A DNA stretch of 64,000 nt from contig JAGFJO010000046.1 in the NCBI GenBank assembly GCA_024102635.1, forward strand, positions 1 to 64,000. The letters are read 5' to 3'. The position numbers were made by a program, and so were the translations under genes. Source of the DNA: Deltaproteobacteria bacterium. Lineage in GTDB: Bacteria; Bdellovibrionota_C; UBA2361; JAGFJO01. This document shows, in pieces, positions 1 to 64,000 of this stretch; the stretch's first letter is position 1, and each line of letters starts with the position of its first letter. The notes under the pieces were generated by a model. It saw only the letters and a list, made by a program, of their open reading frames with translations, had not been told where the DNA came from and made no database searches.

Positions 1-831
1 CTGAAGCGCAAGCAAGTACCGCTGTAGCGCTTCCTCCAGCAATCCGTTAGCAGCAAGGCGGTATGCTTCATCCTGTAACTGTAGATGTTCGCCCTTTCTG
101 ATCCTGGGCTGACCGCCTGCCTCCTCTACAGTGATGGGCGACACGGTTAGAAAGTCCTTCTCCTGCTCACCGCTCCCCCGGCGCTCACCCTTGTCCTCGA
201 AAACTTGCTCGCGAAGTTCATGGCTGAAGGGAACCAGCTTGCCGCGCTGCTGTTCTACAAGGTCGCCTAGTAGCATGTCATCATGTTTCTTGACCATTGC
301 CTTGTCGGGGAAGTTGTGCTCCCTCAGAAAAGCAGTGCGTGCAACAAAAAGGCCCCCAAGGGCGAACCTGGAGACATGCTTTGTATCAGTGGAGAAGCGC
401 GAGGAGTCTACGTACCAAGGTCTTGCGGTAAGAAAGCGTTCATACGCCGGAGTCCGGGCACAGGTAGCCAATTTTCCTGCCACGTCGAATCGACCGCTTG
501 AATCGATGAATCGGCACAGTTCCTTATGCCAATCAGGGCCGAAATAGCTATCGTCATCCAGCCACACTATGTACTCTGTCTGTGTTCTGTCTAATAGCAG
601 GCGCATCATGGGATCTTTGTTGATATTACTGCGAGACTCGATGAGGGTATCTATGCTTCCCGCATCGTAAAGACCTCTAAGGTAGTTGGTTGTGATCATC
701 CCGCAGTCGTTCATTCCGACATGAACAGGAAAGGGGGAGCTATTACGCGCTGCGATTATATTGACCAGAGCACGCTGCGCAAAATGAGGATAATCTCCGA
801 AGCAGCATAACAAGATGGAAAACTTACTCAT
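1..831 (-). CDS. Glycosyltransferase, GT-A fold (family 2-like), C-terminus outside window
   Basis: The minus strand is open from an ATG at 831-829 to the left edge (277 codons seen). The N-terminus MSKFSILLCCFGDYPHF is followed by a GT-A-like core. A WLDDDSYFGPDW segment about 105 residues in matches the metal- and sugar-nucleotide-binding DxD region of family 2-type glycosyltransferases. A later KKHDDMLLGD segment, about 190 residues in, could carry the catalytic-base region. The ATG overlaps the stop of the upstream TPR-glycosyltransferase gene (ATGA overlap), so the two are translationally coupled and probably modify the same glycan or protein. No signal peptide is visible, so it should act on the cytoplasmic side. 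Donor and acceptor cannot be read. The end of the gene lies outside the window. Confidence 0.75.
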   Translation of the reverse strand, partial: MSKFSILLCCFGDYPHFAQRALVNIIAARNSSPFPVHVGMNDCGMITTNYLRGLYDAGSIDTLIESRSNINKDPMMRLLLDRTQTEYIVWLDDDSYFGPDWHKELCRFIDSSGRFDVAGKLATCARTPAYERFLTARPWYVDSSRFSTDTKHVSRFALGGLFVARTAFLREHNFPDKAMVKKHDDMLLGDLVEQQRGKLVPFSHELREQVFEDKGERRGSGEQEKDFLTVSPITVEEAGGQPRIRKGEHLQLQDEAYRLAANGLLEEALQRYLLALQ

Positions 832-3800
832 TGTGATTCCCCCCTTTTCCTCTTTCTTAAGATCTCGATTGCATCTTTTTGAATGCCGGACAGCTCGGAA
901 TAGAGATGCAGCGCTTCCCGGCTGTCAGGCTCGAGCAGTGCCGCTTGCGCGGCGCTCGCTACAGCGTCTGAAAGGCGGCCAGCGTTGTACTGCGCACGCG
1001 ATAAGAAAATGTGCAAGCCGGCATTGAGCGGCTGCTGCTGAAGAGCACTATATATAGTTTCAATAGCCGGATTTTTATTGCCTAGTTTTTCCATCGCTTC
1101 TGCCAACATGAGTTTTATATCCGTATTTGCTGGGAGCGAGCGGGAAGCTGCCTCGAGCTGTCCGACCGCTTCGGTTATCATACCGAAGTGACAGAGCATT
1201 TTGGCAAGTTCGGCCCTTAATTCGGCGTCGTCCGGGTCAAGCGCCAGCGCTTGGGCGTACGACTCATATGCCTTTTCAAGATTGCCGCGATTGGCGGCGA
1301 GGCGAGCAAGCCTAATGTACGGCGCAGTAATTTGCGGCATAAGCGAGAGCGCTTTTTGGAAGTGGTTCTCTGCGGCAACAAATCCTCCTCTCTTCTCTTC
1401 GATATCACCGAGCAGCAGGTTAACGCCGTGCGATTTGGCACTTTCCGGAAGTGACGTTAGAAGTTGATGGGCGTCCTGCGGGCGATCTAATTCGGTTAGC
1501 AACAGCGCAAGGTTCAGCGCCGGCTCCTCGAGCTGAGGCGCGGCGCTAAGAGCTTTCGAAAAGGCCCTTTCGGCCCGATCAAGCTCCCCCGCGTTCCATT
1601 CAAATATACCGAGATCGTTGAGCAGCACGGGATTCCCCGGTTCATGGAGAAGGGCGTGATTGATCTCGGTGATTGCGTTTTTCCACTCTCCGTACGATGC
1701 AGCTAAAAGCGCTTTCAAGTGTTGAAGTTCTGATTGCTTGATGGTGGTGCTGCCTGTTTCCATTAATTTCTTAGCTGCGGGCAGATTTCCGTCATCCAAG
1801 TAGGCGCGGGCTAGGATAGCTGCTTCGTCCGGCAGGAATGACTCGGGCAGCCTTTTAGAAAACTTTTGTGCCAGTGCAGTACGCACCTCAGCCATAACCG
1901 GCCCCCAATCTCCTAATGTTCTTTGGCGGAAGAGCCGCATCGTGGGGTACCAAGGGCTATCCACTCGCTCAAGCAGCCACTGCCAATGGTTGACGGCGCA
2001 TAAAACAACCCAAGTCTCCTTACCAAGGGCGCCGGCCAGATGTGCTACCGATGTGTCTATGGTTATTACCAAATCCAGCTCCTGAATTACCTCGGCGGTA
2101 TCATAAAAATCTTTAAACCCAGCTCCTAAGTTGGTTACGTGCGGGAGCTCTGCAAGAGTGCACCGTTCGTCCTCATTGAGTTCCTTTTGAAGCGCATAGA
2201 ACTCAACCCCGGGAATGCTCAAGAAATGTCCATAGTCCTCTAGCGAGGAAGAGCGGCGTTTGTCAGGTTTAGGATTACCACGCCAGACAATGCCGACTTT
2301 CGGCTTCCCATTCTGCGGGAGAACAGGAGCGCTTGTTTTGAGAAAAAAGTATGGGACCTCATTCGGCACATTCTCCATGGTAGTGCCCATCAAGTGTGGA
2401 AGGCTCATTATTGACAGATGAAAGTCGAAGTGTAGTGGGTAGCAGTACTGCCGCAGTACCATTATTCCGGGGATCGTCTCTAGGAGACGCTGCAAAGAAT
2501 GACGGCTCTCGACTATTACCTTTGCGCCACGGTCTCGAAGCATCGGGAGATATCTGATGCAATGAATGCAATCACCCATGCCTTGCTCAAGATACACAAA
2601 AATGGTTTTTCCATTCGGGTCGCTACCGTCCCAATACGGCTTGTCGGTGTGCCGTTGCTTAGCGGGATCGAGCATGCGCGCCTCAAACTCACGCCAGCCT
2701 TCGGCGTAATTCCCCTCGAGCAATAATCGTAGCGCCCTGTTCCAGCGTGCTAATCCATCATGCGGGCGGAGCGCAAGCGCGCGTTGAAAGTACTCCTCAG
2801 ACTCTTTGAATCTATGAAGACCTCCTAGCACCGTGCCCAATCCCGCCAAGGCCTCATAATTCTGCGGGTCCACCGCCAAGGCTCGTTCATAGTATTCAAC
2901 GGCTCTTTCAGCTTCGCCTGCATGGGATGAAATGTGCGCTGCGGTGATCAAATGCCCCAAATTATGGGGCTCCATTTGGATCGCAATATTGAGCTCGTAC
3001 ATGGCCTGATCCAGCCGGTTCTGATCACGCAGTGCCCGAGCCAGAAAGGCATGGCCCAAGGGCCACTCGGGAGCGAGCTGAACGACCTTGCGAAGATACG
3101 GTTCGCCGCGATGAGGCATCGAGGACTCAAGGGCAATTTTGCCAAGTTCGAAATTGGCATTGACCGAGTTGGGCTCTATTCTAAGCGCCATTCGAAGAGC
3201 CTGTTCGGCAAGCTCGCGCTTTGCGCAGCTATTCCAGCACTTCGCGAGTAGAACATGTGATGCGGCATTAGCCGGGTTAAGCCTGACACTTTGTTGCGCT
3301 GCAGCTACTGCGTCCGCAGCTCTGCCCGAGCGGAGAAGTATGTCAGCCATCAAGGCGTGTGCGTCGGCGCAGTTAGGGTGGGCGGTGGTTATCTCTTTGC
3401 AAATTAAGAGGGCATCATCTCTGAGTCCAGCTCCATTCTTTGCGTGAGCCAGTGAAAGGAGAAGTTTCTCGGTTCGTCCCAGCCGCTGCATGGCCTCCTC
3501 GAGAAGGGTCACTGCGGCACTGTGGCGGCCCGCCCGCAGTTCCAGTTGAGCGCGCTGAAGGCATGCGGCCTCCTCTCCCGCGGATTGCAAATTAGCCCCG
3601 GGAATGAATGGCAGTAGTTCCTTGGGGACGTTGCGTTCACGGAGCAAATGGGGGGCCAGCCTTTCGATTTCTTTCACTTCAGCACGCGCGCCATCGGCGT
3701 CACCCAACATGGCTTTTACGGATCCTAATACCATCCGCACATCACTCCATTCCGGTTCAAGAGAGAGCGCATTAGTCAGAGGAATCAGCGCTTCTTTGAA

Positions 3801-4493
3801 CTTGCCGCACAGGGCGGCGGTGTACCCGAAGTTGAAGAGCGCTTTTGCTGAATGACCTCCGTATTGCAGCGCCGCGGCAAATGAGCGTAATGCTTCTTCC
3901 TTGCGGTTCGCCCCCAGCAGGCAGCAACCTACCTCCGTGCGCACGGCGCTATCTCTAGGAGCTATTTCCACCGCAGCGCTGCAGGCTTGAAGTGATCCAG
4001 CAGTGTCTCCTATCATCTCCAGCAGCCTTGCTCGTGAAAGGTGCACAGCAGTCGAGCGCGGTGAAAGCGCCGCCGCTTTATCATAGTTTCTCAAGGCCGC
4101 CTCAAATTCGGCGGAGTGGCGGTGCAGATGCCCGATTGCGAGGAATATCGCGGAGCAGGAGGGATTGAGTAGCGCGGCCCTGCCGAGGAGTGATTGAGCA
4201 TGCTCCATCTTTCCCGTCCTGTATGCAATCGTTCCCAGGTAAAAGCATGCCTCCCATACATCCGCATCGATCGAAAAAACCTGCTCGAAGTAGCACTTCG
4301 CGGCGAGGAGGTCGCCCGAGGCAAAGCGGAGCTCGCCTGCACGTAGCAGCAGCTTCGTGTCAGTTGGATTGAGCGCAAGCTGAGTCAGAACCTCGATCTC
4401 CTGTGAGCTGCCGTCAAGGGCAGGGGAAGGAGGAAATAGCGCGTCTTGGTTCGGTGACTTCAGCGGCTCTGCGATTTTGGCATGAGAGTCCAC
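828..4493 (-). CDS. Large TPR protein with a central glycosyltransferase-like domain
   Basis: The protein has 1221 residues in three parts. Residues about 35-600 are tetratricopeptide repeats with the A/G/Y/P spacing of TPR helices. Residues about 620-860 form a domain related to GT-B (family 9/41-like) glycosyltransferases: VYLEQGMGDCIHCIRYLP near 634, VGIVWRGNPKPDKRRS, and ITIDTSVAHLAGALGK near 816, the latter typical of the donor-binding C-terminal half. Residues about 880-1215 are a second TPR array. TPR-linked transferases of this kind are often used for protein or surface glycosylation; the acceptor here is unknown. The start is GTG at 4493 with no strong ribosome site. It overlaps the next glycosyltransferase by four bases, indicating one operon. 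No signal peptide, so probably cytoplasmic. Confidence 0.85.
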   Translation of the reverse strand: MDSHAKIAEPLKSPNQDALFPPSPALDGSSQEIEVLTQLALNPTDTKLLLRAGELRFASGDLLAAKCYFEQVFSIDADVWEACFYLGTIAYRTGKMEHAQSLLGRAALLNPSCSAIFLAIGHLHRHSAEFEAALRNYDKAAALSPRSTAVHLSRARLLEMIGDTAGSLQACSAAVEIAPRDSAVRTEVGCCLLGANRKEEALRSFAAALQYGGHSAKALFNFGYTAALCGKFKEALIPLTNALSLEPEWSDVRMVLGSVKAMLGDADGARAEVKEIERLAPHLLRERNVPKELLPFIPGANLQSAGEEAACLQRAQLELRAGRHSAAVTLLEEAMQRLGRTEKLLLSLAHAKNGAGLRDDALLICKEITTAHPNCADAHALMADILLRSGRAADAVAAAQQSVRLNPANAASHVLLAKCWNSCAKRELAEQALRMALRIEPNSVNANFELGKIALESSMPHRGEPYLRKVVQLAPEWPLGHAFLARALRDQNRLDQAMYELNIAIQMEPHNLGHLITAAHISSHAGEAERAVEYYERALAVDPQNYEALAGLGTVLGGLHRFKESEEYFQRALALRPHDGLARWNRALRLLLEGNYAEGWREFEARMLDPAKQRHTDKPYWDGSDPNGKTIFVYLEQGMGDCIHCIRYLPMLRDRGAKVIVESRHSLQRLLETIPGIMVLRQYCYPLHFDFHLSIMSLPHLMGTTMENVPNEVPYFFLKTSAPVLPQNGKPKVGIVWRGNPKPDKRRSSSLEDYGHFLSIPGVEFYALQKELNEDERCTLAELPHVTNLGAGFKDFYDTAEVIQELDLVITIDTSVAHLAGALGKETWVVLCAVNHWQWLLERVDSPWYPTMRLFRQRTLGDWGPVMAEVRTALAQKFSKRLPESFLPDEAAILARAYLDDGNLPAAKKLMETGSTTIKQSELQHLKALLAASYGEWKNAITEINHALLHEPGNPVLLNDLGIFEWNAGELDRAERAFSKALSAAPQLEEPALNLALLLTELDRPQDAHQLLTSLPESAKSHGVNLLLGDIEEKRGGFVAAENHFQKALSLMPQITAPYIRLARLAANRGNLEKAYESYAQALALDPDDAELRAELAKMLCHFGMITEAVGQLEAASRSLPANTDIKLMLAEAMEKLGNKNPAIETIYSALQQQPLNAGLHIFLSRAQYNAGRLSDAVASAAQAALLEPDSREALHLYSELSGIQKDAIEILRKRKRGESQ

Positions 4494-4696
4494 AAGTAGT
4501 AAGTCGACCTATCAAGCCGTTTGACTTTAGAACATTTGTCCCGGCCGAAGCCTGAATGCGTGCTGCTATTTGTAGTAAATTCAAATATCTAGACCTTTTT
4601 TGTTGGATGCTCCAGTCGCTTTCATGCGTATGACACGCTTCATTCAGCACGCTTCGATTAACGCATAAGCTCAGAACATACATTGAGGGAGGATAT

Positions 4697-5095
4697 ATGA
4701 AGCTCATTTCAACTTATGTTCATGGGGTGCTCGATTATATCGTCGGAGTTGTGCTGATCTTTGCTCCCGAGATATTCGGGCTGGTGGAGGTAGCCGGAGT
4801 ATCGGAGGCTCTGCCTCGGCTATGTGGATTCATTATTCTAATAATGGCCGTATCGACGAACTATGAAGTTGGGATCTTCCGCTTGATCTCGATGCGAACG
4901 CATATTGTCGCCGATTATCTGCTGGGCGGCGTTCTTGCATTGTCTCCTTGGTTATTCGGATTTAGTAATCTTCCGGCAAGGTACTGGCTGCCCCACCTTA
5001 TCGTGGGAGCAGCGATTGTGCTCGTAGCTGCAGTAACGGAGCCGGTGCCAGCCCCTCAGCCGCAGGCCCCCCGCAGAGCGCCCGGCTACCGCTAG
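4697..5095 (+). CDS. SPW-repeat family small integral membrane protein
   Basis: The protein has 132 residues and about four membrane segments (near 10-28, 40-58, 72-90, 95-115). It carries the SPW-family hallmark LSPWLFGF near residue 91 and a related FAPEIFGL segment in the first half, as expected for the internal duplication of this family. The start ATG at 4697 has a good upstream site (GAGGGAGG). The C-terminal tail is proline-rich (PVPAPQPQAPRRAPG). The gene stands alone between the TPR gene and the peroxide-defence genes and is followed by a hairpin. The family's function is not established; it is an inner-membrane protein. Confidence 0.8.
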   Translation: MKLISTYVHGVLDYIVGVVLIFAPEIFGLVEVAGVSEALPRLCGFIILIMAVSTNYEVGIFRLISMRTHIVADYLLGGVLALSPWLFGFSNLPARYWLPHLIVGAAIVLVAAVTEPVPAPQPQAPRRAPGYR

Positions 5096-5123
5096 ATTAC
5101 GGAAGTAGATTATGGAAGTTCCG

Positions 5124-5151
5124 GCAGAGGCGCACCAGAGTGCGCCCCTGC
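5124..5151. terminator. Hairpin between convergent genes, candidate bidirectional terminator
   Basis: GGCGCAC (5129-5135) and GTGCGCC (5140-5146) pair perfectly around a four-base CAGA loop. GCAG (5124-5127) and CTGC (5148-5151) extend the stem past one A/C mismatch. It lies between the stop of the SPW gene and the stop of the convergent ahpD-like gene. Neither side has a run of T, so intrinsic termination is plausible but not certain. Confidence 0.5.
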
Positions 5152-5165
5152 TGCTTACCTACCGG

Positions 5166-5705
5166 CTAGGCGAGTTCGGCCACCTGAGCCGAAGAGTTAA
5201 GCACGGAAGCTATGCGTACCGCCGATTGGATGGCGGACTTACTTAATCCATGTTTGCCAAGCTCGCGCGCGTGAGCCTTCATACACATGCCGCAACCATT
5301 AATAGCCGATACAGCCAAGCTCATGAGTTCGAAGTCCGGCCTCGGGATCCCCGGATTCGCTATTACCGTCATCCGGAGTTTAGCAGGAAGAGAACTGATC
5401 TCTTCATCCTCAACCAGATGGGTGAAGCGGTAATAGATGTTGTTCATGGCCATTATAGCCGATGCGGCCTTGGCTGCATTAACGATGGCTTCGCTCACCC
5501 CTTCGGCTTTGTTTTCAATAGCGGCGATCAGATTCTTTGATCTGGTGGCGTAAGCGCTCGCTAAAGCTATGCCGTTGATCTGATCCTCGGAGAGATCCGG
5601 CGCCCCCTCGGCACTTAGAACCACCCCGAGATTAACCCGCACGTCCTTGGCATACTCCGGAATTGCACTACGAAACTCTTCAAAGGTCACTGTATTCGCC
5701 GCCAT
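5166..5705 (-). CDS. ahpD: Alkylhydroperoxidase AhpD-family protein (carboxymuconolactone decarboxylase fold)
   Basis: The protein has 179 residues, the usual AhpD size. Near residue 137 the segment INGCGMCMKAHARELGKHG contains the CxxC redox pair followed by the conserved histidine of the AhpD active site. AhpD reduces the oxidised peroxiredoxin AhpC, classically with lipoamide-linked electrons. The gene lies 9 bases downstream of ahpC on the same strand, so the pair forms an operon divergent from oxyR. In this arrangement AhpD would be the reductant for AhpC; no ahpF flavoprotein is present. Cytoplasmic. The partner electron source cannot be read from the window. Confidence 0.9.
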   Translation of the reverse strand: MAANTVTFEEFRSAIPEYAKDVRVNLGVVLSAEGAPDLSEDQINGIALASAYATRSKNLIAAIENKAEGVSEAIVNAAKAASAIMAMNNIYYRFTHLVEDEEISSLPAKLRMTVIANPGIPRPDFELMSLAVSAINGCGMCMKAHARELGKHGLSKSAIQSAVRIASVLNSSAQVAELA

Positions 5706-5714
5706 TCCAACTCC

Positions 5715-6257
5715 CTAAGCCGCTACCTGAATAGTATTGTCGCCTTTTTGCCAGTTGCAGGGGCACAGCTCGTCGGTCTGCAATGCATCGAGGACACGCA
5801 GGACTTCCTTCACATTTCTTCCTACGCTCAAGTCGGTGATCATGACGAAGCGGATAACTCCGTCCGGGTCGACTACATAGGTGGCTCTCTGTGAAACCCC
5901 TTCGGCGGGATCTAGAATTCCCAAGGCGCTGGAAAGCTCACGCTTAACATCAGCGAGCATCGGAAAGGGAAGGTTATTAAGATCCTTATGGTTCTGACGC
6001 CATGCCAGATGCACAAACTCCGAATCTACGCTGGCCCCGAGGACTTGCGCGTCCCTGTCGGCAAATTCCGCAGACATCTTGCCGAACTCGGCAATCTCGG
6101 TAGGGCAAACAAAGGTAAAGTCTTTCGGCCAGAAAAACACAACCAGCCATTTACCTTTATAACTGCCGTTGTTGACCGTAGTGAAAGCATTTTTCAGGTC
6201 GCTTGACACGGTTGCTTTTAATTCAAAGGCGGGAAATTTTTGTCCTACACTTGCCAT
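5715..6257 (-). CDS. ahpC: Peroxiredoxin AhpC (alkyl hydroperoxide reductase subunit C)
   Basis: From ATG 6257 the product is 180 residues starting MASVGQKFPAFELKA, the normal N-terminus of typical 2-Cys peroxiredoxins. A GTTTACTTATG context with GGAGA upstream supports this start over a longer in-frame one. The peroxidatic cysteine is in FTFVCPTEIAEF and the resolving cysteine in ELCPCNWQKGD near the C-terminus. Both sit in their family positions. The enzyme reduces H2O2 and organic peroxides and is then re-reduced, here probably by the adjacent AhpD. It is transcribed away from oxyR, the usual arrangement for OxyR control. Confidence 0.95.
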   Translation of the reverse strand: MASVGQKFPAFELKATVSSDLKNAFTTVNNGSYKGKWLVVFFWPKDFTFVCPTEIAEFGKMSAEFADRDAQVLGASVDSEFVHLAWRQNHKDLNNLPFPMLADVKRELSSALGILDPAEGVSQRATYVVDPDGVIRFVMITDLSVGRNVKEVLRVLDALQTDELCPCNWQKGDNTIQVAA

Positions 6258-6365
6258 AAGTAAACATTCTCCATTCTGGTTAATTACCCCGGCTAATATT
6301 GCCAAAATGTCTCCCTACAGTAAAATATATTGTTTTTATGATTTTGATTGATTTCATCAAACATT
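6258..6365. promoter_or_regulatory. Divergent ahpC / oxyR promoter region
   Basis: This 108-base A/T-rich spacer separates the ahpC start (minus) from the oxyR start (plus) and must hold both promoters and any OxyR operator. Several ATAT/TATT-rich tracts could serve as -10 elements (for example around 6325-6345). No confident full OxyR operator could be read by eye. The assignment rests on gene arrangement. Confidence 0.45.
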
Positions 6366-7259
6366 ATGAACTTACGTGATCTGGAATACTTAGTGGCGAT
6401 CTCCCGCTTGGGCAGCATGGCGCGTGCCTCAGTCTATTGCAGCGTCAGCCAGTCGACACTCAGTATTCAAATCAAGAAACTGGAGGAAGAGTTAGGAGCG
6501 GCGCTTTTCGAGCGCCGCTCGCGGCGTGTGACGCCGACTCGTACGGGGGCTCGCGTGATAGAGCGCTGCGAAAGAATTCTACATGAGGTGCGCGGAATCA
6601 GGGAGATTGCCAAAAGTGAGAGCGATCCACTATCAGGAGATCTAAGGCTGGGGGCCTTTCCAACTTTGGCTCCATACTGGTTCCCGCGGATTATTCCGTT
6701 GGTGAAGGAACGATTCCCAAAGTTGAGACTTCAGCTGGTCGAGGAGAAGACCGGCCAATTGCTTGAGGGCCTCGCGGCAGGGGCTATTGATTGTGCGGTT
6801 CTGGCAATGCCCGTTGAACAGCGCGGGTTCGAGCATCGGCGCCTATTTGCTGAACCGTTTTACTTGGCAGTGCCGCGAGACCACGCGCTGGCCCGCAAGC
6901 GCGGCGGTAAGGTGGATACCGCTCGGCTTTCAGGTGAGAATCTTCTCTTGCTCGAGGAGGGCCACTGCATGCGCGGTCAGGCCTTGCAGTTCTGTGCCAG
7001 TAGGGGGATCTCAAGCGAGGGGAGTTACATGGCGTCGAGTCTCGAGACGCTGCGCAATATGGTGGCTGCTGGACAAGGGCTCACCCTGATTCCAAAGATT
7101 GCGGCTTCTCCGGCTGCCGCCACAGGCATTAGATATCTTTCGTTTTCGGACAGCCAGCCACGCCGCGAAATAGGACTTTTCTGGAGAACTTCAACTAGCC
7201 GGCGAGAGCTGTTCGTAGGGCTAGCTAAAGCAATGGCCGATCGGCGAATTTACTCTTAG
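6366..7259 (+). CDS. oxyR: LysR-family peroxide sensor OxyR
   Basis: From ATG 6366 the product is 297 residues starting MNLRDLEYLVAISRLGSMARA, the OxyR-type winged-helix N-terminus. The DNA-binding helix region (SQSTLSIQIKKLEEELGAALFER) is followed by the periplasmic-binding-like sensor domain. Within the sensor, LEEGHCMRGQALQFC places two cysteines eight residues apart, matching the redox-active pair of OxyR. This separates it from generic LysR regulators. It is divergent from ahpC-ahpD, its classic targets. A short upstream extension in the same frame is possible but lacks a ribosome site. Confidence 0.92.
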   Translation: MNLRDLEYLVAISRLGSMARASVYCSVSQSTLSIQIKKLEEELGAALFERRSRRVTPTRTGARVIERCERILHEVRGIREIAKSESDPLSGDLRLGAFPTLAPYWFPRIIPLVKERFPKLRLQLVEEKTGQLLEGLAAGAIDCAVLAMPVEQRGFEHRRLFAEPFYLAVPRDHALARKRGGKVDTARLSGENLLLLEEGHCMRGQALQFCASRGISSEGSYMASSLETLRNMVAAGQGLTLIPKIAASPAAATGIRYLSFSDSQPRREIGLFWRTSTSRRELFVGLAKAMADRRIYS

Positions 7260-7415
7260 CCCCACCACCTTATGAACGCTCTGCCCGTCTCCTCATGAAG
7301 CGCTAGCTGCAGACCGGACCGAACAACTGCTCCAGCACAACGCATGATTACTGACATGTGAGTGATTCCTAATGGGCAATAGAATGTAGTCAAGAATGCA
7401 TTTCAGGCAGGACAT

Positions 7416-7931
7416 ATGGTGGACGGCAAAAAACCCGATAGCAGAGAGGATGACAATTACGAGGAGCTTATGGATCTAGGCTTCGAACTCGAATCGCCGC
7501 AAGATGAGTATAGTTATCAGCCTGATTCGGGAGGCGCCATCGGGGGTATAATCGGCCGGCAGGAGTACGGCATAGATACCGTGCAGGACGCGCAGGACCG
7601 GGATGATCAGTTGGGGAGCAGCCATGACGTTAATCCGGCGGATGTGGGCCTTAGCTCACAGATTGAATCATCGGATCAGGCGCTGGCTGCTCTTCTTATC
7701 GAGTCACCGCCAGATGATTCGCAACTGGAGCGTTTTATAGATGGCATGCTTAAGCGCTCCCCATACCTTGCGGACTGCCAGCTGGCCACAGCAGTGCATC
7801 AAGGGCAAGTTGTAGTCTCGGGCCAAGTGCCGTCGGTTTCGGCGCGTCTGCGCATAATAGAGATGCTTGAATCGTTGCCCGCAGTGAGCGACTTCAAAGT
7901 TGAGCTGTCGGTGCAGGAATCTGCTTTTTGA
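7416..7931 (+). CDS. BON-domain protein with acidic N-terminal region
   Basis: The protein has 171 residues. The first 100 or so are acidic and probably disordered (DREDDNYEEL, DAQDRDDQ). Residues about 105-168 fit a BON domain: LERFIDGMLKRSPYLADCQLATAVHQGQVVVSGQVPSVSARLRIIEMLESLPAV ends in the usual amphipathic helix and strand order. BON domains often bind lipid or mediate envelope or stress interactions. There is no signal peptide, so this one may be cytoplasmic. The gene is isolated between oxyR and the convergent asnB. Confidence 0.65.
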   Translation: MVDGKKPDSREDDNYEELMDLGFELESPQDEYSYQPDSGGAIGGIIGRQEYGIDTVQDAQDRDDQLGSSHDVNPADVGLSSQIESSDQALAALLIESPPDDSQLERFIDGMLKRSPYLADCQLATAVHQGQVVVSGQVPSVSARLRIIEMLESLPAVSDFKVELSVQESAF

Positions 7932-7971
7932 TGCGGTCTAGATAGCAAGGGCAGGGGGAAGCCCGCTACAC

Positions 7972-9798
7972 TCAGCTACGCTCTTCGAGGAAGATTTTCA
8001 GATTGATGAAATTGAACATAAATTTATTGAGTTGATCGGAGAAAGGCTTTATATCCAACAGCTGACTTATCGCTTCTTTTGAAACAAGCTCAAAAATGGG
8101 GCTCTCGTTCAGCATGGTATTACGAATGGAAGTGTCGCTGAAATTTATCAGAGAGTGAAGCGAGGTATTAAAGCCCACCTTCTTTCTATTGCATCTCGTG
8201 CGTTCATTTAAGATGCCCTTTGCCGCTTCCCGCAGGACATACTTGCCATAACCGTTATGCATAAGGTGTTTGACCGGTATTGAGTAGGCAAACTGCACTA
8301 GCCGGCTATCAAGATAAGGACTACGGTTCTCTATGGAGTAGAGCATGCTGTTAAGATCATCCTCGCGGAGTATGACCGGCACAATCTCGTGCATCAGCTC
8401 GTTCATCATGCGGTTTTTGAGATGTGAGGTTTCGGTAAAGAGCGCTTCGCTGAAGTCCTCGTGAAACTTCTTCTTCAAGTACGATTCGTAGATCGCCTGG
8501 TCCAAAAAGATATGTCCGCGAAATTTTGGATCGCGGCTGAATAAGCCGGCGTCGCTTAAGTAGGGGTTTCTGACGAGCGGTTTAATATGGTTTTCCCATG
8601 CCTCAAGCTCAGCAGTATGGGCCGCAATGGATTTAATGTCGGCCAGGAATAATAGAAAGTGATCATAGTACCCGGTTAGGATTTCGTCAGCGCCGGTGCC
8701 TGAGATTGCCACCTTAAATCCTTGCTCGTGAATCGCTTCGCTGAGCAGCGCATGCACATAGTAGGAGATTGTTGACACCGGGCCGTCATGATACCGAATA
8801 AGACGGGTCAGGCGTGGAAAGAAGTCCTCTTGCGAGGTTCGTATGAGGAAGTGAGGACATTTCAGATCGCTCAAAATTTCTTTGATCTCCGCCTCTTCGT
8901 TGTAGCGTGAGTCCCGATCTAAAATTGAAAAGGTCGTCACATCGCATGAAAAGGTTTTGACGGCTGCGGAGGCGAGAAAAGCGGAATCAACTCCTCCGCT
9001 AAGGCAGAAAGCAAGCGGCACGTCGGATCGAAGCCGAAGCTGAATACTATCTAGAAGCCTTTCTCTTACTCCGGCTATCGCCTGCTCAATACCCATCTGT
9101 TCATCTGTCTCGGGAGCCAACTGCCAGTAGCGCCGGCGGTAAATACTGCCGTCTCGCTGCACCGTCATGAAACTGGCGGGTGGAATCTCTTCCACATCTT
9201 CGAAGAAGGTTTCCTTCGACTTATAGAGAGAGCGATAGCCGTTGGTGAGGTACCTCAACAACTGAGATTCGTTTAGCTTGAAGCGCCGTCCAAGCAGTGA
9301 CTCGAGTAGTTTTACCTCCGAGGCGAAACATATACCGTGGGATGAGCGATGAATGAAAAGCGGCTTCTCTCCAAAGCGGTCTCTTGCAAGGAAAAGTTGT
9401 CCATTGAGAGCATTGTAGATGGCGAAGCTAAACATGCCCTCCAACGACTCTAGTGCGCGTTCCCCATGCAGCATAAAGTGGCGAAGGAGCACTTCTGTAT
9501 CTGACGAAGTGAAGAATTCGATCCCTTCTCGCTCCAGCTCTCTGCGCAGCTCGATATAGTTGTAAATTTCGCCGTTAAATATAAGAGTGTAGTCGCCGAT
9601 TCTGAACGGCTGGTTGGAGCGTGCCTCCAGATCAATAATTGCAAGGCGCGAGTGCAGGAGATGAAGAGTTTGGCCGGCGGCCCGAATTCGGCAGTTAGCT
9701 TGATGATCCGGGCCGCGGTTGGTCATCAGGCGCAACGTTCGTGAGACGGCTTCATCCGTAATCTCCACGTTCCCATAGTAGCCGGCAATTCCGCACAT
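7972..9798 (-). CDS. asnB: Asparagine synthetase B-type glutamine amidotransferase
   Basis: From ATG 9798 the product is 608 residues beginning MCGIAGYYG. Cys2 is the class II glutamine amidotransferase nucleophile, which fixes this start over a longer in-frame one. The N-terminal glutaminase domain holds the RLAIIDLEARSNQPF and YNYIELRRELE segments. The synthetase domain carries the PP-loop LAFCLSGGVDSAFLAS. The start lies 2 bases after the stop of the SpsF-like gene, so these genes form an operon with the GT2-cytidylyltransferase fusion. In polysaccharide loci AsnB homologues often amidate sugar acids, so this may be its role rather than asparagine synthesis. That is inference. Confidence 0.88.
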   Translation of the reverse strand: MCGIAGYYGNVEITDEAVSRTLRLMTNRGPDHQANCRIRAAGQTLHLLHSRLAIIDLEARSNQPFRIGDYTLIFNGEIYNYIELRRELEREGIEFFTSSDTEVLLRHFMLHGERALESLEGMFSFAIYNALNGQLFLARDRFGEKPLFIHRSSHGICFASEVKLLESLLGRRFKLNESQLLRYLTNGYRSLYKSKETFFEDVEEIPPASFMTVQRDGSIYRRRYWQLAPETDEQMGIEQAIAGVRERLLDSIQLRLRSDVPLAFCLSGGVDSAFLASAAVKTFSCDVTTFSILDRDSRYNEEAEIKEILSDLKCPHFLIRTSQEDFFPRLTRLIRYHDGPVSTISYYVHALLSEAIHEQGFKVAISGTGADEILTGYYDHFLLFLADIKSIAAHTAELEAWENHIKPLVRNPYLSDAGLFSRDPKFRGHIFLDQAIYESYLKKKFHEDFSEALFTETSHLKNRMMNELMHEIVPVILREDDLNSMLYSIENRSPYLDSRLVQFAYSIPVKHLMHNGYGKYVLREAAKGILNERTRCNRKKVGFNTSLHSLINFSDTSIRNTMLNESPIFELVSKEAISQLLDIKPFSDQLNKFMFNFINLKIFLEERS

Positions 9799-9800
9799 AT

Positions 9801-10496
9801 TTAATCGAAGCCCAACTCTTTGAATATCTCCACCATGCGCTCCCAACCAGCCGTTTTCCATGATGGTCCGGCTTTTCGGGCGGCCTGTTTGAATCGCTCA
9901 TAATCTTCCGGGGTATCTATGCAAAAGTTTACACCGGATTGATCACCGTGGCCGTTAACGAGCTCCCGTATTCTATAGCGCTGTTTGTTCCGGTAGAAGA
10001 AGGAAGTTACATGCTCCATGTCCAATGCCTCAGTTATCTCGGGTGCTGCCGCGGCAAATACACCTGAGCGAAGAAGTTCAACCGTTAGTCCGCGGGGAAA
10101 GGTTTTAAGCGAAGCGTTGGTGGTTATGTCGAATCCGCCGGCAAGATGCAACTGCCATGCTTCCTGCAGAAGGGCTAAATCAAAAAATGGGCGGTCGGCA
10201 CAGTAGCGCAGGAAATGGTTGGAGGGAAACGAGTGAAGCGCAGCCATAAATCTCGAATATACATTCTCTAAGCTGCCGCGTACGCATGCTATTTGCTCTT
10301 TAACGCAGATCTCTTCAATTTCGTCGTCGCCGGCATCAGTCGAGGTTGCGACAATAACCCTATCTATAATGCTGCTTAGGCGCAGGCGATCCAACTGATG
10401 CTGCAGAAGAGTGCGCCCATCGTATTCGAGTAGCACTTTGCGAGGAAGCCGTTTGGAGGAGGTGCGCGCCTGTACGATTGCCGTAAGCTCAAACAT
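9801..10496 (-). CDS. SpsF-like cytidylyltransferase for a surface sugar
   Basis: The protein has 231 residues. Its N-terminus FELTAIVQARTSSKRLPRK is the nucleotide-binding signature of the SpsF/CMP-sugar cytidylyltransferase family. LRYCADRPFFDLALLQ near residue 105 gives the conserved D of the CTP-Mg site region. The family activates acidic sugars or polysaccharide precursors with CMP. The stop is 2 bases before asnB, and the GT2-cytidylyltransferase fusion lies 35 bases upstream, so it sits mid-operon. The substrate cannot be read; a nonulosonate or other sugar acid is likely from family knowledge. Confidence 0.82.
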   Translation of the reverse strand: MFELTAIVQARTSSKRLPRKVLLEYDGRTLLQHQLDRLRLSSIIDRVIVATSTDAGDDEIEEICVKEQIACVRGSLENVYSRFMAALHSFPSNHFLRYCADRPFFDLALLQEAWQLHLAGGFDITTNASLKTFPRGLTVELLRSGVFAAAAPEITEALDMEHVTSFFYRNKQRYRIRELVNGHGDQSGVNFCIDTPEDYERFKQAARKAGPSWKTAGWERMVEIFKELGFD

Positions 10497-10531
10497 GAAA
10501 CTAATCCCTCGCCCTCACATGCCATTCAGGA

Positions 10532-11911
10532 TTACAGCGCCAGTACCCGCTTTTGGGCGCCGATTATTCCGGCAATCTGAAAGCTCCGTTCGGAGTCGAT
10601 CATATAGCTTTCATCCTTTGAAACAAGAAAGTTCACCACCTTTGCTCCCGTAAGTGATCCTGTTTTAAGATTATAGTTGCGGGTCGCTAAGACAGTGCGG
10701 GTTTCTGCGTAAATTTTATGAAAATCACTGCTTACGTCAGAATAGGGATTGAGAGGCCGCAGCCCAAAAGATGAACGTTGATATGTTCGGCGGTCAATCT
10801 CTTCAACGCCAACCGAGCAATCGGCGTTATGCATCACAAGGGTGAAAATCGCTTCTTCAAGCGTATCGGTGGTAACGAAGGGGGCCTGCACATAAGATAC
10901 AATTGTGACTCCGTTCGGAGACAGCGAAAATTCAGAGATAATGCGATCGAGCGTGGGTACCACACTCTCCGAGCGGATTGTCTCTCGTTGGTCGCGTAAG
11001 AAAAACTTTATGCGCGGGTCGGTATACTCGCACAGCTGCTCTTGAATGTCCGGGTTGTCGCAGGCCACGACTATTTGATCCAGAATCTTGGATTCAATGC
11101 ATTTCTCAACTGCGTTGTTAATCATGCACCTACTATTTATTTTTTGCTTCCAGAGATCAGGGACGAAATCGTAGTTCCGCCGGCATGGTATTACCGCAGT
11201 AAACGGGCGAAAGTCATCGAGGTGAAGCAACACGGTTTCGCGCTTGATCTGCCGACGAGCCTCGAAGATGCGGCTGGATTTATTGGTGAGATTGTCGCCG
11301 TGTCTTCTATAGTAGTATAAAGGCAGATTGATATTTGCGCATTTGTGCTTTCCAATCAGTTTGTTCCAAATGTAGTACCCGTCTTGAGCAGCAAGATCTT
11401 CGCGGTAGCCTCCGAGTTCCCGAAGTACTCTTGTGCGAGCCAGAAAGCATGCTCCGTTCGGCGGCATATCAAAAGCATGGTTGTTTGAATAAAGCTTTTG
11501 CCTCTTCTCATGAGCAAAAATATCGCTGAACTCGTCTATCAAATAGTAATCTGGAAAAACGAGTGCTATGTCGGGATGTTTGTTAAGGTAGTTGGAGAGA
11601 ACTAGTAAGATCTGTTCATCGAAAATATCGTCACCATCAAGACGGATAATATACTCTCCACTAGCTTCTTTTAGTGCGAGGTTGCAGACACCGTGAAGCC
11701 CGATTCCCTCGGTCGTGAAAAGTCTGATGCGCTGGTCACCACGATAGCGATTCATAACTTCCTGGGTGTTATCAACGGAATTGTCGTCGATAATCAGAAG
11801 CTCCCAGTTGTCGAAGGATTGGCGCAGTACGCTCTCGATGGCCTGTGTTAGAAATTTGCCGTAATTATGAGAGGCTATATATACGCTTATTAAGGGAGTG
11901 ACCGGTGCCAT
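10532..11911 (-). CDS. Bifunctional GT2 glycosyltransferase fused to a cytidylyltransferase-like domain
   Basis: The protein has 459 residues. Residues 1-220 are a family 2 glycosyltransferase: PLISVYIASHNYGKFL at the N-terminus, then ELLIIDDNSVDNT and EYIIRLDGDDIFDEQ carrying the DxD. Residues about 230-455 resemble the acylneuraminate/Kdo cytidylyltransferase fold: FTAVIPCRRNYDFVPDLW in place of the usual IPAR-G-K loop, KILDQIVVACDNPDIQE and the QAPFVTTDTLEEAI segment. The loop lacks the usual G-S-K pattern, so the second domain may be altered or inactive. It is first in the operon with the SpsF-like gene and asnB. The fusion suggests donor activation and transfer in one protein. Confidence 0.72.
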   Translation of the reverse strand: MAPVTPLISVYIASHNYGKFLTQAIESVLRQSFDNWELLIIDDNSVDNTQEVMNRYRGDQRIRLFTTEGIGLHGVCNLALKEASGEYIIRLDGDDIFDEQILLVLSNYLNKHPDIALVFPDYYLIDEFSDIFAHEKRQKLYSNNHAFDMPPNGACFLARTRVLRELGGYREDLAAQDGYYIWNKLIGKHKCANINLPLYYYRRHGDNLTNKSSRIFEARRQIKRETVLLHLDDFRPFTAVIPCRRNYDFVPDLWKQKINSRCMINNAVEKCIESKILDQIVVACDNPDIQEQLCEYTDPRIKFFLRDQRETIRSESVVPTLDRIISEFSLSPNGVTIVSYVQAPFVTTDTLEEAIFTLVMHNADCSVGVEEIDRRTYQRSSFGLRPLNPYSDVSSDFHKIYAETRTVLATRNYNLKTGSLTGAKVVNFLVSKDESYMIDSERSFQIAGIIGAQKRVLAL

Positions 11912-12073
11912 TTCATAGATCTCTATTAAGACATTGGTTTTGATGACGAATAATGAGAGAACGATGCTTAATAAATGGCGTTATGTTATTGATATCACGG
12001 GGCAAGCTGGCCGATATACTGGAATGCCTGCCATGCCGTACAATTATTCTCGAAATATATAAACGCGAATCCA

Positions 12074-13081
12074 ATGAAAGCAATTTTTTACTCAACCCGT
12101 AACTATGAACGGGCGTCTTTGACGAGTGAAGCCGAAAGGCACGGGCATGAACCGCTATTTGTAGAGACACGGCTCACGCTTGAAACGGCCAAGCTTGCAG
12201 AAGGGTACGAAGCTGCGTCCATATTTGCGAATGACGACGGCTCTTCGAAGGTTCTGCGAGCGCTGCAGAAAGCGGGTGTACGCCTCCTTGCGCTGCGTTC
12301 GGCGGGGTTCAACCATGTGGATCTGCGGGAAGCAGAGAGGCTGAACCTAACAGTGCTACGGGTGCCTGCATATTCACCGCACGCGGTTGCCGAGCACACC
12401 GTCGGCCTTATGTTAACTCTTAATAGGAAGTATCACCGCGCATATCAGCGTGTGCGGGAACAAAACTTTTCGTTAGAAGGGCTGATGGGGTTTGATATGA
12501 AGGGCAAAACCGCAGGGGTGATTGGGACCGGCCGGATAGGAGAGGTTGTTTGCAGAATCCTAAAAGGGTTCGATTGTAAAATCATAGCGTTCGATATCAA
12601 TCAGAACCCGCAGTGTGTCAAACTGGGCGTTGAATACGCCGCACTGGACGATCTGTTCAGGCTGTCGGACATTATCACTTTTCACTGTCCGCTTACCCCG
12701 AAAACCCATTATATGTTGAATGAGCGCACCCTCTCTCTTACTAAGCGCGGTGTGATGATTATTAATACCAGCCGCGGAGGGGTTATTGAATCGAAAGCGT
12801 TGATCGCTTCTTTAAAATCGGGGCACATCGGTTCCGTTGGTTTGGATGTATATGAGGAAGAGGCTGATCTATTTTTTCAGGATCTCTCCGGCACTGCATT
12901 GTTGGACGACACATTCGTGCGGTTGATGACCTTCCCCAACGTGTTGATTACCGCTCATCAAGGCTTTCTAACATGTGAGGCGGTAGCAGCGATTGCACAG
13001 GTGACCATCGAGAACCTGACGGCTTTCCAGGCGGGTGCTGTCAGAGAGGAGAATCAAGTTTCCACAGAGCTGCTGGTATAG
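12074..13081 (+). CDS. ldhA: D-lactate dehydrogenase (fermentative, NADH-dependent)
   Basis: The protein has 335 residues, the size of D-2-hydroxyacid dehydrogenases. The NAD-binding loop is GVIGTGRIGEVVCRILKGF near residue 150. The catalytic arginine lies in INTSRGGVIESKAL, the glutamate in LDVYEEE, and the histidine in VLITAHQGFLTCEA. The EEEADLFF segment before the histidine is typical of the LdhA subgroup, which reduces pyruvate to D-lactate. It is divergent from the polysaccharide operon. Its 3' end overlaps the convergent hybrid kinase gene by 28 bases. Confidence 0.9.
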   Translation: MKAIFYSTRNYERASLTSEAERHGHEPLFVETRLTLETAKLAEGYEAASIFANDDGSSKVLRALQKAGVRLLALRSAGFNHVDLREAERLNLTVLRVPAYSPHAVAEHTVGLMLTLNRKYHRAYQRVREQNFSLEGLMGFDMKGKTAGVIGTGRIGEVVCRILKGFDCKIIAFDINQNPQCVKLGVEYAALDDLFRLSDIITFHCPLTPKTHYMLNERTLSLTKRGVMIINTSRGGVIESKALIASLKSGHIGSVGLDVYEEEADLFFQDLSGTALLDDTFVRLMTFPNVLITAHQGFLTCEAVAAIAQVTIENLTAFQAGAVREENQVSTELLV

Positions 13082-15150
13082 CTACGGCTACTGTGCTGCC
13101 ACTTTGTGAGCTTGTCGAACAGCTCTTCAAGACGGATCGGCTTTGAAATGTAATCGTCCATTCCGCTTTCGGCGCATTTTTTCTGCACCGTTTCCAACGA
13201 GTGGGCCGTCATCGCTATGATCGGTGTGCGGCGGCTACCCTTTGAACGCTCCTCTGTGCGAATCGCTTCAGTGGCATCAAAACCATTCATTTGCGGCATC
13301 TCACAATCCATTAGAATTATATCAAAACTGCTTTCCGGCTTTTTACGCAATAGGTCAAGGGCTTCATGACCGTCCGATGCTATATGTACCAGGCAGCCGA
13401 ATCGCTCAAGCACTTTTGCCGCAAGCGTGCAGTTGATAGGATTGTCTTCGACCAGAAGTATGTTCAGCGGGCTAGAGAGACGGGGTGAGGGCTTGGTTTC
13501 GAGCTTCACTTGTTCGGCCGGCTCCTCCGAGGCAAGGCGGACCGGAACCCAAAACGAGAAGCGTGAGCCCTTGTCCGGAGCGCTTTCGACCTGAATCTCT
13601 CCCCCCATCAGCGAAATAATTCGCCGGGTGATTGCAAGCCCTAATCCGGTGCCTCCGAATCTTCGTGTAGTGCTCGCTTCACCTTGCACAAAGGGTTCAA
13701 AAATAGCAGTGATTCGATCGGTGGGAATGCCAATCCCGTCATCTTCGACAGTGGCACGCAGAAGAAGTTCATCTGAAGCCTTATCCTCTAGTTTAACGTT
13801 GACCGTAACGTTACCTCCGTTGGGAGTGAACTTTATTGCGTTGCTAAGAAGGTTTACAACAACCTGCGTCAATCGCGTTTCGTCTGCGAGGATGGCTTTA
13901 GTTATCTCGGGCACGGTCAAGCTCAGCCGTATCTCTTTTGACTTGGCGTTGCGTTCAAAGAGCTTGACGGCGCGCTTTGCAAACTGGGCAGGCTGCATGG
14001 ACACAGGGGAGATCTCCATACGGCCGGCTTCGATTTTGGATAGATCCAAAATGTCGTTCAGAATCGCAAGTAGATGATCGGCAGAAGATCTTACCGTTTG
14101 AAGCATTTCACGCTGCTCGTTATCGAGGGAAGAGTCGAGCACTAAATCGGTCATTCCTATAATTGCGTTCATGGGGGTGCGGATCTCATGGCTCATATTG
14201 GCTAAAAATTGGCTTTTGGCGTGAGTGGCCGCTTCCGCACTGTTCTTTGCCTGTTCTAGTTCGCGTGCTTGCGCCGCGAGTTCATTTGCCTGCTCTTCAA
14301 CCTGCGATTTGCGTTGTTCCAGTTCGTCTACATAACCTCGAATGGTTTCCTGGGCGCTTCGCTGGTCGGTCACGTCGTACGATATGCCGAGTAAATATTC
14401 CGGCCGGCCGCTCGAATCGTACACCGGAACTTTGGTTGTCATGAGGTATCGCAGCCCTTTATTCTTTGTCAGGATAGGCTCTGCAGGGATCTCGATCGGT
14501 CTTCCTTGAGCCAAAACCTGCTGATCACGCTGCGCAAAAAATTGGGCCTGCTCTAATGGGAAAAAGTCAAAGTCAGTCTTGCCGAGCATCTCTAGTCTTG
14601 GAATTCCTAAAAGCTCCTCCCCGGCCTTGTTGATCCTAACGAACCGTAGATTTTTTGCGTCCTTCACAAAGACCATGACCGGCATATTGTCTACTATGGT
14701 ATCAAGGAACCTCTCCGAGTTTTTAGCTTTATCGGAGAATAGCTTACGGTCGGTTATGTCTGTCACACTGCCGACCCAGAACATCAGGTCATTTTCGATA
14801 TTAATGGCGGCAGCCTGGCCAATGACCCAGCAGAGCTCGCCGTTGTTTGTGATGTACCGGTACTCCATTTTGAAGTGAGTGCCGCTAATTGCGCTTTGAA
14901 ACCAGGCGTCGGTAACCGGTTTCAGGTCTTCGGGATGAAGTGCTTTTGTCCAACCCCGCCCCACCGCCTCTTCGGCAGTCATTCCCGTTATGCGGCACCA
15001 ATGACGGTTAACAAATAGGCAGTCACCACTCTGATCAGCGATGAATATGCCAACCGGCAGCGATTCAATCACCCCGATTAGGCCTATACCTCGCCGCTGT
15101 AGTCTTTCGATCGCAGCCATTAGGTGGTTGCTGTGTTCGTTCTCACCCAT
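13054..15150 (-). CDS. Hybrid sensor histidine kinase (PAS-PAS-HisKA-HATPase-receiver)
   Basis: The protein has 698 residues. Two PAS domains with PAC tails span about 20-135 and 145-270. A coiled coil at 270-315 joins them to the H-box FLANMSHEIRTPMNAIIGMT near 322. The ATP-binding domain has N, G1 and G2 boxes (VVNLLSNAIKFTP, VEDDGIGIP, FGGTGLGLAITRRIISLMGG). A C-terminal receiver follows, with the phosphoacceptor in IILMDCEMPQMNGFDA and lysine in YISKPIRLEEL. No membrane segment is visible, so it senses inside the cell. Being a hybrid without an output domain, it should pass phosphate to an unseen Hpt protein. Its stop overlaps ldhA by 28 bases in convergent orientation. Confidence 0.92.
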   Translation of the reverse strand: MGENEHSNHLMAAIERLQRRGIGLIGVIESLPVGIFIADQSGDCLFVNRHWCRITGMTAEEAVGRGWTKALHPEDLKPVTDAWFQSAISGTHFKMEYRYITNNGELCWVIGQAAAINIENDLMFWVGSVTDITDRKLFSDKAKNSERFLDTIVDNMPVMVFVKDAKNLRFVRINKAGEELLGIPRLEMLGKTDFDFFPLEQAQFFAQRDQQVLAQGRPIEIPAEPILTKNKGLRYLMTTKVPVYDSSGRPEYLLGISYDVTDQRSAQETIRGYVDELEQRKSQVEEQANELAAQARELEQAKNSAEAATHAKSQFLANMSHEIRTPMNAIIGMTDLVLDSSLDNEQREMLQTVRSSADHLLAILNDILDLSKIEAGRMEISPVSMQPAQFAKRAVKLFERNAKSKEIRLSLTVPEITKAILADETRLTQVVVNLLSNAIKFTPNGGNVTVNVKLEDKASDELLLRATVEDDGIGIPTDRITAIFEPFVQGEASTTRRFGGTGLGLAITRRIISLMGGEIQVESAPDKGSRFSFWVPVRLASEEPAEQVKLETKPSPRLSSPLNILLVEDNPINCTLAAKVLERFGCLVHIASDGHEALDLLRKKPESSFDIILMDCEMPQMNGFDATEAIRTEERSKGSRRTPIIAMTAHSLETVQKKCAESGMDDYISKPIRLEELFDKLTKWQHSSRSYTSSSVET

Positions 15151-15470
15151 AGTGTATTTTTCTTCTCATTTGCAGATCGGCCTTCCGTTCTGTCACCTAA
15201 AGCCGGTAATAATCCTTGAAAAAAAGCAAGAATATAAGGTGCTTGATGATGCGTAAGGGCAAAGCGCGTTTCGGCTGTGAGGCTGAACAGGCTGACACAC
15301 TCCCCAGGGGCTCTCTTTAAGTTATGCCTAGCATTCATGTTCCCGCCGTTTCCACGTGCGCGAGGACCCTCGGACGTTAACCGACTAGCAGTGAGTGATT
15401 AAGATCATCGAGCCGATCCGGCTTCGATGTTAGGGTCGGTCCAATTGTTGTTCATATTTTACACCCCGCT
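15151..15470. other. Intergenic region with a short hairpin
   Basis: 320 bases without a supported gene separate the divergent hybrid kinase and DUF892 genes, so both promoters should lie here. CATCGAGCCG (15406-15415) and CGGCTTCGATG (15419-15429) can pair with one bulged T around a 3-base loop, about 40 bases before the DUF892 start. It could be a leader hairpin or an operator. Nothing else stands out. Confidence 0.4.
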
Positions 15471-15995
15471 ATGATCGGTACCGCTGGTTTGGGACAGCTT
15501 CTTTATTCGAGCTTGAGCGAGCTTTATGACTCGGAGCGGCGGCTAGTAAGTGTTATCCCGGAAATTCTTCATGTCTTCACTACGCCCGGCCTGCGCGAAG
15601 TTTGCAGCGCCCATCTTGAAATCTGCCGCCATCAGTTGAAGCAGATTGAGCCGGTGATGGAAACGGAATTCGAAAATCACAGCAAAGTCAGAAGTGATGT
15701 CGGCGCCACCCTTGTTTCACAGATGCTGGAGAAAATCTCCGAAAGAAGTCTATTGCCGGCGGTGCGACAGCTGTTGGTCCTTGCATCGTTTCGAAAATTG
15801 ATAGGTTACCAGACCGCATTAAGCGATTCATGCCGCTCGCTTGCCAAAACTATGAGGCTGCCTCGCCTCGCCGGAATCATATCCGAATCCACTGAGCAGA
15901 AGGTGGACCTTGAAAAAACATTAGCATACATCTCGGCCAATGAATTATTATCGCACTGTCCCCGTGCTAGAGGCGTTAGCACGGTTGGCATTTAA
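15471..15995 (+). CDS. DUF892 (YciE/YciF-like) ferritin-like helical protein
   Basis: The protein has 174 residues, all helical by appearance. LSELYDSERRLVSVIPEI near the N-terminus matches the L-x-D-x-Y-D/S-x-E start of YciF-family proteins. HLEICRHQLKQIE and ESTEQKVDLEKTLAYI match later helices. The family is a di-iron-type four-helix bundle linked to stress. Here some usual metal ligands look replaced: the third helix reads FRKLIGYQTALS where an E-H-Y pattern is usual. It may therefore bind metal poorly. It stands alone with its own upstream hairpin. Confidence 0.65.
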   Translation: MIGTAGLGQLLYSSLSELYDSERRLVSVIPEILHVFTTPGLREVCSAHLEICRHQLKQIEPVMETEFENHSKVRSDVGATLVSQMLEKISERSLLPAVRQLLVLASFRKLIGYQTALSDSCRSLAKTMRLPRLAGIISESTEQKVDLEKTLAYISANELLSHCPRARGVSTVGI

Positions 15996-16076
15996 GCTTT
16001 AAGGGTCTACGCCTCTTTAGGGGATATAACTAGCTTGTTTGGACCCGGCCGCCCGTAGCGTTTCGGCCTGACACAG

Positions 16077-16622
16077 ATGAACTCGCACTATCTTGAAGAA
16101 ATAATTTTGGTCCGCCCCGCCTTTGACGATTGGGCGGCTCTAGCCGAATGTCCCGAACGGGGCTGTGAAGGCCTGGGAGCGATGTGCGGGGAGTGCGGCG
16201 ATGCGGTACGGCAATGCGCTGCTGAAGTTTTGCAGTCGGTAAAGACGGGCAAGGTCCTCGATGGCACCTGGTCCAGATACCTCGCGCTTGATAAAGCTTC
16301 CTCGCAAGTGGTAGGTTTTTGCCGTTTCGCTGGTCTGCCGGATGAAAGCGGAGCGGTCGAAATAATGTGTACAACCTTTCCGCGTTTCGAGGGGCTGGGC
16401 TGCGGAACCCTTATGGCAAAAGAATTGATCGCCTTCGCCACATCCTTTAGAAGAATTAAAAAAGTGGTCGCGCATACCGACGAGAACAATGAGGCTGCCT
16501 GCCAAGTATTGAGGCGGTTGGGTTTCGAGAATTGCGGACTACAATCGGACGAAGAAGCTACAGCGAGGCTTCGATGGGAATTCTACTGCAACGGCAGAGA
16601 GCTCATAAGCCCTGAAACTTGA
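16077..16622 (+). CDS. GNAT-family N-acetyltransferase
   Basis: The protein has 181 residues. The acetyl-CoA-binding motif A region reads FEGLGCGTLMAKELIAFA near residue 103. It is followed by KKVVAHTDENNEAACQVLRRLGFENCG, the typical motif B of GNAT enzymes. Residues 25-50 carry four cysteines (CPERGCEGLGAMCGECGDAVRQC), unusual for a GNAT and possibly a metal or redox site. The substrate is unknown. It is a single gene with no clear partner. Confidence 0.75.
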   Translation: MNSHYLEEIILVRPAFDDWAALAECPERGCEGLGAMCGECGDAVRQCAAEVLQSVKTGKVLDGTWSRYLALDKASSQVVGFCRFAGLPDESGAVEIMCTTFPRFEGLGCGTLMAKELIAFATSFRRIKKVVAHTDENNEAACQVLRRLGFENCGLQSDEEATARLRWEFYCNGRELISPET

Positions 16623-16869
16623 TCAACGGCGGGGACAGGCCATTGGCTTAATCTTTTGAGCTATTTATTCACCCTGCCTAAGCGCTTTTCGCATCTCTTG
16701 CTGGTGGTCCTAACGAGTGCCGGGGTAGAGAAATTTATGAATTTTTCGAATCACATGGGCCGGCTGAAGCAATCTCCAGGTTTAAAAGATACGTGAGCAG
16801 TTGCTTCGCACCCCTACTCGCAGGGGACGGTTCATCGCCTTAAGGAAGGTAAACTAGAGTGAGGGTAAG
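16623..16869. other. Intergenic region, nothing definite
   Basis: This 247-base spacer follows the GNAT gene and precedes a small secreted peptide gene. A weak CCCCT/AGGGG pairing occurs around 16812-16828. No gene, promoter or convincing terminator could be supported. A minus-strand frame covering part of it and the next two genes looks like a shadow. Confidence 0.3.
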
Positions 16870-17037
16870 ATGAATCGGAAAAGAGTTATTATCGCGTTGC
16901 TTTTATCCCTATTTACTAATTTCAATGCAACTGTGGACGCGCAGGAGATAGCGCGCTCCCCCGTTGAAGTTATTGAATGCTCTGCGATTGACCGTGCCGG
17001 CTCTACGGCAGCTGGCAGTTCTATTCTGCCTGCATGA
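16870..17037 (+). CDS. Small secreted peptide with signal sequence (55 aa)
   Basis: An ATG at 16870, preceded at good spacing by GAGGG, opens a 55-codon frame. It begins MNRKRVIIALLLSLFTNFNA, a clear signal peptide with basic start, hydrophobic core and an alanine-containing end before VDAQE. The mature part would be about 30 residues (EIARSPVEVIECSAIDRAG and so on) with one cysteine. The stop at 17035-17037 is followed by a 10-bp inverted repeat and then the antiporter gene. Not recognised. It could be a real small exported peptide, or the broken 5' end of a larger exported protein. Confidence 0.5.
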   Translation: MNRKRVIIALLLSLFTNFNATVDAQEIARSPVEVIECSAIDRAGSTAAGSSILPA

Positions 17038-17042
17038 TTGAC

Positions 17043-17073
17043 GCGCCTGAGGAAAAAATCTACCCTCAGGCGC
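17043..17073 (+). promoter_or_regulatory. Perfect 10-bp inverted repeat ending at the nhaD start codon
   Basis: GCGCCTGAGG (17043-17052) and CCTCAGGCGC (17064-17073) pair perfectly around an 11-base A-rich loop. The right arm ends immediately before ATG 17074. The only upstream purine-rich ribosome-site candidate (TGAGG) is buried in the left arm. No T run follows, so translational control or an RNA structure seems as likely as termination of the small upstream gene. Confidence 0.55.
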
Positions 17074-18432
17074 ATGTTACCCAACCCCGAGAGAATTTCG
17101 TCAAAGCACTTATTGAGAGCCTTATTAGCTTTCCTCCCGGCCGCAATCATTTTTTGGCCGGCAGCAGCCTTTGCGGCTGGGCCAAAGGCCGGTTTCGCAG
17201 TCCTCGGTATTCCGCTTGAGTTCATAATCTTCGGATTGACGCTCGCTGGTGTGGCGGTATTTCACCATCACACTCTTCAGGTGGCGCTGACCGGACTAGG
17301 GGTCCTGCTTGCATATAAGCTCGGCTTCACTGATTTCAGCCTCTGGCTTCAGATCCAGCATGAAAAGGTTATTCTTTTGAATCTTCTCGGACTGCTTGTT
17401 GGATTCGCGATCTTGGCTAAGCACTTTGAGAATTCCAACATTCCCGATCTAATGCCTGCTATTCTCCCGGATGATTGGAAGGGGGGCTTCATGTTGCTTT
17501 CGATCGTAATGGTGCTCTCCGCCATGCTGGACAATATAGCAGCGTGTATTATCGGAGGGACCGTAGCTTCTCACGTTTTCAAGCACCGAGTGCATATCGG
17601 ATTTCTTGCGGCAATAGTGGCGGCTTCTAATGCCGGAGGGGCGGGAAGCGTAGTAGGGGACACTACTACTACGATGATGTGGATCGATGGTGTTAGCGCG
17701 CTCGATGTGTTTCACGCTTTTACCGGATCGTTTGCCGCCTTTGCAATCTTCGGGATAATAGCAGCCTTTCAGCAGCATAAGTACCAACCCATCATCGCTG
17801 ACCCCAAGCCTGGTATTAAGATCGATTGGGGGTACCTTTATATTGTGGCTATGATACTGGCCGGGGCGATAATCACCAATGTCACCCTGGATATGCCTGC
17901 TGTGGGGGTGTGGGTGGCCATCCTACTAGGCGCCTTTTTCAGAAAGACCGACTGGCACGAAGTACCGGAGGCTTTTAAGGGAAGCCTGTTCCTACTTTCA
18001 CTGGTTTTCTCGGCATCGATTATGCCGGTCGATGAGCTTCCGATTGCTTCGTGGCAGACAGCATTAGGACTTGGATTCTTATCCTCGGTGTTTGATAATA
18101 TTCCTCTTACCAAGATGGCTTTGGTGCAGGGAGGGTATGATTGGGGAGTTTTGGCCTACACGGTCGGCTTCGGAGGATCAATGGTATGGTTCGGCTCATC
18201 AGCGGGAGTCGCCCTCTCCACAATGTATCCCGATGCCAAATCGGTTCTTGCCTGGGTGAAAAGCGGTTGGCATGTTCCGGTTGCTTATGTCTTCGGGTTT
18301 TTCTTTATGCTTGCCGTGCACGGCTGGGAACCACACGCGCCACATAAGGAGCGCCTAATTAATGGAAATGGACATGCGCAGGTTGAAGCCGTCGTTACCG
18401 GCTCTGAAGACCAAGCACCGGCGCAACATTAG
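17074..18432 (+). CDS. nhaD: NhaD-type Na+/H+ antiporter (ion transporter superfamily)
   Basis: From ATG 17074 the product is 452 residues with about 11-12 membrane segments. The start lies just after the inverted repeat. The N-terminus LLRALLAFLPAAIIFWPAAAFAAGPK looks like a signal/first membrane segment. Two polar motifs inside membrane segments are typical of the family: MLDNIAACIIGGTVASHV and GGAGSVVGDTTTTMMW in the first half, SVFDNIPLTKMAL and GFGGSMVWFGSSAGVA in the second half. The paired discontinuous helices fit the DASS/ArsB/NhaD fold. The substrate is most likely Na+ for H+; a carboxylate or arsenite role cannot be excluded. Soluble C-tail about 35 residues. Confidence 0.8.
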   Translation: MLPNPERISSKHLLRALLAFLPAAIIFWPAAAFAAGPKAGFAVLGIPLEFIIFGLTLAGVAVFHHHTLQVALTGLGVLLAYKLGFTDFSLWLQIQHEKVILLNLLGLLVGFAILAKHFENSNIPDLMPAILPDDWKGGFMLLSIVMVLSAMLDNIAACIIGGTVASHVFKHRVHIGFLAAIVAASNAGGAGSVVGDTTTTMMWIDGVSALDVFHAFTGSFAAFAIFGIIAAFQQHKYQPIIADPKPGIKIDWGYLYIVAMILAGAIITNVTLDMPAVGVWVAILLGAFFRKTDWHEVPEAFKGSLFLLSLVFSASIMPVDELPIASWQTALGLGFLSSVFDNIPLTKMALVQGGYDWGVLAYTVGFGGSMVWFGSSAGVALSTMYPDAKSVLAWVKSGWHVPVAYVFGFFFMLAVHGWEPHAPHKERLINGNGHAQVEAVVTGSEDQAPAQH

Positions 18433-18504
18433 TAGGCCGGCTGTCCTGTGGCGCGCTAATTGATCTTGAGCATGAAGACCCTGTCTATCCGCATGATAAA
18501 GGAG

Positions 18505-18528
18505 AAATCGCTCGCCAGCTCGCGATTT
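18505..18528 (+). terminator. Candidate terminator after nhaD
   Basis: AAATCGC (18505-18511) and GCGATTT (18522-18528) form a 7-bp stem around a 10-base loop and are followed by T-A-G. The A/T-rich closing and short T tract are compatible with intrinsic termination of nhaD, about 75 bases after its stop. Confidence 0.45.
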
Positions 18529-18541
18529 TAGTTGAACCTTT

Positions 18542-18583
18542 ACGTGCTCAACATAAGCTCGCTACGCTCGCTTATCCGCACGT
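18542..18583 (+). repeat. Two-tier inverted repeat in the cysS leader
   Basis: Outer arms ACGTGC (18542-18547) and GCACGT (18578-18583) enclose inner arms ATAAGC (18553-18558) and GCTTAT (18570-18575). The loop TCGCTACGCTC contains a repeated CGCT word. It ends 11 bases before the first ATG of cysS. It resembles in style the palindromic words of the 56.8-57.2 kb block. It may be a leader structure or a dispersed palindromic repeat. Confidence 0.5.
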
Positions 18584-18594
18584 TGCTTTAGGCT

Positions 18595-20163
18595 ATGAGT
18601 GGTTATAGGATTGAGCTTTCTATGGCAGCGAGTGCTTTTCAAGTTAGATCTTCAAGCAAGTACCTCTCCTCCGCGAGGAAGATTCAGATCTACAACAGTC
18701 TAGGCAAGGCGAAGCAACCATTTCTGCCGATCGACAAGAGCGACCCGCCGCGGGTCAAGATGTACGTGTGCGGGCTGACGCCGTATGATTCGGCGCATAT
18801 GGGACACGTTGTTCCGGCGCTTGCTTTCGATCTCGTGCGCAACTATCTGACGTACCGCAACTTGCAGGTAAACTTCGTTCAGAATGTGACCGATATCGAC
18901 GATAAGATTATAGATCGCGTAAGAAAAACCGGCGAAGATCCGCGCGCCCTTACAGAAGGTGTCACTGAGCGGTTTTATGCCGCGCTAAAAGAGATGCGAG
19001 TCGGCACTCCCGATCGCATAGTCAAGGTGTCGGAAACGATGCCTCAGATCGTCAGCTACATAGAGGCGTTGATCAAAAAAGGCTTCGCCTATGCCACTAA
19101 GGACGGCAACGTTTACTTCGACATCGCTAAGAAATCCGATTACGGCAAGCTGTCTAACCAAAAATTGAGCGAGCTTTTAAGCGGAGTGCGCGTCGACAGC
19201 GAAAAAGATAAGCGCCACGCACTTGATTTTGCGCTCTGGAAAAACGATCCCGACTCCACCCTCTCCGTCAACTCGCCATGGGGAGTCGGACGGCCCGGGT
19301 GGCACATCGAGTGCTCGGTGATGATCGATCATACGCTGGGAAGTCCTATCGATATCCACGGAGGAGGGCTCGATTTGAAATTTCCCCATCACGAGAATGA
19401 GATCGCTCAGAGCGAGGCGTACTCAAAAGGGGACTTCGTACGTTACTGGATGCATGTCGGCCTCCTTACGGTTGAGGGCACTAAGATGTCCAAGAGCTTG
19501 GGCAACTTTCTGACTATAGAAGATGCCTATGAGCAGTATGGACCTGAGCTGATTCGGTACATATTCCTCGTGCATCATTACCGTTCCAACGTGAATCTCT
19601 CGGATCAAGCTTTCATCGAGAACCTTAATGGGCTGTGGGATTTCTATCGCACCGTCGAGCTTGTGCGGGCTAGGTTCGGCGCCGGAGATCCGGCCTCAGA
19701 TCACGGCCCCATCGCAGCGCTTAGAAGCAGCTTTGAAAGCGCTATGGATGACGATTTCAATTCACCGGTGGCCATAGTGGCGTTGCGGCAGGCGCTTTCG
19801 GAGCTAAGGAAGCTCCTGACTGCACCGCCGGAAAAGCGGGCGGATTCGGAGATAACATCACTGACTGCCGCTATTGTCGAATATGGCAGGGTATTAGGCC
19901 TTTTTCAGTTTGATTGCGGCGAGGTTTTTAGTCAGATGCTGCGATTCACCGCGAGAATTCTTAAAATTCAGGTTCCGTCGCTAGAGGCAATTGCATCCAT
20001 CCTCAAGGACCGCGAGGATGCCCGCAGCAAGAAGGACTATCAGCGATCAGACAAGCTACGGGACGAGCTGAAAGCGCTCGGCCTTGAGTATATGGATACC
20101 AAGGGGCTGCAACTGAGCCCCGATGAACTGTACTTGAATTTGAGATTTCAGCTAGGGGGATAA
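18595..20163 (+). CDS. cysS: Cysteinyl-tRNA synthetase
   Basis: The protein has 522 residues (from ATG 18595; ATG 18622 is an alternative). It charges tRNA-Cys. The class I signature is MYVCGLTPYDSAHMGHVVP: the first zinc-ligand cysteine and HMGH. KMSKS appears as GTKMSKSLGN. Other zinc ligands fit WHIECSVM and HHENEIAQSEA. A helical C-terminal domain ends SPDELYLNLRFQLGG. About 30 residues precede the usual family start (IQIYNSLGKAKQPF), so the true start could be further downstream. A two-tier hairpin lies directly upstream. Confidence 0.97.
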   Translation: MSGYRIELSMAASAFQVRSSSKYLSSARKIQIYNSLGKAKQPFLPIDKSDPPRVKMYVCGLTPYDSAHMGHVVPALAFDLVRNYLTYRNLQVNFVQNVTDIDDKIIDRVRKTGEDPRALTEGVTERFYAALKEMRVGTPDRIVKVSETMPQIVSYIEALIKKGFAYATKDGNVYFDIAKKSDYGKLSNQKLSELLSGVRVDSEKDKRHALDFALWKNDPDSTLSVNSPWGVGRPGWHIECSVMIDHTLGSPIDIHGGGLDLKFPHHENEIAQSEAYSKGDFVRYWMHVGLLTVEGTKMSKSLGNFLTIEDAYEQYGPELIRYIFLVHHYRSNVNLSDQAFIENLNGLWDFYRTVELVRARFGAGDPASDHGPIAALRSSFESAMDDDFNSPVAIVALRQALSELRKLLTAPPEKRADSEITSLTAAIVEYGRVLGLFQFDCGEVFSQMLRFTARILKIQVPSLEAIASILKDREDARSKKDYQRSDKLRDELKALGLEYMDTKGLQLSPDELYLNLRFQLGG

Positions 20164-20166
20164 GGT

Positions 20167-21075
20167 CTATCTAAACTGCCAGCCATAAATGCTGGCTTCA
20201 TATGCACAGTCTTTATATCCCCTTTGGCGCGAGTCCGCATAAAGCGCTCCTGTCCAGGAGTCACGAGGATCACCTGTGCGCGATCCATTTTTGTATCCGA
20301 TTAGTCGCTCGGCAAAGCGATTGCGATCAACCATCTCATTTGGCAGCATTAAGTTTTGCGAGAAGGCAAAGGCAGATCGAATTTCGGAAAGAGGGAAGCT
20401 CATGATTTTGCCCGCGGCCTCCCGTTCGAAATCCTTTGTCCCGTTCATTACCAGGAATCCATCCGGCTGAGTTATCAAGCGATCATAGCCATCCGTAATT
20501 ATGCATGGAGGCGCCTGCTTGAATTCAATGAGCACAGCGCCTGCTCCCCATGCAACCACTTGCAGCTCTCCCGCTGGTTCTCCGCTGGTTGCCGCTTGGC
20601 GCGGAATGCGGACGAACGCTGCGCTTGCGCCCGGCAACAGCTCGGGACGCTCAGCTTTAACGCCGAATCTCTCGAAGATCTCGGCAACGGAGCGGTTGCC
20701 CGCGTTTATAGTCTCCTCAAGCGGTGCGCCTTCAGGAGTCGCAGCCAGTGCCGCCTTTAATGCTTTGATAGCGAGCTGGCCCGCTGAATAATGCTTAAAA
20801 GATCCCGGTGTTCGCTCACTGAAAGTCGCTGGCGTGCGATGTGGCAAATGAGCTTCGTTGGCACCAATGCCCACTCCGTGAATTCCAAGATGCCAGGCAG
20901 GAAGAAGCGAGTGCAGCGAGAGATCATCGCGCAGACCTCCTAAAAGATGGAGGCCTGTTGAAAGTTCTATAAACGATTTAGGTCCTTCTGCTTGGCTTAG
21001 CTCGGAAGCTGGATTCGTTGCTGTGCTCGGATTCGTCGTGCCCGGAGTTGTACCGCTTGCATTGGTTGGAGACAT
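20167..21075 (-). CDS. Uncharacterised protein, possible degenerate PP2C-like fold
   Basis: The protein has 302 residues. ATG 21075 has a good ribosome site (AAAGGA). The first 30 residues are low-complexity S/T/P/A. The rest alternates strands and helices. GANEAHLPHRTPATFSER, LLPGASAAFVRIP, LQVVAWGAGAVLIEF and KQAPPCIITDGYDRLITQPDGF run in an order that recalls PP2C phosphatases (entry strand, then a central strand pair with a G-D/G-A turn). The metal-binding aspartates are not clearly kept. I do not recognise a family with confidence. It is convergent with cysS (3-base gap) and has no signal peptide. Confidence 0.5.
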   Translation of the reverse strand: MSPTNASGTTPGTTNPSTATNPASELSQAEGPKSFIELSTGLHLLGGLRDDLSLHSLLPAWHLGIHGVGIGANEAHLPHRTPATFSERTPGSFKHYSAGQLAIKALKAALAATPEGAPLEETINAGNRSVAEIFERFGVKAERPELLPGASAAFVRIPRQAATSGEPAGELQVVAWGAGAVLIEFKQAPPCIITDGYDRLITQPDGFLVMNGTKDFEREAAGKIMSFPLSEIRSAFAFSQNLMLPNEMVDRNRFAERLIGYKNGSRTGDPRDSWTGALYADSRQRGYKDCAYEASIYGWQFR

Positions 21076-21197
21076 ATGCGTTTTTCCTTTGTTACAACAC
21101 TTGAACTACCTGGGAAAACCGCATAAACACCTGCAGTGAAGCTAGCATTTTGTATAGCTTAGTCAACAATCGGCCGGGGGCATTCAGATAGGGCGTG

Positions 21198-21830
21198 CTA
21201 GATGGGGCGGCTCAGGCAGGGGTGGTCTTTAATGGCTAACCGCCAGGGCAACTCTTTAGACTTGGAGATTCCGATTCTGGGTCCACACGCTATTGAGGTT
21301 TCTCTAAAATTTTTATATCGCTCGATTCTAACGGTTGGTGAAGTCATAAAGTGATGACCTAGAAGGGAACGATTTATTCCCAGCGCCTGGCACAGCTTGC
21401 CGGGTCCTGCTGTTAACTCGCAAGGTGTATAGCGCGAGCCTAGCCGGCGTCTTCGCTGCATCACCTCCAGTCCTACAAGAGGCTCGACCGCTCTTATTAG
21501 CACCGCTGCTCCGGTGCCTGAGTTTTCGGTAACAACATTAACGCAGTGATGCATCCCGTAAATAAAGTAAACGTAGCAATGCCCACCTTCCCAAAACATG
21601 ACCTCATTACGGGAGGTTCTCCCAATAGAGGTATGTGAGGCCAGATCTCCATCTTGATGGTAAGCTTCTACCTCCACGATCATTCCCGCCGTCACCTTGC
21701 CTCCTACCATAGAAACAAGAACGGTGCCTAGAAGCTCTCGGGCTACTTCTAAGGTCGGCCGACTGAAGAATGACGTCCTTAATGCGCGGCCCACAGCTGG
21801 TTCGGGTATGGATAATCGCGGGTGCTGCAA
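21198..21830 (-). CDS. mpg: 3-methyladenine DNA glycosylase (AAG/MPG family)
   Basis: The protein has 210 residues, the usual size. The family core is present: FFSRPTLEVARELLGTVLV, the catalytic region MIVEVEAYHQDGDLASH, then GHCYVYFIYGMHHCVNVVT with the DNA-intercalating loop, and ELTAGPGKLCQALGI. It excises alkylated purines such as 3-methyladenine from DNA. The start is TTG at 21830; no ATG sits close by in frame. It is a single gene between two divergent or unrelated genes. Confidence 0.93.
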   Translation of the reverse strand: MQHPRLSIPEPAVGRALRTSFFSRPTLEVARELLGTVLVSMVGGKVTAGMIVEVEAYHQDGDLASHTSIGRTSRNEVMFWEGGHCYVYFIYGMHHCVNVVTENSGTGAAVLIRAVEPLVGLEVMQRRRRLGSRYTPCELTAGPGKLCQALGINRSLLGHHFMTSPTVRIERYKNFRETSIACGPRIGISKSKELPWRLAIKDHPCLSRPI

Positions 21831-21944
21831 AGATTTGTTAGCTTTTACAAGATCTTCACGGTAAAATGAGTTAAGCGCTGATTATAAGGTTTTTGAAGTA
21901 AGTAGTCGATACTACATGGGAATCAAAAGGGGTTAGTTCCGCTG

Positions 21945-23102
21945 GTGATTCCGGCTCTCCACAAGGAGGTTTTTATCAAAAAGTTCTCTTTGGATATCGC
22001 CGATTTCTGCATATTGTCCTCGCCGCCAGAAAATCGGCTCAGTCAGTTCGAACGCCTCACTCTCACCGGGGGCGCGGAGCTTGAACGCGCTTTGCAGTGG
22101 ATAATTCGGCAGTGCTCAGATTTTAAATTCCCCAAGGCTGTATCCGATCTTGATATATCCGCTTTCAAAAGAGATGCGGCATTTTACTCTCACGAAAATT
22201 TTCTTTCGGATCCCTCTACCTTCTTCCGTTTGCCGCGGCACATTCCGGATGTAACCAGTACCCTAGTGCACGGTCTTCGCGATGGTGTGATACTCGACCT
22301 TCAGTTCAAAAGTTTATACGAAGTGCAGAACCCATCATACCGCGAGAGCCACCACACGCTGAGTGAGAATCTTACAGCGTATGCGCGTTATTGGCAGCAC
22401 GACAGGCCGGCGAAGGGCACGCTGATCGCCCTTCACGGTTGGACGATGGGAGACCAGCGGTTAAACTCCTTGGCGTTCTTGCCGGGAATGTTCTACCGCT
22501 TCGGATTGGACGTCGTGCTGGTGGAGCTCCCTTTCCATGGCCGCCGCCGGCCGGCCGGCGAGGCCAGCAATCTCTTTCCCGACAGCAACCTTTGCCGAAC
22601 TAATGAAGCAATTGCGCAGATTATCTGTGACCTTCGCGCCTTACGCGCTTTTCTAGAGGCCCATGGAGCAAGAAATGTAGGATGTGTTGGTATGAGCCTC
22701 GGGGCCTACATAGCTGCATTATGGGCATCTCTCGATCCGCTCGCTTTCTTGATACCTATAGTGCCCGTTGCTTCCATGTCGGAGATCGCCTGGCGTCTCC
22801 TAAAAAAGGAGGAGATCTTTGCCGAAGTGAAACGGCAGGGGCTTACCAGGGCGCTTCTAGAGCAGGCTTATCAGGTGCATAGTCCTCTCTCTCATCGGGC
22901 GAAACTTCCCGCTGAGCGCGTGCTGGTGCTCGGTGGCTTGGGTGATACAATAGTGCCCCGCTCCCAGCCGCGGCTTCTTAGCCAGCACTTTGGTTGTTCT
23001 AGAACTCATTGGTTTAGGGGTGGGCACTTAGCTCAGTTCAAGAGCCGGCGCGCCATGACAAGAATTCTGAAGTTTCTTAGATCAAACGACTTTATTCCTT
23101 AG
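21945..23102 (+). CDS. Alpha/beta hydrolase
   Basis: The protein has 385 residues starting at GTG 21945. The hydrolase core begins at about residue 160: GTLIALHGWTMGDQRLNS is the oxyanion HGW strand. The nucleophile elbow is VGCVGMSLGAYIAALWA (serine near 251). The acid is probably in GGLGDTIVPRSQP, and the catalytic histidine in WFRGGHLAQF. The first 150 residues are an extra N-terminal region without a clear family. Substrate unknown. No signal peptide. The next gene is a DUF2905 membrane protein 69 bases downstream. Confidence 0.75.
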   Translation: MIPALHKEVFIKKFSLDIADFCILSSPPENRLSQFERLTLTGGAELERALQWIIRQCSDFKFPKAVSDLDISAFKRDAAFYSHENFLSDPSTFFRLPRHIPDVTSTLVHGLRDGVILDLQFKSLYEVQNPSYRESHHTLSENLTAYARYWQHDRPAKGTLIALHGWTMGDQRLNSLAFLPGMFYRFGLDVVLVELPFHGRRRPAGEASNLFPDSNLCRTNEAIAQIICDLRALRAFLEAHGARNVGCVGMSLGAYIAALWASLDPLAFLIPIVPVASMSEIAWRLLKKEEIFAEVKRQGLTRALLEQAYQVHSPLSHRAKLPAERVLVLGGLGDTIVPRSQPRLLSQHFGCSRTHWFRGGHLAQFKSRRAMTRILKFLRSNDFIP

Positions 23103-23171
23103 CGCTCCCAGTGAGGGCGCGTCACCGATATGCTATTATCGAGGAAGTTGCGCTTTTGAAACCTTTGGGTA

Positions 23172-23384
23172 ATGGCGGTGCCGAAGATTTTAATTTTAAT
23201 CGGGGTATCGATTGCAGTCATCGGGTTAGTACTGCACGTCTTCCCGCACGCATTTGCCTGGTTCGGACGGCTCCCTGGAGACATTAGAATAGAAGGGGAG
23301 CGCACCTCAATCTATATTCCCATTACCTCGATGCTGCTGCTTAGCGCTGCAGTGACGATCATTATCCGATTTTTGTCTAAATAA
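23172..23384 (+). CDS. DUF2905 family small membrane protein
   Basis: The protein has 70 residues with two membrane segments joined by a short loop containing FGRLPGDIRIEGERTSIYIP. That G-R-L-P-G-D-I loop is the family signature of DUF2905, common next to housekeeping genes in many bacteria. Its role is unknown. It sits between the hydrolase and lysS. Confidence 0.85.
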   Translation: MAVPKILILIGVSIAVIGLVLHVFPHAFAWFGRLPGDIRIEGERTSIYIPITSMLLLSAAVTIIIRFLSK

Positions 23385-23539
23385 TAGGCGCTCAGGAGTT
23401 ATTTTTGCCAAAAGCCTTAGCGGTTAGTGAAGTTGTAATCGCCCCCTTTTTGAAATAAGATTCCTGAAACTTTAGGCTGTTAGCGCGCATATCCGCGCAG
23501 AGAGGTAAAGTACGGCCGCATGTTCGGAAAGTGATTGAG

Positions 23540-25045
23540 ATGCGAGAGCGCAGTGAACAGGAAGAGGTACGTTTCGAGAAACTTAAGAAGCTTAGGCTTA
23601 AAGGTTATCCCTTCCCCAATGACGTTGAAGTAACTTCTAATGCGGCAGCGATCCTTGCTGCTGCTGTTTCCGAGCCGGAGAGCGCTGAGCGCTACACGAT
23701 CGCCGGGCGTGTTGTCCAGATTCGCATCATGGGGAAAGCGGCGTTCTTCCATCTTCTCGACGGAAGTGGAAAGATTCAGGTTTATATTAAGAAAGATATT
23801 ATCGGCGAAGAGGCTTTCGAGGAATTCAAGGATTTTGACATCGGAGACATAGTAGAGGTCAATGGATACGCTTTTGTTACTAAGACGGGCGAAAAGAGTT
23901 TGTTCGGAGAAGGCATAAGACTTCTGGTTAAATCGCTGATTCCGCTGCCGGAGAAATGGCATGGCCTCACCGACGTTGAATCCCGCTATCGGCACCGTTA
24001 TGTCGACCTGATATCCAATCCCGAGATTCGAGACGTTTTCAAGAAGCGCTCGAAGATCATAAATTTGATCCGCTCTTTTCTAGATGAGCGAGGTTATGTC
24101 GAGGTCGAAACGCCGGTTCTCCACTATATCCCCGGCGGCGCCACCGCCAGGCCATTCAAGACCCATCATAATAGCCTCGATACCGATATGTTTTTGCGTA
24201 TTGCTCTTGAGCTGCCGCTGAAGAAATGTGTGGTTGGGGGACTTGAGCGTGTCTACGAGATTGGGCGTATCTTCAGAAACGAGGGGCTCTCCAAGAAGCA
24301 TAATCCCGAGTTTACGATGCTTGAGTTTTATCAGGCATATGCGACCTTTCATGATCTGATGCAGCTTACGGAAGAGCTGGTTGTGCATCTTGTAAAGTCG
24401 GTTTGCGGCAGCCTTAAAGTTCCTTTTGGCGAAACCGAGATAGACTTCACCCCTCCATGGCCGCGAATAAGCATGCTCGAATCGGTTCATGCGATCGGCG
24501 GTGTCGATAGGCACCTGGACCTGAATACCTTAGAGGGAGTGCATGCAGCCGCCAAGCATCACAAAATAGATCTCGATGAGCCCTCCGACTGGGGCCGTAG
24601 CCTGGAAAATCTCTGGGCTGCGCTGGTTGAAGAGAAACTTGTAAATCCGGTTTTTATCACGCATCACCCTTTTTCAATCTCCCCGCTGGCTCGCCAAACT
24701 CTTGAGGATCCGAAGGTGACCGATCGCTTCGAACTCATTATCGCCGGCATGGAGACCGCAAATGCCTTTTCGGAGCTCAACGATGCCGAAGACCAGAGGG
24801 CGCGCTTTGAAGAACAAGCCGCTCGGAAAGCTAAGGGTGATGAAGAGGCATGCGATATAGACGAAGATTTTCTTCACGCATTGGAGCACGGCATGCCCCC
24901 GACGGCCGGCGAGGGGATCGGAATCGATCGCTTGGTAATGCTGTTAACTAATGCTCAGAGCATACGTGACGTTCTACTGTTCCCGCAGCTTAAGCCGAAA
25001 GAAGATGACACTCTATCTCAGGTTGAGACAAAGGACTGTAAGTGA
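23540..25045 (+). CDS. lysS: Lysyl-tRNA synthetase, class II
   Basis: About 501 residues from ATG 23540 (a GTG nine bases earlier is in frame). It charges tRNA-Lys. An OB-fold anticodon domain (YTIAGRVVQIRIMGKAAF) spans about 55-145. Class II motif 2 is IFRNEGLSKKHNPEFTMLEF and motif 3 is GEGIGIDRLVMLLT. The last four bases overlap the lolC start (GTGA), so transcription and translation of lolC are coupled to lysS. Confidence 0.97.
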   Translation: MRERSEQEEVRFEKLKKLRLKGYPFPNDVEVTSNAAAILAAAVSEPESAERYTIAGRVVQIRIMGKAAFFHLLDGSGKIQVYIKKDIIGEEAFEEFKDFDIGDIVEVNGYAFVTKTGEKSLFGEGIRLLVKSLIPLPEKWHGLTDVESRYRHRYVDLISNPEIRDVFKKRSKIINLIRSFLDERGYVEVETPVLHYIPGGATARPFKTHHNSLDTDMFLRIALELPLKKCVVGGLERVYEIGRIFRNEGLSKKHNPEFTMLEFYQAYATFHDLMQLTEELVVHLVKSVCGSLKVPFGETEIDFTPPWPRISMLESVHAIGGVDRHLDLNTLEGVHAAAKHHKIDLDEPSDWGRSLENLWAALVEEKLVNPVFITHHPFSISPLARQTLEDPKVTDRFELIIAGMETANAFSELNDAEDQRARFEEQAARKAKGDEEACDIDEDFLHALEHGMPPTAGEGIGIDRLVMLLTNAQSIRDVLLFPQLKPKEDDTLSQVETKDCK

Positions 25046-26319
25046 GCTCATTTAGCTTCTCTCGCAAGGTCGCTTTTAGATACCTTTGGTCAAAACGCTC
25101 CGAAGCTTTTATCACTATATTGACCGTAATATCGGTTATCGGCGTAGCGCTTGGAGTGATGGCGCTGATTATCACTATGGCGATCATGGAGGGGTTCGAG
25201 CACGAGATGCGTGAAAAATTGATCGGCACCAACTCTGCCATAGTGGTTAAGCGATTGGGCGGAAAGATAGATAATTGGCGCACCGTTCAGGAAACAGTAG
25301 CGGGCATTGAAGGAGTAGAGAGTGTTTCGCCATTTACGCTCTCTCAGGTTCTTCTCCGTTCCGACGAAAGATCGAGCGGCATTCTCATCCGTGGATTAGA
25401 GCCCGGTAGCGCATCCGCCGCCCAGCTTCAGGGCTTTTTGGAGGACGACCAAAAAATCGAGAACGCCTTCAATCCTCCGCCTATTACAGTCATAGATCCA
25501 GATAACAATGAGGTTCTGGCCAACCTGCCCGGTTTGGTCATTGGCCGAGAGCTTGCTGACCAGCTTAATCTTCTTTTAGGCCAACCTGTTTCTCTGTTGT
25601 CGCCAAGCGTTAGCAGTACGCCATTCGGATTAATGCCGCGATTCAAGCGGTTCGTGATAAGTGCTACCTACAGTTCAGGTCTTACCGAGTATGAGAGCGG
25701 GCTGGCATACATGGCACTTGCCGAGGCTCAGAACTTTTTCCGTCTCGGCGATACCGTAAACGGATTCGAAGTGCGGGTGCGAGATCTTGATCGTTCCTCA
25801 ATTGTAGCGCAGAAAATTAACGGAGAGCTGTCTAAGCTGGCTCCCGGCTTTTATGCGCAGGATTGGAAGGAAACCAACCGCCCGCTTTGGGAGGCGATGC
25901 AGCTTGAGCGGACCGTTTATTTTCTCGTGCTGCTTCTCATCATTCTTGTCGCCAGCTTCTCAATCATCAGCACGCTGGTTATGATTGTGCTTGAGAAGAG
26001 GAAGGATATCGCCATTCTCAAAACGATGGGTGCGACGAGCGGCAGTATCGCGCGCATTTTTCAGATTCAGGGGACCATAATAGGCGCGTTCGGCATCTCC
26101 CTTGGCCTGTTGGCCGGATACTTCGGATGTGTCGGGTTGCAAAGGTATGGTTTTCCGCTGCCGAGCGCATTTCCGATGTCAACCCTGCCGGTAAGAATGG
26201 AGCCATTTATATTCTTGGTAACTGGAGGAGCAGCTTTTTGTATCTGCGCACTGGCTACGATATACCCGGCTCTTCGTGCAAGCCGCTTGGATCCGGTTGA
26301 AGTGTTACGTTACGAGTAA
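25042..26319 (+). CDS. lolC: Lipoprotein-releasing ABC transporter permease LolC/LolE
   Basis: The protein has 425 residues starting at GTG 25042 inside the lysS stop. One N-terminal membrane segment (FITILTVISVIGVALGVMALI) is followed by a large periplasmic domain to about residue 290 and then three membrane segments with the FtsX-type region VLEKRKDIAILKTMGATSGS. That is the LolC/E topology. With LolD it extracts mature lipoproteins from the inner membrane for transfer to LolA. Only one permease gene is present, so it may act as a homodimer (LolF-like) with two LolD copies. Confidence 0.92.
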   Translation: MSSFSFSRKVAFRYLWSKRSEAFITILTVISVIGVALGVMALIITMAIMEGFEHEMREKLIGTNSAIVVKRLGGKIDNWRTVQETVAGIEGVESVSPFTLSQVLLRSDERSSGILIRGLEPGSASAAQLQGFLEDDQKIENAFNPPPITVIDPDNNEVLANLPGLVIGRELADQLNLLLGQPVSLLSPSVSSTPFGLMPRFKRFVISATYSSGLTEYESGLAYMALAEAQNFFRLGDTVNGFEVRVRDLDRSSIVAQKINGELSKLAPGFYAQDWKETNRPLWEAMQLERTVYFLVLLLIILVASFSIISTLVMIVLEKRKDIAILKTMGATSGSIARIFQIQGTIIGAFGISLGLLAGYFGCVGLQRYGFPLPSAFPMSTLPVRMEPFIFLVTGGAAFCICALATIYPALRASRLDPVEVLRYE

Positions 26320-26320
26320 A

Positions 26321-27001
26321 ATGCAGATTAAAGTCGAGCAGCTTGAGAAAAAGTATTACGACGCCGGTGGAGAGCTTAGAGTTCTGACCGGGGTGAATTG
26401 CGAATTTCCGGCCGGAAAGAGTGTTGCGATCGTCGGAAAATCCGGGGTAGGGAAGTCGACGCTGCTACATCTGCTCGGCGGCCTGGACCATCCCAGCGCC
26501 GGCAGAGTTATTTACGGGGATCAAGACATTTTCAGTCTCGCCCCTGAGAAGCTGACTCGCTTTCGAGGAGCAAATGTGGGCTTCATCTTTCAGTTTCACC
26601 ATCTGCTTCCGGAGTTTGACGCTGTGGAAAATGTGGCGATGCCGCTCACCATATGCGGAGCCCAAGAGGGAGAGACTAAGGCGCGAGCGACGGAGTTGCT
26701 TACAGCCGTAGGGCTCTCGCAGCGGCTCACTCATAGGCCATCACAGCTTTCTGGTGGAGAGCAGCAGCGGGTAGCGATTGCTCGAGCTCTTGTTACACGG
26801 CCCAGAGTAGTGCTGGCAGATGAGCCCACCGGCAATCTTGATTATGCCACGGCCGGTGAGGTACAAGAGCTTTTAACCGGCATATGCCGGCAAGTTGGAA
26901 CCACATTAATCGTTGTAACCCACAACCAGGAGCTTGCCGTAGCTTTGGATGAGAAGTACGAAATGGGCCCGGGAGGGCAGCTTACGAGGATATCGCCCTA
27001 A
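26321..27001 (+). CDS. lolD: Lipoprotein-releasing ABC transporter ATPase LolD
   Basis: From ATG 26321, one base after the lolC stop, the product is 226 residues. Walker A is [17 protein letters not shown], the signature is [15 protein letters not shown], and Walker B is [15 protein letters not shown]. The MacB/LolD-type Q-loop region [21 protein letters not shown] is present. It powers lipoprotein release with LolC. Overlap-like spacing with lolC and the following bamA supports one envelope operon. Confidence 0.95.
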
Positions 27002-27085
27002 CAGTTTAATTATTTCGTGCAACGCCGGGCTAGCGCCAATGCCCTAAGGTTTGCTATCTTATGCGGGTTTAAAGGTGGGAAGATA

Positions 27086-29452
27086 ATGGCATACCGCGAG
27101 AAAATCTGTTGCGCTGGCACAAGCCAAGCGCGCCTATTACCCTGTTTCGTCTCGTGCATTCTCTCTTTCGTGGCGCTGCTTTCCATCCTTGCAGCCGGCC
27201 CGGCGCTGCTGCAAGCGCAAACTCCGGTCCAACAGTTCAACATCGATGACATCGTTATTGAGGGTAACAGGCGGATTGACAGCGCCGCAATAAAATCTCA
27301 ACTCAAGGCAGTTTTCGGAAGAGTTAGTAATGAGCTGATCTCTGAGGATATCAAGACTCTTTATAATACCGGCTTCTTCGATCAGGTGACTGCAAGCCTT
27401 GTAACTTCGACGAGCGATCCGGCCAGGCAGATCCTAAAATATACATTGGCGGAGAAGCCGGTTATCCGGAAGATATTCATCAAGGGTAACAAAGAGATTA
27501 AAGAAGAAGATCTCTCAGAGGCAGTGAAAGTCGGCGGCAGCAGATTTCTAGATAAAGCTAAGCTCGACACGATCATCAGAAACGCAACAACCTACTATCA
27601 GAGCAAGGGATATTACGATGCCAAATTTGAACATGCAGTCGTTCCTGTAGGCGATAATCAAGTGGACCTTACTCTCACGGTTGACGAAGGTGAAAGATAC
27701 AAGATCGACGAGATCTCGATCCAGGGACTCAACCAGATGGATGAAGACGAGTTGCTCGACGCCATTCAGACTAGAGAGTACAAGTGGTGGAGCTCCTGGT
27801 TATTTTCCACCGGACGTCTAAACAAAGAGATGATTGAGAATGACAAAGCTCTTATGCGCCAGTTCTTTCTTGATCATGGGTTCGTAGATGCAAGCGTGGG
27901 GGATCCCACTATTGTAAAAAAGGATGGACTGCTGGATATCGTGTTCCATGTCAACGAAGGGGAGCAGTATAATATAGGGAAAATCACGGCTTCAGGTGAT
28001 CTGATTGAAGGCAGTGCCGAGAGGACGCTGGAGGGTGTGAAGATCGAGAGCGGAGATGTCTTTAGCGCAACGCAGATCCGTGATGAGACCTTCAAAATAA
28101 GCGATAAGTTCACTGACGTCGGCTATGCCTTCGCCAACGTCGTTCCCAATACCAGGGTGCGGCGCAACGAAAAGCTGATAGATGTCGAGTTCACCACCAA
28201 CAAGGGCAACATTATTCAGGTAAACCGTATTAATATACGCGGCAACGATAAGACCTACGATAATGTTATACGTCGCACCTTGAAGATTGGCGAGCAAGAG
28301 CGTTATTCAAGCTCTAAGATAAAGCGCAGCCAGCAGCTACTCGAACGGCTTGGATACTTCGAGGAGGTGAATATAAGCTCGGAGCCGACGGAAGATCCGG
28401 ATGAAGTTGATCTGCTCGTGAATGTGCGGGAAGGATCGACAGGTACATTTACCGCCGGAGCGGGCTATTCAAGTTCCGACGGCGCAATCTTTACCACCCG
28501 AGTATCTGAAAACAACTTATTCGGTACGGGGCGCAGCGCGAATATTACCGGTGAATTCGGGACTGAGAGAGACAACATATCGGTCGGTTTCAGTGATCCG
28601 AGAGTTGCGGATACCTACTGGTCTCTTGGAGTCCAAGGGTACGTTACCGACCGGGAGTTCAGCGATTTCGATCGCGAGCTGAGCGGCGGAAGCGTCATAG
28701 TGGGATATCCGCTTGAAGAGGTATTTGCAGAGTGGGCCGAAGATATCGCGTTCTCGCTGAAGTATGAATATACCAACATTGACATTAGTAACGTCGACAT
28801 AGAGGACGCTGCACCACTGGTGATTCAGTCGGAAGGTACGTCAACTGCCTCGGCGATAACACCGGCGTTCGTCCGGAATACAATCAACAATCCGCTCAAT
28901 CCCACGAAAGGTTCGCGCCAGGTGGTGTCAATGGAGCTTGCCGGACTCGGAGGCAGTGAGGAATATTACCTCTTTGAGGCCCGTAATCAGTGGTACTACC
29001 CATTTGCCGAAACCGAAGTGGGCGAGCTGGTATTCTCGCTCCGCACTACCTTCGGCTACGGCGACAGCTACGATAATGATCCATTCCCGCTTTTCAGGCG
29101 CTACTTCCCCGGCGGAATAAATTCTGTTCGCGGCTACAAGAGCCGCAGCCTTGGGCCCGAGGATGAAGATGGCAACGAATTCGGCGGTAGCAAAGAGCTG
29201 ATAAATAACGCGGAGATTATATTTCCTTTGATAAATGCCGCCGGAATTAAGGGCGTGATATTTTACGATGTCGGTGAAGCATTCGACGACAACGAAACTA
29301 TCGATATCGGCGACCTGCGCCAGGCTTATGGCTTCGGTATCCGCTGGTTCTCGCCTTTGGGCCCGATTCGAATCGAGTTCGGGTTCCCTGTTGATCGAGA
29401 AGAAGGCGAGGATAGTGTTGTGCCGATGTTTTCGTTTGGCGCGCCGCTATAA
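27086..29452 (+). CDS. bamA: Outer membrane assembly factor BamA
   Basis: From ATG 27086 (GGGAAG ribosome site) the product is 788 residues. A signal peptide precedes QAQTPVQQFNIDDIVIEGNRR, the start of the first POTRA domain. Five POTRA domains span about 45-425 (repeated I-x-G-N motifs such as IRKIFIKGNKEI, ISIQGLNQMD, INIRGNDKTYD). A beta barrel fills the rest, with FRRYFPGGINSVRGYKSRSLGP matching the VRGF/Y loop motif. It inserts outer-membrane proteins. The last residues are FSFGAPL, so the terminal residue is not the usual aromatic one. Confidence 0.95.
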   Translation: MAYREKICCAGTSQARLLPCFVSCILSFVALLSILAAGPALLQAQTPVQQFNIDDIVIEGNRRIDSAAIKSQLKAVFGRVSNELISEDIKTLYNTGFFDQVTASLVTSTSDPARQILKYTLAEKPVIRKIFIKGNKEIKEEDLSEAVKVGGSRFLDKAKLDTIIRNATTYYQSKGYYDAKFEHAVVPVGDNQVDLTLTVDEGERYKIDEISIQGLNQMDEDELLDAIQTREYKWWSSWLFSTGRLNKEMIENDKALMRQFFLDHGFVDASVGDPTIVKKDGLLDIVFHVNEGEQYNIGKITASGDLIEGSAERTLEGVKIESGDVFSATQIRDETFKISDKFTDVGYAFANVVPNTRVRRNEKLIDVEFTTNKGNIIQVNRINIRGNDKTYDNVIRRTLKIGEQERYSSSKIKRSQQLLERLGYFEEVNISSEPTEDPDEVDLLVNVREGSTGTFTAGAGYSSSDGAIFTTRVSENNLFGTGRSANITGEFGTERDNISVGFSDPRVADTYWSLGVQGYVTDREFSDFDRELSGGSVIVGYPLEEVFAEWAEDIAFSLKYEYTNIDISNVDIEDAAPLVIQSEGTSTASAITPAFVRNTINNPLNPTKGSRQVVSMELAGLGGSEEYYLFEARNQWYYPFAETEVGELVFSLRTTFGYGDSYDNDPFPLFRRYFPGGINSVRGYKSRSLGPEDEDGNEFGGSKELINNAEIIFPLINAAGIKGVIFYDVGEAFDDNETIDIGDLRQAYGFGIRWFSPLGPIRIEFGFPVDREEGEDSVVPMFSFGAPL

Positions 29453-29551
29453 GCTCTAATTCCGCGCCTCTGCAAGCATTTGATGTTTTTCCTTTTTTCT
29501 CGTAGAATAGCGCCTCGTTGCGCTTATGGAATCTTAACGAGTCATTCCTGC

Positions 29552-30112
29552 ATGAAATTATCAAAGCTTTCGCCATACCTTGTATTGTTTGCAGTTGTCG
29601 TGCTGCCGGCCTTTTTTTCGCGCACCGATGCGGCTTTGGCGCAGGGAGCAATAACGGACGAGCCGATATATGTCGTCGATATGCAAAAGGTTATTAACGA
29701 ATCAATTATCGGAAAAGCAGCCCGCAATAATGTGGAAGAGGAGATGAAAAAGAAGCGGCTACTGCTTGAGAAGATGAAGCTTGAAGTTGACAAGCTGAAA
29801 GAGGATCTGGCGAAACAGAGTACGCTTTTGTCAAAGGATGCGCTCGAGAAAAAGCAGGAGGCTTTGCTCCGCAAGCAGCGCGACTTCGAGAGGGCCTATC
29901 AGGACCAGAGGGATGAACTCGCGCGCAAGAATTATGACGCCATGACCAAGATAGTTAAGGAGATCGACGCCATCGTGGCAAAACTGGCGGACGAGAAGCA
30001 GTATCGCATGGTGCTGGAGAAGGATTCCAGGGCTGTCTTGTACGTAAACAATCGCTACGACATCAGTGAAGAGGTAATAAAGCGCATAAATGCGGAAAAA
30101 GTAGGGCTTTAG
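29552..30112 (+). CDS. skp: Periplasmic chaperone Skp/OmpH family
   Basis: From ATG 29552 the product is 186 residues with a signal peptide (MKLSKLSPYLVLFAVVVLPAFF onward). Mature IYVVDMQKVINESIIGKAA starts the Skp fold. A long charged coiled coil (about residues 65-125) supplies the tentacles. Such chaperones carry unfolded outer-membrane proteins to BamA. The start was chosen over a longer frame because the signal peptide begins here. It lies between bamA and fabZ, with no lpxD. Confidence 0.85.
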   Translation: MKLSKLSPYLVLFAVVVLPAFFSRTDAALAQGAITDEPIYVVDMQKVINESIIGKAARNNVEEEMKKKRLLLEKMKLEVDKLKEDLAKQSTLLSKDALEKKQEALLRKQRDFERAYQDQRDELARKNYDAMTKIVKEIDAIVAKLADEKQYRMVLEKDSRAVLYVNNRYDISEEVIKRINAEKVGL

Positions 30113-30152
30113 CGCTACCAAGTTTTGCATCAATTTGAATGGGTGTACAGCT

Positions 30153-30599
30153 ATGTCAGAAATAAGAACTTATGATATTTTAGAGATTCAAAAAGTCATT
30201 CCTCATCGCTATCCGTTTCTTCTGATCGATAAGATTATCGAGTTCGTGGACAATGAGAGGTGCATAGGCATCAAGAACGTTACGATGAATGAACCTTTTT
30301 TTCAGGGCCATTTTCCAGGGCGTCCCGTAATGCCGGGGGTAATGATTCTGGAGGCCATGGCGCAAACCGGTGCAATCCTAGCCCGCGAGTCGAAGGACGG
30401 AGTAATTCCTACCAAGACCATCTTTCTTGTCGGTGCGGACGACGTGAAGTGGAAAAAGCAGGTCGTACCGGGTGACACTATGCGCATTGAAATGACCTCC
30501 GTGAAGAAGCGCCGCCCGATCTGGATTATGGATGGAGTCGTCACCGTAGACGGCAAGCTCGTGGCTTCTGCCAGAATCTCGGCGCTAGAGTCCGATTAA
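30153..30599 (+). CDS. fabZ: 3-hydroxyacyl-ACP dehydratase FabZ
   Basis: From ATG 30153 the product is 148 residues. VIPHRYPFLLIDKIIEF contains the catalytic histidine, and FFQGHFPGRPVMPGVMILEAMAQTG the glutamate-bearing helix of the hotdog fold. It dehydrates 3-hydroxyacyl-ACP in fatty acid synthesis, competing with lipid A synthesis for the same precursor. It lies 40 bases after skp and 22 before lpxA, the common envelope-gene order. Confidence 0.96.
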   Translation: MSEIRTYDILEIQKVIPHRYPFLLIDKIIEFVDNERCIGIKNVTMNEPFFQGHFPGRPVMPGVMILEAMAQTGAILARESKDGVIPTKTIFLVGADDVKWKKQVVPGDTMRIEMTSVKKRRPIWIMDGVVTVDGKLVASARISALESD

Positions 30600-30621
30600 C
30601 TGCTTGGCTGTTTAGTCCGAT

Positions 30622-31440
30622 ATGAGTATCTCAGTCCATCCCACTGCCATTGTTTCTGAAAGCGCTGTAATCGGAGAGGGCAGTACGGTAGGACCTTATT
30701 CTATTATCGGCCCAAAGGTAGTGCTTGGAACCAATAACAGAGTGGGCCCTCATGTTGTAATCGAGGGAAACACTCGCATCGGCAACAACAACCAGATATT
30801 TCAATTCGCTTCCGTCGGAAGCGCGCCTCAGGACCTTAAGTATCGAGGTGAAGAGAGCACTTTAGTTATAGGCGACAATAACGCCATCCGTGAGGGTGTT
30901 ACGCTTAATCCCGGTACTGCCGGCGGAGGAATGGAGACCCGCATTGGTGACCGCAATCTTTTTATGGCGATGAGCCATGTGGGGCATGACGGAGTAATAG
31001 GGAATGACAATGTATTCGCAAATTCGGCTGCGCTGGCGGGTCACGTCTGGGTAGGAAATGGGGTAATAGTGGGCGGGCTGGTCGGCATACATCAGTTCGT
31101 AAGGCTCGGAGACCTATGCATACTTAGCGGCGGAACAATGGTAGTGAAGGATATTCCACCTTTTTGTATGGCCCAGGGGGATCGCTGCGGACTAATTGGA
31201 ATCAACCGCATCGGACTCGAGCGGAGGGGTTTCAGCCGCGAGCAAATTCTTGAACTGCGCTCGCTTTATAGAGAGATCTTCTTTAAGAGCAGCGGGCTGA
31301 TGCGAGAGCGAGTCGATAAAGCCCGCCCTAAATACGGTGCTGCTGCATTGGGCAAGGCGTTCCTAGATTTTTTTAGCGATACGCAGCGCGGCCTCACCTT
31401 TCCGCGCAAGGGCGCATCGGACGGTGGAGAAGAAGAGTAA
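30622..31440 (+). CDS. lpxA: UDP-N-acetylglucosamine acyltransferase LpxA
   Basis: The protein has 272 residues built of left-handed beta-helix hexapeptide repeats (IGEGSTVGPYSIIGP, IGNNNQIFQFASVGS). The catalytic histidine lies in LFMAMSHVGHDGVIGNDN near residue 124. The C-terminal helical region ends in FLDFFSDTQRGLTFPR. It adds the first 3-hydroxyacyl chain to UDP-GlcNAc in lipid A synthesis. Its end overlaps the GTG start of lpxI by 17 bases, so the two are coupled. Confidence 0.97.
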   Translation: MSISVHPTAIVSESAVIGEGSTVGPYSIIGPKVVLGTNNRVGPHVVIEGNTRIGNNNQIFQFASVGSAPQDLKYRGEESTLVIGDNNAIREGVTLNPGTAGGGMETRIGDRNLFMAMSHVGHDGVIGNDNVFANSAALAGHVWVGNGVIVGGLVGIHQFVRLGDLCILSGGTMVVKDIPPFCMAQGDRCGLIGINRIGLERRGFSREQILELRSLYREIFFKSSGLMRERVDKARPKYGAAALGKAFLDFFSDTQRGLTFPRKGASDGGEEE

Positions 31441-32302
31441 CCTAGTCTCCCCGATCGGCCTAATCGCCGGAAACGGGCATTTCCCCATCGAGTTCGCCAA
31501 GGGCGCTCGAGATAGAGGGCTGTCGATTGTTGCGGTGGCGCATCTTGGAGAATCCGATCCTGCGCTCGAAGAGCTGGTTGATCATATAACCTGGATCAAG
31601 GTCGGGCAGCTTGGAAAGATAATCAAAGTATTCAAAAGGAAGGGAGTGAAGCAGGCCGCTTTCGCCGGTGGGCTGGCTCGGCCCCGTCTCTTCGACGGCT
31701 TTAGGCCGGATCTTAAGGGAATGCTTCTTATGGCGCGGCTGCGCTCACTTAAGGATGATGTAGTACTGCGCGCTATCTCTGCCGAGATCGAATCGCATGA
31801 AATAAGTATTTTTTCCGCCTGCGAAGTCCTAACTGAGAGCGTTCCTAAATCAGGGCTATACTCGCGCCGCTTCTTCTCGGCTTCCGAGCTTGAAGATGCA
31901 ATCATAGGGTGGGAATGCGCCCGTGAGATTGGGCGCCTTGACGTGGGCCAGACCGTGATAGTTAAGAAAAAGACCATTGTTGCGGTTGAAGCAGTGGAAG
32001 GGACAGACCGCGCTATTCTGAGAGCTGGCGAGTTGTGCGGCACAGACTTTACAGTAGTAAAACTTTGCAAGCCGCAGCAGGACACCCGTTTTGATCAACC
32101 CACTGTGGGAGTAAAAACTATCGAAACTATGATTAAGGCCGGTGGCAGCGCATTGGTGCTTGAGGCGGAGAAATCTCTACTGCTTCATCCCGACGAGGTG
32201 GTGCAGAAGGCGGATGCTGCCGACATTGCGCTTGTTGTTGCGGCCAGTGAAGAAGAGATGAAGGAGCTTGCGAGCGGCGGGCGCAGCCGCCAGGCGCTTT
32301 AA
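31424..32302 (+). CDS. lpxI: UDP-2,3-diacylglucosamine diphosphatase LpxI
   Basis: The protein has 292 residues starting at GTG 31424, inside the 3' end of lpxA. The N-terminus IGLIAGNGHFPIEFAKGARDRG and the later VAVEAVEGTDRAILRAG and LVLEAEKSLLLHPDEVV segments are the LpxI (DUF1009) signatures. It cleaves UDP-2,3-diacylglucosamine to lipid X, the step done by LpxH in enteric bacteria. Its presence next to lpxA fits alphaproteobacterial and deltaproteobacterial-type lineages. Confidence 0.95.
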   Translation: MEKKSNLVSPIGLIAGNGHFPIEFAKGARDRGLSIVAVAHLGESDPALEELVDHITWIKVGQLGKIIKVFKRKGVKQAAFAGGLARPRLFDGFRPDLKGMLLMARLRSLKDDVVLRAISAEIESHEISIFSACEVLTESVPKSGLYSRRFFSASELEDAIIGWECAREIGRLDVGQTVIVKKKTIVAVEAVEGTDRAILRAGELCGTDFTVVKLCKPQQDTRFDQPTVGVKTIETMIKAGGSALVLEAEKSLLLHPDEVVQKADAADIALVVAASEEEMKELASGGRSRQAL

Positions 32303-32436
32303 TCTAGTACGCCAAACCGGTAAGGAGACGGAGCTTAGTGTCCCTGTAACCGTTAAGGACATTTAACTGGAAGTAAGAAAATTAATCACTGCAACTGCCA
32401 TAGCTCATTTAACTTGAATCCTTCGTAGACGCTTAC

Positions 32437-33342
32437 ATGTCGCTTGATGTCGTTTTAGCTGGCTCAGTCTTCTTTACCGTTGTAAGCCTGATTTCATCTG
32501 TCTATCTGATATACATTAGGAGTGCCAAGGCGCCCACAAGCCAGCTCAGCGATAAGGAGATATTCGAGCGGCTCGGATTGCCGTCCGATAGCGCCGAGCG
32601 TCGCAGACTGCTACAGCAGGATAGTGATGGCAGCATTCTTGCGAAGGTAAACCAAGCAGCCCGCATGCGCTCTGGAAGAACCGGAAAATCGGTGATCGAG
32701 GGCCTACTACATAAGGGCCAGCTCTGGGAGGAGGAGGATGTAAGGCTTTGGAGGATCCGGCTAATTGGGGGAGCTCTGGCCGGGCTGCTTATTGGAGCCG
32801 CATGCTTTGTGATGCATGGGCCCCCGGCGCTTCTTTATGGGTGCGCCGCCGGATTGATTTTGGGGGCCGCCATACCACTCATTCGTCTTTACCATAAAGG
32901 CAAAAACATTGAAGCCCACATGGCGGCATCAATTCTCGATTGGATTGAGCCGCTTAAAATAATTTTAGCGCAAGGCTATGATCTTACCACTTGTCTCAGG
33001 CGGCTGGTGTCAACTGCCGGCCCGCTTAGCGAGAGTGACCCCTTTGTCAGGCCTATAAGTATGGCGCTCGAAGATTGTAAACGCGGCGTCCCGCTAGCGA
33101 AGGCTCTTCAAGACAGCGCTAGACTCGTGGACCAGAGTCCTTACTACCAGTTAACCCAATATCTTGCTTTAACGGATCTTGCAGGTGCTGAATGGCAAAG
33201 ACAGCTTGATGAGCTTAAGCTCTCTTTGATCGACGATGAGAAGATTCGCGATCCGAAGTCAGCGAAGAAGCGAAATACCTCCACTGGCCGCAAGGTGATA
33301 GTAAAGAAGCAAAAAAAGCTCTATGAGAGGCGCTTGAGATAG
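32437..33342 (+). CDS. Orphan TadC/GspF-like inner-membrane protein
   Basis: The protein has 301 residues. A membrane segment at about 7-28 and a pair at about 110-150 flank a cytoplasmic region. Residues about 165-250 read like a type II secretion F domain: ILDWIEPLKIILAQGYDLTTCLRR, EDCKRGVPLAKALQDSARLV and YYQLTQYLALTDLAG. That order (long helix, G-x-x-L, G-x-P) is typical of TadB/TadC. The C-terminal tail is strongly basic (KKRNTSTGRKVIVKKQKK). No pilus or secretion ATPase genes are nearby. Function unknown. Confidence 0.5.
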   Translation: MSLDVVLAGSVFFTVVSLISSVYLIYIRSAKAPTSQLSDKEIFERLGLPSDSAERRRLLQQDSDGSILAKVNQAARMRSGRTGKSVIEGLLHKGQLWEEEDVRLWRIRLIGGALAGLLIGAACFVMHGPPALLYGCAAGLILGAAIPLIRLYHKGKNIEAHMAASILDWIEPLKIILAQGYDLTTCLRRLVSTAGPLSESDPFVRPISMALEDCKRGVPLAKALQDSARLVDQSPYYQLTQYLALTDLAGAEWQRQLDELKLSLIDDEKIRDPKSAKKRNTSTGRKVIVKKQKKLYERRLR

Positions 33343-33356
33343 CGCTATGCCTATGG

Positions 33357-34043
33357 ATGCCTTGCGGTCTTACTTCGTGTAGAATAGCAGCCGTTGTGGA
33401 AACTACTATACATAGCGGATCCCTGCGCTTCTCGGCGCATGGCAGTGAAATTGCTTCGTCAACTCTCCGGTTTGGGGAGCCTATCGCACATGGCAGGCAT
33501 GGGGCCGCCTATCATGGAGAGTGCCAGGGACGCGCCGTTTGCCTCAAGGCCTTCAAGCCGGTGGTGTTTGACTGCGTAAGAAACCCTGCTCGAGAGGAGT
33601 TAAATAGCCTTGAAAAAGCGCGCAGCGAGCTTGGGGAGATCGCTTCCCACCTGCAGGTGGGGCTAGGGTGGGCAAATCACCGCTATCACGGTCCAATATT
33701 GATCTCTGAGCTAGTTTTAAATTATGACGGGACCGTCTCACGGAACCTTGCTCAAGAGAGCTCGGTTAGCCGGGAATTTGTAGCGAGCCTAAGGTCGATA
33801 CTTGAATGCTTTATCGAGAAAGAGCGGCTCTTCAACCCGGTTGCGCCCAATATTTTGGTTCAGCGAACCGCACCGGACGAGAGCAGCCCCGTGCTAATTG
33901 ATTTTGCAAACTATGAGCGATACCTCCATTATCCGTTGATGCTGTTCCAGCACTCTTTTGCGCCGGGTAGTAAGGTGAAGCGAATAGAAGCATGGGTAAA
34001 CCAAACTTTGACGCTGTGTGAGGCGAAGATCGGTGCGTCTTAG
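33357..34043 (+). CDS. YrbL-like kinase-fold protein
   Basis: Up to 228 residues from ATG 33357; GTG 33396 is a plausible alternative. RFGEPIAHGRHGAAYHGECQGRAVCLKAF resembles a kinase glycine-rich loop and the lysine strand. FNPVAPNILVQRT and SPVLIDFANYERYL resemble the catalytic and metal loops of the YrbL family, with N in HxN-like position and a DFxN/Y motif. The HRD histidine is not obvious. YrbL is a PhoP-regulated protein of unknown function in enterics. It overlaps the next small membrane gene by 26 bases. Confidence 0.6.
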   Translation: MPCGLTSCRIAAVVETTIHSGSLRFSAHGSEIASSTLRFGEPIAHGRHGAAYHGECQGRAVCLKAFKPVVFDCVRNPAREELNSLEKARSELGEIASHLQVGLGWANHRYHGPILISELVLNYDGTVSRNLAQESSVSREFVASLRSILECFIEKERLFNPVAPNILVQRTAPDESSPVLIDFANYERYLHYPLMLFQHSFAPGSKVKRIEAWVNQTLTLCEAKIGAS

Positions 34044-34371
34044 ACCCTTAACTATAGTCTATAAAGGTCTGACAGCCGGACTCTTGCTAGCAGTACCGTC
34101 AGCATTATTTGTTCCATTAAACGGCATTCCTCACCATTCGCCTGCGGTAATGAAAGGAGCGGAGTATGCATGCTTTGCGGCACTGCTAGGTCTCTGGATA
34201 TGTTGGTACGGTTTAAAAAGATCCAAGGCTTCGACAGAGGGACAAACGCTAAGTTTGGGCGAGTTTATTACGGTTGTGCTTATCGCGGTGCCATCAGGGC
34301 TTATTATGATGAAGGCGGTATTTGCAGTTGGATTGGTTTTGCTGACAGCGTTGAGTCAGGTTTTTAGGTAA
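34018..34371 (+). CDS. Small membrane protein, unrecognised
   Basis: A 117-residue frame from GTG 34018 (GTG 34033 also possible) overlaps the end of the kinase-like gene. It has about three hydrophobic segments (residues 13-32, 46-64, 82-112) and a basic N-terminus (RRRSVRLRP). No family was recognised. The overlap suggests co-expression with the YrbL-like gene. Confidence 0.5.
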   Translation: MRRRSVRLRPLTIVYKGLTAGLLLAVPSALFVPLNGIPHHSPAVMKGAEYACFAALLGLWICWYGLKRSKASTEGQTLSLGEFITVVLIAVPSGLIMMKAVFAVGLVLLTALSQVFR

Positions 34372-34500
34372 GTATCGAACAGGCTCTTGAATTCCGTGGT
34401 AAACCGGAGCATACAAATCATCTAAGTTGTCCTTGCCTATCTTATGAAGAAAAAGACCGCAATTGCGAGTATCCTTCCGCTTCCGCCGGATTCCTCAGGA

Positions 34501-35295
34501 TCAATACGGGCTTGGCAGCAGCCGCTTTGCCCGCAAACTAGTTTCCGGCTGGCCAAAACAATTGCAGATCTGAAAATCATTGCCGGCGTTCTTGCACTGA
34601 ATCATCGCCTTGACTATGCCGCCTACCGCAGTTTCACTTAGAAACCGGACCCCTTGCAGGTCTACTATAATAGGGAAGGCGCGGCTGTAATTTGCAAGCT
34701 CGTCATTGAAAACCTGTGTAAGCGGCGAGTCGTCAGGGAGCGATGGCGAGTTGGTTTGAATAGTCATCCGCCCTTCACGTTCGAAGGCTATTACTCGGCC
34801 GTCAAGGACTGGTGCCGGATGACTTCCCCTCCGGGGTTCTCCTTCTGTTGGCCAAAGCCGTTCGGCTTCAGTCAGTATCTCGTGTAAGTACTCAAGTGTT
34901 AGTGAGGAACGCTTCTCTCCTCCAACCGAGGTTATTGCTTCCTCTAGGTTAGTAATGGGCATAAAAAGCTGTAAGTTCTTTGCCGCAAGGCTCTCTTTAT
35001 ACAATGGATCCGGGTCTGCCAGTAAGACCTGGCGGCCATTACTACTCAGCGTTCTTTTAAGGGAGATCAGCGCTCCGAGCACCTCGTCCGATACCATTCC
35101 AGAGTAGCGCAGATTTATAACAAGATCTTTGTCCGATGGGAGCGCCCTGATTGCGGCCTTATAGCCCGCTATAGCCCCAAAGCTGCGAGGAGAAGGATTC
35201 AGATTAACCTGAAGAGCTTCGTCGTTTATAACTCTAAGGCTGTAAACATCCTCAGGTAGTAGCTCTGCTGAACGGGACACTGTGCTGGGCCGCAT
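34501..35295 (-). CDS. Tandem STAS-domain-like protein
   Basis: From ATG 35295 the product is about 264 residues; the frame continues upstream to 35454 but those residues look unlike the domain. Two regions resemble STAS (anti-sigma-factor antagonist) folds: YSLRVINDEALQVNLNP to KDLVINLRYSGMVSDEVLGAL with GRQVLLADPDP, and MTIQTNSPSLP to PIIVDLQGVRFLSETAVGGIV with FQICNCFGQPE. In both, the usual D-S/T phospho-site position is present as SxxVLG or SETAVG. It is divergent from csoR, whose promoter is about 180 bases away. A regulatory role is inferred. Confidence 0.6.
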   Translation of the reverse strand: MRPSTVSRSAELLPEDVYSLRVINDEALQVNLNPSPRSFGAIAGYKAAIRALPSDKDLVINLRYSGMVSDEVLGALISLKRTLSSNGRQVLLADPDPLYKESLAAKNLQLFMPITNLEEAITSVGGEKRSSLTLEYLHEILTEAERLWPTEGEPRRGSHPAPVLDGRVIAFEREGRMTIQTNSPSLPDDSPLTQVFNDELANYSRAFPIIVDLQGVRFLSETAVGGIVKAMIQCKNAGNDFQICNCFGQPETSLRAKRLLPSPY

Positions 35296-35475
35296 ACCCA
35301 CGAAGAATACATCTTCTTTATCGCGTAACCAAATGCGGGCCAGCAGAGAGCGTAAAATGGGCGGGCACGAGCAATAAGGGCGGCCAGAAAATTTTCGAAT
35401 GGCAGACGTGAAAACGCCTCTGCAGTAATGCAACATCTCGATAAAATTGCCCAATCAGCGTATGGAATCAGAGAG

Positions 35476-35504
35476 TTGACAAATATACCCCTAGAGGGTA
35501 TTAT
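35476..35504 (+). promoter_or_regulatory. csoR operon promoter
   Basis: TTGACA at 35476-35481 is a perfect -35 element. TATTAT at 35499-35504 is a good -10 element, 17 bases away. Transcription would start about 7 bases before ATG 35512, giving a nearly leaderless csoR mRNA. The -10 overlaps the CsoR operator below. Confidence 0.85.
35485..35501. promoter_or_regulatory. CsoR operator
   Basis: ATACCCCTAGAGGGTAT has inverted arms ATACCC and GGGTAT around five bases. It matches the TACCC/GGGTA half sites known for CsoR operators. It fills the spacer and overlaps the -10 element, so apo-CsoR bound here would block polymerase, and Cu(I) would release it. Confidence 0.8.
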
Positions 35505-35511
35505 CTCAAGT

Positions 35512-35832
35512 ATGGTAAAGCAACTGGAACAACAGAGCTGCTGCGGTGAGGTTACGACAGAGGAGCATCCAGACCACAGCGCCGAGATCAATCGCATAAA
35601 TCGGATCAAGGGCCAACTGGATGGGATTAGGCGGATGATCGAGGAGAGGAAATACTGCCCCGACATCATCACTCAAACCTCCGCAGTTCGGTCGGCTATC
35701 GCCTCACTAGAAACAGCCATATTAGAGAAGCATCTTGCTTCATGCGTGCATGCGGCGATGAGCGAGGGGGGGCACGACGCAAAAGCGAAGGTCTCCGAGT
35801 TGGTAGAGATATTTAAACGCGCAATCAGGTAG
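35512..35832 (+). CDS. csoR: Copper-sensing repressor CsoR
   Basis: From ATG 35512 the product is 106 residues. INRINRIKGQLDGIRRMIEERKYCPDIITQTSAVRSAIASLETAILEKHLASCVH shows the all-helical DUF156 fold. The Cu(I) ligands C (KYCPDI), then H and C (KHLASC) are in place, which separates it from RcnR/FrmR-type sensors. It should repress its own operon through the operator at 35485. The N-terminal tail has a CC pair (QQSCCGE), possibly an extra metal site. Confidence 0.93.
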   Translation: MVKQLEQQSCCGEVTTEEHPDHSAEINRINRIKGQLDGIRRMIEERKYCPDIITQTSAVRSAIASLETAILEKHLASCVHAAMSEGGHDAKAKVSELVEIFKRAIR

Positions 35833-35842
35833 GAGAACAATT

Positions 35843-36562
35843 ATGCAACACACCTATGAAGTAGAGGGAATGCACTGTGGCGGTTGTGTGGCTAAGATAA
35901 AGAGTGCACTTGAAGCAACTGAGGGGGTTAGGGATGTTGAAGTTAGTCTTAATCCTCCTCGGGCCATAGTTGAAATGCATCGGCATTTAGAGGAAGAAAC
36001 TTTGAACGCTTCGGTTCAGCGGGCCGGCGATTATTCTTTGCATGAAAGCGATCACAGCAGCGGCCACACGGCTGCTGTTAATGAGAGGGAGAGCTACTAT
36101 CCTCTTTACCTGATCGCTTCTTTTATACTTGGATTTACAGCAATCGAAGGCGCCAGAGCAGGGAGCTTCCAACCGGGATTCCTAATGGAGACCTTTATGG
36201 GAGGTTTCTTTGTGGTCTTCTCATTTTTTAAGCTCCTGGACCTTAAAGGGTTCGCTGAAGCTTATTCGACCTACGATATCGTTGCTAAGCGGTACTATAA
36301 TTACGGGTATATCTATCCCTTTATCGAACTATCTTTAGGTATTTCTTATCTGCTTGGCTTTATCCCAGTGCTAACCAATTGGATTACACTTGTTGTAATG
36401 CTCGTAAGCAGTATCGGTGTTATCGGAGCTCTTTTGAAAAGGCGCACAATTCAGTGCGCCTGCCTGGGGACCGTCTTTAAACTTCCGATGACAAAGATTA
36501 CTTTATTCGAGGATCTCAGCATGGCGGGAATGGCGGCCGTTATGCTGGTGCTTCATGGCTAA
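35843..36562 (+). CDS. Heavy-metal-associated domain fused to a MauE/DoxX-like membrane protein
   Basis: The protein has 239 residues with a good ribosome site (AGGAG). Residues 1-65 are an HMA domain with the metal-binding loop EGMHCGGCVAKIK. Residues about 85-239 contain four or more membrane segments resembling MauE/DoxX, with YDIVAKRYYNYGYIYPFIELSLG and the conserved late C-x-C segment RRTIQCACLGTVFKLP. The cytosolic HMA part could hand Cu(I) to the membrane part. It follows csoR by 10 bases, so it is in the copper operon. Its biochemical role is unproven. Confidence 0.75.
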   Translation: MQHTYEVEGMHCGGCVAKIKSALEATEGVRDVEVSLNPPRAIVEMHRHLEEETLNASVQRAGDYSLHESDHSSGHTAAVNERESYYPLYLIASFILGFTAIEGARAGSFQPGFLMETFMGGFFVVFSFFKLLDLKGFAEAYSTYDIVAKRYYNYGYIYPFIELSLGISYLLGFIPVLTNWITLVVMLVSSIGVIGALLKRRTIQCACLGTVFKLPMTKITLFEDLSMAGMAAVMLVLHG

Positions 36563-36800
36563 GGGATTGGGAATGAGCCGCGCACTTTGCATTACTTTGT
36601 TTGTTAGCTTCATGGCGGCTTGTTCGCCTGCGGCGAAAGTTCCGGTGTTCGGAGTAGGTCATCCTGCCAATCCGGATGCGGCGACAGGGAAAATGGATGC
36701 GAACTTCTCCGCTTTACAGGACTCTCTCTCCCAACCTGCCGTGTTAAGAAGTGAGGCACGAGATGCTAACAAATTAAAGCATATGGGGCATAGGCATTGA
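36555..36800 (+). CDS. Small copper-operon lipoprotein
   Basis: Up to 81 residues; ATG 36555 overlaps the upstream gene by eight bases, and ATG 36573 is an alternative with a GGGA site. The lipobox FMAACSPAAK gives a lipidated cysteine. The mature part holds GHPANPDAATGKMDANFSAL and ends MGHRH, rich in H and M. Such GHPANP-type small proteins occur in copper-efflux operons. It probably binds metal at the membrane surface; that is inference. It overlaps the next gene by four bases. Confidence 0.6.
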   Translation: MAKGLGMSRALCITLFVSFMAACSPAAKVPVFGVGHPANPDAATGKMDANFSALQDSLSQPAVLRSEARDANKLKHMGHRH

Positions 36801-38215
36801 AGCATCATTTTAACGCGCTGCTTCTAGTGCTCCTCTCCGGGTGTTCGGTAGTAACACCGCAACCGGGCTTTAACGACGTGAAAGGGATAGTTGCCGGCCG
36901 AATTGGCGAAGAGGTGGTTTGGAGGGCCGGCACCGAGGAGAAACCTTCGTCCGAGGAATCGGAGATTGAAGCTTCAATTGACGTAATACTCGCTGATGAA
37001 CTTACTTTGCCGGAAGCTTTAAAAATCGCTCTACTTAATAACCGCGGCATGCAGGCGGTCTACCAAGAGCTGGCGATAGCGGAAGCAGATCTTGTGCGCG
37101 CAGGTAGAATCAGTAATCCGGTCCTTGACGGAGAGCTTCGTTTCCCGAGCGGCGGCGGCAGCGCAGTAATAGAGCTAGCTTTAGTGCAAGACTTTCTAGA
37201 TCTACTCTTCCTTCGGTCGCGTGTGCGGATAGCGGAATCTGATTTCGAAGCCGTTAAGCTGCGAGTTGCTCTACAAGTATTAAGACTCGCTGGGGATGTG
37301 CGGCGAACATACTACGAACTGCTTGCTGCCGAGCAGCGTGTCGAGATGCGGCAGCAGGTGCGTACGGCTTCAAAAGGAGCATACGAGCTGGCCCGCAGCC
37401 TGCGCGCGGCGGGGAACATTACGGCACTTAGTCTACTAAATGAAAAGCAGCTTTACGAGCGCTCTAAACTCGATCTCCGAAGAGCGGAGCTTGAGGCCGC
37501 GCAGAAGCGGGAAGAGCTTAATCAGCTCCTTGGGGTGTGGGGAGATCGCACCTTGTGGGCCAGTTCCTCAAGGCTTCCAGATCTGCCCGAGGCGCGAGCT
37601 TATGATGAGCAGCTTGAGAGGCTCGCAGTTGAAAGGAGCCTTGAGCTCGAGGCGCGCCGCCGCGCAATAGAGGGCGCTGCCGCCCGGCTTAAGATCTCTC
37701 TACCGGCCGCTCTCTTTTCGGGGAGCGAGCTCGGAGCGAGCGCAGAGCGCGAGAAAGGTTGGGGAGTGGGACCTTCATTATCGCTCCCAATTCCTATCTT
37801 CGATCTTGGCGGCGCTTCCGCCGCGCGGGCCAAAGCAGCCCTCAGGCGGGAGATCGAGATGTATACTCAGCACGCCGTGTTGCTTCGCTCAAGGGCCAGA
37901 GAGCTGCAGTCCGCAGAGCGCGTTTTATGGGAGCAGGCCGATTACTATAAAAGAGTGATGCTCCCTCTTTCGAGCGAGATAGTTCAGCAGACGCAGCTTC
38001 AGTATAATGCGATGCAACTAAGCCCCTTCGAACTTCTTTCAGCGAAGCAGCGCCAGATCGAAACCGGCGAGAGATATATAGATGCGCTGCGCGACTATTG
38101 GCTGGTTCGCTCACAGATCGATCAGCTGGCCGCCGGAGGAGAGGTGGCGCCTTCTTCTGGGGGATCGCCTGCCGCAGAGGGCAAGTGGGAGACCTTAAGA
38201 GAATCGGTTCATTAG
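36797..38215 (+). CDS. TolC-family outer-membrane efflux lipoprotein (CusC-like)
   Basis: The protein has 472 residues from TTG 36797, which overlaps the preceding stop. The N-terminus is a lipoprotein signal (NALLLVLLSGCSVV). Two long coiled-coil repeats typical of TolC-family channels follow (for example LPEALKIALLNNRGMQAVYQELAIAEADLVRAGRISNPVL near 75-112, and its later partner near 290-440). The CusC/OprM subgroup is lipidated like this. No RND pump or membrane-fusion protein lies next to it, so its partner must be elsewhere. Confidence 0.85.
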   Translation: MKHHFNALLLVLLSGCSVVTPQPGFNDVKGIVAGRIGEEVVWRAGTEEKPSSEESEIEASIDVILADELTLPEALKIALLNNRGMQAVYQELAIAEADLVRAGRISNPVLDGELRFPSGGGSAVIELALVQDFLDLLFLRSRVRIAESDFEAVKLRVALQVLRLAGDVRRTYYELLAAEQRVEMRQQVRTASKGAYELARSLRAAGNITALSLLNEKQLYERSKLDLRRAELEAAQKREELNQLLGVWGDRTLWASSSRLPDLPEARAYDEQLERLAVERSLELEARRRAIEGAAARLKISLPAALFSGSELGASAEREKGWGVGPSLSLPIPIFDLGGASAARAKAALRREIEMYTQHAVLLRSRARELQSAERVLWEQADYYKRVMLPLSSEIVQQTQLQYNAMQLSPFELLSAKQRQIETGERYIDALRDYWLVRSQIDQLAAGGEVAPSSGGSPAAEGKWETLRESVH

Positions 38216-38223
38216 GAGTAGCA

Positions 38224-39645
38224 ATGGAAGATAAAACCGCCGATAACCAACACTTCAGATTAGCCGAGCGGCGGCTAAGCCGCCGCAAAGTTCTTTTGAG
38301 CGGAGCCTATCTTGCCGGGGGCGCGGTGCTATTAGGGAGTAGCCGTTTGGCTGCGCAGCAGGGTGCGGAAGCTCCCATGCAGGCGAACGGGGGAGACACT
38401 CCAACCGCAGGCGCACCGGGTTTGCCGGGAAAAGACTATACCCCTGTGGTAGTACCAAACGGCTGGACTCTTCCCTTTAAGGTGATAGGTGACACAAAGG
38501 TTTTTCATCTTGTGGCTGAGGAGGTGTATCACGAGTTCGCCCCGAACTTGAAAGCCCATTGCTGGGGATATAACGGCTCGGTTCATGGTCCGGTTATTGA
38601 GGCCGTTGAAGGCGATCGGGTGCGGATATTCGTTACAAACAAGCTCGCCGCTCCCACGACCGTGCATTGGCACGGGGTAATACTGCCCAGCGGAATGGAC
38701 GGCGTGGGCGGACTCACCCAGCGCGCCATCCGCCCCGGTGAGACCTTTGTTTACGAGTTCACTCTTAAGCAGCACGGAACCTTCATGTATCACTCCCACC
38801 ACGATGAGATGACTCAGATGGGGATGGGAATGGTGGGCCTATTTATTGTGCATCCCCGGGTGCGCAAAGGTGCCGTTCCGGATAGGGACTTTGCCCTCAT
38901 GTTGCATGAGTGGGCGATTGAACCGGGTACAGAGCGGCCAAATCCCAATGAGATGACGGATTTTAACGTTCTTACTATCAATGCCAAAGCATTTCCCGGC
39001 ACCGCGCCGCTGGTGGTAAAACAGGGTGAAAGAGTAAGAATCCGTTTCGGCAACCTCTCGGCGATGGATCACCATCCCATTCATCTTCACGGTTACTACT
39101 TCAAACTTACCGAAACAGATGGAGGTTCCATTCCGGAGTCGGCGCAGTGGCCGGAGACTACGGTTTTAGTGCCTGTGGGTTCAACGCGCACCATTGAGTT
39201 TGTGGCCGATAATCCGGGGGACTGGGCTATGCACTGCCACATGACGCACCATATAATGAATCAGATGGGGCATGACTTTCCTAATTTGATAGGGGTAGAT
39301 GCGAAGTCGCCTGACAAGACCATTAGCAGCCTTCTTCCTGATTATATGACTATGGGCGCTGAAGGGATGGGTGAGATGGCGGAGCATATGGAGAGTGGAC
39401 ATATGGCGGTTCCGCCCAACAGTATTCCGATGGTAGGGGCGGTGGGGCCGCACGATATCATTACGATGGGAGGCATGTTTACGATTCTTAAAGTTCGAGA
39501 GAACCTGAACGGATACTCCGACCCGGGATGGTACAAAAATCCGCCGGGCACAGAGTCGCTGCCGGCGTCTGAGTCTTCTCTTCGCGAGAACGGAATAGCA
39601 CAGGACGGGTCAAGTGCGCATAGATTGAAAAAAATTGATGGTTAA
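38224..39645 (+). CDS. Multicopper oxidase, Tat-exported (CopA/CueO-like)
   Basis: From ATG 38224 the product is 473 residues. The twin-arginine signal is RRLSRRKVLLSGAYLAGGAV. The copper sites are THVHWHGV-type (TVHWHGVILPSGMDGV), FMYHSHHDEMTQMGMGM, HHPIHLHGYYF and MHCHMTHHIMNQMGHD. These cover the type 1, 2 and 3 copper ligands. It would oxidise Cu(I) in the periplasm. Methionine-rich stretches (MGMGM, MTMGAEGMGEMAEHM) fit a cuprous oxidase. It sits in the csoR operon, nine bases after the outer-membrane gene. Confidence 0.93.
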   Translation: MEDKTADNQHFRLAERRLSRRKVLLSGAYLAGGAVLLGSSRLAAQQGAEAPMQANGGDTPTAGAPGLPGKDYTPVVVPNGWTLPFKVIGDTKVFHLVAEEVYHEFAPNLKAHCWGYNGSVHGPVIEAVEGDRVRIFVTNKLAAPTTVHWHGVILPSGMDGVGGLTQRAIRPGETFVYEFTLKQHGTFMYHSHHDEMTQMGMGMVGLFIVHPRVRKGAVPDRDFALMLHEWAIEPGTERPNPNEMTDFNVLTINAKAFPGTAPLVVKQGERVRIRFGNLSAMDHHPIHLHGYYFKLTETDGGSIPESAQWPETTVLVPVGSTRTIEFVADNPGDWAMHCHMTHHIMNQMGHDFPNLIGVDAKSPDKTISSLLPDYMTMGAEGMGEMAEHMESGHMAVPPNSIPMVGAVGPHDIITMGGMFTILKVRENLNGYSDPGWYKNPPGTESLPASESSLRENGIAQDGSSAHRLKKIDG

Positions 39646-40876
39646 GTCGCGCCGAGGCCGCAAACTCCTGTTCTTTCTTCTATATTTGTGTGAAGGCGCT
39701 CCTATCGGATATATATGGTGGGCGCTTCCCTCCAAATTAAAACTTGAATCCGTATCTATTGAGAACATTTCAAGCCTTCTGGCATTAGTTGCCATTCCGT
39801 GGGCCTTCAAATTCTTGTGGGCGCCGATGATTGATTCCTTACGCACCACCAAGTTCGGCTTCAAGGCGTGGATACTTGTGTCTCAGATTCTAATGGCGGC
39901 ATCTATTATGCCGCTCCTTTGGCTTAGTCCAGTCGATGATTTTGATATATATCTCCTTCTTCTTACGCTGCATGCCTTTTTCGCGGCCACCCAGGACGTG
40001 GCGATTGACGGATTTGCGATCTCTGTTACCCCCACACATGAGAGGGGCGCGGTCAACGCCTGGATGCAGGCCGGCATGTTGACAGGACGCTCGATTTTTG
40101 GAGCACTGGCCTTAAGGTTTGATTACCTTGTGGGAGGGAATGCAATTGCCGCGCTATTAGCACTAATAGTGGCCGTAGGTTTGGTGCTAATCGTATCGGT
40201 AAATGAAAGCACGCAGGAGGCTGAAGGATGCCTCACACGCCGCAGGCCAATGTTTATGGATTTGAGACAGGTTCTCGCGATGCGCGCCACCTGGCTCGGA
40301 GCCGCTTTCGCGCTGGTTTCGGGAGCCGGGTTTGAAGCAGTTGGAGGCGCAGCGGGTCCGTTCCTAATCTCCAAACTTCCGCATGGAACGCCCGATTCCA
40401 TCGCATCAGTTTACGTCGGAGATTTCTATCTTATTGCTGTAGCCCTGATGTTAAGCGGTGGGTTTGTAGGAGGGAGCATCTGTGACCGATTTGGAAGATT
40501 GGAGGCGCTCGCAGGCACAGTAGTTGCCCTGGCCTGGACCATAATCTTAACCGCCGGGATCGATACTTTTGCAGACATAGAAGCTGGTGTGTTTTTTGCG
40601 CTGCTGCTTGCTCTCTTCTTTCTTATCGGGGTGTTTGTCGCAGCCAGCTACGCGCTCTTTATGGACCTTGCCGGCCCGGTACTCGCCGCCACGCAATTTA
40701 GCGCTTTTATGGGCGCCACAAACCTTTGTGAGTCGTGGTCCATTGCTCTATTTGGTGCGCTTTTTTCACACCTTGGTTACGCCGCATCTTTCTCTATAAT
40801 GGCAGGAATATCACTCTCTTCGCTCCCGATTTTGAAAGCCATCAAGCAGGGGCGGTATACCGCAAGAGTTGATTAA
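39638..40876 (+). CDS. MFS transporter, AmpG/RhtX-like
   Basis: The protein has about 412 residues from ATG 39638, overlapping the oxidase stop by eight bases. It has about 12 membrane segments. LYLCEGAPIGYIWWALP, IPWAFKFLWAPMIDS and HAFFAATQDVAIDGFA are the AmpG/permease signatures (muropeptide or siderophore-type MFS). In this operon the cargo is likely a copper-binding small molecule or metal complex rather than a muropeptide, which is inference. It is the last gene of the copper operon. Confidence 0.75.
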   Translation: MVKSRRGRKLLFFLLYLCEGAPIGYIWWALPSKLKLESVSIENISSLLALVAIPWAFKFLWAPMIDSLRTTKFGFKAWILVSQILMAASIMPLLWLSPVDDFDIYLLLLTLHAFFAATQDVAIDGFAISVTPTHERGAVNAWMQAGMLTGRSIFGALALRFDYLVGGNAIAALLALIVAVGLVLIVSVNESTQEAEGCLTRRRPMFMDLRQVLAMRATWLGAAFALVSGAGFEAVGGAAGPFLISKLPHGTPDSIASVYVGDFYLIAVALMLSGGFVGGSICDRFGRLEALAGTVVALAWTIILTAGIDTFADIEAGVFFALLLALFFLIGVFVAASYALFMDLAGPVLAATQFSAFMGATNLCESWSIALFGALFSHLGYAASFSIMAGISLSSLPILKAIKQGRYTARVD

Positions 40877-40929
40877 AGGGCAGCCAAGAGCGAGAATACC
40901 TACTATAGCAATCGGCCGGCTCATAGATT

Positions 40930-42039
40930 GTGACTACTATGTTTAGATCGATCTCCAAGTTTTTTAGCGGAAACTCACAAGCCCCTTCCGACCGCTGCGC
41001 CGCGCCGGAAATGGGAGATCTGGCCGCTTCAACACTTACTCAGATTCTCACTGAATCTTTGCCGACTACGATCGGACCTGGCTCCACTTTTGAACTCCCT
41101 CGGCTGGTGGAGCTGGGGATCAACTACGGCGGACCGGTGCAGTTCACTTTTCTCAAAGATGGGGAGAGATCGGCTACGGTATACGAACTCCGTTCAGAGG
41201 CCGATCTTCGTTCCATGCATGAAGCAGTGACTGCTGAAACAAGGGGAGGGTCGGTCCGGCGGCTTCCTGATTTTGCCCGCGGCTCGCGGTACTTTCTGCT
41301 AAATCGTGATTCATTTTTGGCTTATTATGGTGAATTGAATTCAGAAGCTATGCCTCCGGGTATAATTGCGCTCAGTGATAGCAGTAACCGCGCAATTCTA
41401 GGTGATGTCTCCCGTCATGCTGTTCGGGCGGGATTAAATTCTCCTCCGGGAATGGCGCTGCAGATCACTATGAAGGCCGGGGAGGACCGCTTCACGGTGA
41501 TCCGTGATGCAGGCGACTACTGGTGCAATGTGGAGTGCCTGCGCTCAGCAGATCGTGCGGATTACAGCTGGCAGGAGCAAAAGACTGAATCGCTCGAGCT
41601 AGGTCAGCGCCACCAAAACGGTAGGTATAATACAGTTGATCTTGAGATTCTGCCTCTTCTGCCGCACACGTACTCATTGCCTGAGTTCGGGCATTTTACA
41701 TTAGTCTCGCCTCATCTGGATGAATCAGTCACCTTCCACATCTGTTCTCGCAGCAAGCTGATGTCGATTGGGTTTGCTGGAGACATCGGGAACGAAGGAG
41801 AGCACCTGCTTTGCCTGCTGCTGGCCGCGCCGTCGAAGGGAATATCCGAGCCGATAGTATTTGGCGCCTTAAGACCGGAGCGCCCTATAATGATAGGACG
41901 AGACTCTTCGTTCCTCGGCGAGGCGGCAGCGCATCTGCCTAGCTTCGTGTCGCGTGCGCACGTTCTGCTAAATCCCCATCCCGGCACGCTCGAGATAATA
42001 AGGCTTCCCAACACTTCGCCCGTTCAGGTCTGTTTTTAG
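40930..42039 (+). CDS. Uncharacterised protein with a C-terminal FHA-like domain
   Basis: The product is 369 residues (GTG 40930; ATG 40939 is an alternative). Residues about 40-290 have no recognised family. Residues about 305-369 look like the start of an FHA domain: RPIMIGRDSSFLGEAA then PSFVSRAHVLLNPHPGTLEIIRLPNTSP. The GR and SRAH pieces are the phosphothreonine-binding signature. The domain ends at the stop right after the N-T-S loop, so the last strands are missing or replaced. A second FHA protein lies at 55651. Confidence 0.5.
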   Translation: MTTMFRSISKFFSGNSQAPSDRCAAPEMGDLAASTLTQILTESLPTTIGPGSTFELPRLVELGINYGGPVQFTFLKDGERSATVYELRSEADLRSMHEAVTAETRGGSVRRLPDFARGSRYFLLNRDSFLAYYGELNSEAMPPGIIALSDSSNRAILGDVSRHAVRAGLNSPPGMALQITMKAGEDRFTVIRDAGDYWCNVECLRSADRADYSWQEQKTESLELGQRHQNGRYNTVDLEILPLLPHTYSLPEFGHFTLVSPHLDESVTFHICSRSKLMSIGFAGDIGNEGEHLLCLLLAAPSKGISEPIVFGALRPERPIMIGRDSSFLGEAAAHLPSFVSRAHVLLNPHPGTLEIIRLPNTSPVQVCF

Positions 42040-42153
42040 ATCCGTGGAAGTCTATATAGCCGATTTCAGTTCCAGATTAAGAAAATTCGCTTCGAACTCT
42101 TATGTTCTACCCTGAGCCGGTCGTTAAACCTGCAGGAAGCTCAAGGAGTCACT

Positions 42154-42621
42154 ATGAAAATTTGCTATCTAATAACGGCTACTGTTCTGTTTAACGCGGT
42201 GTTTATAAACGGAGTGTATGCTCAGGATCCGGCCCTGGTTTTGGATCCGGTTACATTTAACGATAATAGCTTGGTAGTTTCGTATACAACCGAGCCTCAA
42301 GTGGAATTCTCAGGATGCAATCTTAAGCTTCGTGCCGCCAATAACAAGAAGCATCTGCAGAGCTCAGGGTTAGGGAAACTCGTTTATCAGGCCACGAAAG
42401 TGAATTCTGATCAGTTTTATGCGGGCCTTGGGGCGATCATGACCGATCCTTTAACCCAGCGACCTAAAGGAAAGGCAACCTATTTTAGGGTGTATCTAAG
42501 TTGTGATGGCTTCGTCATCAAATCTAATATAGAGAGCTTCAATTTCAGCTCCTCTAATCTTAAGAAAGTAGGGATCGGTAAATGGGTGAAGCATGTTAAG
42601 AAGAATATAGACTTCTTTTAA
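42154..42621 (+). CDS. Secreted protein, unrecognised
   Basis: The protein has 155 residues with a clean signal peptide (MKICYLITATVLFNAVFINGV, cut before QDPAL). AAGGAG gives a strong ribosome site. Mature residues 25-155 include two cysteines (SGCNLKL, YLSCDGF) that may form a disulfide. No family recognised. It is convergent with the LysM-like lipoprotein gene 8 bases downstream. Confidence 0.7.
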   Translation: MKICYLITATVLFNAVFINGVYAQDPALVLDPVTFNDNSLVVSYTTEPQVEFSGCNLKLRAANNKKHLQSSGLGKLVYQATKVNSDQFYAGLGAIMTDPLTQRPKGKATYFRVYLSCDGFVIKSNIESFNFSSSNLKKVGIGKWVKHVKKNIDFF

Positions 42622-42628
42622 CGCTCGG

Positions 42629-43477
42629 TTACGGCATCACTTTAAAATTCTTAAGAAGTTTTAGCGGAATCCGCACCCGCGTACCTTGTGGCAACGGCCC
42701 CTCGCCGCTGAGTGAATTCAAAGCTTCAATCTCCTTTTTTGCCGAAGTCGCGCCGGTGTACCACTTTGTTATTGATTCAACGGTCTCGGAACTTCCCTTG
42801 ACGGTATGAATAGCATCGCCGTTATCGGCGCGCTCAACGAAGCCTTTGGAGATTAAAATAGCCTGCTGGTCGCTATTTAATTTTGAAAAGTCAGCCGGAT
42901 TTGGAATTCCCGGCAGTGTCTCGGCAGGCACCGTTTTCTTCACTGCTTTTTTCCGTACTGGTGTAGGGGTGGGAAGCGGAAGGGGAATGCTCGGTGCAAG
43001 CACCGTGTGTTGATGCTGCATTACCTGAGGTTGTCTGAACCTTTTCTCACTTCCGAAAATGACAAAAAGCGGCTCGCCGACGATGGCTTGCTCCATGCGC
43101 TGCAAAGTCATGAAATCTTGCCGCTGAATACCGAAGGGGCCTCTTACTATCCATTCATAGACTCGATCGCGCTTCTCCAGGTCGGCGGCATACACCTCTT
43201 TATCTTTCGGATAGTAAAGAAGCATGCGCGGCTTGCTAAGCGGTTCCTCGATTAGTTCGAGCGCTGTAGGGCCGCCGCGTTTCTGGAAGAATTTATAAAG
43301 AATGGTGCTCTTTTCAGCCTGACCAGCAAGAAACAGGTTGGTGCCGAGATACGGGTTACTGGTGCTGAGCGCTAGTATTCCCTGATTTGCAAGCGTAGTG
43401 GACGAGTGCTGGGACGGAGCGCATCCATAAAGCAGTGTAAACAAAAGCAAGACTGTTAAGCCAATTTTCCTCATCAT
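42629..43477 (-). CDS. Lipoprotein with LysM-like C-terminal domain
   Basis: From ATG 43477 the product is 282 residues. The lipobox is LLFTLLYGCAPSQ. A P-rich hinge (PLPLPTPTPVRKKAVKKT) near residue 175 separates an N-terminal domain from a C-terminal region. The end, HTVKGSSETVESITKWYTG ... EALNSLSGEGPLPQGTRVRIPLKLLKN, fits a LysM peptidoglycan-binding pattern. It may link the outer membrane to the cell wall. Convergent with the secreted-protein gene. Confidence 0.65.
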   Translation of the reverse strand: MMRKIGLTVLLLFTLLYGCAPSQHSSTTLANQGILALSTSNPYLGTNLFLAGQAEKSTILYKFFQKRGGPTALELIEEPLSKPRMLLYYPKDKEVYAADLEKRDRVYEWIVRGPFGIQRQDFMTLQRMEQAIVGEPLFVIFGSEKRFRQPQVMQHQHTVLAPSIPLPLPTPTPVRKKAVKKTVPAETLPGIPNPADFSKLNSDQQAILISKGFVERADNGDAIHTVKGSSETVESITKWYTGATSAKKEIEALNSLSGEGPLPQGTRVRIPLKLLKNFKVMP

Positions 43478-43582
43478 AACTGGTGCCACGGTAGTTAGGA
43501 TGATGGCAAAAGAACGAGGGTAGCAACAGAGTATATTGCGCGCCTATAATCGGCTATAAAGCCCCGCAAAAGGAGAGGCTGA

Positions 43583-44518
43583 ATGCGTCTTGTATCGCTG
43601 GAACCTTATATAACCGAGTTATTGCTCTTTTTCGGCGAGCGCAAAAACATTGTTGGAATATCGTCCCGCTGCCGTTTGGCCCCTGAAGAGGGACAGCAGT
43701 TGGCAGTCGTAACAGTGCCAAAAGGGGGAAGCAGCGGTCCGTCCGTGTATCACAACGTCATGCTTAGCCGTGAGAGCCTCGATCTTGCAGCCCTCAAAGC
43801 CGCAAAGCCGGAGGTAGTTATAGCCAGTCTTGTTTCCTCTGTGCCGGGGGAGGAGCCATTGCAAGGAGAGCTTCTTGGCCTGCAGGAAGAACTTTCGGGC
43901 AAGATCGGAAACCCGATTAAACTTTATACCTATAATCCTACCCGGCTCGAAGAGATATTCGAGGATAGCGATAGGCTAGCGCGGCAGATCAAGGTGACAG
44001 ATAGAGGCAGCAGTATTGGCAAGCGAGCAAAAGCGCAGCTGATGGATTGGGGCGCAAACTTCTATGACCGGATGAAAAATAAAAAGGTCACGGTGATCGC
44101 CAGCGTCGAGCCGCTTCATCTTGGCGGGCTCTGGATCCCAGATATGGTGCATGCACTTTCGGCGGTAAGCCAATCAAAGCAGGGAAGCGTTATACATCCC
44201 GCCGTGAGTTGGAGAGAGATCGTCGAGTTTCGGCCCGATGTCATAGTCGTTGCTCCGATAGGGGCAGCTCTTAAGGAGGCGATGGCTCAATTCAAGATAA
44301 TGGAGAAGTGGGAGGGATGGGAGACCATTCCCGCGGTAAAAAGAGGGGAGGTCGTTTTTTGCGACGGCATAGATCATTTTTACAACCCGGGGCCGAAGAT
44401 TATCGATTCATTTGGAGTAATGGTGTCTGCTATAGCCGGATTTGAGAGCGGGTACATCACCAAGCGTGACATTTTTCACCGGCTGCGTTGGCTCGAGCTG
44501 CAGCGGCATAAGTTGTAG
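43583..44518 (+). CDS. Cobalamin-binding BtuF-like protein
   Basis: The protein has 311 residues, starting MRLVSLEPYITELLLFFG. The BtuF-type periplasmic binding fold is visible: LKAAKPEVVIASLVSS, KKVTVIASVEPLHLGGLWIPDM and VSWREIVEFRPDVIVVAPIG. A good ribosome site (AGGAGAG) precedes it. No signal peptide is present, as in a known cytoplasmic branch of this family, so a transporter role is uncertain. No btuC/D genes are nearby. Confidence 0.75.
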   Translation: MRLVSLEPYITELLLFFGERKNIVGISSRCRLAPEEGQQLAVVTVPKGGSSGPSVYHNVMLSRESLDLAALKAAKPEVVIASLVSSVPGEEPLQGELLGLQEELSGKIGNPIKLYTYNPTRLEEIFEDSDRLARQIKVTDRGSSIGKRAKAQLMDWGANFYDRMKNKKVTVIASVEPLHLGGLWIPDMVHALSAVSQSKQGSVIHPAVSWREIVEFRPDVIVVAPIGAALKEAMAQFKIMEKWEGWETIPAVKRGEVVFCDGIDHFYNPGPKIIDSFGVMVSAIAGFESGYITKRDIFHRLRWLELQRHKL

Positions 44519-44708
44519 CTGGGCAGCCCCGTCTCCAGACTGACTCATAGGTTGCTTCATGAAGAGGGGCAGGCCAACCGGAGTGCCGGCGTTCTGCGGC
44601 CCCAAAAACAAGTTACTCCATATACTTGGAAAGCCTTAATCCTACGGGATTTAAATCATCAGGCAATCTCTTCTTGTTATGTCCCAATAACGCTATAATT
44701 GACTAATT

Positions 44709-45152
44709 ATGGAAACGGTTTTGAATAGCTGGATTACGGCATGCGGCTCATCCGACGAAGAGCTTTCTAGGCGCTGTCAAGAAGGCATGCACCTTCGCTT
44801 TGCTGAGAACGAGTACACTGCGAAAGATGTGGAGTATATCCAGAATCTTCAGCTTAGAGTTTCAAGGGCCTCTTCCAATTTGAGTAATAAAGAGGTGGAG
44901 CATTTAAGACGGCTATGCCAGCTTTGGGATGTAAATCTCAAATGCCCGCCGCTTACTTCACATAGGCCAATTGTCGGCCCTATCATTGTGACAGTGAAAA
45001 GGCTTTTCTTTCCCGTAGTGCGTCTGTTTATGCGCGAGTCTTTTAAGCAGCAGCGTGAGTTTAACGCAAATGTAATTACTGTCCTTACAGAGATACTCAA
45101 TAGCGCCAGTTGTGAGCGCCAAGTAAACGTGCCGGAGAGGACGGCAGAATAG
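44709..45152 (+). CDS. Hypothetical protein with a glycan-cluster-type membrane-helix motif
   Basis: The protein has 147 residues. Residues 95-130 (RPIVGPIIVTVKRLFFPVVRLFMRESFKQQREFN) resemble the short segment found before methyltransferase or glycosyltransferase domains in surface-polysaccharide proteins: P-I-x-G, K-R-L, then Q-x-x-F-N. Here no transferase domain follows. The N-terminal half is charged and helical. It precedes the Y/R/G-rich secreted protein by 12 bases. Confidence 0.5.
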   Translation: METVLNSWITACGSSDEELSRRCQEGMHLRFAENEYTAKDVEYIQNLQLRVSRASSNLSNKEVEHLRRLCQLWDVNLKCPPLTSHRPIVGPIIVTVKRLFFPVVRLFMRESFKQQREFNANVITVLTEILNSASCERQVNVPERTAE

Positions 45153-45164
45153 CGGAGTAGTAAA

Positions 45165-45569
45165 ATGAGATTAGCTTTGGCTTGTACAATCGCTTCAGTT
45201 TTTGCAGCTGCATTTTTATCAGCGGCGCAACCTGTAGCCGCAGAATTCGCCGCGGGTTATGGCAAAAATGACAACCGCTATGGCCGCTGCGATAATCGGC
45301 GCGATTCATACAAAGACCATTCCGTTAGCCGCTACCACCGAGACCGTTACGGCAGATACACTTATAGGCCTCCCCAGCCATACTACTATGACAAATATTA
45401 CCGAGGGCAGTATGGCGGCCGCCATTACAGTGAACTTACTGATCGTATGTATGCGCCCGGGTGGGGGAGTTCCACGCAGCACAACCGGCCAGGCTATACG
45501 GGGCCTTACAATCTTCCACGTGACTATGGCCGTAGCCAGTTTTATGAAGGGAGACGTTACGGCCGGTAA
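45165..45569 (+). CDS. Secreted Tyr/Arg/Gly-rich low-complexity protein
   Basis: The protein has 134 residues with a signal peptide (MRLALACTIASVFAAAFLSA, cut near VAAEFAAG). The mature 105 residues are dominated by Y, R, G, D and N, with PPQPYYYDKYYRGQYGGRHY at the centre. No hydrophobic core is visible, so it is likely disordered, and could coat a surface or bind polyanions. It has the opposite strand's shadow frame, which was rejected. Function unknown. Confidence 0.65.
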   Translation: MRLALACTIASVFAAAFLSAAQPVAAEFAAGYGKNDNRYGRCDNRRDSYKDHSVSRYHRDRYGRYTYRPPQPYYYDKYYRGQYGGRHYSELTDRMYAPGWGSSTQHNRPGYTGPYNLPRDYGRSQFYEGRRYGR

Positions 45570-45735
45570 GCAAGACCTACCGACGATTCTGTCCTAATAA
45601 TTGCAGCAAAAGTGACAATATTCGCTGCTTATTCACAGATCATGCAAATTTTTGCCTATCTGCCGGCCTAACACCGCTATATCATGCCGCCATAAGAGGC
45701 ATGGTTGTTGCATAGTTATTTGTCGAGGTTGTCCG

Positions 45736-47079
45736 ATGAACATATTTCATTCAAGGAGCAAAGCGCTTCTACTATCCCTTTCTATTCTAGCGTATTTCGC
45801 CGGCTTGCCTGCTGCAATTGCCGAACAGGGCGGGTTCGATTTCGACGGAGATGGGAATGCTGATCTGGTAGGGTACGAGATCCAGCGTGACGGCTCGCCC
45901 AATGAGATCGCTTTGACCTACCAGGCTTCTTCCAGCGGGGAGGTTACACGGGATGAATTCGGTAGAAGTTCCGAGATGGCGGTGCCCGCCGATTATGATG
46001 GGGACGGAATCACTGACCTGGCGGTTGTCGGGCCCGACGAAAACGATCAGCTCGAGTGGCGTATTAAACTTTCTTCTCAAGAGGAAGAGCAGGTTCGCTC
46101 GCTCTTCGGCCAGCTGGGCGGCACGATCTTAGCCGGATGCCGCTTCGACGGCGATGCAATTAGCGACCGCACCATCTTTTTCGGCGAGCGGTACCTATCA
46201 ATTGAAAAGTCGATTGACTTATCAGTAGTAACAATTGATCTCGGTGTGACAGGGATCGAAGACATGACCTGCGGTGATATTACGGGTGATGGAATTGATG
46301 AAGTTATCGGCTACCGCCTGATTTCGAGCGCTGCGCGACGTAAGAAGGCGAGCTCCTCGGCGGCTGGCAGACCCTTCTTTTACGCTTGGGATGCTGCAAG
46401 CGGTTCAATAGTCCTGGAGCAGCAGTTCGGCGATTCGGTCGGTGGAATTTTGGCTGCAGATATCGATGGCGATGGGATTAAGGAGATTGGTTACTCAAAG
46501 AAGAAACGAAACGCTTCAAAGCAGATACAGTTCCTGAAAAGCGGACAGACAGTTACCTTTACCTTCCCGAAATTCACCAGGGCCACAGCTATGCGTTCGC
46601 CTGCCGGCGGACCGGACGGCATCTTCTTGAAGGGCAAAAAGGATGATCTTTTTTATAAAGTTCCCTCACTCTCGAACCCAGCTGTCTATGAAGCTGTCAT
46701 GCTAAATGACACAGAAAATCTGCTCTCAGGCGTTAATTTCGGACAGCCCGGGCCGCTCAAAAGCAAGGAGCCTGCTTGTCAGGTTCACCACGAGTCCACT
46801 GACGGCACGAATGGCTTTTTATGGAAGCCGGTCTCCGATACCAACGGCCTAGCCGTGGTTATTCTTCCGGAAGGCGTTAGGCTACGGAAGGTACGAATTG
46901 TAAAGAATTCCCAAACCGTAGAGTCTCTATACTTTGCGGGAAATGCCAACGGGGGGCGAGATCACTGGCGCAGCCGCCGCAGAGCCTCTGCTTTTGATAG
47001 TAACATCACCATCATGGGAGTAAGAGGTGGACTGGTTCATTGCTGGCTCGTCAGTGATCCGCTACAGCGTTTTGATTAA
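45736..47079 (+). CDS. Exported FG-GAP/VCBS-type repeat protein
   Basis: From ATG 45736 the product is 447 residues with a signal peptide (LLLSLSILAYFAGLPAAIAEQ). At least four D-x-D-G-D/N calcium-type loops occur: DFDGDGNADLVGYE, DYDGDGITDLAVVG, DITGDGIDEVIGYR and DIDGDGIKEIGYSK. They are spaced like FG-GAP beta-propeller blades. A C-terminal region (HHESTDGTNGFLWKP onward) lacks them. It is likely secreted or surface-located; ligand unknown. Confidence 0.75.
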   Translation: MNIFHSRSKALLLSLSILAYFAGLPAAIAEQGGFDFDGDGNADLVGYEIQRDGSPNEIALTYQASSSGEVTRDEFGRSSEMAVPADYDGDGITDLAVVGPDENDQLEWRIKLSSQEEEQVRSLFGQLGGTILAGCRFDGDAISDRTIFFGERYLSIEKSIDLSVVTIDLGVTGIEDMTCGDITGDGIDEVIGYRLISSAARRKKASSSAAGRPFFYAWDAASGSIVLEQQFGDSVGGILAADIDGDGIKEIGYSKKKRNASKQIQFLKSGQTVTFTFPKFTRATAMRSPAGGPDGIFLKGKKDDLFYKVPSLSNPAVYEAVMLNDTENLLSGVNFGQPGPLKSKEPACQVHHESTDGTNGFLWKPVSDTNGLAVVILPEGVRLRKVRIVKNSQTVESLYFAGNANGGRDHWRSRRRASAFDSNITIMGVRGGLVHCWLVSDPLQRFD

Positions 47080-47126
47080 AATCGCCTGATTCTGGACAAT
47101 TCACGGCTGATCGCTACAATTAAAAG

Positions 47127-47963
47127 ATGCCTGAGCTGCCCGAAGTCGAAACCACAGCAAGATTTTTGTCAGAAAGAGTGTGCGGCGCACTGATTGATGG
47201 CGTTTCGGTCCATTGGCCGCGCTCTGTCGTGTGCCCTGCGCCGCAGCAATTTGAGCGTCTTATTTGCGGCCTTAGAATCGAAGCTGTAGGCAGACGAGGA
47301 AAGTTCCTCGTTCTCACCCTTTCATCTTGCGCCGAAGAGCGCGGCCCTTGTTACCTTTTAATACACCTCAGAATGAGCGGCAGTATAGATGTAGTTCGGC
47401 CTTCTGTCCCGCGCAGCAAACATGACCAAGTTGTTCTTCGGCTGGAAAGCGGTAAAGAGCTCCGTTTTCATGATCCACGTAAGTTCGGCCGGGTATATTT
47501 TGTAGAGGATGTTCAGCAAGTAGTGGGAAAGCTCGGCCCGGAGCCTTTGGATCCGGCTTTCACTTCAGGGACTCTTTCTTTGCTGCTGAAAAGCAGCCGC
47601 CGGGCGGTAAAATCGGCGCTGCTCGATCAATCGACAATCGCAGGAATCGGCAATATATACGCGGATGAGGCTCTGTGGAGAGCGCGGCTGCACCCCCTTG
47701 CAATCACTAACCGCATCTCTTCAGCGAAAATCTCAGTTTTACACTCCTCTATCCGGCGCACCCTTCGTGAGGCTATCTTGCGCCAAGGCACCGACAATGG
47801 GGATGGAGTGGTAGAGTTCGGCTCCTATCGCCCGCGTGTCTACGGCCGCGCCGGTAAGCGATGCGGGCGGTGCTCTTCTGTCATCAAGCGCATAGTTGTA
47901 GCGCAGCGAGGAACCTCTTTTTGCCCCCGCTGCCAGCGCTTGCCGCTATCCGCGCGGCGGTAA
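47127..47963 (+). CDS. mutM: Formamidopyrimidine-DNA glycosylase MutM/Fpg
   Basis: The protein has 278 residues beginning MPELPEVETTARF, with the catalytic Pro2 and Glu3. The lyase region HDPRKFGRVYF and the helix-two-turn-helix IAGIGNIYADEALWRARLHP are present. The zinc finger is RCGRCSSVIKRIVVAQRGTSFCPRC. It removes 8-oxoguanine and ring-opened purines. It lies just before the type III secretion genes but is unrelated in function. Confidence 0.96.
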   Translation: MPELPEVETTARFLSERVCGALIDGVSVHWPRSVVCPAPQQFERLICGLRIEAVGRRGKFLVLTLSSCAEERGPCYLLIHLRMSGSIDVVRPSVPRSKHDQVVLRLESGKELRFHDPRKFGRVYFVEDVQQVVGKLGPEPLDPAFTSGTLSLLLKSSRRAVKSALLDQSTIAGIGNIYADEALWRARLHPLAITNRISSAKISVLHSSIRRTLREAILRQGTDNGDGVVEFGSYRPRVYGRAGKRCGRCSSVIKRIVVAQRGTSFCPRCQRLPLSARR

Positions 47964-48012
47964 TTAATTTAAATTGGCTACGGTTAGATCGTAAAAATCC
48001 GCACCGCATAGG

Positions 48013-48062
48013 AAACTTTTCTGAAAAAAGCGCGATAAAGAGTTCGCCTTTTCAGAAAGTTT
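48013..48062 (+). repeat. A/T-rich inverted repeat just before sctI
   Basis: AAACTTTTCTGAAAA (48013-48027) pairs with TTTTCAGAAAGTTT (48049-48062), with one unpaired T, around a 21-base loop. It ends 14 bases before the sctI ATG. It could be the operator or leader of the secretion cluster, or the tail of the mutM transcript; the low GC content argues against a strong terminator. Confidence 0.5.
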
Positions 48063-48076
48063 AGAGAAGCGTGGAC

Positions 48077-48394
48077 ATGCGGATCAATCACTCTCTTAGT
48101 CAGCCTATAGCAGCTCAGCAGGCGGAGCAGTTGGTGGGCCCAAGCCCGGCCAAACACTCTACATTTCAGGAGATATTCAAAGGGTTAAGGGATGGTCCTC
48201 GCGGCCTGGGCCTGGACTCCTTTAGTGAGATTGCCCAGGTGCAACAGCGCATCTTGAGCGGGCAAAAACTTACGCCACAAGAGCTGATTATCTATCAGGT
48301 TAGAGCGGGTGAATACAATTTGAGAGTTGAATTGGTGTCAAAGATTGCAGAGAGCGTAATGGCTACAATGCGCAAGTTCCAGAGTAGCCAGTAG
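48077..48394 (+). CDS. sctI: T3SS inner rod protein SctI-like
   Basis: From ATG 48077 the product is 105 residues, the size of SctI. The C-terminal half reads LTPQELIIYQVRAGEYNLRVELVSKIAESVMATMRKFQSSQ, matching the inner-rod pattern (L-x-x-Q, then Y-x-L-x-V-E-L-x-x-K-x-x-E, final SQ). The N-terminus is variable, as usual. The rod links the export gate to the needle. It opens a run of T3SS genes, which strengthens the call. FliE-type rod proteins are an alternative. Confidence 0.7.
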   Translation: MRINHSLSQPIAAQQAEQLVGPSPAKHSTFQEIFKGLRDGPRGLGLDSFSEIAQVQQRILSGQKLTPQELIIYQVRAGEYNLRVELVSKIAESVMATMRKFQSSQ

Positions 48395-48435
48395 ATTGCG
48401 CTTCGCGCTACGGCCCGATAGAGCACATAAAAGAA

Positions 48436-49386
48436 GTGCACGAGATGGAGAATAGCGACAACGCGCGCCTTGAACTTAAAAGGCGCCACACAGAGATTGT
48501 CATTAGGGAGCATCAGCGCAAGGTAGGACGGCTTGATGCAGCCTTCAAGCGCGTATGCGATGCTCTCAAATTGCGAGAGGAGAGGCTGCACTCTGCTAAG
48601 GAAAGCCTTGAGAATGCCCGTACCCAGCTCCGCCCCACTCAAGAGCTTAGAGCAAGTATCATTCATTGGCGTGGTGTCATTGCAGCGAGGACTGCTGAGT
48701 GTGCCGCTACGAAAAACGAAGTCGAGCAGCTTCGAGGAGAGCATGGAGAGATGCTATCCAGACTTGTGGTTGAGGAGCGCCGCGGCGGGCTCATCGAGGC
48801 CGCATTGTCACTTAATAAAATTGCAGCCGCAAGTGGCCGTGAAAGGTTGGATAATGAAGAGGTGGTTGAATTAAAGGCGGCCCTGTCGGCGAAAGAGGAG
48901 CAGTCGGATGACCCAGAGGAATTGAAGTGCTCGGATAACTCGCGTGTTTACGAAGCGGGATTTGAATTAGTAGCTCCCGGTTCGGAAGATAAGCCGGGCG
49001 CTAATGCATTTGCGGGGCCGCCCTGGAGAACTTTTTCCGAATCTGGCCGCGAGAACCGCGAGCAGCCACCCAGCCAGCCTCCACAACACTGCGATTCTAG
49101 GATGCGATTCGAGGAGTGCATTGAGCGGTTCAGTGAATGGCGGCATACCAGTGGGAGTGAAGTTGAGCTTGACTATAGCACACTATCAGGTCACCTCTTT
49201 TCCGTGCGGGTCGCAAGCTCTGCCCCTGGAAGCGTGGAAGTGCAGATCGCTCCGCAATACAGAGCGGCTGAATCGGTGCTAGCAGAGTGCAAGAAGGGGG
49301 TGTTGGAATCGCTTGCTTCGAAAGGGATCAAGGTTTCGTCACTGACTATTATAAGACGGCAAAAGGGAGTGCTTGGACATGACTAA
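48436..49386 (+). CDS. Fused SctO-like stalk and SctP-like needle-length regulator
   Basis: The protein has 316 residues from GTG 48436 (ATG 48445 also possible). Residues about 5-150 are a highly charged coiled coil (EHQRKVGRLDAAFKRVCDALKLREERLHS), like SctO/FliJ, which links the ATPase to the gate. Residues about 150-225 are a Pro/Ser-rich linker. Residues about 225-312 (YSTLSGHLFSVRVASSAPGSVEVQIAPQ ... LASKGIKVSSLTI) resemble the SctP/FliK-type C-terminal domain that interacts with SctU to switch substrates. SctO and SctP are normally separate. It overlaps sctR by eight bases. Confidence 0.6.
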   Translation: MHEMENSDNARLELKRRHTEIVIREHQRKVGRLDAAFKRVCDALKLREERLHSAKESLENARTQLRPTQELRASIIHWRGVIAARTAECAATKNEVEQLRGEHGEMLSRLVVEERRGGLIEAALSLNKIAAASGRERLDNEEVVELKAALSAKEEQSDDPEELKCSDNSRVYEAGFELVAPGSEDKPGANAFAGPPWRTFSESGRENREQPPSQPPQHCDSRMRFEECIERFSEWRHTSGSEVELDYSTLSGHLFSVRVASSAPGSVEVQIAPQYRAAESVLAECKKGVLESLASKGIKVSSLTIIRRQKGVLGHD

Positions 49387-50035
49387 TCCAATCTGGCTTG
49401 TGGTACTTGCCAGCGCCGTTGCGGCGTTTCCTATCGCGATAGGGCTTTTAACCTCGTACATAAAGGTAAGTGTCGTGTTGGGGATGCTGAGAAGCGGTAT
49501 TGGAGCACAACAGGTCCCGAGCGGACTGATAATAATGGTTCTCTCCTTGGCTATGACGGCCTTTATTATGGCGCCGGTTATCAAAGATACTGCCCAAGCA
49601 GCCAGAGATGGGAAGTTTTTGGATACTTCGCGTCCACCTAACCTATCCGATCTTGAATCGCTTACTCTTTTGACCGCTCCGTGGCGTCAGTTCATGCAGA
49701 AGCATTCCGGTCAGCGAGAAATCAATACTCTGCGCACGCTCTCAGTAGCCGGCGATGCGCGGGAAGCGGGCGAGCAGAATCAGGATGGAGCTCTTGAGCT
49801 TCGCATATTGATTCCCGCTTTCGTCCTTACTGAGATTAAAGAGGGCTTTGCGATGGGATTTGTGCTACTGCTTCCATTCTTGGCGATCGACCTAATCGTA
49901 GCCAATATATTAGCCGGCATGGGGATGTATATGCTGAGCCCGATGATGATCTCATTGCCGCTTAAGCTGATTTTGTTTGTCGCGGCGGATGGCTGGATAG
50001 TTCTAACCAAGGGATTGGTGGACTCGTACCTATAG
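49379..50035 (+). CDS. sctR: T3SS export gate protein SctR
   Basis: About 218 residues from ATG 49379. Core motifs are present: FPIAIGLLTSYIKVSVVLGMLRSGIG with the QQVPSGL loop, and LLPFLAIDLIVANILAGMGMYMLSP followed by SLPLKLILFVAADGW. Four membrane segments fit YscR/FliP. It assembles with SctS and SctT into the helical export gate. A site AGGGAG lies ten bases before the ATG. No signal peptide, as in non-flagellar SctR. Confidence 0.95.
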   Translation: MTNPIWLVVLASAVAAFPIAIGLLTSYIKVSVVLGMLRSGIGAQQVPSGLIIMVLSLAMTAFIMAPVIKDTAQAARDGKFLDTSRPPNLSDLESLTLLTAPWRQFMQKHSGQREINTLRTLSVAGDAREAGEQNQDGALELRILIPAFVLTEIKEGFAMGFVLLLPFLAIDLIVANILAGMGMYMLSPMMISLPLKLILFVAADGWIVLTKGLVDSYL

Positions 50036-50043
50036 GGAAGGAG

Positions 50044-50304
50044 ATGTTCGAGGCTTACCTTACAAAGACTTTCGAAATCGTCATAGCGGCCTCGGCGGTG
50101 CCGCTGGTAGCCGGTTCTCTTGCAGGTGTTATTGTAGGCGTGGTGCAGGCCGCAACGCAGGTGCAGGAGCAGAGCGTCACTTATCTGGTACGACTATTCG
50201 CCGTTTGTTGCGTGATTGCCGTGGGGGGAGAGATTCTTTTTTCATCACTTAGCGCGTTTTTAACCGAGGTACTGGCCACAATCAAATACCTGGGGAAGAT
50301 GTAA
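50044..50304 (+). CDS. sctS: T3SS export gate protein SctS
   Basis: The protein has 86 residues with two membrane segments. IVIAASAVPLVAGSLAGVIVGVVQAATQVQEQSV is the YscS/FliQ core, including the Q-x-x-T-Q-x-Q-E loop. A strong ribosome site (GGAAGGAG) precedes it. Its stop TAA shares one base with the sctT start (TAATG), so the two are coupled. Confidence 0.95.
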   Translation: MFEAYLTKTFEIVIAASAVPLVAGSLAGVIVGVVQAATQVQEQSVTYLVRLFAVCCVIAVGGEILFSSLSAFLTEVLATIKYLGKM

Positions 50305-51035
50305 TGCTGGAAGGCTACTTCTACTTCTTGGTCCATATTTTCTTTCGCAGTTTGGGGGCTATCTGCTTGCTTCCCATTGGGGAGGGGGTAAGCGGCTTTA
50401 GCCGTCATATTACGCTTGCGGCAGGGATGGCGATCTTTCTCTCTCCGCTTGATGCTTATTCTTTGCAGCCGGGATTTGCATCTATAAGCCGGGAGCTGGC
50501 TATAGGACTGTTGCTTGGTTTGCCCGCAGTTCTGGCGATAGAGGCGATGAGGACCTTAGGCGAGCTGTTTGACACCGGAAGGGGCCAGTCAATGGCGGCA
50601 ATGTACGATCCCGCTAGCAGCTTAAGCAGCTCTCAAACCGGATTTCTATTCCAAAAATGTGCGTTGGTTTTTCTGCTGGTGGCGGGGATCCTTGAGCATA
50701 TTATCGCTGCACTTTATCAGAGTATGGGCGATGTTCCAGCCGGGACGGCGCACACTTTGTCTGTGGCCGGATCAGCCTCTTCGGTAATGGCTATAGTTGT
50801 ATCTACGGCGGCTGCCAGCTTCTCCGTCTACCTGCTGTTTGCTGCGTTGTTTCTAATCTGCGATATCTGTGTGCTTTTTCTCAGCAAGGCGGTTCCCGGC
50901 TGCTCGTTCCTATGTGAAGCGTTCCAACTGAGAAGCTTGGCGGGGTTCAGCGGGGTGGTGCTGCTTCTGCACAGCGGGCTGCAGCCGATTCTTCTTGAGG
51001 CGGCGCTACCTCGCGCGGGACTGTTGTCCGGATAG
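50304..51035 (+). CDS. sctT: T3SS export gate protein SctT
   Basis: The protein has 243 residues with about six membrane segments. It shows the YscT/FliR pattern: ALGLLLGLPAVLAIEAMRTLGELFDTGRGQSMAAMYDPAS followed by the later LRSLAGFSGVVLLLHSGLQP. The segment LGELFDTGRGQS is a strong family marker. It is coupled to sctS and precedes sctU. Confidence 0.92.
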   Translation: MLEGYFYFLVHIFFRSLGAICLLPIGEGVSGFSRHITLAAGMAIFLSPLDAYSLQPGFASISRELAIGLLLGLPAVLAIEAMRTLGELFDTGRGQSMAAMYDPASSLSSSQTGFLFQKCALVFLLVAGILEHIIAALYQSMGDVPAGTAHTLSVAGSASSVMAIVVSTAAASFSVYLLFAALFLICDICVLFLSKAVPGCSFLCEAFQLRSLAGFSGVVLLLHSGLQPILLEAALPRAGLLSG

Positions 51036-51051
51036 ATGATGGAGGCATTGC

Positions 51052-51825
51052 ATGGATAAGAGGTACGCCCCCACAGCGCGAAAGCTAAGAAAACTTCGAG
51101 CAGACGGAAATCTTCCAAAATCCCGGTACCTTACCCAATGCGTGGTACTCACCGGGATACTCGCCGCCACAGCCATTCTAATGACTTTCGCTTGGGTACG
51201 GCCTGAATTGTTGTTAGAATATCTCCTTACGGCGGGCCTAAACGAGCCTGCCACGGCATCATGGAGATGCTTTTTAGAAGCGCTCAAGGTGGTAGTAGTG
51301 GTTTTAGGCTTTGGGGCTTTAGTAGGCAGTATCAGTGAGGCGGCTCAAGCCGGTATCGGCTTTGACTGCGGACTAATAGCTCCGCGTCTGAGCAGGGTCG
51401 ATATCATCAGCGGCTGCCGCCGGCTTCTTTCTTCATCCAAACAAGCTCCCGTTCTGTTCCTAAGGTTAGTCTCCGTTTTAGCGATTTTTTCCGCAGTGAT
51501 GCTGCACCAGCTAAGCGGGTGGAGTGGGGCCGCCGGATTGGCAGCTCACCAGAGAACCAGTTGGATTTTGCAGCAGGCGCTTTTGCCGATTGCAGCAGGG
51601 TTCATAATAACCGCTCTACTTGCCGCCCTGGATCTCTATCTGGTCCGTCGCCGCTGGTGGCGATCGGCGGGTATGACGCTTGAGGAGGTCAGGCGTGAGC
51701 ACAAGGAGGAGGAGGGCGATCCCTTAATGCGTTCGTTAAGAAGATCGCGGCATGAGGAGCTTGCACTCCAGGATCTCGTAAAGAAAATTCGCGGTTCACG
51801 TGTAATTGTAGTGGAGGGGCAGTGA
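51052..51825 (+). CDS. sctU: SctU N-terminal membrane half (stops at the NPTH site)
   Basis: The protein has 257 residues. It contains the four membrane segments of SctU/FlhB and the cytoplasmic linker with MTLEEVRREHKEEEGDPLMRSLRRSRHEEL, a strong family marker. It ends GSRVIVVEGQ and then stop, exactly where normal SctU reads S-x-V-V-V-T-NPTH. The autocleavage motif and the C-terminal domain are absent. The tail bases after the stop show no in-frame NPTH remnant. A separate gene at 55118 encodes the missing domain. It must therefore work with that partner, or the apparatus lacks switching. Confidence 0.88.
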   Translation: MDKRYAPTARKLRKLRADGNLPKSRYLTQCVVLTGILAATAILMTFAWVRPELLLEYLLTAGLNEPATASWRCFLEALKVVVVVLGFGALVGSISEAAQAGIGFDCGLIAPRLSRVDIISGCRRLLSSSKQAPVLFLRLVSVLAIFSAVMLHQLSGWSGAAGLAAHQRTSWILQQALLPIAAGFIITALLAALDLYLVRRRWWRSAGMTLEEVRREHKEEEGDPLMRSLRRSRHEELALQDLVKKIRGSRVIVVEGQ

Positions 51826-51873
51826 AGCCCTTCTTTCAGCTAAGCGCGAGTCAGTAGGATCGGTAAAAAGCGA

Positions 51874-54800
51874 ATGCAGAACTCCCAAAATCAAACTGGC
51901 CAGGTGCTAAGGCGCCTAAAAGAGCAGCTGCTTTCCGCCGGTTCTGCGCAAGCTATGCTGGAACGAGTCGCGGAAGCAGTGGGGGCCTACCTAAGCTGCG
52001 ATCAGGTGAATTTGCATCTACAACATCAAGGTTTGGAGCTTAGGGCTTTTTTTTCGTCTCTTCAAAGGCGCGAGCCCTCCGGCGGTTCACCGCTTACTCA
52101 TCTGGCTTCGGAGGCTCTCTGCATTGATGGACCTTTGCATAATCTTCCCGTATTCATAACCGACTGTGATCGAAGCCGGGTAGAAGCGCCGTTGCTCGTC
52201 GCCCTAAAAAAGCAGCGCATCCTGTCGGCCGCAATTCTTCCGATTCATCTCAATGGCTCCGTGAGCGGAGCACTCGAGTGCCGCTACTATAATGCTCACT
52301 ACAGGTGGTCTGGGCAGGACAAGTTTGTACTGGAGCAGTGTCTGGAATACCTGGCCTTCGTATTGGAGGGGTACGGAAAGAGTTTAGGAAACGGTCACTC
52401 TGAATTGCAGATCGAGGCGCCTCCGGCCAGCACGGACCACCAGCAGCGCGTCCGTTCGCGCGAACGATACGAGCGGCTGGCGAAGTACGGTGAGGTCGTA
52501 ATAATTCGTACGTCCGCCGACTTCACCATTCAAGAGGTCACCGGTGACGCCAAGGAGATTCTTGGATTTGAAGCGCACGAACTTCTCGGTACTACAAAAG
52601 GCTGGCGGAAGTTCCTGCATCCTGAAGACCTGCGCCGCCTGCAAAAGACCATGGCTAAGCTTCGCGCTAATCCGGAAGAGATGTCTGAGGAGGTCAGGAT
52701 CAAGCACGGAGAAGGCAAGGAGCATCGCTGGGTGATGCTCAAGGGAGTTCCGCTATTTAAAGATGGCCGGCTCAGCGGGTGGGAAGGCTTCGGAATTGAT
52801 GTCAGCGAGCGGCGCATGGCTCAGGAAGAGCTGCTTCAGCAGAGCCGCCGTATAGAAGCGCTCTACGAGGTCGCGCGCGCTACGCAGCTGCATTTCGATC
52901 CTGCCGTTGTAATGCTGAAGGGCCTAAAGGCCCTGATCAAGGCGACCGGCTCGGACTGTGGTTTCGGATGTTTTTTCGATAATAAAACTAAGTCGATCGA
53001 GATCGTAGCCGTTGATGGGCTTTCACAAGAGTACGTCGACGAAGTTCAGCGCCGCATTAACGGACCGACAATTCTTCGAGAGGTGATTGAGAAGAAGGCC
53101 GGCGCAATGTTCGATGATATTAGAGACGATCCGCGCGCATTGAAGGATATCGTTATAAAGGAAGGACTGCGATCTACAATTGCCGTTCCGATGCTGGCCG
53201 ACGATATTGCGTATGGCGGAATCGTGTTGTACTGCAAGGAGGCCGGGCGTTACGGCAAGCAGGATTTTGAACTGGTAAATGCAGCAGCCGCGCAAATATG
53301 CGTGTCTTCACGCCATGCGGAGTCTTACTACGTGGAAAAGCAGCAAGCAGATTCGCTGGCCATCCTTTATCGAATCAGTCATGAGCTATCTAAGTATGTA
53401 AGCGCAAAGGAGGTCGCCGAGCGCGCCTTTCCTCTTATACAGCGAGAACTTGCATGCAGGAGGATGTGGCTCGGAGTTCTAAACGAGCAGGGTACGCATA
53501 TAGTCGGACAAGCAGGAATGGGGCCGGGCATACGGAGGCGTATCGTTAATGTGCAGATTGAGCTTTACCTGCGTCACGATTTCCTTGATGAAGCTTTGCG
53601 CACCAAGCGGCCCGTAATCGTCAAGCCCAACCAGGAGATGGAATGCTCGGGGCTCAACTCAATAATGCGCCGGCTAAAAGTAGGTTCTCTGGTTATTGTG
53701 CCACTTATCTCCTTGGCGCAGGTGGTCGGTGTGCTGGTTATAGAACCTGCTTCCCCCGGATTGCATCTGGTGGAGAGAAAGCTGCCGCTTTTAATAAGCA
53801 TGGCCAACGAGATTGCAACCGTTCTGCTGGCTAGACGGTTCGAAGGTAAGATGGCCGAGGCTGATAAGATGCGAATGGCGGGCATGCTCGCTTCAGGAGT
53901 TGCTCATAACTTCAATAATCTGCTGCAAGCTGTAATGGGACAGGCGTCGCTGCTTGAAATGCAGATACCGAAAGACTCGTCGCTTAATAAGTCGGCGCGT
54001 ATGATAATTGACGCGGCAGGCAAGGGAGCCGCATTGATTACGCAGCTTCTCAGCTTTTCGGCCGGTGAGAGTAACAAGCGGCGTAATATCTCGATCGACA
54101 ACGTGCTGAATGAATCTCGCGACTTGTACAAGTCCATTTTAGGTTCCGACATTAATCTTGAAGTCGACTGCCGCCCCGATCTTCCGCAGATTTTGGCGGA
54201 CTTCGGCCAGCTGCAGCAGGTCATGACAAACCTGTTGGTTAATGCAAAGGAAGCGCTGGCCTCCAAAAACGACGGCAATATCAAAATCTCAGTGAGCGAG
54301 ATTCGCCTAAAGTCCGGTGAAATTGACCCCGAGCTCGCCCCGGGAAGTTACATTCGTATCGATGTGGAGGACAACGGCGTCGGGATGGATGCAGAGCGGC
54401 AATCGAGGTGTTTCGAGCCTTTCTTTACAAGTAAGAATATTGATACCCGGACGGGGCTTGGGTTTTCAGGTTCCGGCCTGGGGCTCTCCTCGGCTTACTC
54501 CATAATGAAACAGCATGAAGGGTTGATTTCGGTGCGCAGCAATCCAGGCGAAGGGTCTGTTTTCAGCTTATTTTTCCCGGTTGTCACCAGCAAAAATTCC
54601 GGCATGAGTCATGACATGCTCTACGCAGGTGTAGCAAGTGATTCGCTTGATGTGCTGGTATACGATTTAGATGATGCAATCAGCACGGCCGTAAGGCCGA
54701 TTCTCGAATCGGTCGGTCTTAGGTCGGTGGCAACGAACCGCGAGAATCGCGCTATGGAGCTCCTGCGCCGCCCTTCGGGAAAAATTCTTGCTGTATTGGT

Positions 54801-55125
54801 CGATGTTGATAAGAGCGGTTACGATATGCTTCCATTCCTGCGCTCAATGCGCTCGGAATTCTCCGACATGCTTATCTTACTGTACACGCGGGACCCGCGG
54901 CGGTGGGCACGTCTACTGCAAGGCATGCAGCGTGTTGATGTAATCGAAAAGCCTCTGGGCGTGTGGGGGATTCATGCACTAGCGAGAAGAATTGCCAGTT
55001 TTAAGAAGATGATCGGATTGGGAGCTACTGTCGAGCTTCAGCATGTCTCCAAGGAGGACGGAGGCTCGGCTGCCCATTCGCCGCTTGAATCTTCCAGCAA
55101 GCCTGTGGATGCGCAGCATGACTAG
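51874..55125 (+). CDS. Soluble multi-GAF/PAS sensor histidine kinase inside the T3SS cluster
   Basis: The protein has 1083 residues. A GAF domain (about 12-165), a PAS domain (about 190-315), two further GAF domains (about 320-490 and 500-640) are followed by a dimerisation region with phosphoacceptor in GVAHNFNNLLQAVMGQASLLE (about residue 676). The ATPase domain has VMTNLLVNAKEAL, VEDNGVGM and GSGLGLSSAYSIMKQ. The C-terminus (about 930-1050) resembles a receiver with VLVDVDKSGYD and an EKP lysine, but the N-terminal acidic pair is altered. No membrane segment is seen. It lies between the two sctU halves and its stop overlaps the second half by eight bases. Confidence 0.88.
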   Translation: MQNSQNQTGQVLRRLKEQLLSAGSAQAMLERVAEAVGAYLSCDQVNLHLQHQGLELRAFFSSLQRREPSGGSPLTHLASEALCIDGPLHNLPVFITDCDRSRVEAPLLVALKKQRILSAAILPIHLNGSVSGALECRYYNAHYRWSGQDKFVLEQCLEYLAFVLEGYGKSLGNGHSELQIEAPPASTDHQQRVRSRERYERLAKYGEVVIIRTSADFTIQEVTGDAKEILGFEAHELLGTTKGWRKFLHPEDLRRLQKTMAKLRANPEEMSEEVRIKHGEGKEHRWVMLKGVPLFKDGRLSGWEGFGIDVSERRMAQEELLQQSRRIEALYEVARATQLHFDPAVVMLKGLKALIKATGSDCGFGCFFDNKTKSIEIVAVDGLSQEYVDEVQRRINGPTILREVIEKKAGAMFDDIRDDPRALKDIVIKEGLRSTIAVPMLADDIAYGGIVLYCKEAGRYGKQDFELVNAAAAQICVSSRHAESYYVEKQQADSLAILYRISHELSKYVSAKEVAERAFPLIQRELACRRMWLGVLNEQGTHIVGQAGMGPGIRRRIVNVQIELYLRHDFLDEALRTKRPVIVKPNQEMECSGLNSIMRRLKVGSLVIVPLISLAQVVGVLVIEPASPGLHLVERKLPLLISMANEIATVLLARRFEGKMAEADKMRMAGMLASGVAHNFNNLLQAVMGQASLLEMQIPKDSSLNKSARMIIDAAGKGAALITQLLSFSAGESNKRRNISIDNVLNESRDLYKSILGSDINLEVDCRPDLPQILADFGQLQQVMTNLLVNAKEALASKNDGNIKISVSEIRLKSGEIDPELAPGSYIRIDVEDNGVGMDAERQSRCFEPFFTSKNIDTRTGLGFSGSGLGLSSAYSIMKQHEGLISVRSNPGEGSVFSLFFPVVTSKNSGMSHDMLYAGVASDSLDVLVYDLDDAISTAVRPILESVGLRSVATNRENRAMELLRRPSGKILAVLVDVDKSGYDMLPFLRSMRSEFSDMLILLYTRDPRRWARLLQGMQRVDVIEKPLGVWGIHALARRIASFKKMIGLGATVELQHVSKEDGGSAAHSPLESSSKPVDAQHD

Positions 55126-55390
55126 GAGGAAGTACCGCTGTGCTGTTGGGCTATCGTATTCTAACCGTAGCGGAGAAGTGCCCCTCACTACCATTTGCGA
55201 ACAGAACTTCTCGGCGGATGAGATTGTGCGGCTTGCTCATCGCTTTGGAGTTCCGGTAGTAGAAAAGCCGGAGCTTGCAAGGGCCCTGCAAAAGCTGGGG
55301 GCCGACCGTGAGATTCCAGAGCATCTATATGAGGCCGTAGCTACAGTACTATACGAGATTGAGCAGGCATCGAAACGCAGCGGGCAGTGA
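55118..55390 (+). CDS. SctU C-terminal substrate-switch domain as a separate protein
   Basis: The protein has 90 residues from ATG 55118, eight bases inside the kinase stop (ATG 55109 is an alternative). RKYRCAVGLSYSNRSGEVPLTTICEQ is what normally follows NPTH in SctU/FlhB, where the usual text is Y-x-V-A-L-x-Y. RFGVPVVEKPELARALQKL and EIPEHLYEAVATVLYEI match the rest of the FlhB cytoplasmic domain. There is no NPTH, no membrane part and no signal. It would pair with the N-terminal half at 51052 to form a pre-cleaved SctU. Standalone FlhB-like C-domain proteins (FhlB type) are known beside full-length FlhB, but here no full-length copy is present. Confidence 0.85.
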   Translation: MTRRKYRCAVGLSYSNRSGEVPLTTICEQNFSADEIVRLAHRFGVPVVEKPELARALQKLGADREIPEHLYEAVATVLYEIEQASKRSGQ

Positions 55391-55650
55391 GCAAGCCGTC
55401 ATTTAAATTCTTACGGGATCTCATTAGAGAGCGGTAAATCAACCGTCCTTTGACAACTGCATAGTTCCTTACTTGAGGCCGTAAACACTGTCAAATTCGG
55501 CTAAAAGCCGTAACTCTATCACTGAAATTCAATGCCTTATAGGCGGCACTGAACGTTATTTAGATCGTGATTTCGGGCCGATGGTATGGGAATTGCTACG
55601 TATGGACTTGTGAAATGGCTCTTACTTAGTTTAATTATAAAAAGGTTCTC
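55391..55650. other. Spacer between sctU C-half and FHA gene
   Basis: 260 bases without a gene. TTGACA at 55450-55455 could be a -35 element, but no good -10 follows at normal spacing. Small palindromes such as CGGCTAAAAGCCG (55498-55510) occur. An A/T-rich stretch just before the FHA ATG may hold the promoter. Nothing firmer is seen. Confidence 0.3.
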
Positions 55651-56751
55651 ATGTTCGCTCTAAAGGAGCAATCAAGCGTACGAGGTATGTCCCGACAACT
55701 AAAACTGGAACTTGTTCAGCCGGCAGGCAACACGGAACTTGCGCGTTTGCAAGGAGGGCAGGTCTTGCTGGGGCGCGAGCCGGATGACGGAGGAATCGTA
55801 GTCCCCAATCAAGCGATTTCGCGCAATCATGCTTTGATCGCAAAGGTGCGCAATCACTGGTTCTATAAAGATCTTGGAAGCACCAATGGATCGTGGATTA
55901 ATGGAATTCAGGCGCGGGAAGGTGTGTGGAAGCTGATCCGCCCTGGAGATATGGTTCAGATGGCCGATTCTGCCTTATCGGTGAGCGATAGCGGGGACGG
56001 ATCGACTGCTGCGCCGCGCATCACAGGATTTCCAGCGCTTGGCGGCGTTTCGCTACTTGTTTTCTCTAAGGGTGAATTCATCGACGAGTTTCCTGTGCCG
56101 GATTACGGTAGAGCGCTTGTGCTGGGCGGATCGCAGGGAGATCTTGAAATTGAAGGAAGTCTAAATGAGGCACCTTCCCTTATTATAGAGCGGCTAAGCG
56201 CCAATGTTTGCGCGCAAACTACCTCGAGAAACATAAAGGTCCTTATTAATGAGAAGGAGCTTAATGGCACTGTCACCCTGAGTGATCGGGATGAGATGAG
56301 TGTTGCTCACTATTATATTATTTTCAATAATCCCCCGGCCGCTGGGGCGCGTGGTGTTGCTGCGTCGCTTCGAGGTGAGCCGGCAGTCATCGGCGAGCGG
56401 CCTGAGCCAGCATACGGCGGATGGAAAGAGTGGGGCGATGAGGGAGGTAGGCCGGATCTTGCGCAGTCATCTCCGGCATATGAAGAGCCGCGTGGAAGCG
56501 CGCCCGCCGGGCGCGGGATCTTCGGTACGGGCGTCGATCAGGATTTCACGGCGGATGAGACGGTGGCGATTGATGCCGATGAAGTCGATAAGAAGATTTC
56601 TGGATACGACATGCATCCTTCCATGCGTTATATGGTTGAAGAACCCGAGCCGAGCGCTTTAGCCACTCTAGATGAGAAAATCGTATTCATTCTAGGCATT
56701 CTGCTGTTGGTGGGGTTGGTGGGGCTAATGCTCTACTGGCTCTTAAGCTAG
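55651..56751 (+). CDS. Tail-anchored protein with two FHA-like domains
   Basis: The protein has 366 residues. Residues about 12-110 are an FHA domain: VLLGREPDDGGIVVPNQAISRNHALIAKV then DLGSTNGSWINGI, the full phosphothreonine-binding signature. Residues about 130-225 look like a second, degenerate FHA (RALVLGGSQGDLEIEGSLNEAPSLIIERLS ... DEMSVAHYYIIF). A flexible acidic region is followed by a single membrane segment at the very end (KIVFILGILLLVGLVGLMLYWLL). It follows the T3SS genes by 260 bases. Chlamydial SctD has two FHA domains, but SctD has a central membrane segment and periplasmic ring domains, absent here. Confidence 0.72.
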   Translation: MFALKEQSSVRGMSRQLKLELVQPAGNTELARLQGGQVLLGREPDDGGIVVPNQAISRNHALIAKVRNHWFYKDLGSTNGSWINGIQAREGVWKLIRPGDMVQMADSALSVSDSGDGSTAAPRITGFPALGGVSLLVFSKGEFIDEFPVPDYGRALVLGGSQGDLEIEGSLNEAPSLIIERLSANVCAQTTSRNIKVLINEKELNGTVTLSDRDEMSVAHYYIIFNNPPAAGARGVAASLRGEPAVIGERPEPAYGGWKEWGDEGGRPDLAQSSPAYEEPRGSAPAGRGIFGTGVDQDFTADETVAIDADEVDKKISGYDMHPSMRYMVEEPEPSALATLDEKIVFILGILLLVGLVGLMLYWLLS

Positions 56752-56770
56752 GCATTTCATCATGAAAAAC

Positions 56771-56874
56771 GGCACAACGCTTACAAATTGCAAGAAAACC
56801 GGGCGCTAAAAGGTTTTTACTTGCTGAAGATATACTGCCGCCCGTTTTCTTTCAATTTAATGAAGCGTTGTGCC
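56771..56874. repeat. Long imperfect stem-loop, possible terminator
   Basis: Outer arms GGCACAACGCTT (56771-56782) and AAGCGTTGTGCC (56863-56874) are perfect 12-mers. Next AAATTG (56785-56790) pairs CAATTT (56853-56858). Inner GAAAACCGGGCG (56794-56805) pairs CGCCCGTTTTC (56839-56849) with one bulge. A small TAAAA/TTTTA stem lies in the loop. It begins 19 bases after the FHA stop, so it may terminate that gene. Confidence 0.7.
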
Positions 56875-56875
56875 T

Positions 56876-56971
56876 CGCTCTGATACTTCGTTGCCGGAAC
56901 TAAGGGCGCTCCTGCGGCATACCCACGTATCGCCTCGTCGCGCCCTTAGTTCCGCGCCTCGTCTCAGAGCG
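56876..56971. repeat. Second nested hairpin
   Basis: Outer CGCTCTGA (56876-56883) and TCAGAGCG (56964-56971) enclose inner GGAACTAAGGGCGC (56896-56909) and GCGCCCTTAGTTCC (56940-56953), a perfect 14-bp stem extended by one C-G pair. The right half is part of the 64-base direct repeat. Confidence 0.7.
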
Positions 56972-56990
56972 TTTTGATGATGAAATGTAT
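56927..56990 (+). repeat. Direct repeat, copy A (64 bp)
   Basis: Starts GTATCGCCTCGTCGCGCCC and ends GATGATGAAATGTAT. It differs from copy B at 57135-57198 by three bases. Its upstream arm pairs with it to form the hairpin at 56896-56953. Confidence 0.8.
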
Positions 56991-57116
56991 TACTAGCTTC
57001 GCTCGGCAAGTCTGCGACTTACTACAGTAATGTCTCGACTTGCCTCGCTCGCGTTGCCTCGTCTGGGATTGTTTTCTACAGAGCAGCACAAGTCCGACAA
57101 GCCGACCGTTGCATTA

Positions 57117-57160
57117 GGACTATGGGCGCTCCAAGTATCGCCTCGTCGCGCCCTTAGTCC
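57117..57160. repeat. Hairpin at repeat copy B with a compensatory change
   Basis: GGACTATGGGCGC (57117-57129) pairs with GCGCCCTTAGTCC (57148-57160) with one T-T mismatch. Compared with the copy A hairpin, one A-T pair has become G-C on both strands (GGAAC/GTTCC versus GGAC context/GTCC), which preserves the stem. Confidence 0.65.
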
Positions 57161-57198
57161 CGCGCCTAGTCTCAGAGCGTTTTGATGATGAAATGCAT
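57135..57198 (+). repeat. Direct repeat, copy B (64 bp)
   Basis: Same unit as 56927-56990, three mismatches. It is followed directly by the 15-mer AATGTCTCGACTTGC, which in copy A is separated by 38 extra bases. It ends 17 bases before the stop of the sensor gene on the minus strand. Confidence 0.8.
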
Positions 57199-57214
57199 CA
57201 ATGTCTCGACTTGC

Positions 57215-58624
57215 TCATTTAAGGGGCAAGTCCACTCGAATCGACAGCTCGTAATCCGAGGTGCGTTCATCGCTGATATCGATGCCGTAAGAACGGGCGA
57301 TGCTCTGCGCTACAATCACTCCGAAGGCTAGGTTGTCGGTAAGACGATCGCTTTTAGCTTTTGCGCTGCGGAGCAATTTTGTCCGTATGTATGCCGTGGT
57401 CTGCCTCTCTTGCGGTGTAATCTGTAATGGATCGCCATGAGATTTGATCAGCAAAGTGAGATATCCGGGCCTCTTAGATGGCTGACTACGTATGGTGGTC
57501 GACCCGTGATGGCCGGCATACCGCGATGCATAGACGAGTAGGTGGCCAACTAGCTGAAAAAGGTCACCGGGCTTAATCGCGATCACTTGATCTGCCGGCA
57601 ATTGCACCTTTATTGAGGTGCGCGAACTTATAACGATATCCAGAAGTTCCAGCACGGCGGTAACAAGAGGAAGCAGCGGACATTGGATCACCTGGCTTTC
57701 AAGTGCTTTTTCGATTCTCACAAGCGCATGTCCTGGGCTGCCTAGGCTGTCCGTATTTAGAAGTTCGTGACAAGCCGCCGCCATCAGCAACGATACCGAA
57801 AATAACCGCTCCATTTGACCAAGAGTAGCCGACAATTCGCGTGGAGTAGTAAGGTCGTGCAAAGTGGCGCAGTAGGCTACGATTGAATCGTCCGGAGCCC
57901 TGAGTGAAATTACTCTGAGTTCGGCGGTAAATTCTTCGCCCGTAGCTCTCTTCAGCATGGTTTGAAAGACAATCGGGGTTCCCGAATCGTCGGGCAATGT
58001 GACCTTCTGCAGTTCAGAGCTGATGGCTGTAGCAAGCGGCTCTAGAACCGCATCGGCCATCGCCCTGTCCGGAGCATTGTAAATTCGCAGCACCTCCCTC
58101 GAGGCTCTATTGGCGAACACCAGCTTTTCACTTGAATCAAGGATAACCACCGGGTCCTCGATAAAGTGAAGCGAGGAAACCAAGGCCTGCCGCAATCCTC
58201 GATCGCGCAAGTTTTCGTCGAGCTCCTCCTTGAATGCGCGAGTTAGCCGGCAAAGTGCCGTCAACTGGTGGTAAACGATATCTGCGTCAAGCGGAGGAGT
58301 CAGCACCACATCCGCTCCCGCTCCATACATAGTAGAAACAGCCGGCAGGTCCTTAACCCAGGAGCACACCAGAATCGGGAGTGCTGCCAACGATTCTTGC
58401 GCCTTTATCTGCAGGCAGGTCGTAACGCACGGCGATCGATCGAAGAGCACGGAAGGCACCACTATAGCTTCCGGTGAATCATCGGGAGAGAGTTTGACTA
58501 TATCTTGTACAGTGCGAGTCCAACGCACTTGGTAGTGGTGCGTATTAGCGAAAAGAAGCTTAAGCTGCTGCGATTGAGCGTCTTGCGCCTCGAATACGGC
58601 GATCTTAAGTGTTTTGTCCGTCAT
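57215..58624 (-). CDS. Degenerate receiver-PAS-kinase-like sensor protein
   Basis: The protein has 469 residues. Residues about 5-125 look like a receiver without the normal phosphoacceptor (IAVFEAQDAQSQQLKLL, then SPEAIVVPSVLFD, then GADVVLTPPLDADI). Residues about 140-265 form a PAS domain (FIEDPVVILDSSEKLVFANRASREVLRI). The C-terminal 190 residues resemble a kinase dimerisation/ATPase module, but the H-box (AACHELLN) and glycine boxes (NLAFGVIVAQSIARSYG) are degraded, so kinase activity is unlikely. It may be a signal-binding pseudokinase. ATG 58624. Confidence 0.6.
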   Translation of the reverse strand: MTDKTLKIAVFEAQDAQSQQLKLLFANTHHYQVRWTRTVQDIVKLSPDDSPEAIVVPSVLFDRSPCVTTCLQIKAQESLAALPILVCSWVKDLPAVSTMYGAGADVVLTPPLDADIVYHQLTALCRLTRAFKEELDENLRDRGLRQALVSSLHFIEDPVVILDSSEKLVFANRASREVLRIYNAPDRAMADAVLEPLATAISSELQKVTLPDDSGTPIVFQTMLKRATGEEFTAELRVISLRAPDDSIVAYCATLHDLTTPRELSATLGQMERLFSVSLLMAAACHELLNTDSLGSPGHALVRIEKALESQVIQCPLLPLVTAVLELLDIVISSRTSIKVQLPADQVIAIKPGDLFQLVGHLLVYASRYAGHHGSTTIRSQPSKRPGYLTLLIKSHGDPLQITPQERQTTAYIRTKLLRSAKAKSDRLTDNLAFGVIVAQSIARSYGIDISDERTSDYELSIRVDLPLK

Positions 58625-58948
58625 TGATTTTCTCCAGCTAATCTAGTAGCTTACTCCGGCGCGTGCTTCAATGCTATAGTCAAATCTTCTATGCATTCCC
58701 CTCGAATTGCGAGTAGCGAATGCATGGTGAACAGCTGGTCCGGCAGCGCTGGGGCCGCATCAAATCGCACCCGGCGTACCATTTTGGTGGTAAACGAGGT
58801 GCGCGATAAGGCCCGGCCATTCCCAGCATTGCAAATCGATGCCTGCAGAATGTTTCCCGCATTGCCGGGCGCAGAATGAGAAGATTGTAACACAGTACCA
58901 TGCTTAGTGACGGGTAAAAGCTGGTTCAACAAATTTTGAGGGGGCTTT
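58625..58948. other. Intergenic region with a weak small minus-strand frame
   Basis: 324 bases lie between the divergent sensor and waaF-like genes, so both promoters should be here. A minus-strand frame ending at 58651, 26 bases before the sensor start, could encode a small protein of 44-80 residues ending LTIALKHAPE, with starts at 58785 (ATG) or 58893 (GTG). Codon pattern and family evidence are too weak to call it. GAGGGG at 58938-58944 is the ribosome site of the next gene. Confidence 0.35.
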
Positions 58949-59989
58949 TTGTCAGCGCCGGCAATTCGAAAAAAAATATTATTGGCGCAGACAAGTTTTC
59001 TCGGCGATACAGTTCTTTCAACGCCGGTGATTGCTGCCATAAAGCGGCTCTATCCCGAAAGTGAGCTGTGGATGATGACAACCCCGGCTGCAAAGCAGCT
59101 GGTAGAGTATGATCCGCTGTTGGCGGGAGTCATTACCTTCAGCAAACGCGGGTCGGAAGCCGGCATCTCCGGAATTTTCAGGAAAGCACGCGAGCTCAGG
59201 AGTTACGGTTTTGACGTGGCGTACTCCTTGCACAGATCATATCGTACATCTCTACTTCTTACTGCAGCGCGTATTCCATTACGAATCGGTTTCAAGGACG
59301 CTCGATTAAGCGGATTATATCATCGAACGGTTCAGCGGCCGCTGGCGCTTCACGAAGTACTGAGAAATCTCTCCATAGTAGAGAGAGAGAGAGTCGAAAG
59401 GGGGCTTGAATCTTTCGACGAAGATCTGCGGTTGCATGTTGCACAGCCCTCAGTTGAGAGGCCATTCATGAAGCAGCTCAGGACGGACGGTCCGGGCATT
59501 GCGGTCTTGGTGCCGGGCAGCGTGTGGGCCACGAAGCGATGGAACTGGGAGGGGTACCGCCGCACAGCGCAGGAGCTGTTGGCCAGCGGCATGCAGGTTG
59601 TGCTTCTAGGATCGGCCGATGAAAGTGAGATCTGCTCCAAGGTTGCCGAGGAATTACCGCTGATGAATTTGGCGGGGCAGTTATCACTACAGGAATCAAT
59701 GTATGTGATAAAGGCCGCCAGGCTGGTAGTATGCAACGACAGTTTGGCGCTGCATATGGCGTCTTCGTTCAAAACGCCGGCGGTCGCCGTTTTTTGCGCC
59801 ACCTCACCGGCGTTTGGGTTCGGCCCATGGAAAAACCGCGGCTTGGTGGTTGAGCAGGAGGGGCTGAGCTGCAAGCCTTGCAGGCGGCACGGCAGTATGC
59901 GCTGCCCGACCGGGACAGAGGCCTGTATGAAGCTGCCGGCCGAACGAGTTATAGCAGCGGCCCAAAAGGTTCTGGCCGGGCGCGATTAG
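58949..59989 (+). CDS. waaF: ADP-heptose-type glycosyltransferase (family 9)
   Basis: The protein has 346 residues from TTG 58949 with a strong ribosome site. LLAQTSFLGDTVLSTPVIAAIKRLYPES is the family 9 N-terminus, and LVVCNDSLALHMASSFKTP with AVFCATSPAFGFGPWKN the ADP-heptose site. It adds heptose to the LPS inner core, at the cytoplasmic face. WaaF assignment over WaaC is by similarity of the G-D-T-V loop only. A (AG)7 run at 59380-59393 lies inside the gene. It leads into a kinase 13 bases downstream. Confidence 0.82.
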   Translation: MSAPAIRKKILLAQTSFLGDTVLSTPVIAAIKRLYPESELWMMTTPAAKQLVEYDPLLAGVITFSKRGSEAGISGIFRKARELRSYGFDVAYSLHRSYRTSLLLTAARIPLRIGFKDARLSGLYHRTVQRPLALHEVLRNLSIVERERVERGLESFDEDLRLHVAQPSVERPFMKQLRTDGPGIAVLVPGSVWATKRWNWEGYRRTAQELLASGMQVVLLGSADESEICSKVAEELPLMNLAGQLSLQESMYVIKAARLVVCNDSLALHMASSFKTPAVAVFCATSPAFGFGPWKNRGLVVEQEGLSCKPCRRHGSMRCPTGTEACMKLPAERVIAAAQKVLAGRD

Positions 59990-60002
59990 CAAAGGGACTT
60001 GA

Positions 60003-60728
60003 GTGAGCCAAGGATTTCTAAAATTCAATTGCGAGGGGTTCCAGCTGGGACTTGCCCCTAGGCTTGGAGAGATATCTAAGCAGGAGATTGTGTCCCTGAT
60101 AAAGGATTCACGAAACCGCCGGGCGGCTTCTTTAGCTGGCCGAGGCCTTTTCGGCGAAGGCTCGCTGCCTGGAGTGGGCCGCGTATTCATAAAACAGTAT
60201 GCGCGTGGGGGATGGTTCGGAAGGCTGGTATGGCGTAGCTATCTTCGCTGGGGGAAAACGCGCGGCGAGCGTGAGTTCGACTTTTTGCAGCGCGCCCGCA
60301 AGATCGGGGTAAATGCGCCTGAGCCGTTAGGTTTCGCCGTAAAAGGAGCGATGTTTTGCAACGCTTGGCTTATGACTGAATATATAGATAGCGGGGTCAC
60401 TCTTTCCGAAATGAGTGTCAAAGATGAAGAGCGCACATCCAGAGTTCTCTTGGAGCTTGTTAGAAACATTGCAATTCTAGTGCGCCACTCGATTAAACAT
60501 ATCGATCTTCATCCTGGAAATGTACTGATAGGCCCGAAAGACCAGGTATACATCCTCGATTTTGACAAGGCGCAGTTATTTCGTGGCAGCACGACCTTAT
60601 TGCGCGATTATTATTTAAGAAGGTGGAGGCGGGCGGTAATCAAGCATAACTTGCCTGACTACCTCTCTGAAATTGTCAGCCTTGGACTTCGCCAGCATGA
60701 ACACGGTGAACGAAGCACATACGTCTAA
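60003..60728 (+). CDS. Lipopolysaccharide-core kinase (WaaP/Kdo-kinase family)
   Basis: The protein has 241 residues from GTG 60003. RVFIKQYARGG gives the lysine strand, WLMTEYIDSGVTLSE the hinge, IKHIDLHPGNVLI the catalytic loop (H-x-D-L-H-x-x-N) and VYILDFDKAQLFRG the metal-binding D-F-D motif. These fit the WaaP/KdkA/InaA family, which phosphorylates heptose or Kdo. It overlaps the next heptosyltransferase by 32 bases and lies between two heptosyltransferases, supporting a core-LPS role. Confidence 0.85.
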   Translation: MSQGFLKFNCEGFQLGLAPRLGEISKQEIVSLIKDSRNRRAASLAGRGLFGEGSLPGVGRVFIKQYARGGWFGRLVWRSYLRWGKTRGEREFDFLQRARKIGVNAPEPLGFAVKGAMFCNAWLMTEYIDSGVTLSEMSVKDEERTSRVLLELVRNIAILVRHSIKHIDLHPGNVLIGPKDQVYILDFDKAQLFRGSTTLLRDYYLRRWRRAVIKHNLPDYLSEIVSLGLRQHEHGERSTYV

Positions 60729-61743
60729 TAATCCTCGGCGGATCTTAATCGTATTGATGGGGTCGCTCGGCGATGTAGTTCGCGGCATGTCGCTAGTGTC
60801 TCCGATTAAAACTGCATATCCGAAGTGTGAACTCTCTTGGCTCGTTGAGCCAAAGTGTGAAGGAATCGTAAAGCTCAATCCAAAGATAGACAATGTTATT
60901 TTGTTCGATCGCCGGCGTCCTCTGAAAAGTCTTTTAGGCCTAGCGGGGCAGCTAAAACGCGCGCAATTTGATCTGGTGCTTGATCTTCAGCGGCACTTAA
61001 AAAGCGGCCTTTTCTCGTGGTTAACGCGCGCTCCGCGCCGAATCGGGTTCCATCGTGCAAATGCCAAGGAGTTTAACTGGCTATTCAATAATGAACAGAT
61101 CGGCCGCTATCCGGCTGATGCTCCCAAGCTGGAACACTACCTTAAGTTCTTAGAAAAGATCGGCGTTGAATACTCACAGCCGCGTGTGGATTTTTCGCTT
61201 GAAGATGGAATGAGGCGAAGCGCCGATACACGCGCCAGGTTAGGAGAGAAATATTGCGCAGTAGTGCTGGGCTCATCTTGGCCTTCTAAAGATTGGCCTG
61301 CGGAAGGTTATCTAAAATTGCTTCAATTGCTTCTGGCGGAGTCGCAAATGAAGGTAGCTTTACTGGGTGATGGCGGGCAGCTCGACCTGTCGGGCAGACT
61401 AGAATCATCCGCGGCAAGCGAGAGAGTTATCAATTTGGCCGGCCGAACCGCACTTGATGAACTGGTTGCGGTCGTAAGCCGGGCAGCCTTTTGTATCGGT
61501 CCTGACTCAGGGCCGGGGCATATCGCCGGTGCCTTGGGAGTGCCGTACATCTCCCTGTTCGGCCCAACATCAGACTCGCGAACGGCCCCGCATGGCAGCC
61601 GGGAGCTTGTGGTTAAAGCGCATCTCGGCTGTATGCCGTGCTACCGCCGCAAGTGTCCGGGGCTTGATCGACTCTGCATGCGTCTTATCTCCGCAGAAGC
61701 GGTTATGCAAAAAGCCCGTCAATTTATCGCCGGCGGAGTGTAA
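60697..61743 (+). CDS. ADP-heptose-type glycosyltransferase (family 9), second copy
   Basis: From ATG 60697 the product is 348 residues. RILIVLMGSLGDVVRGMSLVSPIKTAYP is the family N-terminus. VVLGSSWPSKDWPAEGYLKLL, CIGPDSGPGHIAGALGVPYISLFGPT and HLGCMPCYRRKCPGLDRLCMRLI complete the heptosyltransferase pattern. It probably extends the inner core after the first enzyme. The two copies differ enough to act at different steps. Confidence 0.85.
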   Translation: MNTVNEAHTSNNPRRILIVLMGSLGDVVRGMSLVSPIKTAYPKCELSWLVEPKCEGIVKLNPKIDNVILFDRRRPLKSLLGLAGQLKRAQFDLVLDLQRHLKSGLFSWLTRAPRRIGFHRANAKEFNWLFNNEQIGRYPADAPKLEHYLKFLEKIGVEYSQPRVDFSLEDGMRRSADTRARLGEKYCAVVLGSSWPSKDWPAEGYLKLLQLLLAESQMKVALLGDGGQLDLSGRLESSAASERVINLAGRTALDELVAVVSRAAFCIGPDSGPGHIAGALGVPYISLFGPTSDSRTAPHGSRELVVKAHLGCMPCYRRKCPGLDRLCMRLISAEAVMQKARQFIAGGV

Positions 61744-61860
61744 ACATGCTTTTTGATTCGAATATATCGCATTCAATTAAGGTGCTAGCCTATTGCTTGC
61801 TCTGCTCTCCATCGAGTATTTTGAAGGAGCAGACGGCAGCTCAGCGGCCGCGTCAATGAT

Positions 61861-62892
61861 GTGGAACACAAAGTTATGAATGCCCGTAAAGAGATTTTAA
61901 GCGATGCGCTGCAGCGGATGCAGGGCGTGCCGGTTCTAGTGATCGGTGATGTGATGCTGGACCGTTACATATGGGGCATCGTGGACCGTATCTCGGCCGA
62001 AGCGCCGGTTCCGGTTGTTAAAGTGAAGCGGATCGAAGAGCGCCTCGGCGGTGCGGGCAATGTTATTCATAATTTGCGCAACGTAGGGGCGGAGGTTTCA
62101 ATATGCGGGTATGTAGGCAATGACGATGAGGGCACAAAGGTACTATCACTTTTCCGCGATCTCAAAGTTAATACCGACGGAGTGATGGTAGATAGCGCTC
62201 GCCCAACCACAGTCAAAACGCGGGTGATCGCTCATCAGCAACAAGTTGTGCGGATTGACAGAGAAGATCCGCCTTCCGAGGAGTGTCCCCTTGACACGTC
62301 GCTCGATGAGCAGTTGTGTGAGCACATCTCGAAACAGCTGCAGAAGTACCGTGTCATAGTCGTATCGGACTACGCCAAAGGAGCGATCACGGAGCGAATC
62401 ATGAATATGCTCGAAGGGGCAAGTAAAGATAACAAGATCTCTCTTGCCGAGCGGCCTTTAGTAGTCGATCCCCATCCCGAGCACTATCATCTTTATAGAT
62501 GTATGAGTGTAGGCAAGCCTAACCGGAAAGAGGCTGAAGCGGTTAGCGGAGTGCGGATAAAGAGCCCGGAATCAGCCGGGCGAGCAGCTGAGATCCTAAT
62601 TGATAAGTGGAAGGCGGATGCAATGCTTATATCGCTCGGAGAGGATGGGCTATTAATTGCAAGGAGATCCGTAAAACCCCACCTTGTATTGCCCACCCAG
62701 GCGCGCGAGGTTTCAGATGTGAGCGGCGCTGGAGACACGGTGACTGCTATATTTGCGGCAGCTCTCGGCGCCGGAGCCGGGCACGAGATTGCAGGCGAAC
62801 TTGCCAATATTGCCGCCGGGGTTGTTGTCTCGGAGGTGGGGACGACGCCTGTAGATTTAGCGAAGATGAAGAGGCAGATCGCAAGGTTATAA
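61861..62892 (+). CDS. rfaE1: Heptose 7-phosphate kinase (HldE/RfaE kinase domain)
   Basis: Up to 343 residues (GTG 61861; ATG 61876 is an alternative). The PfkB/ribokinase motifs are VIGDVMLDRYIWGIVDRIS, RLGGAGNVIHNLRNVGA and EVSDVSGAGDTVTAIFAAALGAG. It phosphorylates D-glycero-D-manno-heptose 7-phosphate at position 1 for ADP-heptose synthesis. Only the kinase part is present, so the nucleotidyltransferase must be a separate gene. It supplies the heptosyltransferases just upstream. Confidence 0.9.
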   Translation: MEHKVMNARKEILSDALQRMQGVPVLVIGDVMLDRYIWGIVDRISAEAPVPVVKVKRIEERLGGAGNVIHNLRNVGAEVSICGYVGNDDEGTKVLSLFRDLKVNTDGVMVDSARPTTVKTRVIAHQQQVVRIDREDPPSEECPLDTSLDEQLCEHISKQLQKYRVIVVSDYAKGAITERIMNMLEGASKDNKISLAERPLVVDPHPEHYHLYRCMSVGKPNRKEAEAVSGVRIKSPESAGRAAEILIDKWKADAMLISLGEDGLLIARRSVKPHLVLPTQAREVSDVSGAGDTVTAIFAAALGAGAGHEIAGELANIAAGVVVSEVGTTPVDLAKMKRQIARL

Positions 62893-62894
62893 TC

Positions 62895-63818
62895 GTGACT
62901 AGAAGCGTAAAAACGGCGGGCAGGCCTGCTACAGTAAGTATGACCGGATTCGGCCGTGCCTCACTTAAAAGCCGCGCTGTTCAGATCGACGTCGAAATAA
63001 AGTCAGTGAACAACCGTTACATTGATATCTCTATCCGCCTTCCTAAAGAATACTCGGCGCTTGAGCAGCAGCTGCGCAAGGAGATTACGGGTTCGGTGCA
63101 GCGGGGCAGAATAGAGATCGGAATCAGCCGCAGAGTGAGTGAAGGAGCACTTCCAGTTGCTAAAGTCGATCTAACGGCGCTGGATTCTCTTATGGCGCGA
63201 TACCGATCTGCCGGCCGCCGCTTTGGGATTGCCGATAGCAGTTTTATGAAGGATGCGTTACTCGACATACTTTCGAGGAAGGAGGTGATGGAGAGCGTTG
63301 TCGATCAAGACACCGTGCAGCCGGCAGAGGTGAAGCTGCTCACCCGCACCCTCCGCCAAGCGATGAAAGAGCTCGTAAGCAGCCGGATGAGTGAAGGCCG
63401 CAAACTTGGCCAAGATATCGCCGCAAAGCTTGAAGACCTATCGAAGGCGCGGCTTCAGATTGAAAAGCGGGCGAAGAGCGTTCCGCAGAGATACCAAAGC
63501 AGACTGTCGTCGCGGGTCAAGGAGCTTGCAACAGGACACGCGGTCGATGAGCAGCGTCTTGCCGCCGAAGTGGCGCTTATGGCCGATAGATGCGACATAT
63601 CGGAGGAGCTTGTGCGCCTCGGGGTGCATATAGATGAGGCTTGCGCCGCATTGAGCAGGAAAGGCACCGGACGCAGGCTGGATTTTCTGCTTCAGGAGTT
63701 CACGCGCGAGCTTAATACTATGTCGTCTAAAGCGGCAGATGCTGAGATATCGGGCATAGTTGTCGATTGCAAATCGATTGTGGAAAAGATTAGAGAGCAG
63801 GTGCAGAATTTGGAGTAG
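62895..63818 (+). CDS. yicC: YicC family protein
   Basis: From GTG 62895, two bases after the kinase stop, the product is 307 residues. The N-terminus VSMTGFGRASLKSRAVQIDVEIKSVNNRYIDISIRLPKEYSALEQQLRKEI is typical of YicC. The C-terminal helical region ends GRRLDFLLQEFTRELNTMSSKAADAEISGIVVDCKSIVEKIREQVQNLE, the DUF1732 part. YicC is an RNase linked to RNA turnover in E. coli. It lies next to gmk, the normal order. Confidence 0.93.
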   Translation: MTRSVKTAGRPATVSMTGFGRASLKSRAVQIDVEIKSVNNRYIDISIRLPKEYSALEQQLRKEITGSVQRGRIEIGISRRVSEGALPVAKVDLTALDSLMARYRSAGRRFGIADSSFMKDALLDILSRKEVMESVVDQDTVQPAEVKLLTRTLRQAMKELVSSRMSEGRKLGQDIAAKLEDLSKARLQIEKRAKSVPQRYQSRLSSRVKELATGHAVDEQRLAAEVALMADRCDISEELVRLGVHIDEACAALSRKGTGRRLDFLLQEFTRELNTMSSKAADAEISGIVVDCKSIVEKIREQVQNLE

Positions 63819-63835
63819 TCGGCTAGGCTATACAA

Positions 63836-64000
63836 ATGCGAAAGGGAATTTTGTTCTGCATAATCGGGCCCGCCGGCGGCGGCAAGACTTCGATCGGAGA
63901 CAAACTGTTGTCCGATAACGATGGCCACTTAAGTCAATCCGTGTCCGTTACCTCAAGAGCGATGCGTCTAGGGGAGGAGAATGGCAAGAGCTATACTTTC
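63836..64000 (+). CDS. gmk: Guanylate kinase, N-terminal part (cut by window edge)
   Basis: 55 codons from ATG 63836 to the edge. LFCIIGPAGGGKTSIGDKLL is the P-loop, and VSVTSRAMRLGEENGKSYTF matches the guanylate-binding SVTTR-x-x-R-x-G-E region. It makes GDP from GMP and ATP. The rest of the gene is outside the window. Order yicC-gmk supports the call. Confidence 0.93.
   Translation, partial: MRKGILFCIIGPAGGGKTSIGDKLLSDNDGHLSQSVSVTSRAMRLGEENGKSYTF

Follow-up and report, generated by a model that had tools for sequence, protein, structure and literature searches.

The question raised by this locus is whether translation of a small open reading frame (ORF) governs the synthesis of the NhaD-like antiporter that is encoded directly downstream of it. 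In the window, that is the whole stretch of 64,000 nucleotides that was analysed, the small ORF and the nhaD-like gene are read in the same frame, are separated by one TGA and have a hairpin between them (Table 1). We propose, with a probability of about 40%, that the two genes are a lineage-specific example of translational coupling, a known kind of arrangement. This is the most likely of the readings considered; an accidental arrangement comes next, and a start of the antiporter gene at TTG 17038, reached by re-initiation, third. The sequence elements, their distances, the predicted RNA energies and the missing Shine-Dalgarno sequence of the antiporter gene are results of the analysis; that both genes are transcribed into one RNA, that the small ORF is translated, that ATG 17074 is the true start of the nhaD-like gene and that coupling takes place is inferred.

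Table 1. Features of the region between the small ORF and the nhaD-like gene (positions in the window)
Feature	Positions	Strand	Remarks
Shine-Dalgarno-like GAGG	16861..16864	+	5 nt 5' of the small-ORF ATG; 4-nt match to the Shine-Dalgarno core within a spacing of 4-9
Small ORF	16870..17037	+	55 aa; ATG start, TGA stop; same frame as the nhaD-like gene
TGA stop of small ORF	17035..17037	+	in-frame TTG 17038 directly 3' of it
Hairpin left arm, GCGCCTGAGG	17043..17052	+	perfect 10-bp inverted repeat
Hairpin right arm, CCTCAGGCGC	17064..17073	+	ends directly before the nhaD-like ATG 17074
nhaD-like antiporter gene	17074..18432	+	452 aa from ATG 17074; 464 aa from TTG 17038

The small ORF and its product

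The product of the small ORF, MNRKRVIIALLLSLFTNFNATVDAQEIARSPVEVIECSAIDRAGSTAAGSSILPA, has a signal-like N-terminus (MNRKR-VIIALLLSLF-TNFNATVDA/QE), judged by charge and hydropathy only, in which the putative signal peptide comprises about residues 1-24 and leaves a remainder of 31 residues. An earlier note on this DNA had spoken of a secreted peptide of 55 residues with a strong ribosome site; the ORF has this length and the GAGG in front of it was found, and secretion is predicted to the extent that charge and hydropathy allow. Of the 309 ORFs in the window that begin with ATG and have 40-80 codons (nested ATGs counted apart), only the small ORF passed the signal test, a simple one that was designed with this ORF already known. 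A Shine-Dalgarno-like match precedes 31 of these 309, and signal and match occur together only in the small ORF.

Codon usage of the small ORF is intermediate and indecisive. At 0.037 per codon it is equalled or surpassed by 21 of 166 spurious ORFs, and of 305 fragments of called genes 62 score no higher. Split into halves, the ORF gives 0.093 for the first and −0.019 for the second, which looks non-coding by this measure. The small ORF is a candidate gene for a probable secreted peptide.

Conservation, which the earlier note had named as a check on the peptide, does not speak for it: no homolog was found in phylum genomes, viral contigs, plasmids, loci or family databases. A tblastn search against 81 loci gave nothing convincing among the best 40 matches listed, the best of which (E 0.084) is on the minus strand and far from nhaD. 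With E values up to 5 allowed, ten of the 45 genomes of the phylum give a match, the only real one being that at the peptide's own locus; the next best has an E of 0.11, and the matches in 9 of the 44 other genomes were judged to be due to chance. The same was concluded for the matches in two plasmid records (best E 2), and the peptide matched nothing in viral contigs, PHROGs, Pfam or NCBIfam.

The hairpin at the antiporter start

The earlier note was correct in placing a perfect 10-bp inverted repeat behind the stop of the small ORF, 5 nt past it, and in letting the right arm touch the ATG of the antiporter gene. The loop has 11 nt, and the predicted stem is lengthened by pairing of 17039-17042 with 17076-17079, around the start codon. 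The local RNA fold is −21.3 kcal/mol for 43 nt (z −6.3), with a z of −4.8 for 66 nt, both stretches having been chosen around the hairpin. The claim that the right arm hides a purine-rich ribosome site of nhaD had to be given up. The purine-rich stretch is made up of the left arm and the loop, with GAGG 17049-17052 in the left arm and an A-run in the loop; this GAGG is 21 nt away from ATG 17074, too far to be the ribosome site of the nhaD-like gene.

The window contains 2 perfect repeats of 10 bp or longer whose loop is 3-20, as compared with 0-3 (mean 1.75) in 12 first-order Markov sequences, so that a 10-bp repeat by itself is expected and needs no explanation. The only other perfect 10-bp repeat in the window with a loop in this range is located at 6496-6520 and has a loop of 5. 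What stands out, judged after the fact, is not the repeat but its placement: the chance that one of 55 starts has the end of such a repeat at most 5 nt in front of it is, when calculated post hoc, about 1% (55 × 6 / 64,000 × 1.75).

Three other origins or roles of the paired sequences were considered and rejected. Descent from a repeat family was one of them, the inverted repeat being single-copy in the window and in the whole assembly and the DNA 16623-17073 having elsewhere in the genome only ten short matches, all with E 0.8 or worse. The second was an intrinsic terminator or attenuator, since the right arm is followed by ATGTTACC and thus not by a U-run; the hairpin is also absent from a terminator scan of 16300-18700, which admitted loops of 8 at most. 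Two terminator-like stems were found in 16300-18700 versus a shuffle mean of 2.9, which puts the stem inside the end of the small ORF (16995-17017) within shuffle expectation. The third was a pairing of the Shine-Dalgarno region 16860-16867 with 17061-17068 (8 bp), which by arithmetic is about what chance gives and is not in the minimum-energy fold.

The nhaD-like gene and its relatives

The antiporter matches TIGR00775 (NhaD) with E 3.2e-16 and a score of 59.1 (curated cut-off 577.1) and NF038006 with E 3e-10 and a score of 39.7 (curated cut-off 80). Both scores are far below the cut-offs, and the protein is therefore called only NhaD-like. No Pfam family matched it, even at E up to 10; the homolog in locus L005 is likewise without a Pfam match, which suggests that Pfam has a gap in its coverage of this antiporter branch.

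Of the loci with related genes, 554 were found and the 80 best kept, with proteins 57-67% identical to the NhaD-like protein; they come from Bacteroidota, Pseudomonadota, Gemmatimonadota and unnamed metagenome-assembled genomes. Among the 45 genomes of the phylum only the window's own contains the protein at E 1e-20 or better, and one further relative shows a partial match of 29% (E 1.1e-7). In a tree of 85 rows the NhaD-like protein joins on a long branch (0.98) a group whose 56 rows all carry the label Pseudomonadota, with 99/92 support. The gene was likely acquired by transfer. When 12 genes of the window were compared with 19 loci of relatives (11 of them cysS loci whose flanks reach about 1.5 kb at most, plus 8 others), only cysS was matched.

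Judged by eye, the nhaD-like gene seems to be directly preceded by a gene for a universal stress protein at 8 of the 80 places scored (L011, L020, L055, L059, L068, L075, L077 and L078, of which L020 and L059 match PF00582). Two nhaD-like genes are found close together in L005, L007, L048 and L063.

For comparison of the starts, 84 nhaD-like places in the 80 loci were used; a simple rule assigned a start to 80 of them and left 4 without one. A perfect stem of at least 8 bp (loops 3-20) ending at most 15 nt from the start was present at none of these 80 homologous starts, and stems of 7 bp ending 10-14 nt before the start at three homologous places (L007, L025 and L082). Since neither a homolog of the peptide nor a comparable hairpin at the 80 starts was found, neither is a general feature of nhaD-like genes. 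From the literature searched on nhaD leader peptides, sodium riboswitches and antiporter upstream ORFs no nhaD leader of this kind is known to us.

Which start codon

No Shine-Dalgarno-like match of at least 4 nt is located 4-9 nt upstream of ATG 17074. The nhaD-like gene could instead start at TTG 17038, where a ribosome terminating at the TGA would re-initiate directly; the hairpin would then lie inside the first dozen codons and not hide the start, and the basic stretch MTRLRKKSTLRR would be added to the N-terminus. The frame is indeed open from 17038, the TTG adjoins the TGA, and short gaps favour coupling according to PMC12548453. The TTG is, however, also without a Shine-Dalgarno sequence. 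The leader before the conserved part would have 54 residues from TTG 17038 and 42 from ATG 17074. At the 17 homologous places whose start has a Shine-Dalgarno match of at least 5 nt, leaders of 34-45 residues are found in 11, of 58-66 in 5 and of 18 in 1. The leader of 54 is inside this spread (18 to 66) but outside the class of 34-45, and that of 42 fits this commonest class, which is compatible with ATG 17074 without deciding against TTG 17038; the N-termini of the homologs differ among themselves. The codon score of the 11 codons at 17041-17073 is negative (−0.150) and thus speaks against translation from the TTG, although the signal region 17077-17190 likewise scores below zero (−0.089). 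We regard the upstream start as improbable, and in what follows ATG 17074 is taken as the start.

Proposed translational coupling

Under the coupling proposal the small ORF and the nhaD-like gene would form a two-gene translation unit. By itself the start of the nhaD-like gene, without a Shine-Dalgarno sequence and at the foot of a GC-rich hairpin, would be poorly accessible. A ribosome that has entered at the good ribosome site of the small ORF would arrive at TGA 17035, where its leading edge would reach roughly five bases into the left arm and weaken the hairpin. ATG 17074, 36 nt downstream, would then become usable either for the same ribosome, which re-initiates, or for another one. Output of the antiporter would track translation of the small ORF; a sensing function is not part of the proposal.

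The arrangement is that of coupling: a co-oriented upstream ORF ends at 17037 close to a structure (17043-17073) that holds ATG 17074. Opening of about −20 to +14 around this ATG was calculated to cost 20.7 kcal/mol in the local context, the third highest value for the 55 ATG starts of the window (from uncurated ORF calls; median 10.9), and 21.5 kcal/mol in the leader context. When the RNA from 17015 was kept unpaired up to 17044, 17047 or 17049 by the modelled ribosome, the cost decreased to 16.0, 8.4 and 6.0 kcal/mol, respectively; with coverage only to 17041 it was 20.8, the effect being almost nil. The lengths of the ribosome footprint used in the modelling are general knowledge. The predicted drop is what the unfolding model of coupling requires. 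The suggestion of the earlier note that translation of the small gene could open the hairpin is partly supported, by the geometry, by the predicted decrease from about 21 to about 8 kcal/mol and by the missing Shine-Dalgarno sequence, but it finds no comparative support, and the reason given for it, a purine-rich ribosome site hidden by the right arm, was wrong in detail.

Several examples of coupling via unfolding of a structure at the downstream start, with spacings from −50 to +52 nt, are described in the review PMC12548453. In E. coli rpmI-rplT, phage f1 VII-IX and MS2 coat-lysis, as treated there, the upstream ORF ends before or in the structure of the next start, as it does here, and the spacing of +52 nt in rpmI-rplT (PMC12548453) is of the same order as the +36 nt of our locus. 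These three pairs have been studied experimentally, whereas our locus has an orphan as its upstream ORF and no Shine-Dalgarno sequence at the downstream start. The review also states that coupling declines with distance and that in one library structure just past the upstream stop correlated negatively with coupling (PMC12548453), a result that speaks against efficient coupling at this locus. For re-initiation, 36 nt is a long distance, which counts against coupling. So do the lack of conservation of peptide and hairpin, the chance level of the repeat and the codon usage of the small ORF, which as said is indecisive. A promoter scan of 16300-17731 yielded no promoter-like site that passed, which likewise counts against it.

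Some of these points at the same time favour ordinary neighbours. The small ORF would then be an orphan, either the relic of a truncated gene for a secreted protein or a chance ORF, the hairpin would be a chance repeat, and nhaD would be weakly expressed or be translated from a leaderless or near-leaderless transcript of its own. The number of repeats at chance level, the peptide without a relative in the 44 other genomes of the phylum, in viral contigs, in plasmids and among the best 40 matches listed for the 81 loci, the unconserved arrangement and the weak codon signal of the small ORF all agree with this. A start without a Shine-Dalgarno sequence is also nothing special in the window, where such a sequence precedes the longest possible start of 15 of 52 genes, a start that is not necessarily the real one. 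That genes in the same orientation, a Shine-Dalgarno sequence and a signal-like N-terminus in the first of them and a strong hairpin exactly at the start of the second should come together from unrelated parts is unlikely, however, even though this is a post hoc argument. We consider the accidental arrangement doubtful, and less probable than coupling.

Unlikely alternatives: ion-responsive RNA, operator and read-through

The hairpin could act without the small ORF, which would be incidental, either as an RNA that responds to ions or pH (a riboswitch or RNA thermometer) or as a DNA operator. Riboswitches for Na+ (Na+-I, with DUF1646) and Li+ (with nhaA-I and nhaA-II) are leader RNAs that control genes of sodium or lithium transporters, as reported in PMC9337991 and PMC9646797, and the local fold in front of nhaD is strong. 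Unlike in these systems, no covariance-model match to a Na+ or Li+ riboswitch was obtained here: cmscan of 16200-18700 against Rfam to E 10 returned two weak, unrelated matches, both inside nhaD, and the two riboswitches were rejected at the level of the Rfam models. The RNA has an A-rich loop on a plain stem of 10 bp and no evident aptamer. As to an operator, the arms are 21 bp apart from centre to centre, equal to two helical turns; none of three neighbouring proteins that were scanned with Pfam (GNAT, DUF892 and CysS) is a DNA-binding regulator. The gene for the DUF892 protein (PF05974) is located at 15471-15995. We regard a responsive RNA or an operator as very unlikely.

A fusion of the peptide to NhaD by read-through of the TGA, by selenocysteine insertion or suppression and with the hairpin as insertion element, would make use of the shared frame and of the position of the hairpin 5 nt after the TGA. 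One match to the tRNA-Sec model is just over the cut-off (47.5 versus 47 bits), but it reads as tRNA-Ser, and ARAGORN identifies all seven matches as tRNAs for Ser (3), Leu (2), Gln and Phe. Such matches are also found in 14 of 14 control genomes, in 5 of them over the cut-off. No match to SelB exceeds the cut-off (best 158.7 versus 242.25) in the assembly, which is 94% complete, so that a missing SelB or tRNA-Sec could fall into an assembly gap. A relative of the peptide upstream of homologous genes was not seen among the best 40 matches listed. Selenocysteine read-through is disfavoured on these grounds, and we give read-through of either type hardly any credence.

Arrest peptides and other leader peptides

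The signal-like N-terminus leads to a further reading, in which the peptide regulates as a nascent chain in the manner of SecM and VemP. It would stall near its C-terminus when export or an ion gradient fails, the ribosome would be held on the left arm and nhaD would be switched on. The stretch of 31 residues that follows the putative cleavage point is approximately as long as the ribosomal tunnel. The C-terminal end SSILPA contains no RAPP-like or SecM-like motif, the target gene is neither a sec gene nor yidC, and there is no Shine-Dalgarno sequence to hide.

For monitoring substrates (SecM, VemP, MifM and relatives) PMC10987492 gives four search criteria. The gene downstream should be a sec or yidC gene and is NhaD-like; the N-terminus should carry a secretion signal or transmembrane segment, which the rough test by charge and hydropathy indicates; the C-terminus should be conserved, and no homologs were found; and the spacer should exceed 30 residues and is borderline here, at 31 if the signal ends at residue 24, the conserved end being missing. 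Because of the other target and the lack of a conserved C-terminus the locus cannot be filed in the SecM/VemP class as delimited there, though its layout could work alike. SecM-secA and VemP-secDF2, as described in PMC10987492 and PMC7897499, resemble our locus in layout, a small protein that is exported (at our locus by prediction) being encoded ahead of a hairpin at the start of the next gene; they differ from it in that here there are no arrest motif and no homologs, the target gene is another one and the hairpin is without a Shine-Dalgarno sequence. Regulation by arrest is about as improbable as a responsive RNA or operator, and slightly less credible still is the specific case that the 55-residue peptide is a nascent-chain sensor through which export or the membrane ion gradient sets the synthesis of the NhaD-like antiporter.

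A small ORF before the gene of a cation transporter is also known from Mg2+ transport. The peptides of mgtL and corL, which work through transcription termination, are not known to be exported, unlike the predicted exported peptide of our locus. The likeness is in the order of the genes, mgtL preceding mgtA and corL preceding corA (PMC11552253).

Significance

As it stands, the locus is an isolated case, has no known relatives and leaves the general picture unchanged. Wide interest attaches only to the sensor reading, which, if true, would mean a switch in the style of SecM and VemP that serves ion homeostasis instead of the Sec machinery. If the preferred reading, translational coupling, is real, it would account for the translation of a gene that has no ribosome site, and it would add an antiporter to the cation transporters that are expressed via a small upstream ORF.

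What the first reader, a model, noticed from the sequence alone, without database searches (positions are those of the whole stretch)
51052..55390. SctU is split exactly at its NPTH autocleavage site into two genes
The N-terminal SctU half ends with VIVVEGQ at the position of V-V-V-T-N in normal SctU. A separate 90-residue gene at 55118 begins at the residues that normally follow NPTH (RKYRCAVGLSY). Together they cover a whole SctU minus only the cleavage motif. In known T3SS and flagella, SctU/FlhB cleaves itself at NPTH and the halves stay together to control substrate switching. Here the two halves would be synthesised separately, so self-cleavage would be unnecessary. No full-length SctU is in the window.
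Basis: partly seen in the sequence, partly recalled or inferred. Interest (0 to 1): 0.9.

Follow-up and report, generated by a model that had tools for sequence, protein, structure and literature searches.

The report
Export switch SctU born in two pieces
In a whole class of uncultured bacteria, the type III secretion switch protein SctU, which normally cuts itself in two after it is made, is instead encoded as two separate genes broken exactly at the cutting site, so the usual self-cleavage step has been lost from this machine.

Summary
SctU-N (51052-51825) aligns to PF01312 positions 2-256 and SctU-C (55118-55390) to 261-333; essentially only the NPTH cleavage motif is missing. It is not an assembly error. 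The same break occurs across the class (46 genomes held): in 23 genomes SctU-N, one orthologous histidine kinase and SctU-C lie consecutively on one contig. No genome of the class has a full-length non-flagellar SctU; the only intact NPTH-bearing relative is flagellar FlhB, beside FlhA. More than 100 listed hits in other phyla are full-length apart from two partial ones, so the fission looks specific to this class. Profile and fold comparisons place the halves on the two chains of auto-cleaved CTD crystals. A C-half tree separates SctU-C from the stand-alone FlhX family, favouring gene fission. Best explanation: the two proteins reassemble non-covalently into a constitutively 'pre-cleaved' switch on the SctRST gate; in Xanthomonas a separately supplied C-half can work in trans. 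Binding and function are not shown here. A second paralogue in the same genomes lacks the cytoplasmic domain altogether. New variant of a known kind.

The parts
51052..51825 (+). SctU-N: transmembrane domain, linker and first CTD strand of SctU, 257 aa; ends just before the NPTH position
   Evidence: PF01312 positions 2-256, E 1.9e-37; profile A2 matches FlhB/SpaS of assembled gates and the N-chains of cleaved CTD crystals; break position
51802..51822 (+). Last seven codons of SctU-N (VIVVEGQ): the strand that in canonical SctU runs into VVTN|PTH; hydrophobic strand kept at the C-terminus of the SctU-N proteins of the class
   Evidence: alignment A2
51874..55125 (+). Hybrid histidine kinase (GAF, PAS, GAF, GAF, HisKA, HATPase, REC-like tail) encoded between the halves; orthologous in the class
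   Evidence: Pfam; synteny; phospho-acceptor His present in 30 of 31 loci examined
55118..55390 (+). SctU-C: C-terminal part of the SctU cytoplasmic domain, 90 aa, starting just after the NPTH position; start overlaps the kinase stop by 8 nt
   Evidence: PF01312 261-333, E 3.8e-15; model pLDDT 87.8 whose top 34 PDB matches are all FlhB/SctU C-domains
50304..51035 (+). SctT, export gate
   Evidence: PF01311, E 4.6e-20
50044..50304 (+). SctS, export gate
   Evidence: PF01313, E 6.2e-16
49373..50035 (+). SctR, export gate
   Evidence: PF00813, E 2.8e-54; NCBIfam NF009438 over its cut-off
48436..49386 (+). Coiled-coil protein, candidate SctP/FliK-like ruler: a Flg_hook-like domain is weakly seen in 5 of 11 homologues, not in the window copy itself
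   Evidence: PF02120, best E 0.0035 among homologues; no solved relative
48071..48394 (+). SctI-like inner rod candidate
   Evidence: NCBIfam T3SS_SctI E 1.2e-4, below cut-off; syntenic homologues
55651..56751 (+). FHA-domain protein with a C-terminal membrane segment, follows SctU-C in many relatives
   Evidence: PF00498, E 6.9e-12; synteny

Best explanation
The ancestral sctU of this class's non-flagellar T3SS was split into two genes exactly at its NPTH autocleavage site, and the two-gene form became fixed. SctU-N (transmembrane helices, linker, first CTD strand) and SctU-C (rest of the CTD) are made from one operon and assemble non-covalently on the SctRST gate, giving from birth the nicked architecture that other bacteria reach by autocleavage. 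Shown: the break point, loss of the motif, conservation across the class, operon linkage, absence of a full-length substitute, and the fold of the C-half (predicted). Inferred: that the halves bind, that SctU-C docks on the last strand of SctU-N, that the system secretes, and that substrate switching works by conformational change or exchange of SctU-C and not by the timing of cleavage.
For: Pfam coverage of the halves; break flanks NPTH only; same split in about 20 families of the class, 23 genomes with N-kinase-C on one contig; no full-length non-flagellar SctU in 46 genomes while FlhB stays intact; conserved linker, terminal strand and SctU-C residues; profiles match the two chains of auto-cleaved CTD crystals and the fold of PscU/YscU/FlhB/EscU C-domains; SctU-C clade separate from FlhX; tightly packed gene junctions; more than 100 hits outside the class full-length. 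Published: HrcU-C acts in trans in Xanthomonas (PMC3040844).
Against: No direct evidence of binding, expression or secretion. In vitro, an isolated HrcU 265-357 did not bind HpaC or HrpB2, so a separate C-half can differ from a cleaved one. In G022 and G038 SctU-C is displaced, in G018 none was found, and G002 lacks this SctU. The SctU-N model has no fold match; its identity rests on sequence.
Confidence: 0.82

Rival explanations
1. Recruitment, not fission: SctU lost its C-terminal half and an FlhX/HP1575-type stand-alone FlhB C-domain (a 'spare part') took its place.
For: FlhX-type genes occur in the same genomes; HP1575 can replace the FlhB C-domain in Helicobacter (Wand et al. 2006, known only as cited in PMC3040844); both stand-alone types lack the residue aligned with FlhB Tyr323.
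Against: SctU-C forms its own clade (UFBoot 86) apart from class FlhX (97), with T3SS outgroups between; it sits in the sctRSTU operon in the expected order.
Confidence: 0.1
2. The C-half is a regulated subunit: SctU-C is loaded, released or secreted as a separate switch protein, and the histidine kinase encoded with it controls the operon or the switch, so that supply or exchange of SctU-C replaces cleavage.
For: Same kinase between the halves in most genomes, catalytic residues kept; tight junctions; YscU-CC dissociates and is secreted in Yersinia (PMC3504009).
Against: G004 has the halves adjacent without the kinase; co-occurrence in an operon does not show a functional link; no evidence for exchange.
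Confidence: 0.2
3. Decay or artefact: the halves are remnants of a broken or misassembled sctU and the full-length flhB does the work.
For: A full-length FlhB is in the genome; assemblies are drafts.
Against: The same break with open frames recurs in about 20 families, both halves keep conserved residues, and FlhB lies next to FlhA in the relatives.
Confidence: 0.02

Closest known systems
SctU/FlhB switch proteins (YscU, EscU, HrcU, SpaS/Spa40, PscU, FlhB; PF01312)
   Same: Transmembrane domain, linker, CTD fold and operon position after SctRST; final product in two pieces broken at the same place
   Different: No NPTH and no autocleavage: the pieces are two genes, with a histidine kinase gene between them
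FlhX / HP1575-type stand-alone FlhB C-domains (TIGR00789 flhB_rel)
   Same: Stand-alone C-domain of about 90 aa without NPTH
   Different: FlhX accompanies an intact FlhB; SctU-C is the only C-domain for an N-half that lacks one, lies in the T3SS operon, and forms a separate clade
Laboratory-split HrcU (Xanthomonas HrcU lacking 265-357 plus HrcU 265-357 in trans; PMC3040844)
   Same: Two separately made polypeptides divided at NPTH support type III secretion
   Different: Engineered construct; here the split is natural and fixed in a class
FliR-FlhB and SctT-SctU fusions
   Same: Rearranged gene boundaries of the export gate
   Different: Fusions keep the CTD and NPTH, as in Anaeromyxobacter L075; here a fission removes NPTH

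Membership tests
SctU/FlhB (PF01312) | Transmembrane domain and linker homologous to FlhB/SctU | tested here: met
   PF01312 2-256, E 1.9e-37; profile vs 8axk_K E 6.7e-41
SctU/FlhB (PF01312) | C-terminal cytoplasmic domain fold | tested here: met
   SctU-C alone: PF01312 261-333; Foldseek to PscU, YscU, FlhB C-domains, prob 1.00
SctU/FlhB (PF01312) | NPTH autocleavage motif | tested here: not met
   Absent in both halves in the window and in the aligned relatives
SctU/FlhB (PF01312) | One polypeptide, cleaved after synthesis | tested here: not met
   Two genes in different frames, separated by a kinase gene
SctU/FlhB (PF01312) | Encoded with SctRST | tested here: met
   sctR-S-T-U_N order in the window and relatives
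SctU/FlhB (PF01312) | Both pieces stay associated at the export gate and control substrate switching | not testable with these tools
   Needs binding and secretion assays
FlhX / HP1575 type | Stand-alone FlhB C-domain without NPTH | tested here: met
   SctU-C, 90 aa
FlhX / HP1575 type | Groups with FlhX and accompanies an intact FlhB as a paralogue | tested here: not met
   Separate clades in the C-domain tree; TIGR00789 hit 52 bits against a cut-off of 117

The most novel reading that the evidence does not exclude
Evolution has dismantled the SctU autocleavage switch in this class: one export gate uses a two-gene, pre-cleaved SctU whose C-half is a separable subunit, possibly under the histidine kinase encoded between the halves, and a sister gate in the same genomes has lost the cytoplasmic domain altogether. 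Substrate switching then works without any cleavage event.
Probability: 0.35. Interest if true: 0.88.

Novelty: new variant of a known kind. Interest (0 to 1): 0.77.

Why it matters
Whether SctU/FlhB needs the act and timing of cleavage, or only its product, has been argued from point mutants. A lineage that deleted the reaction and kept the nicked product is a natural experiment on that question, and gives a system in which each half can be removed, tagged or titrated separately. The same genomes hold an intact cleaving FlhB (flagellum), a split SctU and a CTD-less SctU-like protein: a natural series for asking what each part of the switch does.

Tried and rejected
Assembly error, frameshift or pseudogene: rejected by recurrence in the class. 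Working full-length copy elsewhere: only flagellar FlhB. Read-through fusion N-kinase-C: rejected; SctU-C is in another frame than the kinase, SctU-N and the kinase are separated by stops, and SctU-C is displaced in G022 and G038. FlhX recruitment: disfavoured by the tree. The SctU-N tree was not decisive: deep supports are low and only four named T3SS outgroups were in hand. Foldseek with the SctU-N monomer model gave nothing. A profile of the SctP-like gene found no solved relative. Literature searches found no natural split SctU, but most subscription papers are not held, and Wand et al. 2006 could not be read.

Full report
OBSERVATION. SctU-N is an ORF at 51052-51825 (257 aa) and SctU-C one at 55118-55390 (90 aa); between them lies a 1083-aa hybrid histidine kinase, 51874-55125. 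Pfam assigns PF01312 positions 2-256 to SctU-N and 261-333 to SctU-C. Upstream are SctT, SctS, SctR, a 316-aa coiled-coil gene and a SctI-like gene. On an HMM built from 25 FlhB proteins of related genomes, NPTH is at positions 275-278 in all 25. SctU-N pieces align up to 273-278 in 33 of 36 rows (273 or 274 in 29; the window is counted twice), and SctU-C pieces start at 278-281 in 22 of 23. The two genes therefore make up a whole SctU minus the cleavage motif.

NOT AN ERROR. The genome holds five PF01312 matches: a full-length FlhB (C25), the two halves here, a second N-only gene (C87) and a second C-only gene (C32). The C25 gene carries NPTH and its match lies about 125 bp from that of FlhA. 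In the 46 genomes held for the class the full-length matches are all of this FlhB type; no full-length non-flagellar SctU was found. SctU-N, the kinase and SctU-C lie consecutively on one contig in 23 genomes (G000, 1, 3, 5, 6, 7, 8, 9, 10, 12, 15, 16, 17, 19, 24, 29, 30, 32, 33, 34, 36, 37, 39; in G034 the kinase is covered by two overlapping ORFs). Contig-broken pieces fit the same order in others, such as G014, 20, 21, 23, 27, 28, 31, 41, 44 and 45. Exceptions: G004 has the halves adjacent without a kinase; in G022 SctU-C is about 3.6 kb beyond the kinase; in G038 it is on another contig; in G018 none was found; G002 has no such SctU.

CLASS-SPECIFIC AS FAR AS SAMPLED. A search of 383 genomes with the SctU-N profile listed more than 100 hits outside the class, all in frames of 340 aa or more except two: G123, at a contig edge (base 11), and G144 (query 3-238), whose contig ends were not checked. 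The list is cut at low scores. Four named outgroup loci that match the window protein (Anaeromyxobacter, Sandaracinaceae, two Deltaproteobacteria MAGs) carry full-length SctU with NPTH.

SIGNS OF FUNCTION. The alignment of 30 SctU-N proteins keeps the linker before and around the EGDP motif and ends in a hydrophobic strand, V/I-x-V-V. The 21 SctU-C proteins share invariant A9, P22, A40, G44, I66, P67, L70 and A75. The SctU-N profile matches FlhB/SpaS of assembled gates (8axk, 6s3l) and, separately, the N-chains of auto-cleaved CTD crystals such as 3b1s_A and 3bzl_A; the SctU-C profile matches the C-chains, e.g. 3b1s_B. The SctU-C model (pLDDT 87.8) has only FlhB/SctU C-domains among its top 34 PDB matches. 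The SctU-N monomer model gave no fold match, so its identity rests on sequence. Junctions between kinase stop and SctU-C start are tight (-53 to +39 nt with the starts chosen; -8 in the window), as expected of one operon.

ORIGIN. In a maximum-likelihood tree of C-domains, 30 SctU-C (plus one G040 sequence first labelled FlhX) form a clade (UFBoot 86) apart from FlhB and from 21 FlhX sequences (97), with the T3SS outgroups between SctU-C and FlhB/FlhX. This favours fission of a T3SS sctU over recruitment of FlhX. The N-domain tree keeps FlhB and outgroups together (98) against SctU-N and the CTD-less paralogues, but its deep nodes are weak.

MECHANISM. In known systems NPTH cleavage is required for the substrate switch (PMC7064499). 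In Xanthomonas, deletion of HrcU 265-357 is rescued in planta, and partly for secretion in culture, by separately expressed 265-357; the authors conclude that the result of cleavage and not the event itself is needed, and cite HP1575 of Helicobacter as a similar case (PMC3040844). YscU-CC can dissociate and be secreted (PMC3504009). The most likely working here is therefore a constitutively nicked SctU assembled from two gene products. A FliK-like domain is weakly seen in 5 of 11 homologues of the gene before sctR (PF02120, best E 0.0035), a hint that the ruler partner remains. The kinase keeps its phospho-acceptor histidine in 30 of 31 loci examined and may regulate the operon or sense its state; a direct link to SctU-C is speculation.

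THE OTHER GATE. The same genomes hold a second non-flagellar set (in G000: SctRST and a SctU-like protein on C87, SctV3 and SctJ on C73; in G014 all in one cluster, L089). Its SctU-like protein stops at or within the linker, and no C-domain was found beside it, in 18 genomes of the class. This is a further natural reduction of the switch.

LIMITS. All are draft genomes without names; no experiment was made; binding, secretion and switching are inferred.

Noticed in passing
L035:10106-10792 (G000:C87); also L071-L074, L089-L091, L097, L100, L145-L148, L151, L156: A second SctU-like paralogue of the class has lost the whole cytoplasmic domain (stops at or within the linker), in a cluster with its own SctRST; no C-domain gene lies beside it.
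   Followed up: partly
L036:818-1243 (G000:C32): Stand-alone FlhX-type FlhB C-domain gene, present in about 20 genomes of the class, a clade separate from SctU-C.
   Followed up: partly
window about 55265-55285 (after LARAL in SctU-C): The residue aligned with FlhB Tyr323 (whose Asp mutants bypass the ruler in FlhB/YscU/HrcU) is a gap in all SctU-C and all FlhX, but Tyr or Phe in all class FlhB. The gap placement is uncertain by a residue.
   Followed up: partly
L086:9370-11469 and L088:2601-4484: Three FlhA/SctV homologues per genome: flagellar FlhA, a 700-aa SctV and a 628-aa SctV with a diverged C-terminal half; but only one non-flagellar SctN ATPase (C108) was found.
   Followed up: partly
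L086:541-13958; L096 (G002): The 700-aa SctV gene lies between T2SSE/T2SSF-type (Tad-like) genes, FHA, protein kinase and phosphatase genes; in G002 FlgK, FlgL, CsrA and FliW-like genes follow.
   Followed up: no
L075:1011-3080: Anaeromyxobacter terrae: SctU lies in one 690-aa frame with upstream sequence, probably a SctT-SctU fusion, NPTH intact.
   Followed up: no
L154:1841-2912 (G050, another phylum): FlhB read as two adjacent ORFs (Pfam 2-199 and 219-335, NPTH intact in the second); probably a frameshift and not a split at NPTH.
   Followed up: no
L040:120-1197 (G004:C165): Here SctU-N and SctU-C are adjacent (about 13 nt apart) with no kinase between: either the state before the kinase entered or a later loss.
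   Followed up: partly
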